A DNA stretch of 38,958 bases from Candidatus Adiutrix sp. Its GTDB lineage: Bacteria > Desulfobacterota > Desulfarculia > Adiutricales > Adiutricaceae. The translations under genes were made by a program, and so were the position numbers. Under the pieces are notes generated by a model. It was not told the DNA's origin and made no database searches. It saw nothing but the letters and a program-made list of their open reading frames with translations. This document shows positions 1 through 38,958 of the stretch, one piece after another. Location of the stretch: NCBI GenBank assembly GCA_031261565.1, contig JAISJK010000055.1:1-38958 (forward strand). Reading direction: 5' to 3'. Position 1 is the stretch's first letter. Each line of letters begins with the position of its first letter.

Positions 1-1380
1 CACCTGGTGCTGTCCACCCTCCACACCAACGACGCCCCTTCCACCGTGACCCGTCTGATAGATATGGGGGTGGAACCCTTTAACGTCTCGGCCGCCCTGA
101 TCTTATGCACGGCCCAGCGCCTTTTGCGGAAAATCTGCCCCAATTGCAAACAGCCCATGGCCAAGCTTTCGGCCAACAAGCTCATTGAAGTGGGCTTTGA
201 CCGCGACGAAGTGGGCACTATTCAGCTCTATGAGGGCCGGGGCTGCCCGGTCTGCAAAGGCTCAGGTTACAAGGGCCGGGTGGGCGTCTTTGAGCTGATG
301 GAGGCCACGCCCATTGTGGCCGAGGCCATCGCCTCTCAGGTGCCGGAAGCCCAGTTGCGGAAAATAGCTCTGAAAGAGGGTATGGCCACCCTGCGCCAGG
401 ACGGCCTGATGAAAGTGGCCCAGGGCCTGACCACCCTGGATCAGGTGCTGGAAAAGACCGTCCTGCAAAAGGAGAGTCTGCCCCACTACCTGCTCAATCC
501 TGACGAGCTGGTTTTCAGCCATGATGATATCATCATTAAAGAGGGCAACACCGACACTAATTTTTACAAACTCATCCAGGGGTCGCTGGGCGTTTACAAG
601 GGCCAGACCCAGATTGCCGAGATATCCCAGACCAACACTTTCTTTGGGGAAATGAGCGCCCTGGTGGGCGGTTCCCGCTCGGCCACCATCAGGAGCCAGG
701 GCAAGAGTATTGTCAAAATGTTCCCGGGCGACAAGCTCATGGAAGTTATCGAGGGCTATCCCGATATTGCCAAGACCATGATGACCACTCTGGTGGATCG
801 CCTGTCGGCCACCAATGTGCGGCTCTCCACTTTCATGCACGACAAGGCCGAGCTGGAGCGGACCTATATCGCCCAGTTGACCGCCTCGACCAGCGCCGCC
901 GGCATCCGGCCCATCGCCAGCGCCCCCAAACGGACGGCGGCCATGAGCCAGGCTCTGGCCGGCGCGCCGCCCCGCCCGGCAGAGCCTGGGGCGGCCAGCG
1001 GCGGCGATGGCCTTCGATCCATCGCCGGCTCCGGCACCGCCCCCCGGCCCATTGCCGGGGCTGGCGCTACCCCGCGCCCTATTGCCGGGTCTGGGGCCCC
1101 GGTTCCTGAGGCCGCCGCCCCGCCCCAAACCATCACCGGTCTGCCTCTGGCCGGCGGCGCGCCTACGTCCCCGCCCAGCCCGACGCCCCAGTTGCGCCTC
1201 ACCCCGGCCGACCGCACCACGGCTATTTCGTCTTTGCCCGGCGGAGCCGTCTCCCAGCGGTTCAACGCCCCTGACGTCACCAGGCTGATGGCACCCAAGA
1301 GCCTGGCCGCTGCCGCTCCGGCCACCATCAGAGTCACGACCGCAGACGCCCCCCGGGCCCGGATTATGAAATCGGCCTGA
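1..1380 (+). CDS. PilB/GspE-type secretion ATPase (3' part) fused to a cyclic-nucleotide-binding domain
   Basis: The gene enters from the left edge already in frame, so its N-terminus and Walker A lie outside. The first residues (HLVLSTLHTNDA) are the His/Asp-box region of type IV pilus and type II secretion assembly ATPases. Two CXXC pairs follow (CPNC near nt 136, CPVC near nt 244), the tetracysteine zinc site of PilB/GspE. After the usual C-terminal end of the family (about nt 470), a second domain runs to about nt 820. Its FGEMSAL...RSAT stretch matches the phosphate-binding cassette of CRP/cNMP-binding domains. The last ~170 residues are Pro/Ala/Gly-rich with near-repeats of PRPIAG and look disordered. 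The ATPase would power pilus extension or secretion at the inner membrane. The added domain suggests control by a cyclic nucleotide, which is inference. The stop lies 2 nt before the next gene. Confidence 0.88.
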   Translation, partial: HLVLSTLHTNDAPSTVTRLIDMGVEPFNVSAALILCTAQRLLRKICPNCKQPMAKLSANKLIEVGFDRDEVGTIQLYEGRGCPVCKGSGYKGRVGVFELMEATPIVAEAIASQVPEAQLRKIALKEGMATLRQDGLMKVAQGLTTLDQVLEKTVLQKESLPHYLLNPDELVFSHDDIIIKEGNTDTNFYKLIQGSLGVYKGQTQIAEISQTNTFFGEMSALVGGSRSATIRSQGKSIVKMFPGDKLMEVIEGYPDIAKTMMTTLVDRLSATNVRLSTFMHDKAELERTYIAQLTASTSAAGIRPIASAPKRTAAMSQALAGAPPRPAEPGAASGGDGLRSIAGSGTAPRPIAGAGATPRPIAGSGAPVPEAAAPPQTITGLPLAGGAPTSPPSPTPQLRLTPADRTTAISSLPGGAVSQRFNAPDVTRLMAPKSLAAAAPATIRVTTADAPRARIMKSA

Positions 1381-1382
1381 AA

Positions 1383-2318
1383 ATGCGTCGGTCAATCCTC
1401 ATACTCCTGGCCGCCCTGGTGGCGGCCGGGAGTTTTGGTCTGGCCGGCCCCCCTGCGGCCCGGGCCGATGATCTCCTCTGCTCCACTTTTCCGGTCTATC
1501 TCTTCACCCGCAATATTGTCCAGGGCCGTGATCATTTCCAGCCGGAACTGATGATTGACAGCGCTCTGGGCTGTCCCCACGACTACGCCCCCACCCCGGC
1601 CGACCTGGAGCGGCTGTCTCAGGCCCAAGCGCTGGTCATCAACGGGCTGGGGCTGGAAGGTTTTCTGGGGCAGGCTCTGAAAGTGGCCCGGCCCGACCTC
1701 CAGATTGTCGATGCTTCCGGCGGCCAGGCCGGGGCCATCATCATTGATAAAAAGGCGGCCGCCGCCCTCTCCGCCGGGCATGACCTCCCGGGCGGCCCCA
1801 ACCCCCATCTGTTCGCCTCCCCCGGGACGGCGGCCCTTCTGGTCAATAATATCGCCGAGGGCCTGAGCCGACTGGATCCGGAGGGGCGGGAAATCTACCA
1901 GGCCAACGCCGCCCGCCTGAGTGGCGACCTAACCGCCCTGGCCGGGCAAATGGGGACTATCGGCGAAAAACTGGGCCGGCCCAAAGTCATCACCGGGCAC
2001 AGTATCTTTGAGTATCTGGCCGCTGATCTAGGGCTGACCATTGTGGCCACCATTGAGGAAGAGGATGGGGCCGCCCCCACCGCCGGCCGCCTGGCTGAGT
2101 TGACCCGCCTGGCCCGCCGGGAAGGCGTCCGGGCGGTTTTAACCGACCCGGAGGGCAACCTCAACCTGGCCAGGACGCTGGGGGCCGAGGCCAAAGTGAA
2201 AGTGGCGGTCATTGACCCGGTGTCCGGCGGCCCCCGAGACGCCCCCCTTGATTACTATCAGAAAGTCATGCTCACCGATCTGGAGATTCTGATTAAACTC
2301 TTCGCCCCGGGGCCATGA
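1383..2318 (+). CDS. Metal ABC transporter substrate-binding protein (ZnuA/TroA family)
   Basis: The 311-residue protein opens with a Sec signal peptide (MRRSILILLAALVAAG, ending near ARA-DD). It has the layout of cluster A-I metal-binding proteins: an early CSTFPVYLFTRNI strand, GCPHDYAPTPADLERL with the first His ligand, GPNPHLFASPG with the second, TGHSIFEYLAADLGL with the third, and a late Asp in TDPEGNLN. Such proteins capture Zn2+ or Mn2+ in the periplasm for an ABC importer. No His-rich loop, typical of many ZnuA proteins, is seen, so the metal cannot be assigned. ATG at 1383 follows the previous stop by 2 nt, and its stop overlaps the ATPase gene by 4 nt (ATGA), so the two are translationally coupled. 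Confidence 0.88.
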   Translation: MRRSILILLAALVAAGSFGLAGPPAARADDLLCSTFPVYLFTRNIVQGRDHFQPELMIDSALGCPHDYAPTPADLERLSQAQALVINGLGLEGFLGQALKVARPDLQIVDASGGQAGAIIIDKKAAAALSAGHDLPGGPNPHLFASPGTAALLVNNIAEGLSRLDPEGREIYQANAARLSGDLTALAGQMGTIGEKLGRPKVITGHSIFEYLAADLGLTIVATIEEEDGAAPTAGRLAELTRLARREGVRAVLTDPEGNLNLARTLGAEAKVKVAVIDPVSGGPRDAPLDYYQKVMLTDLEILIKLFAPGP

Positions 2319-3043
2319 ATCTCCACGCGGCCCATCCTCTGGCCCCCCGCCCCTGGGCTCTGGAGATAAAGGGCCTCTCGGTGCGACTGGGCCGCCTGGA
2401 CATCCTGACTGATCTCTCGGCCCAGATTCCGGCCGGGGGGCAAACGGTCATCATCGGCCCCAACGGCGGCGGCAAAACCACCCTTATCCGGGCCATCTTG
2501 GGCGAGATCAGCTACCTGGGCCGGTTTGAGTTTCAGCCGCCAAATCCCCGCCTGGGCTATGTGCCCCAGAGGCTGGCTTTTGATCGCCACCTGCCCTTGA
2601 CGGTGCTGGAGTTTCTGGCCCTGGGGCTGACCAACCGCCCCTTGTGGCTGGGCCGCTCCTGGGAGGTCACCCGGAAAAGCCTGGAACTGTTGCGGGAAGT
2701 CCGGGCCGATCATCTGACCGGGCGGCGGCTGGGCGACCTCTCCGGCGGCGAGTTGCAGCGGGTTCTGCTGGCCTCGGCTCTTAGCCAGAGGCCGGAATTG
2801 TTGATTATGGACGAGCCGGCTACGGGCGTGGATGTCTATGGGGAACAGCTGCTCTGTGAGCTTCTGGAAGGTTTTAAAGGCCGTTTCACCATTTTGATGG
2901 TCAGCCACGATCTACCCACGGCCAGGGCTCACGCCGACTGGATCATCTGCCTGAACCGCCGGATTATCGCTCAGGGCCCGCCCGAATCTATTTTCAATTC
3001 CCCGGCCCTGGCCGCCACCTTCGGCCTCCACAGCGGCTCGTGA
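2315..3043 (+). CDS. Metal ABC transporter ATP-binding protein (ZnuC-like)
   Basis: The 242-residue ABC ATPase has Walker A GPNGGGKTT, the signature LSGGELQRVLLASAL, Walker B LLIMDEPATGVD and the H-loop MVSHDLPTA. Pairing with the ZnuA-like gene by an ATGA overlap makes it the energising subunit of a zinc- or manganese-type importer. The expected membrane permease (ZnuB) does not follow: the gene is met head-on by the M23 peptidase gene, whose last 73 nt overlap it on the other strand. The permease must be encoded elsewhere, or the system has been split. Confidence 0.88.
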   Translation: MNLHAAHPLAPRPWALEIKGLSVRLGRLDILTDLSAQIPAGGQTVIIGPNGGGKTTLIRAILGEISYLGRFEFQPPNPRLGYVPQRLAFDRHLPLTVLEFLALGLTNRPLWLGRSWEVTRKSLELLREVRADHLTGRRLGDLSGGELQRVLLASALSQRPELLIMDEPATGVDVYGEQLLCELLEGFKGRFTILMVSHDLPTARAHADWIICLNRRIIAQGPPESIFNSPALAATFGLHSGS

Positions 3044-4062
3044 TAATTGGCCTGGCTGTGGCCGGGGGGCAGGAGTTTGAGGGGATCCACAGCCACGCCC
3101 CCCAGGATGGTTTCGTAATGCAGGTGGGGGCCGGTGGAGCGGCCGCTGTTGCCGGAGCGGGCAATGGACTGGCCCCGGCTGACGGTGGCCCCGGCTTCCA
3201 CCAGGGTTTCGGAGAGGTGGCCGTAACGGGTCACCAGGCCAAAGCCATGATCAATAGTCACCAGGAGGCCATAGCCACCGGTCTGGCCCACAGACAGGAC
3301 TGTGCCGTCAGCCGGCACCCGCACCAGGGTGCCCGGTGGGGCTGTAATATCCAGCCCGCGGTGCAGGGCCAGTTCCGAGCTGCCGAATGGCGAAACCCGC
3401 TGGCCAAACCGGTCGGTAATAGTTCCGCTGACCGGCAGAAATAGCGGGCTGGCCGACAGGATCGAGCCGGAGCCGGACAGGCCGCCCTTGACCGTGGCCA
3501 GGTAGCGGCCAAGATCGTCAGTCTCCATCTGCAACCGATCCAGGTCGCGGTGCATACCCCGGATAAGATCGCGGGCGGAGCCGGCCACCACCCCCGACAG
3601 GGAGCCGCCCAGATACTCGGAGCCGCCGGCCCCGCCGGCCTGATCCACCCAGGAAATGGTGGAGCGCAAATAGGGCAACACCTCGTCCAGGGGCGCTTCC
3701 GGAGCCAGACCCAACTGGCGGCTGACATCCTCTTTCAAGGCGGCCACTTCCAGGTCATTTTGCTTGAGCTCGTCCAGGCGGCGATCCAGGGCTTCGACCC
3801 GGCCGGCAAAGACATTTAACTGGGCCTCCAGAGAGGCTTTGGTAAAAGTCAGCGACTCCACCTCGGCCGAGCGATCCACCTGACTGTTGAGCGCCCGATG
3901 GGCCTGAAAAGCGTATAAGCCCAAGGCCCCGAACCCGGCCACCAGGGTCAGCAACAGGGCCGGCAGAGCCCAGGGGCTGATGGTCAGAGTGCGGGGCACC
4001 GCCTCCCCCCCGGCCGGGGGAATGATGAATATGCTGAGCTTGCGGGCAGGTTTCAGGCGCAA
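2971..4062 (-). CDS. M23 family metallopeptidase, membrane-anchored with coiled coil
   Basis: The predicted product is 363 residues. It has a short cytoplasmic start, one membrane helix (ALPALLLTLVAGFGALGLYA), a coiled-coil stretch rich in Leu/Glu/Arg, and a C-terminal LytM/M23 domain with HRGLD, RYGHLS and the metal-binding GPHLHYE. Such proteins are zinc endopeptidases, or activators, acting on peptidoglycan crosslinks in the periplasm. I chose TTG at 4060-4062 because TGAGG lies 6 nt upstream and a promoter-like pair sits at 4103-4131. The frame stays open to a TTG at 4152, but that extension is A/T-rich, unlike coding sequence here, and would cover the promoter. The 3' end overlaps the ZnuC-like gene convergently. 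Confidence 0.85.
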   Translation of the reverse strand: MRLKPARKLSIFIIPPAGGEAVPRTLTISPWALPALLLTLVAGFGALGLYAFQAHRALNSQVDRSAEVESLTFTKASLEAQLNVFAGRVEALDRRLDELKQNDLEVAALKEDVSRQLGLAPEAPLDEVLPYLRSTISWVDQAGGAGGSEYLGGSLSGVVAGSARDLIRGMHRDLDRLQMETDDLGRYLATVKGGLSGSGSILSASPLFLPVSGTITDRFGQRVSPFGSSELALHRGLDITAPPGTLVRVPADGTVLSVGQTGGYGLLVTIDHGFGLVTRYGHLSETLVEAGATVSRGQSIARSGNSGRSTGPHLHYETILGGVAVDPLKLLPPGHSQANYHEPLWRPKVAARAGELKIDSGGP

Positions 4063-4102
4063 ATTAAACCTCAGGTCAGGATTATGAAAGGCTTTATTTA
4101 AT

Positions 4103-4131
4103 CTTTTAGCATATTCCCCTCTTAATGGCAA
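4103..4131 (-). promoter_or_regulatory. Sigma70-type promoter for the M23 peptidase gene
   Basis: On the minus strand TTGCCA (4126-4131), a 17-nt spacer and TAAAAG (4103-4108) form a fair promoter in a locally A/T-rich stretch. It would start transcription near 4096, about 34 nt before the chosen TTG start. Confidence 0.45.
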
Positions 4132-4161
4132 CCCTGCCCTGGCCCGCCCCAAAATACAGGG

Positions 4162-4611
4162 TCAGCGCAAAGTCACGGCCCTGGTGCGCAGGTTGATAAA
4201 CTTGATGTCCTTCCGGTCGCGCGGCATCATAATGGTTATTTCAAAAGATCCGCCTTTGCCCACCGGGAGATAGGTAGGATAAATGGTGGCCGTCCCCTGG
4301 CCTAGCGCCCGGCCCCCCTGATCCAGAACTTGACCGGTCAGAGTGATGGACTGGAGCGGCTCCGGGCCGACATTGCGCGTCTGGCCGGTCACCCGCAGAT
4401 GAGCGCCTTCGTTTAAAATGGCCCAGGTAAACTCAGTGACCTCCACCGGCAGGCTGTCCGGGAGCATTTCCGAGGTATTGGCCTCTAAATCCGGCGCTTT
4501 AGTCAAAGGCGGCTCATGGGTGATACAACCCGGCACGGCCAGCAGGAGGGCCAGCATCATCAAGCCCCCGGCCAGACGGCGGAGAGAGGGCGGTAGGCTG
4601 ATAAGCGACAC
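4162..4611 (-). CDS. Predicted lipoprotein with FxLYD-like domain (paralogue of its neighbour)
   Basis: The 149-residue protein has a signal sequence ending in a lipobox-like LAVPGC, so it is probably lipid-modified, although Pro at -2 is unusual. The mature part has one beta-rich domain (TEFTWAILNEGAHLRVTG...RNVGPEPLQSITLTGQVLDQGG) resembling the FxLYD fold found in cell-envelope proteins. It aligns by eye with the gene just upstream: the F-W-A/V-N-G-L-VTG spacing is shared. The start is 3 nt after the upstream stop, so the two are co-transcribed. Specific function unknown. Confidence 0.75.
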   Translation of the reverse strand: MSLISLPPSLRRLAGGLMMLALLLAVPGCITHEPPLTKAPDLEANTSEMLPDSLPVEVTEFTWAILNEGAHLRVTGQTRNVGPEPLQSITLTGQVLDQGGRALGQGTATIYPTYLPVGKGGSFEITIMMPRDRKDIKFINLRTRAVTLR

Positions 4612-4614
4612 TGT

Positions 4615-5055
4615 TTATTCCGCCTGGGCGTTGGTCAGAAGGCGCAGATGGCGAATGCCGTTGGGCCCCTGAGGCCGGTTGGTCTGAGCCACCACGCTGA
4701 AAGCCCCGCTCTGGCCTGGCTCCAGATAGGCCGGAGTGATGAAGGACTCGCCCATGGCCACTCCCGCCCCCTTTTCATCAAACATCATGGCGTAGATGAC
4801 GGCGTGGTGGGCCTTCTTAGTCTTATTCTTGATAGTGCCGGTAACCTGGAGGCTCTTGCCGCCATTCACATAGGCCCACTTAAAATCCTGCACTTCAAAT
4901 TTGAGGCCGACTGAGGCCGACTCTGAGACATCCTGGCTGATGGGATCTTTGTAGGGGCTGTCTTTGGGGGGGGCGCAGGCACTGAAGAAAGTCGCGGCCA
5001 GAAAGAGGGCCAGAGCCAGGACGATAATTTCAAGCCTGGGGATAATGACGGCCAT
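4615..5055 (-). CDS. Predicted lipoprotein with FxLYD-like domain
   Basis: The 146-residue protein has a hydrophobic signal segment followed by FFSAC, a good lipobox, so Cys is the likely lipidated N-terminus. The rest is one beta-sandwich-like domain (VQDFKWAYVNGGKSLQVTG, then KNKTKKAHHAVIYAMMFDEKG) of FxLYD character. It is the probable duplicate of the 4162-4611 gene. It lies between the small basic-protein gene upstream (18-nt gap) and its paralogue downstream (3-nt gap), apparently in one operon. Role not identified; a periplasmic or outer-membrane anchored structural or binding role is inferred from the domain type. Confidence 0.75.
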   Translation of the reverse strand: MAVIIPRLEIIVLALALFLAATFFSACAPPKDSPYKDPISQDVSESASVGLKFEVQDFKWAYVNGGKSLQVTGTIKNKTKKAHHAVIYAMMFDEKGAGVAMGESFITPAYLEPGQSGAFSVVAQTNRPQGPNGIRHLRLLTNAQAE

Positions 5056-5073
5056 ATTCCACCCGCTTTCGGC

Positions 5074-5376
5074 TTACAGGTAGCGGCGGGTGGCCCGTTT
5101 GAGCCTGACCACTGACCGGCGCAACTCTTTGCGGGCCTTTTTTTCAGCTTTGGGCGTTTCAGCCAGTTTGGCCTTCAGAGCCGAAATTTCCGGCTTAAAC
5201 TGGCGCGGGTTCTGAGCTTCAACCCCGGCCGGCTGGGGCGCAGCAGCTTCATTCTGGCGCAGAGCCTGGAGCAATTCAAAACGGTTCAGGGCTTTAAAGC
5301 CTTCCACCTCTTTGGCCTTGTCTTTCAACTCGTTGAAAGTCAACTTGGACAATTTGACAGCCTTTTTACCGGCCAT
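5074..5376 (-). CDS. Small basic protein with Rho-N-terminal-like (SAP-type) motif
   Basis: The 100-residue product is rich in Lys/Arg. Its first ~45 residues (LTFNELKDKAKEVEG then LNRFELLQAL) resemble the helix-extended-loop-helix Rho_N domain that contacts nucleic acid. The C-terminal part is a basic helix (RKELRRSVVRLKRATRRYL). A nucleic-acid-binding role is inferred. ATG at 5376 is preceded by TGAGGTG, and a strong promoter lies at 5410-5438, so this is the first gene of the operon running to 4162. It is not a truncated Rho: no ATPase domain follows. Confidence 0.7.
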   Translation of the reverse strand: MAGKKAVKLSKLTFNELKDKAKEVEGFKALNRFELLQALRQNEAAAPQPAGVEAQNPRQFKPEISALKAKLAETPKAEKKARKELRRSVVRLKRATRRYL

Positions 5377-5409
5377 ATTTCACCTCAAGAAAAAAATATT
5401 TAAGCTGTT

Positions 5410-5438
5410 ATTATAACCCAGGCCCGGGCCCCTGGCAA
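5410..5438 (-). promoter_or_regulatory. Strong sigma70-type promoter of the 5376-4162 operon
   Basis: On the minus strand TTGCCA (5433-5438), a 17-nt spacer and a perfect TATAAT (5410-5415) form a near-consensus promoter about 34 nt before the first start codon. Confidence 0.7.
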
Positions 5439-5522
5439 GACTTTTTCTTAGGGCTGACCATCACCTAAAACGACCAAAAGGCAATAAATAGCCGCTTTAA
5501 TCTACCTGGCGGTAATATCGGC

Positions 5523-5552
5523 TTGACCTAATCAGGGCTCAGGTGCTAAAAT
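5523..5552 (+). promoter_or_regulatory. Sigma70-type promoter for glnN
   Basis: TTGACC (5523-5528), an 18-nt spacer and TAAAAT (5547-5552) form a good promoter with a ~100-nt leader before glnN. The intergenic region 5377-5660 holds this, the divergent promoter at 5410-5438, and a small CGGCC-AAG-GGCCG hairpin just before the ribosome binding site. I see no convincing sigma54 -24/-12 pair or NtrC site. Confidence 0.55.
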
Positions 5553-5660
5553 CGCCCTTAATTAACTGATAAACGCTTGCATTTCCGCAGATGGCTCACT
5601 AATTGCTATCTAGGCGCTGTCAAATTATGACGGCCAAGGGCCGGAAAGGATAATCACCAT

Positions 5661-7865
5661 ATGGAAAATTCCACTTCACCCCGCTTAAACGCTCTGAGCC
5701 TGGTTTCCCAGGGCCACCGGTGCCCAGAGATTAGCGCGCCGCAAAAATCCATGTTCGAGACCTTTGGCCAGGATGTCTTCAGCCTCCGGCTGATGCGCGA
5801 GCGGCTCCCCAAAGAAGTCTATGAGCGCATTAAAAACATCACTCTGGGCAGCCAGCCCCTCGACCCCCACGATGCCGATGTGGTGGCCAGCTCCATGAAA
5901 GACTGGGCCATTGACCGGGGAGCCACCCACTACACCCACTGGTTTCAGCCCATGACCGGCATCACGGCTGAAAAGCACGATGCCTTTCTGACCCCGCTGA
6001 GCGATGGCCAGGTCATCAGCAAATTTTCCGGCAAACTCCTGATCAAGGGCGAACCGGACGCCTCCTCCTTCCCCTCCGGCGGGTTGCGCTCCACCTTTGA
6101 AGCCCGGGGCTACACCGCCTGGGATCCGACCTCCCCGGCCTTTGTCCTCCGCCAGGCCGGCACGGTGACCCTGTGCGTCCCCACGGTCTTTTACTCCTAC
6201 ACCGGGGAATCGCTGGATCGCAAAACCCCTCTCCTCCGCTCCATCGCGGCCCTGTCCCGGGAGGCCACCCGGCTGTTGCGCCTCATCGGCTGTCCCGAGG
6301 TCACTTCGGTCTCGCCCCAGGTCGGGGCTGAGCAGGAATATTTTCTCATTGACCGCCGCCTCTATCAGGCCCGGCCCGACCTGGTTATGTCCGGCCGGAC
6401 TCTCTTTGGGGCCAAGGCGGCCAAGGGCCAGCAGATGGAAGACCACTATTTCGCGGCCATCCCCCAGCGGGTGCTGGCCTATATGAACGATGTGGAGACC
6501 CGCCTGTTTGACCTGGGCGTGCCCGTCCACACCCGCCATAACGAAGTGGCCCCCTGCCAGTATGAGGTAGCCCCCATTTATGAGCCGGCCAACATAGCCA
6601 CCGATCACAATATGCTGATCATGGGGGTGCTGAACCGCACGGCCGAGGATCACGACCTGGCCTGTCTCCTGCACGAAAAGCCCTTCAACTGCGTCAATGG
6701 CTCGGGCAAGCACAACAACTGGTCGCTGATCGACTCCACCGGCCGCAATCTCCTGGATCCGGGCTCAAATCCCTGGGAGAATCTGCCCTTCCTGGTGGTG
6801 CTGGCCTCTATCCTGCGGGCCATTCACCTCCACAGCCCCATCTGGCGCATCGGCATTGTCGGGGCCGGCAACGACCACCGCCTGGGCGCCAACGAGGCCC
6901 CCCCGGCCATTATCTCGGCCTATGTCGGCCGGGAACTGGAGCAGGTGGTGGACGGCATCATCGCCGGGGCCACCAGCCCGGCCAAGGCTAAAGGCAAACT
7001 GGGCCAGATGGATCTGGGCGTCAGCGCCCTCCCCAGCCTGACCAAGGATTCGGCCGACCGCAACCGCACCAGCCCCATGGCTTTCACCGGCAACAAGTTT
7101 GAGTTCCGGGCCCTGGGCGGCTCCCAGTCGGTGGCCACCATCAATATCGCCATCAACACCACCGTGGCCAAGACCATGGCCGATATATCCACTGAGATTG
7201 AAAAGCTGTCGGCCAAGGAAAAGAAAAGCGGCGCGGAAGCGGCCCGCCAGCTTTTGCCCAAATATTTCAAAGAGCACCGGGTGGCCCTGTTTAACGGCGA
7301 CAACTACAGCGCCGACTGGGTGGCCGAGGCCCAGCGCCGGGGTCTGCCCAACCTCAAGGATTCCGTCCAGACCCTGGCCCTCTACGGCACGCCCGAAGTG
7401 CTGTCGGTTTTTGAAAGCCAGAAAGTGCTGTCCAAGCCCGAAGTGCTGGCCCGCCAGCACATCCTGCTGGAGGATTACATCGGCCGCCTGCTGATTGAGT
7501 CTGACCTGACTCTGGACTTGGGGCGAACGGTCATTTTGCCGGCCGGCCTCAAATGGCAGGAAAGACTGGCCGGGGCCGCCGCCCAGGCCCGGGAACTGGC
7601 CGGCGAAAACGAGGCGGAAATGGCCGCTTATCAGGATGTCCGGGCCCTGACCAAGGGGTTGCGCCTAGCCCTCAAGGAGCTGGCCGAGGCCCTCAAGGCC
7701 GTCAACGCTTCCGAGGCCAAGCCCCTCCAGAAGGCCGGGCTGGCTCGCGACCGCTTGCTGCCGGCCACGAACAAGGTTCGGGCCCAGGCCGACGAGCTGG
7801 AAACCCTGGTGGACGCCCAGTTGTGGCCCCTGCCCACCTACGCCGACCTTTTCTGGAGCATCTGA
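5661..7865 (+). CDS. glnN: Glutamine synthetase type III
   Basis: The 734-residue protein has the length and motifs of GSIII, which joins ammonia to glutamate using ATP. Seen in order: DRGATHYTHWFQPMTG and TAEKHD near residue 90, FEARGYTAWDPTSPAF, GAEQEYFLID with metal-ligand glutamates, RHNEVAPCQYEVAP, NGSGKHNNWS, GAGNDHRLGANEAPPAI and GNKFEFRALGGSQS. The long C-terminal helical extension typical of type III follows. ATG at 5661 is preceded by GGAAAGGA. It stands alone, between a sigma70-type promoter and a terminator hairpin, with no nitrogen-regulator gene nearby. GSIII is oxygen-tolerant and frequent in anaerobes; here it is probably the main or accessory ammonia-assimilation enzyme. Confidence 0.96.
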   Translation: MENSTSPRLNALSLVSQGHRCPEISAPQKSMFETFGQDVFSLRLMRERLPKEVYERIKNITLGSQPLDPHDADVVASSMKDWAIDRGATHYTHWFQPMTGITAEKHDAFLTPLSDGQVISKFSGKLLIKGEPDASSFPSGGLRSTFEARGYTAWDPTSPAFVLRQAGTVTLCVPTVFYSYTGESLDRKTPLLRSIAALSREATRLLRLIGCPEVTSVSPQVGAEQEYFLIDRRLYQARPDLVMSGRTLFGAKAAKGQQMEDHYFAAIPQRVLAYMNDVETRLFDLGVPVHTRHNEVAPCQYEVAPIYEPANIATDHNMLIMGVLNRTAEDHDLACLLHEKPFNCVNGSGKHNNWSLIDSTGRNLLDPGSNPWENLPFLVVLASILRAIHLHSPIWRIGIVGAGNDHRLGANEAPPAIISAYVGRELEQVVDGIIAGATSPAKAKGKLGQMDLGVSALPSLTKDSADRNRTSPMAFTGNKFEFRALGGSQSVATINIAINTTVAKTMADISTEIEKLSAKEKKSGAEAARQLLPKYFKEHRVALFNGDNYSADWVAEAQRRGLPNLKDSVQTLALYGTPEVLSVFESQKVLSKPEVLARQHILLEDYIGRLLIESDLTLDLGRTVILPAGLKWQERLAGAAAQARELAGENEAEMAAYQDVRALTKGLRLALKELAEALKAVNASEAKPLQKAGLARDRLLPATNKVRAQADELETLVDAQLWPLPTYADLFWSI

Positions 7866-7901
7866 CCATCAAAAACCTTCAGACCAACCAGCCTGAAACA
7901 G

Positions 7902-7942
7902 CGGCGGCCGGAGCGTTCACGTTCCGGCCGCCGGCCTGTTTT
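7902..7942 (+). terminator. Rho-independent terminator after glnN
   Basis: A perfect 11-bp stem (7902-7912 with 7923-7933, CGGCGGCCGGA / TCCGGCCGCCG) with a 10-nt loop is followed by GCCTGTTTT. The T-run is short but the stem is very stable, and it sits between glnN and sbcD. Confidence 0.6.
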
Positions 7943-7965
7943 GATCAGTTTAACCAGGGTGCCCC

Positions 7966-9219
7966 TTGAGCAAACCTATCCGCCTGCTTCACACCGCCGA
8001 CTGGCACCTGGGCCGCACTCTCTGCGGCCGGCGGCGTTACGCCGAGTTTGAGTCTTTTCTCGACTGGCTGGCGGAAACCATTGAAAGCGAGGAGGTGGAC
8101 GGGCTGCTGGTGGCCGGGGATGTCTTTGACACCGTGGCCCCCTCGCCCCGGGCCCAGAGTCTCTATTACCGTTTTTTGAGCCGGGTGGCCGCCGCCCCGG
8201 GTTGCGGCCAGGTGGTCATCATCGCCGGCAACCACGATTCTCCGGCCCTTTTGAACGCCCCCCGGGAGATTCTTCAGGCCCTCAATATTCAGGTGGCCGG
8301 CCAGGTGAACCCAGGGGCGGCCGGGGAGGTGCTGACCCTGCGCGACCCCGGCGGCCGGCCGCAACTGATTGTGGCGGCCGTGCCCTATCCCCGGGATCGG
8401 GATTTACGGGAAGCCCTGGCCGGGGAATCCCTGGAGGACAAAGAGCGCCAGCTGGTGGAAGCCATTAGCGCCCATTACCAATCGGCCGGCCGACAGGCTG
8501 AGGAAGCCCTCCGGAGGTTGCCGGAGCCGGTGCCCCTGGTGGTCATGGGCCATTTATTCGCCGCCGGCGGCCAGACCGTGGAGGGCGATGGCTCCCGCGC
8601 CCTCTATGTCGGCTCTCTGGGCCAGGTGCCGGCCGAGATTTTCCCGGCCTGTTTCGACTATGTGGCTCTGGGCCACCTGCATCAGCCCCAGGTGGTGGGC
8701 GGCCGGGCCGATCGGCGCTACAGCGGCTCGCCCCTGCCCCTGACTTTCGCCGAGGCCGGCCGGCCCAAAAGCGTCACCCTGGTGGATTTGGGGCCCGGAG
8801 GAGTCCAGGTCAGGCTGAAAGAAGTGCCCCTCTTTCAGCCCTTAGAGCGCCTGGCCGGCGACTGGGAGGCCATCAAAAGCGGCCTGGCCGCCCTGGCCGG
8901 CCAAAACGCCCCAGCCTGGCTGGAGATTGATTACACCGGCCCGAAAGTCATCGGTGATCTGCGGGAGCGGGTGGCTGGTCTGACCGCCGGAACTGGCCTG
9001 GAAGTGTTGCGGATCAAGAGCGGCCGGGGGCTGAGCCAGGCCCTGACCAGCCTGGCCGAGGGCGAGAGCCTGGCCGAGCTGGACGAGGCGGAAGTTTTCA
9101 GGCGCTGTCTGGCCGCCCATCAGGTGCCGGTTGAGCAGCAGCCGGAGCTTCGGGCCGCCTATGAGGAGATTCTCAAGTCGCTCCATGAAGGGGACGCTGG
9201 GGAAGGAGCGGGGCGGTGA
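7966..9219 (+). CDS. sbcD: Exonuclease SbcCD subunit D (Mre11-type nuclease)
   Basis: The 417-residue metallophosphatase-fold nuclease shows the ordered Mre11/SbcD motifs: LLHTADWHLGR (metal-binding Asp and His), LVAGDVFD, IIAGNHDSP, VMGHLF and ALGHLHQPQ, then the YSGSPLPLTFAEAG segment. With SbcC it cuts hairpins and protein-blocked DNA ends in an Mn2+- and ATP-dependent way. The start is TTG at 7966, the only plausible one because the first motif begins nine residues later. Its stop overlaps the GTG start of sbcC by 4 nt, so the subunits are coupled. No promoter was evident between the glnN terminator and this start. Confidence 0.95.
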   Translation: MSKPIRLLHTADWHLGRTLCGRRRYAEFESFLDWLAETIESEEVDGLLVAGDVFDTVAPSPRAQSLYYRFLSRVAAAPGCGQVVIIAGNHDSPALLNAPREILQALNIQVAGQVNPGAAGEVLTLRDPGGRPQLIVAAVPYPRDRDLREALAGESLEDKERQLVEAISAHYQSAGRQAEEALRRLPEPVPLVVMGHLFAAGGQTVEGDGSRALYVGSLGQVPAEIFPACFDYVALGHLHQPQVVGGRADRRYSGSPLPLTFAEAGRPKSVTLVDLGPGGVQVRLKEVPLFQPLERLAGDWEAIKSGLAALAGQNAPAWLEIDYTGPKVIGDLRERVAGLTAGTGLEVLRIKSGRGLSQALTSLAEGESLAELDEAEVFRRCLAAHQVPVEQQPELRAAYEEILKSLHEGDAGEGAGR

Positions 9220-12200
9220 AAATTCTGAAACTGCGCCTCCGCCACCTCAACTCCCTGGCCGGGGAATGGCTGATTGATTTCACCGTCAATGATTTCCAGA
9301 GCGGCGGTCTTTTCGCGGTCACCGGCCCCACCGGGGCGGGCAAGACCACCATTTTGGACGGCATCTGTCTGGCCCTTTACGGCTCCACCCCCCGCCTGGG
9401 CCGCCTGACCAAGGCCGGCAATGAAATCATGACCCGGGGCCAGGGCGAGTGTCTGGCCGAGGTCACTTTTGAAACCCAGGCCGGCCGCTACCGCGCCTTC
9501 TGGGCTCAACGCCGGGCCCGCCAAAAACCAGACGGCGAGCTCCAGGCCCCCCGCCACGAATTAGTGGATGACCGGAGCGGCCAGGTGCTGGAAAATGGTC
9601 TCTCCAAAACAGCGGTCAGGGTGGAGAAAATCAGCGGCATGAATTTCAGCCAGTTCACCCGATCCATGATGCTGGCCCAGGGCGCTTTTGCCGCCTTTCT
9701 CCAGGCCCCCGCCAGCGAGCGGGCCGACCTGCTGGAGCAGATCACCGGCTCTGAAATCTATGGCCAAATTTCCCGGCTGGTGCACGAGCGGAAAGCGGTG
9801 GAGAGCAAAAAGCTGGAAAAACTGCGGGAGGCCGCCGGCGGTCTGCCGGATTCCGGCGAGGAGGAAGTCCGGCTGGCCGCTGAGTGCGACCAGACGGCCG
9901 CCCGGTCAATGGTCTTGGCCCGGCAACTGTCGGAGACGACTGCGGCCCTGGCCTGGCGACAAAAACTGGCCCGGCTGGAGTCTGAGGCGGCCGCTCTGGC
10001 CGGTCAGGCGGCCGAGCTGCAGTTGGCCCTGGCCGCTTTTCAGCCGGAGCAGGAGCGGCTCCACCGGGCCGGGCGGGCCCTGCCCCTGGCCGGGGAGCAC
10101 AGCCGCTTAACCCTGTTGCGCCAAAACCGTCTCAAGGCCCAGGCCGAGCTGGAGCAGCGGCTCAAGGAACAGCCGACGGCCCAGGCCGCCGAGGACGAAG
10201 CTTCTATAGCTCTGGAGCTAGCCGCCGCCCGGCTCCAGGCCGCCAGGGCGGCGGAAGAGGCCGCCCGCCCGGCCATTATCCAGGCTAGAGCCCTGGGGGT
10301 TAAAATTCAGGAAACGGAAAAGAGGTTAACTGCGGTCGCGGTCAAACTGCATGAACTGATGGCCCAGCTAGACCAACTCAACCCCCGGGCCGCCCGGAGC
10401 GGCCTGGCTGGCCAGGGCTCTTATCAGGAGATGCTGCTGGCGGAGCAGGAGGCCCGGCAGGTCAAGCTGGCGGCCCAAAAGCAGACCCTGGCCGCCAGTC
10501 TGGCCGGGCGGGAGTTGAGCGCCTGGCAAAGCGAATGGCGCGACCTGACCCAGCGCTCCCAGCTTTTGGCGGGGCTGGCCAAAGACCTGGCCCGGCTGGA
10601 GCGGTTTGGCCGGGATTGGGCTGAAAATGAGCGAGAGGCCCAGGATGTGGCCCAAAAGGCGGCCCAAGCCGGCTCATCTTTAAAGCTGGCCGAGGAGCGG
10701 GCCGCCCATCTGGAGCGGGAGGCCGACCGTCTGGCCACCATCCAGCGGCTCCAGGATCAGGTGCGCAGCCTGGAGAGCCGGCGGCGGGAGCTGGCCGAGG
10801 GCCGCCCCTGTCCCCTCTGCGGCGCCCTGGAGCATCCCTACGCCCAGCCGGGCCTTATTCCGGCTGAGGAAGTGAGTCAGGCTGAAATTAAGGCTCAAAA
10901 GGCCACCTGGGCCGTGGCCCGGCGGGAGGTCACTGATTTGGCCGGCCGCCTGGCCGGACTCCGGCAGGATGGGCAAAACCATCAGGAAGCTTCCACCAAA
11001 ATTAGCCGGGAGCGGGAGGCCCTGGCTGAGCAATTGCGGCCCCTCCTCAAATCTTTGGAACTGCCGGAGACGGCCGGGCCGGAGAAAGTGACCAGCCTGA
11101 GCCAGATTGCCCGGTCGCGTCTGACCGAGGTGGCGGCTAAGGTGGGGGAGGCTGAAAAGCGGGAGCGGGAGCTGGTCTCGCTGGAAACGGCCGCCCGGGA
11201 GCAGGCCGGCCGGCTTGAGGCCAGCGGGCGGCTACTTGTGGCGGCCAGAGAGCATGAAGCGCAAATAGCCGCCCTGAGCCAGGAGCGGGAGCAATGGCGG
11301 ACTGACCAGCGCGCGCTTTTGGGCGGCCGGGTTCTGGAAGAGACGGAAAAGGATTTGCGGACGGCCGTGACGGCGGCCGAGGCCGGCCAGACGGCCCGGA
11401 GTCAGTCGCTCCAGGCGGCGGCCACGGCCCGGGCCAGGCTCCAGGCCCTGATTACGGAAGCGACCGAAAGCCGGGGCCATCTGGCCCGGGAAATTGAAGC
11501 TCAGGAGGAAATTTTCACCATAGCCCTCCGGGCGGCCGGCTTTGACCAGGAGAGCTCCTGGCAGGCCGCCTCCCTGCCCGAGGCTGAGCGGGCCGCCCTG
11601 GCCCGGCGGGATAAGGAGCTGGCCGAGGCCCTGGCGGTGCTGGAGTTTCGGCAGAAGGATAACGCGGCCGGGCTGGCCGAGGAGCGGGGCCGGAATCTGA
11701 CCGGCCAGAGCCAGGAGAGTTTAGGGGCTGAAACAGAGGCGCTGGAGGCTGAAAGCCGGGAACTCCAGGCCCGCCTGGGGGCTCTGGAGCAGAGGCTGGC
11801 CGATTTGGGCCAGACCGCCCAAAAGAGGCGGGAGCTTCAGGCCCTGACTCAGGCCCAGGGGCGGGAATGTCAGCGCTGGATCAGGCTCCACGAGCTGATC
11901 GGCTCTGAGAATGGCAGTAAATATCGTAATTTCGCCCAGGGGCTGTCTTTTGAAATAATGATCCGGCAGGCCAACCGCCAGCTCCTGACCCTGAGCGACC
12001 GCTATCTCCTGCTTCCTGACCCTGAGCAACCCCTGGAGCTGAAAGTCATTGACCACTATCAGGCCGGGGAAATACGCTCCACCAAAAATTTATCCGGCGG
12101 AGAAAGTTTTCTGGTCAGTCTGGCCCTGGCCCTGGGGCTGTCGCGCATGGCCAGCCGTCGGGTCAGGGTGGACAGCCTGTTTTTGGACGAGGGTTTCGGC

Positions 12201-12398
12201 ACACTGGATGAAGAGGCCCTGGAGCAGACCCTGGAGGCCCTGGCCGGTCTGCGGGCCGAGGGCAAGCTCATTGGCCTCATCTCCCACATCCCGGCCCTGA
12301 TGGAGCGCATTCCCGCCCGCCTCCTGGTGTCGCCCCGAAACGGGCCTCACAGCCAGATCAGCGGGCCGGGGGTTACCTCAGTCTCAGTCCCGGTTTAA
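9216..12398 (+). CDS. sbcC: Exonuclease SbcCD subunit C (SMC-like ATPase)
   Basis: The 1060-residue SMC/Rad50-type ATPase has N-terminal Walker A GPTGAGKTTILDG (about residue 37), long coiled-coil arms, and a zinc hook CPLCGALEHPY near residue 532. The C-terminal signature NLSGGESFLVSLALALGLS and Walker B SLFLDEGFGTLDEEAL complete the ATPase head. Dimers joined at the hook tether DNA and gate the SbcD nuclease. The GTG start overlaps the sbcD stop (GTGA). The arms are very rich in Ala, Glu, Leu and Arg, as expected for coiled coil in high-GC DNA. The last 15 nt overlap the convergent BAX-inhibitor-type gene. Confidence 0.95.
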   Translation: MKILKLRLRHLNSLAGEWLIDFTVNDFQSGGLFAVTGPTGAGKTTILDGICLALYGSTPRLGRLTKAGNEIMTRGQGECLAEVTFETQAGRYRAFWAQRRARQKPDGELQAPRHELVDDRSGQVLENGLSKTAVRVEKISGMNFSQFTRSMMLAQGAFAAFLQAPASERADLLEQITGSEIYGQISRLVHERKAVESKKLEKLREAAGGLPDSGEEEVRLAAECDQTAARSMVLARQLSETTAALAWRQKLARLESEAAALAGQAAELQLALAAFQPEQERLHRAGRALPLAGEHSRLTLLRQNRLKAQAELEQRLKEQPTAQAAEDEASIALELAAARLQAARAAEEAARPAIIQARALGVKIQETEKRLTAVAVKLHELMAQLDQLNPRAARSGLAGQGSYQEMLLAEQEARQVKLAAQKQTLAASLAGRELSAWQSEWRDLTQRSQLLAGLAKDLARLERFGRDWAENEREAQDVAQKAAQAGSSLKLAEERAAHLEREADRLATIQRLQDQVRSLESRRRELAEGRPCPLCGALEHPYAQPGLIPAEEVSQAEIKAQKATWAVARREVTDLAGRLAGLRQDGQNHQEASTKISREREALAEQLRPLLKSLELPETAGPEKVTSLSQIARSRLTEVAAKVGEAEKRERELVSLETAAREQAGRLEASGRLLVAAREHEAQIAALSQEREQWRTDQRALLGGRVLEETEKDLRTAVTAAEAGQTARSQSLQAAATARARLQALITEATESRGHLAREIEAQEEIFTIALRAAGFDQESSWQAASLPEAERAALARRDKELAEALAVLEFRQKDNAAGLAEERGRNLTGQSQESLGAETEALEAESRELQARLGALEQRLADLGQTAQKRRELQALTQAQGRECQRWIRLHELIGSENGSKYRNFAQGLSFEIMIRQANRQLLTLSDRYLLLPDPEQPLELKVIDHYQAGEIRSTKNLSGGESFLVSLALALGLSRMASRRVRVDSLFLDEGFGTLDEEALEQTLEALAGLRAEGKLIGLISHIPALMERIPARLLVSPRNGPHSQISGPGVTSVSVPV

Positions 12399-13097
12399 AA
12401 AGCGCAACAGGTAGAGGAAGAGGTTGATGAAGTCGAGGTAGAGGCTCAGGGCCCCGCCGATAACCACCCGGCTCTCCTGATCGGCCGTGCCGTCGAGGCC
12501 GGTGGCGTAGGTAACCCGCAGCTTCTGGTGGTCATAGGCGGTCAGGCCCGAAAAGATCAGGACGCCGATGACGCAGATGACCAGATCCATGGGCCCGCTG
12601 GCCACAAACATATTGACCACGCTGGCCAGGATCAGGCCCACCAGGCCCATGAACAGGAAGCTGCCCCAGGCTTCCAGCGACCGCTTAGTCACCAGGCCAT
12701 AAACGGCCATGGCCCCGTAAACGCCGGCGGTGCAGACAAAGGCTTTGACGATGACCGTGGGCGAATAGGCGACGAATATAAAGGATAAAACAGCTCCGGT
12801 GACCAGGGCGTAGATCAGAAAGAGCGCTTTGGCCGTGGCCGGGGCCAGCTGGCTGAGCCGGCTGGAAAGATACCAGACCAGCCCGAGTTGCAGGACGCAG
12901 GCCAATAAAAGGGTGAAAGGGTAGCGCTGAACAACGGCCCAGGCCATGTCTGACAGGACAAAGCTCGTCCCGGCGGTCAGAGCCAGGCCGGCGCACATCC
13001 AGGTGTAGACCCGCTGAAAAAACAGAGCCTCGGAACTGGCTGACCTGGCCAAGGTGCCGGGCCGGGAATTGGGCTGGTAGTTGGTGAAATCCTGCAT
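12384..13097 (-). CDS. BAX inhibitor-1/YccA family membrane protein
   Basis: The 237-residue protein has about seven membrane helices. It has the family pattern: an N-terminal VYTWMCAGLALTAGTSFVLS helix, central ATAKALFLIYALVTGAVLSF, and a C-terminal AYDHQKLRV followed by GGALSLYLDFINLFLYLLR. Relatives include YbhL and YccA, which act in the inner membrane in ion (Ca2+) leak or in modulating the FtsH protease. ATG at 13097 has AAGGAG upstream, and a good promoter lies at 13146-13174. Asp residues in the AYD and LDF regions match the pH-sensing acidic pair known in BsYetJ; that correspondence is by eye. Confidence 0.9.
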   Translation of the reverse strand: MQDFTNYQPNSRPGTLARSASSEALFFQRVYTWMCAGLALTAGTSFVLSDMAWAVVQRYPFTLLLACVLQLGLVWYLSSRLSQLAPATAKALFLIYALVTGAVLSFIFVAYSPTVIVKAFVCTAGVYGAMAVYGLVTKRSLEAWGSFLFMGLVGLILASVVNMFVASGPMDLVICVIGVLIFSGLTAYDHQKLRVTYATGLDGTADQESRVVIGGALSLYLDFINLFLYLLRFLNRD

Positions 13098-13145
13098 GGT
13101 AAGATACTCCTTAAAGATAAATTAACACTAAAAAACTACGACTTG

Positions 13146-13174
13146 AATATAATCAACCTTGGGCCAAAAATCAA
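13146..13174 (-). promoter_or_regulatory. Sigma70-type promoter of the BAX-inhibitor-type gene
   Basis: On the minus strand TTGATT (13169-13174), a 17-nt spacer and TATATT (13146-13151) lie about 50 nt before the start. The -35 sits just beyond the stop of the upstream SPOR-like gene, so the gene can be expressed independently. Confidence 0.6.
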
Positions 13175-13178
13175 GCGG

Positions 13179-13814
13179 CTAAAGGCCCTGAACCACTCTG
13201 AGCCCGGGGTTGTGGGCTTTGGCCCGGTTGGCAGCGGCCAGGGCTCCAGCCTTGTCATCAAAGGGGCCGAGGGCCAGAATCCAGTTGCCGGATTTTAACC
13301 GCGGGAAAGCGTCGGTATCCATGATTTCCACCTTGAGCCCTTTGGTTCCGTAGAATTTCTGGCGGCGCTCAGCCTCGACCCGGCCTTCGCTGTTTTTGGG
13401 TATGGTGTGGAGAATGACCAGCCAGGTCTCGGAAGCTGGCGGGGTCACCGCCGGGGCCGGGCCGGAGGGAGTCTGACTGGTCGGGGGCGGGCTGGCGACC
13501 CGGGGAGGCGGGAGGAGGCTGCCGCTGGCCGTGGCCGAGGCTGGCGGCGGAGCCGGGGCCGGCGGCGTCGGCTTGGCCTCCTCAGCCTGATTGACCACGG
13601 CGGCCCCCCTGTCCAGGGCATCTTTCAGGAGGCCGGCTTTATCTGCGGAATAGAGGGCCAACCCGGCCAGAACCAGCCAGGCGGCCAGAGACAATATGAC
13701 TGTGGCCGGACTGATGGTGGTGCGCTCCCTGGGGCTGCGGTAGTCCTTTTTCCGGGAACGCGAAAAGAATTTGGCCAGCATGCGGCCGGGAGCCAAAAAA
13801 AGATCTTTCAGCAT
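13179..13814 (-). CDS. Single-pass membrane protein with C-terminal SPOR-like domain
   Basis: The 211-residue product has a basic cytoplasmic start, one membrane helix (ATVILSLAAWLVLAGLALY), a Pro/Ala/Ser-rich linker of about 60 residues, and a C-terminal ~75-residue domain (ETWLVILHTIPKNSEGRVEAE to LALGPFDDKAGALAAANRAK). That domain resembles SPOR repeats, which bind denuded septal peptidoglycan. A cell-envelope or division role is inferred. I chose ATG at 13814 because AAGGGG lies 8 nt upstream; the frame is open 14 codons further, but those codons are A/T-rich and overlap the promoter at 13838-13866. Confidence 0.75.
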   Translation of the reverse strand: MLKDLFLAPGRMLAKFFSRSRKKDYRSPRERTTISPATVILSLAAWLVLAGLALYSADKAGLLKDALDRGAAVVNQAEEAKPTPPAPAPPPASATASGSLLPPPRVASPPPTSQTPSGPAPAVTPPASETWLVILHTIPKNSEGRVEAERRQKFYGTKGLKVEIMDTDAFPRLKSGNWILALGPFDDKAGALAAANRAKAHNPGLRVVQGL

Positions 13815-13837
13815 GGTTGATACCCCTTTATATTTGT

Positions 13838-13866
13838 ATTTTACTTTAAAAATCAATTTTGTTCAA
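13838..13866 (-). promoter_or_regulatory. Sigma70-type promoter of the SPOR-like gene
   Basis: On the minus strand TTGAAC (13861-13866), a 17-nt spacer and TAAAAT (13838-13843) precede the 13814 start by about 24 nt. The site lies in the A/T-rich divergent gap shared with lgt. Confidence 0.5.
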
Positions 13867-13937
13867 CCAAAGCGCTGGACAATTGCTCCCCAATGTGGTA
13901 AGCGATAAACAGTTTTGAATTTTTAAAGGATTGGCCA

Positions 13938-14714
13938 TTGCTGCCCGCGCCATTGACTCTGGGGCCCCTGAGCCTCAATTTTTACGGCCTCCTGGTCACC
14001 TGCGGAGCGCTGGCCGCCTTGGCCCTGTTTAGTTTCACCGCCCCCAGGCGGGCCATGTCTCCGGCCGCCGCCCGGGATTTCTGTTTCTGGATGATCCTGG
14101 CCGGCCTCCTGGGTTCGCGCCTGTTTTACGTTATTTTTCACTGGCCGGAATTCAGCGGTCACCCTCTGGCTATCCTGGCCTACTGGCGGGGCGGGCTGAT
14201 GTTTCAGGGCGGGGTGCTGACGGCCCTGGCCGTCTCGCCCTTATTTTTAAAGCGCTATGGGCTCAGCTTCTGGCCGGCGGCCGATGTCATGGCCCCGTCC
14301 CTGGCCCTGGGGCAGGCGCTGGGCCGCCTGGGCTGTTTCACCGCCGGCTGCTGCTACGGCCGGCCGGCCGGCCCGGCCAACCCCCTGGGGGTCACCTTTC
14401 CGCCGGGCTCCCTGGCCCCTTTCGGTATCCCCCTGTGGCCGACTCAACTGCTGGAGTCGGCGGGCCTGCTGGCCCTGGCCCTGATTCTGGGTCTGTCTCT
14501 CGGCCGTAGCCAGAGCGCTTTTAGCCGCCCGGGGCGGGTGGCCGCCCTGTATCTGGCCGGGGCGGGGCTCCTGCGTCTGCTGATGGAAAGTCTGCGCGGC
14601 GACTACCGGGGCGACCCGGTCATCTGGCATCTGCCGCCCACCACCCTGGCCGCCGCCCTGGCCGCCATCCTCGGCTTGGGCCTGATTTGGAGCCGCCGGC
14701 CAATAAAAATTTGA
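13938..14714 (+). CDS. lgt: Phosphatidylglycerol:prolipoprotein diacylglyceryl transferase
   Basis: The 258-residue, roughly seven-helix inner-membrane enzyme moves diacylglycerol from phosphatidylglycerol to the lipobox Cys of prolipoproteins. Lgt motifs seen: GPLSLNFYGLL at the start, SRLFYVIFHW, GGLMFQGG (residues 85-92), GQALGRLGCFTAGCCYG, IPLWPTQLLES, and near the end LLRLLMESLRGD with the conserved Arg. The GRLGCF.AGCCYG form is familiar from deltaproteobacterial Lgt. The E. coli catalytic-region His of the FHGG motif is Gln90 here. The start is TTG at 13938, with AAAGGA 7 nt upstream. Together with lspA at 18649 it supplies lipoprotein maturation. Confidence 0.93.
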   Translation: MLPAPLTLGPLSLNFYGLLVTCGALAALALFSFTAPRRAMSPAAARDFCFWMILAGLLGSRLFYVIFHWPEFSGHPLAILAYWRGGLMFQGGVLTALAVSPLFLKRYGLSFWPAADVMAPSLALGQALGRLGCFTAGCCYGRPAGPANPLGVTFPPGSLAPFGIPLWPTQLLESAGLLALALILGLSLGRSQSAFSRPGRVAALYLAGAGLLRLLMESLRGDYRGDPVIWHLPPTTLAAALAAILGLGLIWSRRPIKI

Positions 14715-14791
14715 GATGGTCATTTTTCGCTTGAATTTCTGGCCGCCATAGGGTAAGAAATCTTAATAGTCGAGCAGTAAGGAGGACAACT

Positions 14792-15298
14792 TTGGATTTG
14801 CACGCACTTAGATATTCCGCTGAAAGGCTCTGGGTTCGCCTGGAAGATGACAGCCAGGTGACCATCGGCCTCACTGAGGAAGCCCTGGAAGACTTTGACG
14901 AACTGACCAAAATACGCCTGCCGGCCGAGGGCGATGAGTTTTCCAAAGACGAGCCCTTTGGCCGTCTGTCCGTAGGCAGCGGCACCGGCCTCCGGCTTCT
15001 GGCCCCTCTAAGCGGGGAAGTGGTGGTCATCAATGAGGATATCATCGATGCCCCCGAGGCCATTTTGGAAGACCCCTATGAGGAAGGCTGGCTGATTCGC
15101 CTGGAGCTGGCCTCCATGAGCGAGTTTGACGACCTGATGACCCGCGAGGAATACGATGAGTTTATTGACGATGAATTCGGCGACGATGACCTGGACGACG
15201 AAGACGATGACGAGGAGTATGATGAGGCCTACGATGACGAAGACGATGACGAGGAAGAGGACGAAGACGATCTGTTTTACGACGACGATGAGGAATGA
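14792..15298 (+). CDS. GcvH-like protein lacking the lipoyl lysine, with long acidic tail
   Basis: Residues 7-107 follow the glycine-cleavage H-protein fold: YSAERLWVRLEDDSQVTIGL, ELTKIRLPAEGDEF, APLSGEVVVINEDIID and EDPYEEGWLIRL all match. The lipoylated Lys of the ESVKA motif is missing: the stretch between Phe56 and Ala71 contains no Lys and reads GRLSVGSGTGLRLL. The last ~55 residues are about 70% Asp/Glu. The protein therefore probably cannot carry lipoate as H-protein does; a scaffold, binding or regulatory role is inferred. No gcvT or gcvP is nearby. The TTG start at 14792 has TAAGGAGGA 5-6 nt upstream, a very strong ribosome binding site. The 3' end overlaps a convergent gene by 22 nt. 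Confidence 0.82.
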   Translation: MDLHALRYSAERLWVRLEDDSQVTIGLTEEALEDFDELTKIRLPAEGDEFSKDEPFGRLSVGSGTGLRLLAPLSGEVVVINEDIIDAPEAILEDPYEEGWLIRLELASMSEFDDLMTREEYDEFIDDEFGDDDLDDEDDDEEYDEAYDDEDDDEEEDEDDLFYDDDEE

Positions 15299-16170
15299 CT
15301 GTTGGTCATTTCATCGCCCAGCACGGCTGATTTGGTCTGCTGGTAAGTCACCCCTGTAAAAACCAGGCTGAAAATCACGGCCACGGCCAGATAGAGAGAG
15401 CCGGCCCCAATTAACAGGGCCGGAAAAAAAATGTAGCCGCCTCGGGCCAGGGTGAAGAGGCCCAGGGCCACCATCAGGCCCGGGGGAAGTGTCAGGGCCA
15501 GGGTCAGGAGCAGAGCCGTCAGCCAGCCCCGCCAATGGCGGCGGAGAATCTGAAACGAAGTCGCCAGGGCCAGGGTGGCTGTGGTTTTAGGGTGGTCGGC
15601 CAGGTAAAATATATAGCACTGGCCGAGCAGTTTTAGGAAAATCAGGCCGAACAGCTTCAGGGCCGAACCTAGGGCGGGCATCTGAGCCATGACTGACAGC
15701 ATCAGGTCAACCGCCTGGGAGAGGCCGATCCAGGCCAGGCCGCAGAGCAAGACCCGGGCCGGGCGGGCCCAGGGGGAGAAGATTTCAGCCAGGAGGCGGC
15801 CCGGCTCCCGGCCGGAGACATATTTGACAATGAGGGTATTTAGGCCGGTCTCCAAAAAAAAGGCCAGGAGGGCCAGGAGGAAATAGGTCAATAAAAAGCG
15901 GATGATAAAGTTGCGGTCGAGGGTCAGGCTCAGGGCCCAGGGGTCGGCCGGGTTAAGGGCCACCTGTTCCGCCAGTTGTCGCAAATCCGGCCCCAGGTCT
16001 AAAAATACCGTCAGAAAGAAGCCGGCCAGAGCCAGGATCAGGCCCGTGACCATCAGCGCAACCAAGAGTTTGGCCCAGTCGCTTTTGGTGATGGCCCGGG
16101 TCAGGATAAACTTGTCGCGGAAAGTCATGGCGGCGAAATCGGCGGCGGTCGGAAAATACTCTTCGCTCAT
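15277..16170 (-). CDS. Multi-pass integral membrane protein of unknown function
   Basis: The 297-residue product has about six hydrophobic helices after a ~45-residue cytoplasmic start. These include LLVALMVTGLILALAGFFLT, FLLTYFLLALLAFFLE, LLTLALTLPPGLMVALGLFT and LYLAVAVIFSLVFTGVTY. I do not recognise a named family; the layout is loosely like YIP1/YckC-type membrane proteins. I place the start at ATG 16170 because a near-perfect promoter sits at 16222-16250, inside the longer open frame that reaches 16266. The C-terminal tail is HSSSSS, read antisense to the Asp-rich codons of the convergent acidic-tailed gene. Confidence 0.7.
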   Translation of the reverse strand: MSEEYFPTAADFAAMTFRDKFILTRAITKSDWAKLLVALMVTGLILALAGFFLTVFLDLGPDLRQLAEQVALNPADPWALSLTLDRNFIIRFLLTYFLLALLAFFLETGLNTLIVKYVSGREPGRLLAEIFSPWARPARVLLCGLAWIGLSQAVDLMLSVMAQMPALGSALKLFGLIFLKLLGQCYIFYLADHPKTTATLALATSFQILRRHWRGWLTALLLTLALTLPPGLMVALGLFTLARGGYIFFPALLIGAGSLYLAVAVIFSLVFTGVTYQQTKSAVLGDEMTNSHSSSSS

Positions 16171-16221
16171 GATTTGATAGGCTCTCAGAGGTGGAGACCA
16201 CCGGGCTTTAAGATTGGCCAA

Positions 16222-16250
16222 AGTATAGTCAAGAAGCGGCTGGCTGTCAA
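16222..16250 (-). promoter_or_regulatory. Near-consensus promoter of the 16170 membrane-protein gene
   Basis: On the minus strand a perfect TTGACA (16245-16250), a 17-nt spacer and TATACT (16222-16227) lie about 52 nt before ATG 16170. It decides the start by ruling out the upstream in-frame TTG at 16266. Confidence 0.75.
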
Positions 16251-16290
16251 GCTGGCTCAACGCCAAAACAACGCCAACCAGTCAGCTCTC

Positions 16291-16319
16291 TTTTCAGGGT
16301 CTGCCACTTGTTGTATAAT
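16291..16319 (+). promoter_or_regulatory. Promoter of the aldo/keto reductase gene
   Basis: TTTTCA (16291-16296), a 17-nt spacer and a perfect TATAAT (16314-16319) lie 40 nt before ATG 16360. It is divergent from the promoter at 16222-16250, so the two -35 boxes are 40 bp apart and could share a regulator. Confidence 0.6.
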
Positions 16320-16359
16320 AGCCTCGTTTACTCGAAGACCACATGTGGGAGGCTTGACT

Positions 16360-17517
16360 ATGCTGAAAAAAACTTTTGGGAAAACCGGCCTGGATTTGTC
16401 TATTCTCGGCTTTGGCTGTATGCGTCTGCCGCTGACCAACCCCAGCGACCCCACGGCCATTGACGCTGACCTGGCCACGGCCATGATCCGCAAATCCATT
16501 GACCAGGGCGTCAATTACATTGACACCGCCTGGCCCTACCACGGCGACAGCCGGATTGAGCCTGGACGGAGCGAGCTCCTGGTGGCTCAGGCTTTGAAAG
16601 GCGGCTACCGCGAGAAAGTGCATCTGGCCACCAAACTGCCCACCTGGTTCATTCAGGATCAAAAGCAGATGAATACCGTCCTCGACACCCAGCTTAAAAG
16701 GCTGGAGACGCCTTATATTGATTTTTACCTGGCCCACAACCTCAATGGCATTGTCTGGCCGGGCATCAGAGACAAGGGGCTTTTCCGCTTTCTGGACGAA
16801 GCCCTGAAAGACGGCCGCATTAAACACGCCGGCTTTTCCTTCCACGACCGCTATGAGATTTTTGAAGAGATCATCAAAAGTTATGACTGGAGCTTTGGCC
16901 AGATCCAATACAACTATCTGGATGTGAATTACCAGGCCGGGCAGCGCGGGCTGAAACTGGCCGCCGAACGAGGTCTGGGGACGATCATCATGGAACCCCT
17001 GCGCGGCGGTTTTCTCATCAACCATGTGCCGGAGGAAAGCCAGGCCAATCTGCGGGGCGCCCGGCCCGACTGGTCGCTGGCCACCTGGGCTCTCCGCTGG
17101 CTCTGGAGCCAGCCGGAAGTCAACCTGGTTTTGAGCGGCATGAGCACTATGGCCCAGGTGGAGGAAAATCTGGCCATCGCCTCCCAGCCCTCGGTCTTGA
17201 CCGAGCGGGATCTGGCCGCCCTGGGCCAGGTGGTGGATCTCTTCCGCGAGCGACTCAAAATCAACTGCACCAGTTGCGGCTATTGCCTGCCCTGCCCCCA
17301 GGACGTCAACATCCCCAAAAATTTCTCTTATTATAATGATTATTTCCTGGTTGATTCCGAGGAAGTCCGCAGCCGGGCCAAATTTTACTTCAGCGCCCAG
17401 GTGGCCGAGCACGAAACCTTTGCCCACTGCGTCCATTGCGGGGAATGCGAGGAGAAGTGCCCCCAGAAACTGCCCATCAGCGACCTTATGGACGAGGTGG
17501 CCAAAGTCTTTGGCTGA
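16360..17517 (+). CDS. Aldo/keto reductase with C-terminal 4Fe-4S ferredoxin-like domain
   Basis: The 385-residue protein has an N-terminal AKR barrel: LSILGFGCMRLP, NYIDTAWPYHGDS with the catalytic Asp/Tyr, VHLATKLPTW, LDTQLKRLETPYIDFYLAHN and GFSFHD. A C-terminal domain carries two Cys clusters, CTSCGYCLPC and CVHCGECEEKC, both suited to 4Fe-4S centres. This fused layout is common in anaerobes; substrates are usually unknown. It probably couples NAD(P)H- or ferredoxin-linked reduction in the cytoplasm. ATG at 16360 has GGGAGG 6 nt upstream, and the open frame further up overlaps the promoter and is not coding. Single gene, ending 16 nt from a convergent histidine kinase gene. Confidence 0.92.
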   Translation: MLKKTFGKTGLDLSILGFGCMRLPLTNPSDPTAIDADLATAMIRKSIDQGVNYIDTAWPYHGDSRIEPGRSELLVAQALKGGYREKVHLATKLPTWFIQDQKQMNTVLDTQLKRLETPYIDFYLAHNLNGIVWPGIRDKGLFRFLDEALKDGRIKHAGFSFHDRYEIFEEIIKSYDWSFGQIQYNYLDVNYQAGQRGLKLAAERGLGTIIMEPLRGGFLINHVPEESQANLRGARPDWSLATWALRWLWSQPEVNLVLSGMSTMAQVEENLAIASQPSVLTERDLAALGQVVDLFRERLKINCTSCGYCLPCPQDVNIPKNFSYYNDYFLVDSEEVRSRAKFYFSAQVAEHETFAHCVHCGECEEKCPQKLPISDLMDEVAKVFG

Positions 17518-17533
17518 GCTTTAGACCTGGTTT

Positions 17534-18652
17534 TTAGAGGGGCACATCCAGCTTAACCCTGGTGCCCTCGCCGGGCGTGGATTGGAGATTCAAATTACCG
17601 CCCTGGCGCAGCACCAGGGAGCTGGCCAGGCTTAAGCCCAGCCCCACCCCCACCTCGCCCTTGGTGGAGAAAAAGGGCTCCCGGGCGTGTTGCAGCACCT
17701 TGGCGCTCATGCCCCGCCCATTATCCTTGACCGATATTTCCAGGCGGCTGCCCGTCTTTTCCCCCGTCACCAGAATGCGCGGATCCTCAGCCGCCAGCAC
17801 GGCTTCATAAGCATTTTGCAGGAGCGCCTCCAGAATTGAGAGCCAGTCGGCCCGCACCAGATTCAGGGGCTCCACCCGGCGGCAGGAGTTGAGGAAAGCC
17901 ACCTGGCCCAGCTTGGCCCGGGCTGATTCCAGTTGCTCGGGATACTGAGCCTCAATATTGCTCAAGACCTTGGCCCGGGCCGCGTCCCGGGCCGTCTCCA
18001 CCACCTCGGACAACAGGGTGCGCTCGGCTTCGCCGGCCTCGGCCGCAGTCAGGCGGATGAGCTGCTCCAGCAGATCCACCGCCGTCTCCTGGCTCTGGCG
18101 GCTCTCCTTTAAAAACTCCTGCTGGCGCACCCGATCCTGATTCTGATTATTCAGGTCAATCAGGTTCAGGTAGCCAATGGAAGCGGCCAGAATATTTTTA
18201 AAATTGTGGGCCAGCCACTCGGCCAATTCGCTCTGGGCCTCCAGCCGGCGCTTGAGCCGCTCTTTTTCAGCCGCCAGCCGCTGGCCGGCCAGCTTCTCCA
18301 GCCAGCCCCGGGCCAGGCCGGGCAACTCCTCCAGATACGATTCCGTTTTAATCAGATACTGCCAGGCCCCCAAGCTGAGGGAGCGGGCGGCCGTCTCTTC
18401 CTGGCCGCAACCGGTGACCAGGATGACCGGCGGCTTAATCTCCTGAGTGGCCAGCTTTTCCAAAAAATCCAGCCCCGAGCCCTCCTGAAGATACCATTCG
18501 GTCAGCACCAGGTCAGGTTTACGCTCCTGGCAGGCACTGAGCCCGTCGGCCACGGTCAGACTCAGAGCCACCTCGTAACCGGCCTCGATCAGGGCCGCCT
18601 GGGCGGCCTCGGCCATGACCCGGCTGGCCTCCATCACCAAAATCAGGCTCAC
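17534..18652 (-). CDS. Histidine kinase with N-terminal degenerate receiver domain (Asp to Glu)
   Basis: The 372-residue protein starts with a receiver-like domain (1-115) in which the phospho-acceptor Asp is Glu52 (DLVLTEWYLQEGSG). The acidic pocket is reduced to MEAS, while Thr80 (VILVTG) and Lys102 (YLIK) are kept. A helical linker leads to a dimerisation helix with His149 (WLAHNFKNIL). The HATPase domain has N-box LLQNAYEAV, G1 DNGRGMSA and G2 GVGLGLSLA. Glu often mimics a phosphorylated state, so the receiver may be permanently active or serve as a docking site; this is inference. No membrane segment, so it is soluble. The GTG start overlaps the lspA stop by 4 nt, making it the last of four coupled genes. 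No partner output regulator is adjacent. Confidence 0.87.
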   Translation of the reverse strand: MSLILVMEASRVMAEAAQAALIEAGYEVALSLTVADGLSACQERKPDLVLTEWYLQEGSGLDFLEKLATQEIKPPVILVTGCGQEETAARSLSLGAWQYLIKTESYLEELPGLARGWLEKLAGQRLAAEKERLKRRLEAQSELAEWLAHNFKNILAASIGYLNLIDLNNQNQDRVRQQEFLKESRQSQETAVDLLEQLIRLTAAEAGEAERTLLSEVVETARDAARAKVLSNIEAQYPEQLESARAKLGQVAFLNSCRRVEPLNLVRADWLSILEALLQNAYEAVLAAEDPRILVTGEKTGSRLEISVKDNGRGMSAKVLQHAREPFFSTKGEVGVGLGLSLASSLVLRQGGNLNLQSTPGEGTRVKLDVPL

Positions 18653-19179
18653 TTGGCCTCCCCCGAATTTAAAGCCGGCTTCTCCCGCCAGAGGCTGAGG
18701 GCCATAAGACCGGCCCCCAGGCAGATGGCCATATCGGCCACATTAAAGGCCGGCCAGTGGCGCCCGGCCCAGTAAAAATCAAGAAAATCCACCACCGCGC
18801 CCCAGTGGAGCCGGTCGTGAATGTTGCCCAGGGCCCCGCCCCAGATCAGCCCCAGGCCGGCCAGGAGCCACCGCTCACCGGCGGCGGCCCGGCGATAGAA
18901 ATAGATGAAGGGCAGGAGGGAAACAGTGGCCAGGGCGGCCATTTTCCAGCCCTGGGCCGCACCTCCAGCCTCGGCGAAGAGGCTGAAGGCCGCCCCCGTG
19001 TTATGGGCCAGCACCAGGTTAAAACAGCCGGGGATCACGGTCAGCGGCTCCCAGGGGTTGAAGTATTGCCGGGCCAGAACCTTGGTCAGCAAGTCCAGCG
19101 TTAGGGTCAAGCCGCCCCACAGCCCCACCGTCTTCCACTTTGAAGCCGGGCGAGAGATCACCGCCGCCGCCCCGCTCAT
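18649..19179 (-). CDS. lspA: Lipoprotein signal peptidase (signal peptidase II)
   Basis: The 176-residue, four-helix inner-membrane aspartyl protease removes signal peptides from lipidated prolipoproteins. Motifs seen: LDLLTKVLARQYF, LAHNTGAAFSLF, GGALGNIHDRLHWGAVVDFLDF with the first catalytic Asp, and PAFNVADMAI with the second. Length is normal for the family. It sits oddly inside a signalling operon: its ATG overlaps the HDOD gene stop by 4 nt, and its stop overlaps the histidine kinase start by 4 nt. Its functional partner lgt is at 13938 and transcribed separately. Confidence 0.95.
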   Translation of the reverse strand: MSGAAAVISRPASKWKTVGLWGGLTLTLDLLTKVLARQYFNPWEPLTVIPGCFNLVLAHNTGAAFSLFAEAGGAAQGWKMAALATVSLLPFIYFYRRAAAGERWLLAGLGLIWGGALGNIHDRLHWGAVVDFLDFYWAGRHWPAFNVADMAICLGAGLMALSLWREKPALNSGEAK

Positions 19180-20027
19180 CCGCTCTGCCGGGTCAATTCG
19201 CTGAGGTTGGCCAGTTTTGGCTCCAGAAGGTCGAGGATACTGCCGAAATCAGAGGGCTTCAGCTTGAGCATTTCCCAGGCGGCCATGGAAATGGGGGGCA
19301 CCAGGGGATCGCCGGCGTAGCCAAAACCCCAGCCCCGGATGATGATGTCGGACAAGTGGACAATGGCCGTGCATTCGGGATAGACCACCGCCCGCTCCGG
19401 GTTGTGGTGCAGGCGCATGGGCTCGGCCAAACTCTCGGGCAGATTCCAGTGCTCGGCCAGCCACTGGCCAATTTCGCCGTGATGGAAATCAAGGATGGCG
19501 TTTTCCGCTTCGTAGAAAAGCAGGCCCTCGCGCTCCACTTTGCCCCGGATCAGGGCCATCTCCTCTTGCATATTGAGGGCCAGCACCACTTTGCCCAAAT
19601 CGTGGAGCAGGCCGGCCACCAGGATCTCTTCGGCGTCGTCCCGGCCCAGAGCCGTGGCCACCGCCCCGGAGGCGGCCGCGCAGCCAATGGAGTGCTCCCA
19701 CAGGCCGGCCATGCTCTTTTGAATCATGTCAAAGACCGAGCTGGTCAGCACCAGGCCCTTGACCACGTCAAAGCCGAGAATCATCAGAGCGCTGGCAATG
19801 GAGCTGATCTTGCGGGACATGCCGAAAAAAGCGCTGTTGGCCATGCGCAGGACTTTGGCTGACAGCACCTGATCCTGGGTGATGAGGCGGCCCACCTCGG
19901 CCGCGCTGGTCTCCGGATTCTCCACCAGACGGGATATTTTAGCCACAATGCCCGGCACTGTGGGCAGATTTTTAATGCGCCTGACTTCGCGTTTAGCCGC
20001 CACTCTGTCACTGACCACCACCGTCAC
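19176..20027 (-). CDS. HDOD domain protein
   Basis: The 283-residue protein has an HDOD domain over roughly residues 15-215: LPTVPGIVAKISRLVENPE, VLRMANSAFFGM, ALMILGFDVVKGLVLTSSVF and LWEHSIGCA. It keeps HD residues in GLLHDLGKVVL, plus FHHGEIGQWLAEHW and MRLHHNPE. HDOD proteins usually act as non-catalytic signalling or scaffold proteins in motility, DNA uptake and stress responses. The retained HD pair leaves a phosphohydrolase activity possible. The GTG start overlaps the upstream gene by 4 nt and the stop overlaps lspA by 4 nt, so the four genes form one tightly coupled unit. Confidence 0.9.
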   Translation of the reverse strand: MTVVVSDRVAAKREVRRIKNLPTVPGIVAKISRLVENPETSAAEVGRLITQDQVLSAKVLRMANSAFFGMSRKISSIASALMILGFDVVKGLVLTSSVFDMIQKSMAGLWEHSIGCAAASGAVATALGRDDAEEILVAGLLHDLGKVVLALNMQEEMALIRGKVEREGLLFYEAENAILDFHHGEIGQWLAEHWNLPESLAEPMRLHHNPERAVVYPECTAIVHLSDIIIRGWGFGYAGDPLVPPISMAAWEMLKLKPSDFGSILDLLEPKLANLSELTRQSG

Positions 20028-20383
20028 GCCGAGCCACCCTCCTCCGCCGCCGGGATCATGGCAGCCAAGGCTTCGTCCCGCTCCCGCCTGGCCCTTTCGG
20101 CCAGAGCCGTCCGCAGGCTGGCCAGCACCGGCTGGTTCATCACCCGGGCGAAACGCGCTTTAAGTTCTGACAGGCGTTTTTGGTAAATTTCTTCCACTTC
20201 CTCCGGGCTCAGTTTGTTTTCTTCCTCAATGACGATGGTGTCAATATTCATCCGGGCCAGCATCCGCAGAAGCCCCTCGGTGACCTCCGCCCCCTGGCTG
20301 GCCAGGAGGACGCCATCGCCCCGCGACAGTTTCTGAGCCAGCACCTGCCCGGGCTGAGCATGTTCAATGGAAATGCGCTTCAC
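20024..20383 (-). CDS. Stand-alone domain of the type that precedes HD-GYP proteins
   Basis: The 119-residue protein begins ISIEHAQPGQVLAQKL, then DGVLLASQGAEVTEGLLRML and NIDTIVIEEE. This is the pattern of the small N-terminal domain that often precedes HD-GYP or follows HDOD signalling modules. The C-terminal half is a charged helix. It carries no catalytic motif of its own and probably works with the HDOD protein to which it is coupled (4-nt overlap). The start is GTG 20383, with AGGGG upstream, and a promoter at 20429-20456 makes it the operon's first gene. Confidence 0.75.
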   Translation of the reverse strand: MKRISIEHAQPGQVLAQKLSRGDGVLLASQGAEVTEGLLRMLARMNIDTIVIEEENKLSPEEVEEIYQKRLSELKARFARVMNQPVLASLRTALAERARRERDEALAAMIPAAEEGGSA

Positions 20384-20428
20384 AAAACCCCTGAAATTAA
20401 GCCGCTTTATTAAGACCTAACCGAGGCT

Positions 20429-20456
20429 ATTATAGCACTATTCAGGCTATTTACAA
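20429..20456 (-). promoter_or_regulatory. Promoter of the HDOD-lspA-kinase operon
   Basis: On the minus strand TTGTAA (20451-20456), a 16-nt spacer and a perfect TATAAT (20429-20434) lie about 45 nt before the GTG start at 20383. Confidence 0.6.
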
Positions 20457-20538
20457 CCTTTCGGGGCGACAAATTATTTCCGTAAGCGGCTAAACCATGT
20501 TAAACTGGCCATATCGCGCCAGGAGGAGAGACTAGATT

Positions 20539-20964
20539 ATGATTAAAACGGTGAGAGCCAAGCTGCATGGCCTTCGGGTCACCGGGGCTGATCTGGACTA
20601 CCACGGTTCCATTTCCCTGGATCCGGAAATCTGCCGGCTGGCCGGCCTCTATCCCCTGGAATTCGTCTATATCTGGAACAAAAACAACGGGCAACGCCTC
20701 AGCACCTATATCATCCCCGGAGTGCCCGGCTCCCGTTGCTGCATCCTCAACGGCGCGGCCGCCCGATGCTGCCAGAAGGGGGATGAGGTCATCATTTGCG
20801 CGGTGGACTACCTGCTCAACCCCGATGATCTGACGGCTCACTCGCCCCGGGTGCTGATTTTTAACGATCAAAATGAAGTGATAGACCGCCTGCAATACAC
20901 CGTGACCAAAGACGATGACGGCTTTTTTGACTTTAATGTGCTATCATTGGAAAATAATTTTTAA
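20539..20964 (+). CDS. panD: Aspartate 1-decarboxylase (pyruvoyl-dependent)
   Basis: The 141-residue proenzyme would make beta-alanine from aspartate for pantothenate and CoA. PanD hallmarks: [14 protein letters not shown] with catalytic Lys8, the cleavage site YHGSIS (Gly23-Ser24, Ser becoming the pyruvoyl group), STYIIPG (Thr56, Tyr57) and CILNGAAAR with Asn71. It is about 15 residues longer than E. coli PanD, through a C-terminal extension rich in Asp and Phe. AGGAGG lies upstream of ATG 20539. No other pantothenate gene is nearby; the next gene follows after 20 nt. Confidence 0.88.
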
Positions 20965-20984
20965 AGTTAAGGGACAGCCTCTTT

Positions 20985-22148
20985 ATGTTGCGCTTTATTT
21001 TAGCCCTGCTCCTGGCCCTCAGCCCCCAGGCGGCGCTGGCTCAGGCCCCGCCGGAAGAATCGCCGCCGGACTCGCCGCTGGTGACCCTGTATAAAACCGG
21101 CTCGGTGGAAGATCTAAGCCAGGCCCTGGCCTCGGGGGCTGAAGTCAACCAGGTGGACGGCCCTGACGGCCTGACCCCGCTGATGCTGGCGGCCGGTTTC
21201 AACCCCCATCCCGAGGTGACCGCCCTTCTGGCCCAAAAGGGGGCCAGGCTGGAAGCTCAGGAGAACAACTTTGGCCTGACCCCGCTGATGTTCGCCGCCA
21301 GCCGCAATCGGCCCTCGGTCGTTGAGGCGCTCCTCAAAGCCGGGGCCGAGGTCAACCACCGCGATAAACACGGGGAGACCGCCCTATATCACGCCGCCAC
21401 CAACAATGGCAACCCGGGGGCTATTGACCTGCTCATCCGGGCCGGGGCTGACCCGGAGCTGGCTGACCTCGATGGCCGGACGCCCCTGATCCAGGCCGCT
21501 TACCGGGCCAATCTGCCGGCCATAAACTTTCTGGTCAGGATGAAAGCCAGGCTGGAAGGGGCGGATCATAGCGGCCGGACATCCCTGATAGTGGCCGCCG
21601 AAACGCCCGAGGCCCTGGAGGCCCTGGTTCGCCTGATTGATCTCGGGGCCGGCCTGGAGGCCCGTGACCAGGACGGGCGGACGCCTTTTCTGGCCGCCGC
21701 CGCCCTCAATCGGCGGGCCGAGGCCCTCACTATTCTGAAAAAAGCCGGGGCCGACCCAGCGGCGCGCGATAAGACCGGGGCCGATGCCCTGTTGCTGGCC
21801 GCCCTGAGCAACCCCAACCCGGAGGTCATTAAGGCACTGATGAATCTGGGCGCGGATATCAACGCCCGGCGGGCCAACGGCCTGACGCCCCTTTTGGCGG
21901 CGGCCGGAAACCCCAAGGCCGAGGTGGCCCGCCAGCTGATTCGGGCCGGGGCCGATGCGCAGGCCAAGGATTTGCACGGCCGCAACAGCCTCATTTTGGC
22001 CATCAGCCTCAACCCCAACCTGGAAGTGGCCAAGACTCTGGTTAACGGTGGAGTGAGCCCCAACGAGCCGGATAAGCAGGGCCGCACCGCTCTTGATTAC
22101 GCCCGGGAAATGCGGCCCGAGCTGGCGCCGTTCCTGACCAGGGATTGA
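20985..22148 (+). CDS. Exported ankyrin-repeat protein
   Basis: The 387-residue protein has a clear Sec signal peptide (LRFILALLLALSPQAALAQA) followed by about nine to ten ankyrin repeats filling the rest. Each ~33-36-residue unit shows DGLTPLMLAA, LLKAGAEVNHRDKHGETALYHA or close variants. Ankyrin repeats bind other proteins; the target is unknown, and the signal sequence places this one in the periplasm or outside. The start is ATG 20985 with AAGGGA upstream. It follows panD by 20 nt. The stop comes just before the small-protein gene at 22172. Confidence 0.9.
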   Translation: MLRFILALLLALSPQAALAQAPPEESPPDSPLVTLYKTGSVEDLSQALASGAEVNQVDGPDGLTPLMLAAGFNPHPEVTALLAQKGARLEAQENNFGLTPLMFAASRNRPSVVEALLKAGAEVNHRDKHGETALYHAATNNGNPGAIDLLIRAGADPELADLDGRTPLIQAAYRANLPAINFLVRMKARLEGADHSGRTSLIVAAETPEALEALVRLIDLGAGLEARDQDGRTPFLAAAALNRRAEALTILKKAGADPAARDKTGADALLLAALSNPNPEVIKALMNLGADINARRANGLTPLLAAAGNPKAEVARQLIRAGADAQAKDLHGRNSLILAISLNPNLEVAKTLVNGGVSPNEPDKQGRTALDYAREMRPELAPFLTRD

Positions 22149-22171
22149 TTTTCACAGTGAGGCCGAATGAT

Positions 22172-22426
22172 ATGGTGAAAGATAAGACTCAATTTGTGGA
22201 GGATATTTCCGTGGGGCTTGGCGTGGATATTGAGTGTGCTGAGGCTTTGTATGATTGGGCCAGGGATATTGATCGGGGCTATATTGATCAGAATGACCTT
22301 GAGGGCCTTTTCTGGAGCGAGGCCGCCTGCCTGGCTTTCCCTGCCGATCGTCAAGGTGATGTTGACCTTCACGCCTTGTATAGTTGTTTTGAGGAGGACG
22401 CCTATATCCCTTACCAATCGGTCTGA
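22172..22426 (+). CDS. Small acidic protein with an EF-hand-like loop
   Basis: The product is 84 residues from ATG 22172, which has GTGAGG 9 nt upstream; an in-frame TTG at 22145 overlapping the ankyrin stop is possible. No family is recognised. A central DIDRGYIDQNDLEGLF resembles an EF-hand or dockerin calcium loop with one residue missing, preceded by a short helix. Codons are less GC-rich than in the neighbours, suggesting recent acquisition or relaxed selection. It may work with the ankyrin protein upstream, judged from spacing only. Confidence 0.55.
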   Translation: MVKDKTQFVEDISVGLGVDIECAEALYDWARDIDRGYIDQNDLEGLFWSEAACLAFPADRQGDVDLHALYSCFEEDAYIPYQSV

Positions 22427-22495
22427 AGGGCCGCCGGTGGGGTTGCCGGTTGCCCTGCCGCTCCCTTGTGGTATTCTTTCCAAGCTGGCCAGACG

Positions 22496-22518
22496 ATTGA
22501 TAATAAAAAATTATCAAT
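22496..22518. repeat. Perfect A/T-rich inverted repeat upstream of the HAD gene
   Basis: ATTGATAAT (22496-22504), an AAAAA spacer and ATTATCAAT (22510-22518) form a perfect 9-bp inverted repeat 32 nt before the HAD start, in an A/T-rich pocket of a GC-rich region. An operator is more likely than a terminator, since the stem is A/T only. The left arm contains a TTGATA -35-like box. Confidence 0.5.
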
Positions 22519-22550
22519 ATTTTAAGTAGAATATAAGCGAAAGTAAAACA

Positions 22551-23183
22551 ATGATTCAGACTGTAATTTTTGATTTTGACCTGACTCTGGTGGATTCCGT
22601 CTACGCCATCACCTGTGGCCTGAATAAAATGGCCAGGCATTTCAACCTGCCGCCAGTGGATGAAGATGACACCCGGCGGGTCATGAGCCTGGAGGCCAAA
22701 GATTTCTGGTTTAATCTCTGGGGCTGCTACGATGAGGCCTGGAAGGATTTTTTTATCCATGAGGTGTCGGCCAATGAAGGCGAGCACTTGCAGTTGACCC
22801 CAGGGGCCTTAAAACTGGTCAGGCGGCTGAAGAGCGAGGGGCTGGGGCTGGCCCTGGCCACCAACCGGGATAATGCCTGGGCCGCGCTGGCCTCCATCGG
22901 CCTGGCCCAGTATTTCGACACGGCCGTGGGCGTGGCCGATGTGGCCAGGGGCAAACCGGCCCCGGATATGCTCCTGATGGTTATGGATCAGATGCAGACC
23001 GATCCCGGCCACTCTCTGTATATCGGCGACGCCATCTCCGACATGGAGGCCGCCGCCCGGGCGGGGATACGGGGGGTGGGGATTTTGGAAGGCGGCCAGT
23101 CCCGGGAGGATCTGATTCGGGCCGGGGCCTGGCAGGTGCGGGAAAACTTAAACGACCTGGATGACATTCTGGATTTAATCTGA
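22551..23183 (+). CDS. HAD-superfamily phosphatase (phosphoglycolate-phosphatase-like)
   Basis: The 210-residue protein shows all four HAD motifs: DFDLTLVDS (nucleophile Asp and acid/base Asp), LALATNR, KPAPDM with the Lys, and YIGDAISDMEAA with the metal-binding acids. A helical cap lies between motifs I and II, as in Gph- and PpaX-type phosphatases. The substrate is a small phosphorylated metabolite, unspecified. It stands 8 nt before ade, suggesting co-transcription with purine salvage; a nucleotide or sugar-phosphate substrate would fit but is inference. Confidence 0.87.
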   Translation: MIQTVIFDFDLTLVDSVYAITCGLNKMARHFNLPPVDEDDTRRVMSLEAKDFWFNLWGCYDEAWKDFFIHEVSANEGEHLQLTPGALKLVRRLKSEGLGLALATNRDNAWAALASIGLAQYFDTAVGVADVARGKPAPDMLLMVMDQMQTDPGHSLYIGDAISDMEAAARAGIRGVGILEGGQSREDLIRAGAWQVRENLNDLDDILDLI

Positions 23184-23191
23184 AAGGCATC

Positions 23192-24928
23192 ATGAACCGG
23201 GAAAATCTGGAAAAGCTGATTGATATGGCCGCCGGGCGCCTCCCGGCCGACCTCCTGATCAGCAACTGCCAACTGGCCGATGTCTTTAACCAGACCCTGC
23301 TGGACGGCCCCCTGGCCCTAGGCTACGGCCGCATTGTCGGCTGGGGGCCCGACTACCAGGGACGGGAGACCCTGGATGCCGGGGGCGGTATTGTCCTGCC
23401 CGGCCTGATTGACGGCCATGTGCATATCGAATCCTCTGCCCTGGCACCGGCCCGGTTTGCCGGCCTAGTTCTACCTTTCGGCACCACCACGGTCATAGCC
23501 GACCCTCACGAGACCGCCAATGTCCTGGGCCTGGAGGGTATTCGTTATCTGCTGGAGGCCGCCCAACGGCTGCCCCTGAATATCCAGCTCATGCTGCCCT
23601 CCTGTGTGCCGGCCACCCCCGAGGAGCAAGTGGGGGCGGTGCTGACCGCCGAAGACCTGGAGACCCTCATCGGCCAAAAGGGAATTCTGGGCCTGGGCGA
23701 AGTCATGGATTTCCCCGGGGTCATCAACCATACCAACCTGGTCATCAAAAAAATCCTGATGGCCCGCAAACACCATCTGCTCATTGACGGCCACAGCCCC
23801 GGCCTGACCGGCCCGGAGCTGACAGCCTATGCGGCCGCCGGCATTCACACTGACCACGAGTGCAGCACGGCCGCCGAAATGCTGGAGCGCCTGCACTTGG
23901 GCCAGTATGTGCTGATGCGCCACTGCTCCAGCAGTGATGACCTCTCCCGACTGCTGGCCAGTCTGACCCCGGCCAACGCCCGCCGGTGCGTCTTATGCAC
24001 CGACGACCGGGAGGCGGCCGACATTATGGCCAACGGCCACATCAATATGCTCCTGCGCCAGTGCGTGGCCGGGGGTCTGCCGCCGCTCCTGGCCGTGACC
24101 CTGGCCACCCTGAACGCGGCCGAGTGTTTCGGGCTCAAAGACAAGGGGGCCATCGCCCCGGGCTGGGACGCCGACCTGGTCATTGTCTCGGATCTGAAAG
24201 ATTTTCAGGTCAGACGGGTGCTGGCCAAGGGCCGGGAAGTGGCCCGGGACGGCCGGATGATGGTGGATCTTGAGGATTACACGGCCGACAGCGTCTTAAA
24301 CACCGTCCATCTGCCGCCTCTGACCGCCGCTTCCTTTGTCCTGCCCCTGGCCGGCCCGGCCATCCGGGTCATTGAGATTTTGCCCAACAACCTGCTGACC
24401 AGGGCCACCGTCCGGGAGGTCAGGCGCAATGACCAGGGCGAGTTTGACCCGCGCCTGAACCCCGGTTTAAACCTCCTGGCCGTTATTGAGCGGCACCGGG
24501 CCAGCGGCCAGATGGCCTTAGGCGTCCTGGCCGGCTTTGGCCTGAAAAACGGGGCCCTGGCCGTCTCGGTGGCCCATGATTCCCACAACCTGGTGGTGGC
24601 CGGCGACAGCGCGGAGGATATGCTCCTGGCAACCCGGGAAGTGGGCCGCCTGGGGGGCGGCTACGCCCTGGTGACCGGCGGCCGGGTGGCGGCCAGCCTG
24701 GCCCTGCCGGTGGCTGGCCTCATGAGCGACCGGCCGGCCCGGGAAGTAGCTGACGGCCTGGCTAAACTGATGGCCGCCGCCCACCGGGATCTGGGGCTCC
24801 CGGAGACTCTGCACCCGCTGATGAATCTTATTTTTCTGACGCTGCCGGTCATCCCGGAGCTGAGATTGACCTCGCGCGGCCTCTTTGATGTGACCACCTT
24901 CCAACCAGTAGACATTGGCCTGAATTGA
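23192..24928 (+). CDS. ade: Adenine deaminase
   Basis: The 578-residue amidohydrolase converts adenine to hypoxanthine and ammonia. Seen in order: GGGIVLPGLIDGHVHIESS with the metal-binding His pair, GTTTVIADPHETANVLG, GLGEVMDFPGV, LLIDGHSPGLTG, GIHTDHECSTAAE, and CTDDREAADIMANGHIN with the catalytic Asp pair. The C-terminal adenine-deaminase domain includes VSVAHDSHNLVVAGDS. Length matches bacterial Ade. AAAGG lies upstream of ATG. Ammonia released could feed glutamine synthetase, though nothing links them genetically. The next gene overlaps or follows by 11 nt. Confidence 0.96.
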   Translation: MNRENLEKLIDMAAGRLPADLLISNCQLADVFNQTLLDGPLALGYGRIVGWGPDYQGRETLDAGGGIVLPGLIDGHVHIESSALAPARFAGLVLPFGTTTVIADPHETANVLGLEGIRYLLEAAQRLPLNIQLMLPSCVPATPEEQVGAVLTAEDLETLIGQKGILGLGEVMDFPGVINHTNLVIKKILMARKHHLLIDGHSPGLTGPELTAYAAAGIHTDHECSTAAEMLERLHLGQYVLMRHCSSSDDLSRLLASLTPANARRCVLCTDDREAADIMANGHINMLLRQCVAGGLPPLLAVTLATLNAAECFGLKDKGAIAPGWDADLVIVSDLKDFQVRRVLAKGREVARDGRMMVDLEDYTADSVLNTVHLPPLTAASFVLPLAGPAIRVIEILPNNLLTRATVREVRRNDQGEFDPRLNPGLNLLAVIERHRASGQMALGVLAGFGLKNGALAVSVAHDSHNLVVAGDSAEDMLLATREVGRLGGGYALVTGGRVAASLALPVAGLMSDRPAREVADGLAKLMAAAHRDLGLPETLHPLMNLIFLTLPVIPELRLTSRGLFDVTTFQPVDIGLN

Positions 24929-24939
24929 CTGGGAAGGGC

Positions 24940-25401
24940 ATGACTGTGAATGGCAAAACCAAACCTGAGCCCCAGGAGAAAATGCCGCCCCTAGGCGAGC
25001 GCCACCTCCTCTCCCGCGACCCCAAGAACCTGCCCTCCAGCATGGATATGCGCCACGAATCCATGCTCATCAACGAGATCAGCCTGGTGCTGGCCGAAAA
25101 GCGCACCTCGCTGTCGGTCATGCGCACCGGGCTGGCCATCCTGGCCCTGCCCATCTCGGTACTCAGCGTGCTGGTGGTCATTTCCAAATACTATGACCCG
25201 CTGAATGTCCTGTATCTTTTAGGGCCGCTCCTAGTCATGTGCCTGCTCTTAAGCGTCCTGGGGGGCTACCTGATTTATACCGCCTTCAGGCGCGTCGGTC
25301 AGCTCAATCTGGTCATCGTGGACTTAAAAAGGCAGAACAACAGCCTGCGGGAGCTCTGCGTGGTCATGAATGATCTGGTCGCCCCGGATCAGGATTTCTG
25401 A
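24940..25401 (+). CDS. DUF202-like small membrane protein
   Basis: The product is about 153 residues. A soluble N-terminal ~60 residues leads to LAEKRTSLSVMRTGLAILAL, the DUF202-type entry into the first helix, then a second membrane helix (LGPLLVMCLLLSVLGGYLIY) and a short C-terminal tail. Function unknown for the family. The start is uncertain: ATG 24940 is taken, but TTG 24925 (TTGA overlap with ade) and ATG 24982 (AGGAG just upstream) are alternatives. The last codons contain one copy of a 17-bp direct repeat that recurs at 26003-26019. Confidence 0.72.
   Translation: MTVNGKTKPEPQEKMPPLGERHLLSRDPKNLPSSMDMRHESMLINEISLVLAEKRTSLSVMRTGLAILALPISVLSVLVVISKYYDPLNVLYLLGPLLVMCLLLSVLGGYLIYTAFRRVGQLNLVIVDLKRQNNSLRELCVVMNDLVAPDQDF
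25352..25368 (+). repeat. 17-bp direct repeat, copy 1
   Basis: AGCTCTGCGTGGTCATG lies inside the 3' end of the DUF202-like gene and is repeated exactly at 26003-26019. The two copies bracket the toxin-antitoxin remnant. Confidence 0.75.
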
Positions 25402-25418
25402 AACTGATATTTTAGCGC

Positions 25419-25447
25419 TTGGCATATACGGCCAATAGCCGTATAGT
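25419..25447 (+). promoter_or_regulatory. Promoter of the toxin-antitoxin module
   Basis: TTGGCA (25419-25424), a 17-nt spacer and TATAGT (25442-25447) match consensus at five of six bases each. The promoter lies 21 nt before the antitoxin ATG, and its spacer contains the operator palindrome. Confidence 0.75.
25426..25444. promoter_or_regulatory. Operator-like palindrome for the antitoxin
   Basis: ATACGGC (25426-25432), CAATA and GCCGTAT (25438-25444) form a perfect 7-bp inverted repeat. It fills the promoter spacer and covers the first bases of the -10, the expected position for autorepression by a ribbon-helix-helix antitoxin. Confidence 0.7.
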
Positions 25448-25467
25448 AACAATTGGAGGATATGATT

Positions 25468-25740
25468 ATGCCAGCAACCGCCCGGCTCGAAGCCAGGATT
25501 ACCCAGGATCTGCATATACTGCTTAAACGGGCCGCCGAACTCCAGGGGCGCAGTATGACTGATTTCGTGGTCTCCGCCGTCCAGGACGCAGCCAAGTTGG
25601 CCATTGAACAAGCCGACATTATACGATTGTCGCTGGCCGACCAACAATGCTTCGCTGACGCGCTTATATCTCCACCAGATACTGCGCCAGCCATGGAACG
25701 CGCCTTCGCCAGACGAGACAAACTTTTGCGTCAGGAATGA
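25468..25740 (+). CDS. DUF1778/TacA-type ribbon-helix-helix antitoxin
   Basis: The product is 90 residues. The start (ATARLEARITQDLHILLKRA) and AAELQGRSMTDFVVSAVQDAA form the ribbon-helix-helix DNA-binding domain of DUF1778 antitoxins. The C-terminal SLADQQCFADALISPP and ERAFARR are the toxin-neutralising tail. ATG 25468 has GGAGG 8 nt upstream; five extra in-frame codons upstream are not used. These antitoxins bind GNAT toxins of the TacT/AtaT class and repress their own promoter. The stop overlaps the toxin remnant by 4 nt (ATGA). The antitoxin appears intact. Confidence 0.9.
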   Translation: MPATARLEARITQDLHILLKRAAELQGRSMTDFVVSAVQDAAKLAIEQADIIRLSLADQQCFADALISPPDTAPAMERAFARRDKLLRQE

Positions 25741-25997
25741 ACCCACCGTTTAAAATGACGGCCCTTGACGCCAGTCATGACCGATGCGGGTTTGACAGCG
25801 GCTCGCCGCCGCTATTTCAGCGACAGGGGTTGGGCGGGGCCTTGCTGGCTGATGCCGTCACCCGGGCCAGACAAGCAGAAATAGTTTCTTTCGCTATGGT
25901 GGTTGAGGCCAAAGACAAATCAGGCTCAGCATTTTACCGCCATCACGGCTTTATAGCTTTGCCTGAATCATCGCTGTCGCTGTTTATGCCCTTATAA
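25737..25997 (+). pseudogene. Internally deleted GNAT (TacT-type) toxin
   Basis: The 86-residue frame keeps both ends of a TacT-type acetyltransferase. The N-terminal FDSGSPPL corresponds to the FDCGxxxLD start. The C-terminal half has FQRQGLGGALLADAVTRA (acetyl-CoA pyrophosphate loop), AMVVEAKD and SAFYRHHGF with the catalytic Tyr. About 60-70 residues of the middle are missing, including the strands before the acetyl-CoA loop, and the usual length is ~160-175. The join is in frame, so a short protein may still be made, but aminoacyl-tRNA acetylation is unlikely. ATG overlaps the antitoxin stop. Confidence 0.78.
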
Positions 25998-26002
25998 AAG
26001 GT

Positions 26003-26019
26003 AGCTCTGCGTGGTCATG
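26003..26019 (+). repeat. 17-bp direct repeat, copy 2
   Basis: This is an exact second copy of the 25352-25368 sequence, beginning 5 nt after the toxin-remnant stop and ending 6 nt before the convergent ABC ATPase stop. Confidence 0.75.
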
Positions 26020-26025
26020 CCTGAG

Positions 26026-26790
26026 CTAAATGCTGAAAGCGAAAGGCGGCTCCACCTCCGTGAAAAAGTAGCGGTAAATCTTGCGCTTGATGTGGTTGAA
26101 ATCAGAGGACAGGCGATCCCGGGGCCGCCCCAGGCTCACTTCCACCCGGCTGACGATCTGCCCCGGCCGGCCGGCGATGACCAGCACCTCATTGCTGAGA
26201 TAGACCGCCTCGTCAATATCGTGAGTCACCAGGACGACGGTTACCTTTTCCTTTTCCCATATTTTCAGGATCTCCTCCTGCATGGTGATGCGGGTCATGG
26301 CGTCCAGGGCACCGAAGGGCTCGTCTAGAAGCAGCACTTTGGGGCTGGTGCCCAGAGCCCGGGCAATGGCCGCCCTCTGGGCCATGCCCCCCGATAGCTG
26401 GCTGGGCCGATGCTTTTCAAAGCCGGTCAGGCCCACCAGCTCAATCAGCTCCGCCACCCGGGCCGCCTTGTCCCGGCCCTTGGGCAAACCGTAGCCGATA
26501 TTCTCGGCCACCGTCAGCCAGGGGAACAGTCGATGATCCTGAAAGACAAACCCCTTTTCCAGCGATGGCTTTAAAATGGGCTGGCCGTCCAGCCGGGCCA
26601 CCCCCTCGTATTCCGTTTCCAGGCCGGCCAGAATGCGCAGGAGAGTGCTCTTGCCGCAGCCGCTGTGGCCGACCAGGGAAATAAACTCGCCGCCGCTGAT
26701 GTTGATATTGATTTGGCTCAGCACCTCCAGCGGACCGGAATCGCTGAAAAAACGCTTGTTGAGATTTTCCACCGCCACCTGGCCGTTCAT
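26026..26790 (-). CDS. ABC transporter ATP-binding protein (SsuB/TauB/NrtD type)
   Basis: The 254-residue ATPase has Walker A GHSGCGKST, Q-loop VFQDHRLFPWLTVAENIGYG, signature LSGGMAQRAAIARAL, Walker B VLLLDEPFGALDAMTR and H-loop VTHDIDEAVYL. The FPW and LDAMTR forms are typical of nitrate/taurine/sulfonate importers. ATG 26790 is chosen because it lies 4 nt past the permease stop with AGGTGG upstream; the longer frame to 26820 begins with TTG inside the permease. It is the last gene of the six-gene radical SAM/ABC cluster. Confidence 0.9.
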   Translation of the reverse strand: MNGQVAVENLNKRFFSDSGPLEVLSQININISGGEFISLVGHSGCGKSTLLRILAGLETEYEGVARLDGQPILKPSLEKGFVFQDHRLFPWLTVAENIGYGLPKGRDKAARVAELIELVGLTGFEKHRPSQLSGGMAQRAAIARALGTSPKVLLLDEPFGALDAMTRITMQEEILKIWEKEKVTVVLVTHDIDEAVYLSNEVLVIAGRPGQIVSRVEVSLGRPRDRLSSDFNHIKRKIYRYFFTEVEPPFAFSI

Positions 26791-26794
26791 GCCG

Positions 26795-27607
26795 TCACCA
26801 CCTGACCAGGCCGGTCTCAAGCCGGGCTACCAGATCATCAGTAATTTTGCCGATCACCCCCACCACCAGCATGGCCAGAATGACTTTGTCCGGCTGAGCC
26901 AACTGGCGGCCATCCATCAGCAGATAGCCTATGCCGCTGGTGGCCGCGATCATTTCTGCGGCCACCACGCAGATCCAGGCGTTATTCAGGCCGATGCGCA
27001 AGCCGGAGAGGATGACCGGCAGGGCCCCGGGCAGCACTACGGTTTTGACGAATTTTCCGTAGGGGATTTCCAGCACTCGGGCCACCTCCACATAGCGGGG
27101 GTCAATGTGGCGGATGCCGGAGACCGTGTTTATGAAAACCGGGAAAAACGCGCCGATAAAAATGATGAATAGCTTGGATGACTCGCCGATACCCAGCCAG
27201 AGGATGGCGATGGGAATCCAGGCGATGGGCGGAATGGGTTTGAGCACCTGAAAAAGGCACCGGGTATAGGTCTCAAAACGAGTGGACAGGGCGGTGACAA
27301 TACCCAGAGCCAGGGCGGTCAGGGCGGCCAGGATAAAACCGCCCACCACCCGGCCGACGCTGACCAGAATGTCCCGGGGCAGGCTGAAATCAGCCACGCT
27401 CTCCACCCCGGTCCGCAAAATCAGCCAGGGCGAAGGCAGGGCGTAGGGCGCGATATAGCCCAGGGTGGAGGCCGTCTGCCAGATGGCCAGCCCGGCGGCC
27501 GGCAGGGCCAGATATTGGGCCAGAGCCCGGGCTCGGCCCCCCAGAAAAGTCAGGGGTGCCGGGGGAGCCCCTGACTTGAGGGTGGCCAGGACGGCCTTGC
27601 CGCTCAC
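26795..27607 (-). CDS. ABC transporter permease (SsuC/TauC type)
   Basis: The 270-residue inner-membrane permease has about six helices. The binding-protein-dependent transport signature near FETYTRCLFQVLKPIPPIAWIPIAI is followed by GESSKLFIIFIGAFFPVFINT, and the EAA-type loop follows as RVLEIPYGKFVKTVVLPGALP. It pairs with the adjacent ATPase and binding protein. The GTG start overlaps the binding-protein stop by 4 nt. The substrate cannot be told from the permease; members of this class import nitrate, taurine, alkanesulfonates, thiamin pyrimidine precursors and aromatic acids. Confidence 0.9.
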   Translation of the reverse strand: MSGKAVLATLKSGAPPAPLTFLGGRARALAQYLALPAAGLAIWQTASTLGYIAPYALPSPWLILRTGVESVADFSLPRDILVSVGRVVGGFILAALTALALGIVTALSTRFETYTRCLFQVLKPIPPIAWIPIAILWLGIGESSKLFIIFIGAFFPVFINTVSGIRHIDPRYVEVARVLEIPYGKFVKTVVLPGALPVILSGLRIGLNNAWICVVAAEMIAATSGIGYLLMDGRQLAQPDKVILAMLVVGVIGKITDDLVARLETGLVRW

Positions 27608-28572
27608 GGTTTGGCCTCTCCACCGGTCTGCCGGCGCACATAGTTGTCCACATCCACCCGGGTTTTGCTCAAACCGGCCTTGAAGTTAAATTCCTCCACG
27701 ATTTTCAGCTCGGCCACGTCCTGATCAGTCAACTCCGGGCTGTAATTATACTTCTTGAAGAGCTTGATCAACTGGGGCTCCGGCAGTTTGACATCGTTAA
27801 CAATGGCCTTGGCCGCCTCTTCCGGATGATCGGCGATAAACTGAGTGGCCTCCCGCTGGGCCTCAAGGAAGGCGGCCGTCACTTGGGGGTGGGCCTTGGC
27901 GTAATCCTCAAGGATGAAATAATAGATGTTATTATTTTTTATACCCGTGCCATCGATCAGCACTTTGACCTGGCCGCGCTCCAGGCCATTGATCAGGGCC
28001 GGCTCCCAGACCAGGCCGGCGTCAACCTGGTTGTCGGCTACCGCCGCATTCACATCGGCGTTGGGCAGGTTGACGATCTTGATATCGTCAAAGGTCAGGC
28101 CCCCCTGGGTCAGAATCAGGCCCAGGAGGTGGTGGCCGTAGGAGCCTTTGACGAAAGCCACCTTCTTCCCCTTCAGGTCGGCCGCTGTTTTGAGAGGCGA
28201 ATCCGGCTTGACCACCAGAGCCAGGGTCTCCGGCCCGGAGGAGGTCTTGCCGAAAATAATGGTCTTTTGTCCCGAGGATTTATTGAGCAGCGCGGGCACA
28301 TCGCCCACCAGGCCCAGGTCTTCCTCCCCGGCGGCAAAGGCCTCGTTCATGGGCGGACCGGCCGGGAATGACGTCCATTTAATATCCACATCCAGCCCTT
28401 TGGTCTTTAAGGTTTTTTCTAAAATCCCCTTCTCCTTGGAGAGAAAGAGAGCCGAGGCAAAGGGCGAAGGCTGGGTGGCGATGCGCAATTTCAGGGTTTC
28501 GGCCTGGGCCACATTGGCGATCAGGGCGGCCGACAGGGCGTAAACGGCCGCCGCCAGAATTTTTTTAATCAT
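27604..28572 (-). CDS. ABC transporter substrate-binding protein (NitT/TauT/SsuA type)
   Basis: The 322-residue protein has a signal peptide ending AQA-ET, then the SsuA-like fold. Seen: LRIATQPSPFASALFLSKEK, GLVGDVPALL, LKGKKVAFVKGSYGHHLLGL, INLPNADVNAAV-type VNLPNADVNAAVADNQVDA, and GLVWEPALINGLERG. These segments are closest by eye to sulfonate-binding members. It would bind its ligand in the periplasm and hand it to the permease. GGGAG precedes ATG 28572, 23 nt after the PNPOx-like gene. The ligand is unknown; the enzymes upstream suggest it is the starting compound, or a cofactor piece, for radical chemistry. Confidence 0.88.
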   Translation of the reverse strand: MIKKILAAAVYALSAALIANVAQAETLKLRIATQPSPFASALFLSKEKGILEKTLKTKGLDVDIKWTSFPAGPPMNEAFAAGEEDLGLVGDVPALLNKSSGQKTIIFGKTSSGPETLALVVKPDSPLKTAADLKGKKVAFVKGSYGHHLLGLILTQGGLTFDDIKIVNLPNADVNAAVADNQVDAGLVWEPALINGLERGQVKVLIDGTGIKNNNIYYFILEDYAKAHPQVTAAFLEAQREATQFIADHPEEAAKAIVNDVKLPEPQLIKLFKKYNYSPELTDQDVAELKIVEEFNFKAGLSKTRVDVDNYVRRQTGGEAKP

Positions 28573-28595
28573 GTCATGCTCCCTTTTAAGAGGTT

Positions 28596-29057
28596 TTAGG
28601 CGACCGGAACCAGCCGGTCAAGATGTTTGAAAAAGAAACGGTCGCGCTCCTGCTCCTCAAATTTACGGCGGGGCGACTCGTCTGAAATAGCTTGCGGGGA
28701 AATGGTCACCACCGCCGCCAGGTCATAGCCGTGTTTCTCCAATACCTCCCGATAGCGCTCCTCATACTTGCGCCCGGCCACCAGAATGCGCCGGGTGCGG
28801 CCGGTGATGTTATAGGCCTCGCCCCGGGCCGACAGCACGGTGACCGACACCGGCAGATCCCGCCAGAGGCCGGAAGTGATGTTGCGGTAACTTTCCGAGG
28901 ACTCGAACAGCTCCAGATATTCCAGCTCGCCCTGGTCATTGACGGTCAGGCTCTGCTTGACGGCCGTGTGGGGCTGGCCGGCGGGGCTGACCGTGCCCAC
29001 CACTTTCACGGTTTGGGGGTCGTTGATGATATCTCGGATGTCTTCAATGGCCGGCAT
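28596..29057 (-). CDS. PNPOx-like flavin-binding protein
   Basis: The 153-residue protein has a pyridoxamine-5'-phosphate-oxidase-like split barrel: VKVVGTVSPAGQPHTAVKQSL at the start, LEYLELFESSESYRNI, LPVSVTVLSARGEAYNITGR, then a helical tail (ISPQAISDESPRRKFEEQERDRFF). The family binds FMN, F420, biliverdin or haem and includes many small reductases or oxidases of unknown substrate. It is not true PdxH: the PLP-binding C-terminal Arg-rich segment is absent. AAGGAG precedes ATG. Its place between two radical SAM genes and the ABC importer suggests a redox step in the same pathway. Confidence 0.75.
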   Translation of the reverse strand: MPAIEDIRDIINDPQTVKVVGTVSPAGQPHTAVKQSLTVNDQGELEYLELFESSESYRNITSGLWRDLPVSVTVLSARGEAYNITGRTRRILVAGRKYEERYREVLEKHGYDLAAVVTISPQAISDESPRRKFEEQERDRFFFKHLDRLVPVA

Positions 29058-29085
29058 TTCTGCATCTCCTTAAAATGATTGACTC

Positions 29086-30342
29086 TTAGGCCGCCCGCAG
29101 GAGGTCGGTGTTGGGGTGGTTGCCGCAGCGGCGGTAGTCGTCAAAATCAATGGGCAACTGATATTTATCCGTCAGATCCCGCAGGCCGGCCGCCAGCCGG
29201 ATATAATAATCCAGGGAGGCGTTTTGCTGATCTTTAAAATAAGACAGGGGGCGCGGCACCCAGACAATGTAAACCACGGCCACCCCTTGGCTGATCAGGG
29301 TTTCGGCCTCGGCCAGAGTGCGCTTTAAGGCTTCTTCTTCGGTGGCGAAACCGTGGGGCCGGGCCAGCTCTACTCCGCCGACAATGCCGGAGTTGACCTG
29401 GCCCCGGCCAAAGATGTCCACCGCGTCCACCAGCCGCTTCTTCCACTCCCGGTAGCCGACCCATTTTTCCTTGCCGGGGCAGATCCACTTGAAAAGCTCC
29501 TCATTCAGCACCTCTAGATCCGAGGTCCAGCTGCTGACCCCAGTCTGGTCATAGAGGCGTTGCAGCTGCCCGGCGTCAAAGGCCGTGGTGATGATCTGGC
29601 AGGGGAATTTTTTCCGGCCCGGGAAATTTTCGCCGATGGCCTGGAGAATATCTATGTAATAGTCCAGCTCGGCGTCAAACGGAATCTTGCCCTTGACATC
29701 CGAGCCCATGGTCATGCAGATGGTGGTGAAGCGGCCTTTCTGTTTCAGAGCCTCCCGCACGCTTTCATAGGCGTCTTTGGGCGACAGCTTTTTTTTGATC
29801 ACTCCGTCTTTCTGGATGTGGGGCACCAGATCGCAGTATTTGCAGCCTTGGTCGTCTTTCCAGAAATGGCAATAGGCGGTGGGGGTGATGTTCAACCGCT
29901 GTGGCCGGGCGAAGACAATGGAATCCATGGGCGTGCCCTGGCTGGTCAGCTGGCCGTAGTAGTCGGGCTTTTCCCAGAAATCCACCTCCTCCACCTCGCG
30001 CCCGCCATCCACCAGAGCGAAATGGCCGTCCCGGTAATCCACCAGATAGGGGTTTTGCTCCAGAGGGGTCGGGTCGGTCAGGACGGTGGTGCCGTCGCGC
30101 AGAATCAAAGCCTCTGGCACCTGGCGAGTGGTCTGATCCCGGGCACCCAGGGCGGCAAAAAAGACGTTGTCGCCGATCAACTGATAGACCGAGCCGTCAA
30201 TGTGCCGGAGGGCCTCGGGCGTGTAATGCACCCCCCGGCGCTGCACGTCAATTTTCAGGGCGATGAAGCGGGGAAAGGCGGGGTGTTGGGCCAGGGCGGC
30301 CTCAAAAGGCGGCTCCTGGCGGCGGCTGGGGCTCGTGGTCAT
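29086..30342 (-). CDS. Radical SAM protein with non-canonical CX8CX2C cluster motif
   Basis: The product is 418 residues. After an N-terminal ~150-residue domain of unknown type comes LNITPTAYCHFWKDDQGCKYCD, where Cys spacing is CX8CX2C instead of the usual CX3CX2C. Supporting radical SAM features are GRFTTICMTMGSDVKGK (GGE-like region), FPCQIITTAFDAGQLQRLYD, the SSWTSDLEVLNEELFKWICPG strand and GIVGGVELARP. The C-terminal ~80 residues include VYIVWVPRPLS. It presumably binds a 4Fe-4S cluster and SAM. Substrate unknown. AGGAG precedes ATG 30342; it follows the first radical SAM gene by 33 nt. Confidence 0.8.
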   Translation of the reverse strand: MTTSPSRRQEPPFEAALAQHPAFPRFIALKIDVQRRGVHYTPEALRHIDGSVYQLIGDNVFFAALGARDQTTRQVPEALILRDGTTVLTDPTPLEQNPYLVDYRDGHFALVDGGREVEEVDFWEKPDYYGQLTSQGTPMDSIVFARPQRLNITPTAYCHFWKDDQGCKYCDLVPHIQKDGVIKKKLSPKDAYESVREALKQKGRFTTICMTMGSDVKGKIPFDAELDYYIDILQAIGENFPGRKKFPCQIITTAFDAGQLQRLYDQTGVSSWTSDLEVLNEELFKWICPGKEKWVGYREWKKRLVDAVDIFGRGQVNSGIVGGVELARPHGFATEEEALKRTLAEAETLISQGVAVVYIVWVPRPLSYFKDQQNASLDYYIRLAAGLRDLTDKYQLPIDFDDYRRCGNHPNTDLLRAA

Positions 30343-30375
30343 GACTCTCTCTCCTGAAATGAATGGCCGGGGCGC

Positions 30376-31731
30376 TCAGGCCGCCCGGTGCTGTTTGTAA
30401 AAATATTCGTTGATTTCGGTATAAAGCTCTTTGACCCGCTCCGCCGGAATATCGCAGATGCCGGAAAAGGCCTTGGTGAAATGAATGGACTCATACTCAA
30501 AATCAGCCTTTTCAATTTTGCCCTCGGCCAGGAGCTGATCGTAAAGGGGCGACCCCGGCAACGGGCTGTAGATGCTCCAGGTGCTGGTGTCGAGATTCAG
30601 CTTTTTGGCCAGATCGAAAGTGGCTAAGACATCTTCCTCGGTCTCTCCGGGAATGCCGACCATGAAAAAACCAAAAACCTTGACGTGGCGATGGGCGATA
30701 TCAATGGCTTTTTTAATCTGGGCCACCGTGGTGTTTTTGCGCAAAATCTTCAAAATCCGGTCTGAGCCGCTTTCAATGCCGAAATCAATCTGGGTCAGGC
30801 CGGCTTTTTTCATGAGCACAATCTGCTCCTCGTCAATGAGATCCACCCGGGTGTTGATTTGCCAGTCGAGCTTGACCTGCCGGTCAAGCAGAAGACGGCA
30901 AAAATCCGCCACCCACTGGCGATTCATATTGAAAATGCTGTCTTTAAACCAGACGCCCTCCAGCTTATAGCGGGCCTGCATCTCAATAATATCCTGCACC
31001 AGCAGTTCCGGCGACTTGATGCGCCACTGGTGGCCCATGGTTTCCTGCACGGCGCAAAAAGTGCAGTGGTAAGGGCAACCCCGGGAGATGAGCATGGAGA
31101 TGCCCCGGATGCCCCGCAGATTTTCATTGTGGCTGATGTATTTTTCAATGGGAAAGGCCTCGTAGTCCGGCCTGGGTATTTCATCGGCGGCCAGGGGCCT
31201 GGCTTTTTCGCCAATGATCAGGCGGCCGTCAGCCCGACGGGCCAGGCCCTCGACGGTGTCCAGGCCGGCCTCGCCTTTTAAAGCCCGCACCAGGGCGTAG
31301 AGGGAGGCCTCGCCCTCGCCCCGCAACACATAATCGACCTCCGGGTGAGCCAGGACGCCTTCTGGATCCAGGGTGGGGTGGACGCCGCCAAAGACAATGG
31401 CTGCCTGGGGCAGTTTGGCCCGCACCAGCCGGGCCGCCCGCAACGCGGCCGGAAAAGTCGTGGTCATGGAGGTGATGCCCACCAGGTCGGCCGGCGACTC
31501 CACCAGCCTCTGAGCCAGATCCTCCGTATTCATCATCAGGCCCTGCATATCAATGACCGTTACCTCCTGGCCCCGATCTTTCAGATAGGCCGATAAATAA
31601 GCCAGGCCCAGGGGCGGCTCAAATGGGGCGATATAGAGATTCCCGCCCTTGACCCAATCCTCATACTCGGTAATTTTATCGCTGAATTCGGAGCGGTCAT
31701 AAAAGGCCGGATTGATTAAAAGAATCTTCAT
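30376..31731 (-). CDS. B12-binding-domain radical SAM enzyme
   Basis: The 451-residue protein has an N-terminal Rossmann-like cobalamin-binding-type domain: ILLINPAF, PLGLAYLSAYLKDRG, VTVIDMQGL, VGITSMTTTFPAA and IVFGGVHPT. There is no DXHXXG motif, as in many members of this class. The radical SAM core has SRGCPYHCTFCAVQ (CX3CX2C), INTRVDLIDEEQIVLMKKAG and FFMVGIPGETEEDV. This class includes methyltransferases and ring- or chain-modifying enzymes. ATG 31731 is chosen over TTG 31737 because AGGGGAG lies 6 nt before it. It is the first gene of the cluster, behind the leader hairpin at 31769-31800. Confidence 0.88.
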   Translation of the reverse strand: MKILLINPAFYDRSEFSDKITEYEDWVKGGNLYIAPFEPPLGLAYLSAYLKDRGQEVTVIDMQGLMMNTEDLAQRLVESPADLVGITSMTTTFPAALRAARLVRAKLPQAAIVFGGVHPTLDPEGVLAHPEVDYVLRGEGEASLYALVRALKGEAGLDTVEGLARRADGRLIIGEKARPLAADEIPRPDYEAFPIEKYISHNENLRGIRGISMLISRGCPYHCTFCAVQETMGHQWRIKSPELLVQDIIEMQARYKLEGVWFKDSIFNMNRQWVADFCRLLLDRQVKLDWQINTRVDLIDEEQIVLMKKAGLTQIDFGIESGSDRILKILRKNTTVAQIKKAIDIAHRHVKVFGFFMVGIPGETEEDVLATFDLAKKLNLDTSTWSIYSPLPGSPLYDQLLAEGKIEKADFEYESIHFTKAFSGICDIPAERVKELYTEINEYFYKQHRAA

Positions 31732-31768
31732 TGCCAACTCCCCTGGCCGTCAGGCGGCTGAAATAGAA

Positions 31769-31800
31769 AAGGCCGAAAACGATTGCTCGTCTTCGGCCTT
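31769..31800 (-). terminator. Terminator-like hairpin in the leader of the radical SAM/ABC cluster
   Basis: Arms 31769-31782 and 31787-31800 form a 14-bp stem with a 4-nt loop. The one mismatch becomes a G-U wobble only in minus-strand RNA, and the stem is followed there by UUCUAUUU, so the structure is oriented on the minus strand. It lies 38 nt before ATG 31731 and downstream of the promoter at 31877-31905, so it could attenuate the operon. It may also simply end transcription from the 34555-31940 operon. A 17-codon frame starts at 31803 across the hairpin but lacks a ribosome binding site. Confidence 0.65.
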
Positions 31801-31876
31801 CATTATTGGTGATCAGCGTCTGAAATCTACATTGATGTGTCTGCCAAGCCGCCCGCTTGATGACGACTTTATTCTA

Positions 31877-31905
31877 TTTTTAGCACACCGCCGGTTGGAA
31901 GTCAA
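31877..31905 (-). promoter_or_regulatory. Promoter of the radical SAM/ABC cluster
   Basis: On the minus strand TTGACT (31900-31905), a 17-nt spacer and TAAAAA (31877-31882) would start transcription near 31870, giving a ~140-nt leader. The leader also contains GGCGGCT, complementary to AGCCGCC just after the hairpin, a possible alternative pairing. Confidence 0.55.
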
Positions 31906-31939
31906 ATAATTTTCCAGCCGCGCAGCCGCGTGAACCCGC

Positions 31940-32917
31940 TCAAAATTGGCACTGGCCGCAGGCCGGGGGGGGCGGCCCCGAGGTCAGGCTGAGGCGCAGC
32001 CTCTCCATTTCCGGGGAGCGCCAGAGCTCGGCCAGAGACAGCCTCCCGGCCTCAGGGGGCAACAGATCGGCCCCATACCAGGAGCAGCAGGGCCAGACCC
32101 GGCCATCCCAGTTGACGGCCAGACGTTGCCAGGGCTGGGCGCAACCGGGAGCCAGCGGGCGGGCCTCGGGCGGGCGGGGCAGCCGGGAGCCGGGGAACCA
32201 GATGGGCTCCTGAATGGAAATCAGGTCAGCCACCGCCCCCCAGCGCTGGAGAAACTCAGGGAGTTCCCCCTCGTTTTGGGCCAGACGGAGAAAACTCAGA
32301 CGCAACAGGGGCAGAGCCGAGGCGGCTTTTTGCCTGAGCTCAAGGAAACGCTCAATGGCCCGAACCAGTCTCTCCAGCCGCCCCCCCCGGATGAGGCGGT
32401 AAGTGGCCGGGCGGGCCGCGTCCACTGATATTTCCAGCCGGGTCAGCCGGCCGTCAATCAGGGCCCGGGCCAACTGGTCAGTGAGCAGCTGGCCGTTGGT
32501 GCCCAAGCGGATATCCATAATCCCGGCCCGGACGGCCCGGGCCACCAGGCCGGCCACCCCCGGGTGCAGGAGGGGCTCGCTCCCCAGCCCCAGAGTCAGA
32601 GCCGGCAGATCGTGTGCTCCGGCCTGGGCCATGAGCCCCTCCCAGAGAGCCTCGTCCATGAGCCGCACCCGGCGGCTCTCGGGGCCGGCCGGCAGGGGGC
32701 ACATGAGGCAGCTGAGCTGGCAGCCGGAATTGACGGCCAGGTCGAGGCTCAGAGGGAAATCACCGGGCCGGCCGCGCCCGGCCGTCTCCCGCCACCGGCG
32801 GCGATAGTCGAGAAAGCGCTGGCCGAAAAGGTTCTCCAAAGTCTGGAAATAACGATCCTCCGACTGGTAGAGGGCCACCTGGCCGGTGGGGTCGCGGTGA
32901 ACAGCCTGGAGCGCCAT
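31940..32917 (-). CDS. Radical SAM protein with SPASM-like C-terminus
   Basis: The 325-residue protein has the radical SAM cluster motif SGCQLSCLMCPLPA (CX3CX2C), a GLGSEPLLHP strand, RLGTNGQLL and LEISVDAARPATYRLIRGG, standard for the SPASM-containing group. The C-terminus has GCAQPWQRLAVNWDGRVWPCC and a final CGQC, enough for one auxiliary Fe-S cluster. Relatives modify peptides or sugars. ATG 32917 lies 3 nt after the LytR_C-type gene, so it belongs to the 34555-31940 operon and not to the radical SAM/ABC cluster, which has its own promoter. Substrate unknown. Confidence 0.85.
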   Translation of the reverse strand: MALQAVHRDPTGQVALYQSEDRYFQTLENLFGQRFLDYRRRWRETAGRGRPGDFPLSLDLAVNSGCQLSCLMCPLPAGPESRRVRLMDEALWEGLMAQAGAHDLPALTLGLGSEPLLHPGVAGLVARAVRAGIMDIRLGTNGQLLTDQLARALIDGRLTRLEISVDAARPATYRLIRGGRLERLVRAIERFLELRQKAASALPLLRLSFLRLAQNEGELPEFLQRWGAVADLISIQEPIWFPGSRLPRPPEARPLAPGCAQPWQRLAVNWDGRVWPCCSWYGADLLPPEAGRLSLAELWRSPEMERLRLSLTSGPPPPACGQCQF

Positions 32918-32920
32918 GGG

Positions 32921-34111
32921 CTATTTTAAGTGAACCATTATTTCCGAGGCCAGCACCTGCCCGGCCCCGGCCTCCACCAGCACTTTGCGGCCCGGCAGGT
33001 GGCGGGAGACGGCCAGGGCTCCGGCCCGGGAGCCGGGACGGTATTTGATCACGGTCTGGCCGCTGCCCCCACTGGCAGGGCCGTTGCCCACCGAGAGCAC
33101 CCGGTAGCCCATCTGGGTCAAAACCGAGCGGTATTGCTCGCCAATGCGGGGCTGACCGGTTTCATTGATAATGGTCAGACTGACCCCGGCGGCCGGCCGG
33201 TCAGGGGTAGAGGCGGCCCGGCGTTTTTTATTTTTAGTCTGTCCGCCAGCCGGTTTGGGGGGGGGCGGAGCAACGGAGGGCTGGGGCGCAGGGGCCGGTG
33301 CCCTGGTCTCAGCCCTGGGCCGGGTTGAGGGAGCCGGAGTGACATTGGGGGGCAGCTCGGCCTGGGGCGCGGCGGTTTTGGGCAGCGGCAGACGGCCGGT
33401 CAGCGGCGGCAGAATTTCGGCCGCGCCAACGTAGTCTTCAACGGAGATCAGCCCGCCGGACTTCAAGATGGCCGACGCGCCTTCATCTTCCCGAGGGGTG
33501 GCCGGGGGCGGTGGGGCCGAAGGCGGGGCCGGAGGCGGGGCCGGAGGCAGGGCCGGCGAGGCGGATGATTCCGGCGGCAACATGTCGGAAAAAACGCTCC
33601 GCAACCGCTCCTGCTGCGAGGGTTTCCAGCCGGTGGGGGCTGGTTCCGGCTCGGGCTCGGGCGCGGGCTCGGGGGGCACGGAAGGAATTGAAGTGGGGAC
33701 GGCGGGGACATCCGGCCCGGCTGCGGGGGGGAGCGATGGCAGCTTGGCGGCCGGCTGATCACCCTGGCCTATTTCCAGTTGAATCCAGGGGCTGCCCGCC
33801 GGGGGAGAGACCGGGCCGGAAATAAAGGGCGAGGAGGTCTTGTCCTCTGGCGCGGCTGGGGTGGGGGGCAGGGCAAAGGGGTCGGCCGACTTGGCCGCCG
33901 GGGGTGAGGCCGGGGGGAGGGCTGGAGTGGGGGCCACAGCGGCCGGCTGGGCTGGCGGAGTCTCCGGTTGAGCGCCTTCGGTCGCTTCCAGAAAAAAATC
34001 CGCCAACTCCCGATCCTCCGCCTGGCCCTGCTCCGGCGCCTGGGGCCAGAGAGGGGGCGGCCCGGCCAGGGCCGCCCAGAGCCATATCCCCAAAATCAGT
34101 CGATTCTTCAT
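32921..34111 (-). CDS. Proline-rich exported protein with LytR_C-type C-terminal domain
   Basis: The 396-residue protein has a signal peptide (RLILGIWLWAALAGPPPLWPQA), then about 270 residues of Pro/Ala/Glu-rich, mostly disordered sequence with a short EPEPEPAP run. A C-terminal ~85-residue domain follows: VSLTIINETGQPRIGEQYRS, QMGYRVLSVG, TVIKYRPGSRAGALAVSRHL. This matches the LytR_C fold seen at the end of some LytR-CpsA-Psr and envelope proteins. The linker could span the periplasm or wall. It sits between the 28-residue membrane peptide upstream and the radical SAM gene downstream in one transcription unit. Function not known. Confidence 0.75.
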   Translation of the reverse strand: MKNRLILGIWLWAALAGPPPLWPQAPEQGQAEDRELADFFLEATEGAQPETPPAQPAAVAPTPALPPASPPAAKSADPFALPPTPAAPEDKTSSPFISGPVSPPAGSPWIQLEIGQGDQPAAKLPSLPPAAGPDVPAVPTSIPSVPPEPAPEPEPEPAPTGWKPSQQERLRSVFSDMLPPESSASPALPPAPPPAPPSAPPPPATPREDEGASAILKSGGLISVEDYVGAAEILPPLTGRLPLPKTAAPQAELPPNVTPAPSTRPRAETRAPAPAPQPSVAPPPPKPAGGQTKNKKRRAASTPDRPAAGVSLTIINETGQPRIGEQYRSVLTQMGYRVLSVGNGPASGGSGQTVIKYRPGSRAGALAVSRHLPGRKVLVEAGAGQVLASEIMVHLK

Positions 34112-34160
34112 AAGCCTTTAGCCTTTAACTGGACTGGCTTACGAGTATAACACCAAAAAA

Positions 34161-34247
34161 TCAGATGAGCCACAAAAGGTTCAACAGGTTAATGACCACC
34201 AGGAAAATAAGGGGCAGAGGGTCAAAGCCTGTCTTGGGTTTGTTCAT
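34161..34247 (-). CDS. 28-residue single-pass membrane peptide
   Basis: A short frame starts at ATG 34247 with AAAAAAGGAG 7 nt upstream and ends with TGA at 34161-34163. The product begins MNKPKTGFDPLP and continues with a hydrophobic helix (LIFLVVINLLNLLWLI) running to the last residue. A strong Shine-Dalgarno, a clean helix and position 26 nt after the 34274 gene in the same direction support a real gene. Function unknown; it could be a small regulator or a membrane-complex subunit. Confidence 0.6.
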   Translation of the reverse strand: MNKPKTGFDPLPLIFLVVINLLNLLWLI

Positions 34248-34273
34248 AATGGGTCTCCTTTTTTGAAGCGGGT

Positions 34274-34555
34274 TTAGAAGAGGGCGCCGGCGACCCGGCT
34301 CAGTTGGCCGCTGGCTCCGCTGTTATTTTTTAAAAGCGAATACTGGAGCTGGCCGATCAGATCGCCGGTTGACGAGTCGGCCGGGGCCAGGCCGGCCGGG
34401 AGGCTGCTGTCGCTTTTGGCGCCCAAGCCGAAAGATCTTTTCAGCTCGCTTTCAAAGTCTCCCGCCCCGCCGGCCCGGCCCAGGACGGCCGCCTGGCCGG
34501 AAAAAGATGTGGCGCCCAGGACGCCGCGATCGTTGTTAATGGCTCCGATGGTCAT
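34274..34555 (-). CDS. Small Ser/Gly/Ala-rich protein of unknown function
   Basis: The product is 93 residues, begins MTIGAINNDRGVLGATSFSG, and has a central FESELKRSFGLGAKSDSS and a C-terminal helical SQLSR-like part (GDLIGQLQYSLLKNNSGASG). There is no signal peptide, membrane helix or Cys. AAGGAGG lies 7 nt before ATG 34555, an excellent ribosome binding site, so the gene is real although no family is recognised. It heads the operon continuing through the 28-residue peptide, the LytR_C-type protein and a radical SAM enzyme. Confidence 0.65.
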   Translation of the reverse strand: MTIGAINNDRGVLGATSFSGQAAVLGRAGGAGDFESELKRSFGLGAKSDSSLPAGLAPADSSTGDLIGQLQYSLLKNNSGASGQLSRVAGALF

Positions 34556-34610
34556 GTCTCAAACCTCCTTAAACCTGCTTGTATTTTTGATTGATGGCGG
34601 CTAATATTGC

Positions 34611-34637
34611 CCAGGTGGCCTCTACATCGGCCACCTG
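34611..34637. repeat. Inverted repeat between the 34555 gene and pepA
   Basis: CAGGTGGCC (34611-34619) and GGCCACCTG (34629-34637) form a perfect 9-bp inverted repeat with a 9-nt loop in the divergent gap. No T-run follows on either side, so an operator or a 5' leader hairpin is likelier than a terminator. A weak TTGTAT-N17-TAATAT pair (34578-34606) would start pepA transcription at the repeat. Confidence 0.45.
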
Positions 34638-34678
34638 ACCGGATATGACTGCAAACTATGTGCCAATGGGGGATAATT

Positions 34679-36145
34679 ATGCAACTATCATTTATAACTG
34701 GCCGGCTGACCACCCCGGGGGCGGGCACAGCCCTTTTTCTGAGCGAAGACGAAACCGACCTGACCGGCCGGCCGGAACTGGCCGCCTTTCAGGCGGCCGT
34801 GGCCCCTCTCCTGACTACCGGCCAGTTTAAAGCTAAAAAGGGCGAGGCCCTGCCGCTCCAGTTTGGCCGGGGCTGGCTGTTTTTAGTCGGCCTGGGAAAG
34901 CCGGACAAAATCACGGCTGAGACCTGGCTGACCAGCGCGGCCCGGGCCGCGCAAATGGCTCAGGATCGCCAGGCGGCCGAGCTGGAAATAATCCTCCCCC
35001 CCTCCGACGACCCGGCTCTGACCCTGAAGCTCCAGGTCATGGGCAGTCTCCTGGCTCAATACCGGCCCCAGGAATACAAAAGCCAGCCCGACCCCGAGCC
35101 GACCCTGACCCGGCTGATCTTCCGGGCCGAGAAGCTGGAAAAAGGGGAAGAGCTGCTGGAGCAGGGCCGCCTGATGGCCGAAGGTGTCCTCCTGGCCCGG
35201 CGGCTGGGCGACCGCCCGGCCAACCTGCTCTACCCGGAAACTTTTGCCCTGGAAGCGGCCGCTCTGGCCAAGCCGCTGGGCCTGAGCGTTGATATTTTTG
35301 AGGAAAAAGAGCTGGCCAGGGAGCGGCTCAATCTGATTTTGGCGGTGGGCGGGGGTAGCGCCCGACCACCGAGGCTGGTCAGGGTGACTTATCCGGGCGG
35401 CCCGGCCGGCCAGAAACCGGTGGTTCTGGTGGGCAAGGGCATCACTTTTGACTCCGGGGGGGTGTCGCTCAAACCCTCCGGCAGCCTGGAGGGCATGAAG
35501 ACCGACATGGCCGGGGCGGCCGCCGTGCTGGCCGTGACCCTGGCTGCGGCCCGGCTGAAACTGCCGCTCAATCTCACGGCCATCATGCCCCTGGCCGAAA
35601 ATATGCCGGATGGAGCCGGTTGCCGGGTGGGGGATGTTTACGCCACCCGTTCCGGCCAAACCGTGGAGATCACCAACACCGACGCCGAAGGCCGGCTGAT
35701 CCTGGCCGAAGCCCTGACTTTGGCCGGCGAGCTGCAGCCGGCGGCCATTATTGATGTGGCCACCCTGACCGGGGCCTGCGCCGTGGCTCTGGGCGAGCGC
35801 TGCGCCGGCCTTTTTTGCGACCAGCCCGATCTGGCCCTCGGCCTGACCACGGCCGCCGGCCAGATGGGCGAAAACGTGTGGGGCCTGCCCCTTTTGGAAG
35901 ATTATGAAGATCTGCTGAAAAGCGAAATCGCCGACCTGGTCAACGCCCCCGGCGTCCCCCGGGGCGGGGCCATCAACGCCGCCCTGTTTCTGCGCAAATT
36001 TGTGGCGGAGGGCACGCCCTGGGCTCATCTGGATATTGCCGGGCCGGGCCGGGCCGCCAAAGCCCGCCCCGGGGTGACTGTGGGGGCCACCGGCTTTGGC
36101 GTGCGCACCAGTTTGCACTATCTGGCTGAGAGGAGCCGGGGGTAA
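34679..36145 (+). CDS. pepA: Leucyl aminopeptidase (M17 family)
   Basis: The 488-residue cytosolic M17 aminopeptidase removes N-terminal residues from peptides with two metal ions. The catalytic half shows VGKGITFDSGGVSLKPSG (Lys, Asp), EGMKTDMAGAAAVLA, PLAENMPDGAGCRVGDV and the family signature NTDAEGRLILAEAL with ligand Asp/Glu and catalytic Arg. Later segments DVATLTGACAVALG and GGAINAALFLRKFV also fit. The N-terminal macro-like domain is present but divergent. ATG 34679 is chosen for GGGGGA upstream; the frame extends seven codons higher. It shares one base with the next gene (TAATG). Confidence 0.95.
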   Translation: MQLSFITGRLTTPGAGTALFLSEDETDLTGRPELAAFQAAVAPLLTTGQFKAKKGEALPLQFGRGWLFLVGLGKPDKITAETWLTSAARAAQMAQDRQAAELEIILPPSDDPALTLKLQVMGSLLAQYRPQEYKSQPDPEPTLTRLIFRAEKLEKGEELLEQGRLMAEGVLLARRLGDRPANLLYPETFALEAAALAKPLGLSVDIFEEKELARERLNLILAVGGGSARPPRLVRVTYPGGPAGQKPVVLVGKGITFDSGGVSLKPSGSLEGMKTDMAGAAAVLAVTLAAARLKLPLNLTAIMPLAENMPDGAGCRVGDVYATRSGQTVEITNTDAEGRLILAEALTLAGELQPAAIIDVATLTGACAVALGERCAGLFCDQPDLALGLTTAAGQMGENVWGLPLLEDYEDLLKSEIADLVNAPGVPRGGAINAALFLRKFVAEGTPWAHLDIAGPGRAAKARPGVTVGATGFGVRTSLHYLAERSRG

Positions 36146-37200
36146 TGGCCAGGCCCCGCCCTGCTCCGGCCGCCGAGGTGGGCCTGGCCAAATTGCTGCT
36201 CTTCCCGGAAAAACTGGCCTCTCTGCCGCTTAACGGGCCGGCCGGCCGCGATTTGAGCTACCCCGTCTCGGTGGAGCTGTCCCTGACCAATGACTGCAAC
36301 CAGGATTGCCGGTGGTGCTCGGATCGCGCCCTGCGCCGGCGGGCCGGGGAGCGGCTGGATCTGGGGGCGCTCCAAAGACTGTTTGATGACCTGGCCGGCG
36401 GCGGCGTCAGGGGGGTGACCATTGAAGGCGGGGGCGAGCCCACGGTCTCGCCGGTGTTTGAGGCGGCCACGGTGGCGGCTCTGGAGCGCGGTCTGGCCCT
36501 GGGCCTGATCACCAACGGCCTGGATCTCTTTCCGGCCGGCCGCGACCCTGACATTTATGGAAAATTTGAGTGGATCCGGGTCAGCCTGGACGCCGCCGGC
36601 CGCCGGCCCTATCGGGAGCTTAAAGGGGTGGACGGCTTTGACCGGGTGCTGGCCAACCTGGGCCGGCTGGCCGAATCGTCTCCCGGGGCCACTTTAGGGG
36701 TCGGCTATGTCCTGACCAGCCGCAATGACGATGTGGATGAGCTGGGCGCTCTGGCCAGGATCCTCCGCGACCTGGGGGTGGACTATCTCCATATCCGCCC
36801 GGTGGTGGATCACCCGGAGCTGACCAGCCGTCAATCTCTTGAGGAGCTCAAACAACTGGAGACGCCGGACTTTGCCGTCAACCTGGCCGCCCTGGCCGAC
36901 AACGAAGTCCGGGGCAATGACGGGCTGCCCTGCCTGGCCCACAGCTTGTCAGCGGTCATTGGGGCGGCCGGCGAAGTCTGGCTCTGCGGCCGCCTCAACA
37001 TCGAATCTTCGGCCCGGCCCATCGGCCACCTGGCGGCGACCGGCTTTAAAGATATCTGGGCCGGCCCGGAACGGGCCCGCCAGACCGCCCTGGCCGCTCA
37101 GCCCGCCTTTTGCCTGGCCCACTGCCCTCAGTGCCGCATGACCAAATACAATCGGCTCCTAGCCGATATGAGCCGCCTGAAGACCAGGAATTTTATCTGA
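36145..37200 (+). CDS. Radical SAM protein with C-terminal Cys cluster
   Basis: The 351-residue protein has the core motif LTNDCNQDCRWCSDR (CX3CX2C), GVTIEGGGEPTVSP (GGE region), LGLITNGLDL and IRVSLDAAG. A C-terminal set includes GLPCLAHSL, EVWLCGRLN and FCLAHCPQC, followed by a basic MTKYN segment, consistent with a SPASM/twitch-type auxiliary cluster. Substrate unknown. ATG overlaps the pepA stop by one base, so the two are coupled; AGGAG lies 10 nt upstream. A peptide or protein substrate would fit both the SPASM class and pepA, but that is inference. Confidence 0.85.
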   Translation: MARPRPAPAAEVGLAKLLLFPEKLASLPLNGPAGRDLSYPVSVELSLTNDCNQDCRWCSDRALRRRAGERLDLGALQRLFDDLAGGGVRGVTIEGGGEPTVSPVFEAATVAALERGLALGLITNGLDLFPAGRDPDIYGKFEWIRVSLDAAGRRPYRELKGVDGFDRVLANLGRLAESSPGATLGVGYVLTSRNDDVDELGALARILRDLGVDYLHIRPVVDHPELTSRQSLEELKQLETPDFAVNLAALADNEVRGNDGLPCLAHSLSAVIGAAGEVWLCGRLNIESSARPIGHLAATGFKDIWAGPERARQTALAAQPAFCLAHCPQCRMTKYNRLLADMSRLKTRNFI

Positions 37201-37209
37201 TGAACGAAC

Positions 37210-38958
37210 CTATTGGAACCGTTTCAGCCGCAGTGAATTGCCGATGACCGAGACCGAGGATACGGCCATGGCCCCGGCGCAGAGGGCCGGGCTCAGAGTC
37301 AGGCCCCAGTGGGCGTAAGCCCCGGCGGCCAGGGGAATGGCCAGGATATTGTAAAAAAAGGCCCAGAACAGATTTTGCCAGATGACCCGCACTGTGGCCC
37401 GGCCCAAGCCGATGGCCGTGGGCAGCTTTTCCAGATTATTGGTCAGGAGGGCCAGATCGGCCGACTCCAGGGCCAGCTCGGCCCCGGCCCCCATGGCCAC
37501 CCCCAGGTCAGCGGCCACCAGGGCCGGGGCGTCATTCAGGCCATCGCCCACCATGGCCGTCACCCGGCCCTCCCCCTTGAGGCTCTCCACCACCGCCAGC
37601 TTATCTTCGGGCCGCAGCTCGGCCCGGTAATCAATCCCCAGCTCGGCGGCCAGGTTGCGGGCCACCGCCTGGCCATCACCGGTGAGCATGATGGTTTGCA
37701 GGCCCATAGCGGCCAAGCGCTGTAAGGCCCGGCCTGATTCTGGCTTCACCGGGTCGGCCCAGCCTAAAACCCCTAAAATGGTTTTCCGGCCATCGGTCAC
37801 CTGGCCCACCAGAGCCGAGGTCTCCCCCCGCCCGGCCAGCTCGGCCAGGGGGCCGGCCGCCATCTCCAGGTCAAAGCCCTGGCCGGCCAGTAAGGCCGGG
37901 CGGCCCAGGAGATAGAGCTGGCCCTCCAGCTCGCCTCGAACCCCAAAGCCCACCATGATTTCCAGCGCAGTGGCCAAGGGGCCGAGATCCAGGCCGCGCT
38001 GCCCGGCGGCGGCCACCACGGCCCGGGCCAGGGGGTGCTCCGAGCCCCGCTCCAACCGGGCGGCCACGCTCAAAAGCTCCTCTTCGCCTGTCTCTCCCAG
38101 CGCGGCCAGAGTGGTCAGGGCCGGTTGCCCGGAGGTGATGGTGCCGGTTTTATCCAGAGCCAGATGGGTGACCCGGGCCGCAGTCTCCAGGGCCCCGGCG
38201 TTTTTAAACAACAGCCCCAGCTCCGCCCCCCGGCCTGAGCCGACCATCACGGCCGTGGGCGTGGCCAAGCCCATGGCGCAGGGACAGGCCACCACCAGCA
38301 CGGCCACCAGCCGGGTCACGGCCTCGGCCGGGCCGGCCCCCAGGTAAAGCCAGAGGCCAAAGGTGATCAGCCCGATCAGTAGCACGGCCGGGACAAAGCG
38401 GGCGGCCACCCGGTCGGCCAGCTCCTGCACCGGCGGCTTGGAGCCCTGAGCTTCCTCCACCAGGCTGATGATGCGGCCCAGAGCTGAATCGGCCCCGGTG
38501 GTTTGGGCTTCGAAGATCAGAAGGCCGCCGGTGTTTCTGGTTCCGCCGGAGACCTGATCCCCGGCCGCCTTATCCACGGGCACCGGCTCGCCGGTCAATA
38601 ACGACTCATCGATGGCCGAGGCACCTTCCAGAATGACTCCGTCCACGGCAATGGCCTCCCCGGGCCGCACCAGCAGACGGTCGCCGGGCGAGACCATTTC
38701 CAGGGGAATATCGCGCTCACCCCCGGCGGCCACCAGGTGAACCTGAGCCGGGGCCAGCGACAGCAATTTACTCAGGGCCGCCGAGGCCCGGCCCCGGGCC
38801 CGGCCTTCCAGCCAGCGGCCCAGGAGAATCAGGGCCATGATCATAAACAGGCTGTCGAAATAGAGGTGTTCGCCGCCGCTCAGCCCGAGGAGGCCGGGGG
38901 CGAAAAAAGCCAGGGAGGAAGAGAGGGAGGCAACGCCCGCGCCCAAGGCCACCAGGGT
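37210..38958 (-). CDS. Copper-type P1B ATPase, C-terminal part
   Basis: The frame is open to the right edge, so the N-terminal metal-binding domains and first helices lie outside. Visible P-type ATPase motifs: [12 protein letters not shown] (actuator), [14 protein letters not shown] with the CPC metal site, phosphorylation loop [19 protein letters not shown] with the HP dipeptide, [10 protein letters not shown] and [11 protein letters not shown]. The last helices carry [13 protein letters not shown] and [15 protein letters not shown], the Asn/Tyr and Met/Ser ligands of Cu+ exporters (CopA group). It would pump Cu+ or Ag+ out of the cytoplasm. It converges on the radical SAM gene with a 9-bp gap. 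Confidence 0.93.

Follow-up and report, generated by a model that had tools for sequence, protein, structure and literature searches.

Lysine-less H-protein-like genes with acidic tails in Candidatus Adiutrix and other Desulfobacterota

A 38,958-nucleotide stretch of DNA from Candidatus Adiutrix sp. (the window) was analysed. It encodes, at positions 14792–15298 of the forward strand, a GcvH-like protein of 168 amino acids with a TTG start, recognized by the Pfam family GCV_H and by its AlphaFold2 model, in which the lipoyl lysine is missing and to which an acidic tail has been added. The protein is very probably a repurposed, non-lipoylated H-protein. This reading, already offered in a preliminary description made from the sequence alone, is now well supported, as the fold is kept, both the lipoyl Lys and Glu14 are lost, the gene is under purifying selection and it is retained in genomes without glycine decarboxylase or lipoate-attachment enzymes. 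The analysis showed that the scaffold is intact and selected and that none of the known routes looked for in its own genome (LipA, LplA/LipB) would let it act as a lipoyl carrier. The lysine-less form of GcvH is conserved across at least 12 Desulfobacterota families.

H-protein fold, lipoyl site and acidic tail

The sole Pfam domain in the protein was GCV_H (PF01597; residues 6–127, E=1.5e-27, 96.4 bits against a cut-off of 22.2). The AlphaFold2 model (m7921351cf092), built on an alignment of 20 relatives, had mean pLDDT values per ten residues of 81–96 in the core (residues 1–130) and of 47–57 in the tail. When this model was compared with the PDB using Foldseek, the first 22 matches were all H-proteins, with an rmsd of about 1.0–1.3 Å for most, 1.0–1.2 Å in the case of 3klr, 9c19, 3a8i and 1zko, and a target TM of about 0.9; they included the bovine (3klr), human (9c19/8ugo), E. 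coli (3a8i), T. maritima (1zko) and pea (1htp) proteins, the last match being GcvH-L (5a35). The window protein was about 30–34 % identical to the solved GcvH structures. Since the core of the model was confident and its PDB matches were H-proteins, the fold of residues 1–126 (positions 14792–15169, +) is that of an H-protein, which confirms the clear fold motifs claimed earlier and excludes another fold, the outcome against which the preliminary description had set its reading. The motif EDPYEEGW (residues 93–100, positions 15068–15091, +) was invariant in the 20 aligned members (alignment A1) and showed some variation once sampling was widened. A wrong-frame or non-coding ORF at 14792–15298 was ruled out by the fold, the conservation and dN/dS.

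No NCBIfam family was matched above its cut-off, and no named model specific to the lysine-less form was present in Pfam or NCBIfam. The protein scored 89.3 bits with the GcvH equivalog TIGR00527 (cut-off 115.85), 102.3 bits with a second NCBIfam GcvH model (cut-off 117), 38.9 bits with GcvH_rel_desulf (NF045810; cut-off 150) and 40.4 bits with the chlamydial not_gcvH (TIGR03077; cut-off 144).

The lipoyl hairpin (F56–A71, FGRLSVGSGTGLRLLA; positions 14957–15004, +) was degenerate and did not contain the canonical E-S-V-K-A. In the alignment, the canonical E-S-V-K-A-A-S-D-x-x-A-P stood opposite L-S-V-G-S-G-T-G-L-R-L-L-A-P, so the window hairpin appears to have lost the lysine and to carry two extra residues. 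Direct reading of the translation bore out the earlier observation that no Lys lies between Phe56 and Ala71, K40 and K52 being the only lysines in the whole protein. The residue at the attachment site varied between lineages (G, S, R, H, Q, E, D or N), with G, S, R, H or Q within the host family, E, Q, R or D in the other Desulfobacterota families and D in Bdellovibrionota; such free variation would be expected if constraint had been lost at this single position.

Leu13 (positions 14828–14830, +) was aligned to Glu14 of the pea H-protein (H-E-W motif), a residue that holds the methylamine-loaded lipoamide arm in its cleft. Glu was present at this position in 42 of the 58 rows with a lipoyl motif and in none of the 85 rows without one, all of which had L, M, V, I, A or F. 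This second site thus agrees, independently, with the loss seen in the hairpin. Glu14 was also absent from two Aquificota rows with a lipoyl motif (L104 and L106), which were taken to be LbpA-like, and its loss may therefore mark H-like proteins outside glycine cleavage generally.

Four genera of the Adiutricaceae (g2, g5, g7 and g8) had a Lys at the site or immediately beside it, within a non-canonical E-D/N-K-K-S/T-L-F or E-G-N-K-T-L-F context, together with the same acidic tail and V or I at position 14. No LipA, LplA/LipB or GcvP above cut-off was found in their genomes, and their proteins are read as probably non-lipoylated too. The preliminary description had also set its reading against homologues that share the tail and retain a lipoyl Lys; a Lys is formally present in these four genera, but not in a lipoyl motif and not alongside lipoylation genes. 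The closest Lys-bearing relative (L028/L262, 1519–1959; 49 % identity to the window protein) combined a canonical E-S-N-K-T hairpin with H-I-W and with a tail that is mildly acidic. Its genome carried GcvP and LplA, and it is possibly near the ancestral state.

The tail (residues 127–168, positions 15170–15295, +) was predicted to be disordered, with low pLDDT, and 79 % of its 42 residues were D or E, the remainder including scattered Tyr, Phe and Leu. Over the last 55 residues the D/E content was 71 % (39/55), in line with the earlier estimate of about 70 %. Acidic residues made up at least 60 % of the last 45 in all 30 Adiutricaceae loci compared and about 36 % to 89 % across lineages, the tails being weaker in thermophilic Desulfobacterota (about 16–25/45) and strong in Bdellovibrionota (27–35/45). 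Of the six-frame ORFs in the neighbourhood loci that were 80 aa or longer, 2741 in all, 66 possessed a 40-aa stretch with at least 55 % D/E, and because all 66 belonged to the lysine-less GcvH family the acidity of the tail is not due to chance. No other ORF in the window reached even 50 % D/E over 40 aa.

Conservation and decoupling from glycine cleavage

Orthologues were present in 35 of the 37 genomes of the host family, Candidatus Adiutricaceae, the two exceptions being genomes that were 86 and 78 % complete. At least 11 further Desulfobacterota families possessed lysine-less orthologues; the named relatives were Candidatus Adiutrix and other termite-gut Desulfobacterota. The Lys loss and the tail, whose conservation the preliminary description had proposed to check, were found together in every genome of the host genus and across the family, apart from the four genera with a Lys at or beside the site. 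Within the genus, mean pN in the core was 0.09 compared with a pS of 0.64 (dS saturated near 1.4), a pattern which indicates, at the level of codons, strong purifying selection on the H-protein core; the tail drifted in sequence (pN 0.20) and kept its composition.

A gene tree reconstructed with the trait columns removed did not reject a single lysine-less clade (p-AU 0.325, from 105 columns, which are few), and synteny argues for one origin of the Lys loss within Desulfobacterota. In Bdellovibrionota (the Bdellovibrio loci L066, L069, L072, L073, L081, L086 and L099) a similar lysine-less, acidic-tailed protein was encoded after glnA; its hairpin in Bdellovibrio read E-T-D-D-G-P-L-D-I-Y, and a separate canonical GcvH with GcvP was found beside it in three of the four Bdellovibrio genomes checked.

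The window genome (2.24 Mb, 95 % complete) contained no GcvP (GDC-P), LipA or LplA/LipB above cut-off, and its sole GCV_H gene was the lysine-less gene itself. GcvP was detected in five of the 37 Adiutricaceae genomes (G003, G004, G005, G025 and G036), exactly the five that possess a second, Lys-bearing GcvH, in a cluster that also holds LplA. LipA above cut-off was found in none of the 37 genomes, and the LplA/LipB catalytic domain in eight, in one of which (Candidatus Adiutrix intracellularis) the gene was broken. GcvP and LplA/LipB above cut-off were likewise absent from 19 genomes with the lysine-less gene in nine other Desulfobacterota families, 18 of them at least 93 % complete. The association with loss of GcvP and lipoate attachment is strong, but not absolute, because some of these genes are kept in Desulfobaccaceae (f56), in f15 and in Bdellovibrio.

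Two side observations concern the same genes. The glycine-cleavage cluster of one Adiutricaceae genome (L222, G003:C1:1130289-1142645), like those of the four others, encodes its own LplA with no LipA above cut-off in the genome, which suggests lipoate scavenging in some termite-gut Adiutricaceae. In Candidatus Adiutrix intracellularis, the lplA gene (G001:C84:921-1412) contained four stops and the GNAT and radical SAM genes 3' of the orthologue (L036, 7305–9072) were in pieces; this is erosion in an intracellular symbiont in which the lysine-less gcvH is still intact.

Gene neighbourhood and candidate partners

The gene is preceded by a Shine-Dalgarno sequence, AAGGAGG (positions 14779–14785, +), 6 nt before the TTG start, and most relatives likewise kept AGGAGG upstream of the orthologue, whose start codon was TTG or GTG. 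The strong ribosome binding site from which high expression had been deduced is thus real and recurs, but it says little about the level of expression. Further upstream, TTGAAT (14731–14736) and TAAGAA (14754–14759), 17 nt apart, form a putative promoter (14731–14759, +); in several Adiutricaceae genera the corresponding blocks GCTTGAA and GTAAGAA recurred 5' of the orthologue. The second block deviates from the usual TATAAT, and the pair was not scored by the consensus sigma-70 scan; window scans with consensus sigma-70, Rfam and a tRNA search gave no useful result. On the 3' side, a hydrophobic protein of 329 aa, probably a membrane protein and without any Pfam or NCBIfam match, is encoded on the opposite strand (15277–16266, −). 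This gene and the acidic-tail gene share 22 bases at their 3' ends, and the poly-Ser terminus of the hydrophobic protein (SHSSSSS) is read from the antisense of the Asp/Glu codons of the tail. An aldo/keto reductase with a C-terminal 4Fe-4S dicluster domain is encoded at 16174–17517 (+).

The conserved upstream neighbour is lgt (prolipoprotein diacylglyceryl transferase; positions 13938–14714, +; Pfam LGT, 1.1e-50), which was followed by the lysine-less gene in the Adiutrix genus, in families f22, f15 and f10 and in L048. In f15 and f10 the order was ileS-lspA-lgt-lysine-less gcvH, and in f22 this was extended by fabD and the three subunits of a 2-oxoacid:ferredoxin oxidoreductase. As f22 carries both junctions, it links the Adiutrix gene and those of the thermophiles as orthologues. 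The gene was followed by fabD and the oxidoreductase in f33, and lay between moaA and fabD, often touching or overlapping the latter, in f70, f83, f66, f53 and f95. In all, fabD was found directly 3' of the lysine-less gene in seven families, with a spacing of −3 to +4 nt in several. In the other Adiutricaceae, fabD-aconitase-isocitrate dehydrogenase-cobS was divergent from it. ResB-CcsA followed the gene in f12 and in f56 (Desulfobaccaceae), where an indolepyruvate-type oxidoreductase was divergent from it, and in Bdellovibrio the gene came after glnA and was itself often followed by an EamA transporter. The neighbouring FabD passed or came near the FabD equivalog cut-off and was the sole full-strength FabD in most Adiutricaceae genomes; its identification as a special FabD-like enzyme was dropped, as it is the housekeeping FabD. 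Assignment of the other shared neighbour as a 2-oxoglutarate oxidoreductase was also dropped, the NCBIfam assignments being VorB-type in f33 and indolepyruvate-type in Desulfobaccaceae.

The preliminary description had suggested a metal- or protein-binding scaffold. Judged by its gene context, the protein is more likely to bind another protein (FabD, perhaps 2-oxoacid:ferredoxin oxidoreductases) than a metal. We tentatively propose that the non-lipoylated H-protein paralogue serves as a housekeeping, non-catalytic, protein-binding adaptor, with FabD (malonyl-CoA:ACP transacylase) as its likeliest partner because fabD directly follows, and often touches, the lysine-less gene in seven families. 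The barrel would keep only its ability to dock onto a partner, and the flexible acidic tail might strengthen or tune docking by charge, or add solubility; by gene order, 2-oxoacid:ferredoxin oxidoreductases would be the next candidates after FabD. Against FabD, the gene adjoins lgt rather than fabD in the Adiutrix genus and has neither neighbour in f12 and f56; every one of the shared neighbours is a housekeeping gene, so the linkage could reflect slow decay of gene order without a functional tie, and tail acidity varies widely between lineages.

An adaptor whose partner is encoded elsewhere, for example a GcvT-fold enzyme or another former partner of the H-protein, is possible, though we consider it rather doubtful. 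The gene neighbours differ between families, and the docking surface for the P-, T- and L-proteins, including EDPYEEGW, may be partly kept; GcvP, however, is absent from most carriers of the gene. It is also unlikely that the tail is the working part, as a metal (e.g. calcium) buffer or as a nucleic-acid mimic or chaperone tail, with the barrel as only a stable mount. Its composition is kept despite sequence drift, aromatic and acidic residues alternate in it, and the most acidic tails occur in both Adiutricaceae and Bdellovibrionota, but the best conserved part of the protein is the barrel, including the EDPYEEGW motif, and the gene is kept in f33, f70, f12 and f15 in spite of a much weaker tail.

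Less probable still is an adaptor or extra subunit of 2-oxoacid:ferredoxin oxidoreductases, in which the tail would mimic an acidic, ferredoxin-type docking surface and FabD would be merely a neighbour. In both f33 and f22 a Vor/Kor-type enzyme of three subunits is encoded downstream, in f56 an indolepyruvate-type enzyme is divergent from the gene and beside it, and aconitase and isocitrate dehydrogenase are nearby in most other Adiutricaceae. The enzymes belong to different families, however (VorB-like in f33, IOR in f56), and none is found beside the gene in f70, f83, f66, f53, f95, f12 or the Adiutrix genus.

That the protein still carries a lipoyl (or other thiol or acyl) group, attached elsewhere or by novel machinery, is very improbable: the Lys of g2, g5, g7 and g8 and the existence of L028/L262, a close relative that bears the Lys and is hydrophobic at residue 14, would fit such a carrier, but only K40 and K52 are left in the window protein, the site residue is free to vary, Glu14 is lost and the enzymes concerned were not found above cut-off in its genome. 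That the gene is a GcvH relic, now decaying in a symbiont after the loss of glycine cleavage, is hardly credible, since, despite the loss of the lipoate pathway that the broken lplA of Candidatus Adiutrix intracellularis reveals in the genus, the frame is open in 35 of the 37 family genomes and in free-living thermophiles with near-complete genomes, dN is low against a saturated dS, and a separate canonical GcvH coexists in five family genomes.

Relation to known systems

In comparison with GcvH (PF01597, TIGR00527), the window protein is alike in fold, core length and the PYxxGW region, and differs in lacking the lipoyl Lys and Glu14, in its 40-residue acidic tail and in coming from a genome without GcvP. 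GcvH-L of Staphylococcus and Streptococcus is lipoylated and encoded in a sirtuin/macrodomain operon; it too is a GcvH paralogue outside glycine cleavage and a structural match (PDB 5a35), though a more distant one (24 % identity). GcvH_rel_desulf and not_gcvH are likewise related to GcvH and outside the standard system, and the window protein falls far below their cut-offs. The LbpA proteins are lipoate-binding, GcvH-like proteins of the sHdr system that act as lipoate carriers in sulfur oxidation, and their lipoate Lys is strictly conserved (PMC6067878). They also function outside glycine cleavage, and the presumed LbpA-like rows share the loss of Glu14, but the window protein is without the lipoate Lys and no Hdr-like or sHdr genes were annotated among the neighbours in the loci examined.

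Plant BADC proteins, which are paralogues of BCCP (the biotin carrier) without the biotinylation motif, are regarded either as a non-catalytic 'glue' or as an inhibitor of acetyl-CoA carboxylase (PMC11926652). By analogy, a swinging-arm carrier paralogue without its attachment motif or cofactor lysine could assemble or tune an enzyme, non-catalytically and with no carriage of substrate, in what is here proposed to be fatty-acid synthesis. BCCP is not of the GcvH lineage, and the partner of BADC is acetyl-CoA carboxylase, not FabD, so the likeness would be convergent. The bolder suggestion, that a Lys-stripped lipoyl carrier has become a stoichiometric subunit for the assembly or control of FabD, and thus a GcvH-derived counterpart of BADC, in a hitherto unnamed housekeeping family of bacteria that Desulfobacterota and perhaps also Bdellovibrionota use, is speculative and at present improbable.

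GcvH-like proteins outside glycine cleavage (LbpA, GcvH-L, not_gcvH) and carriers without the cofactor lysine (BADC) were thus already known; no description of the lysine-less GcvH family was found in the open-licence literature searched. Such genomes would wrongly be credited with glycine cleavage or the reductive glycine pathway if the gene were labelled automatically as 'glycine cleavage H-protein'. Cultivable carriers of the gene are available in Thermodesulfatator and Bdellovibrio. The H-protein is usually viewed as a scaffold for the lipoate arm, and here the scaffold survives without the arm; its retention, mostly in genomes that have neither glycine cleavage nor lipoate attachment, implies a selectable function of the H-protein fold that is independent of lipoate.
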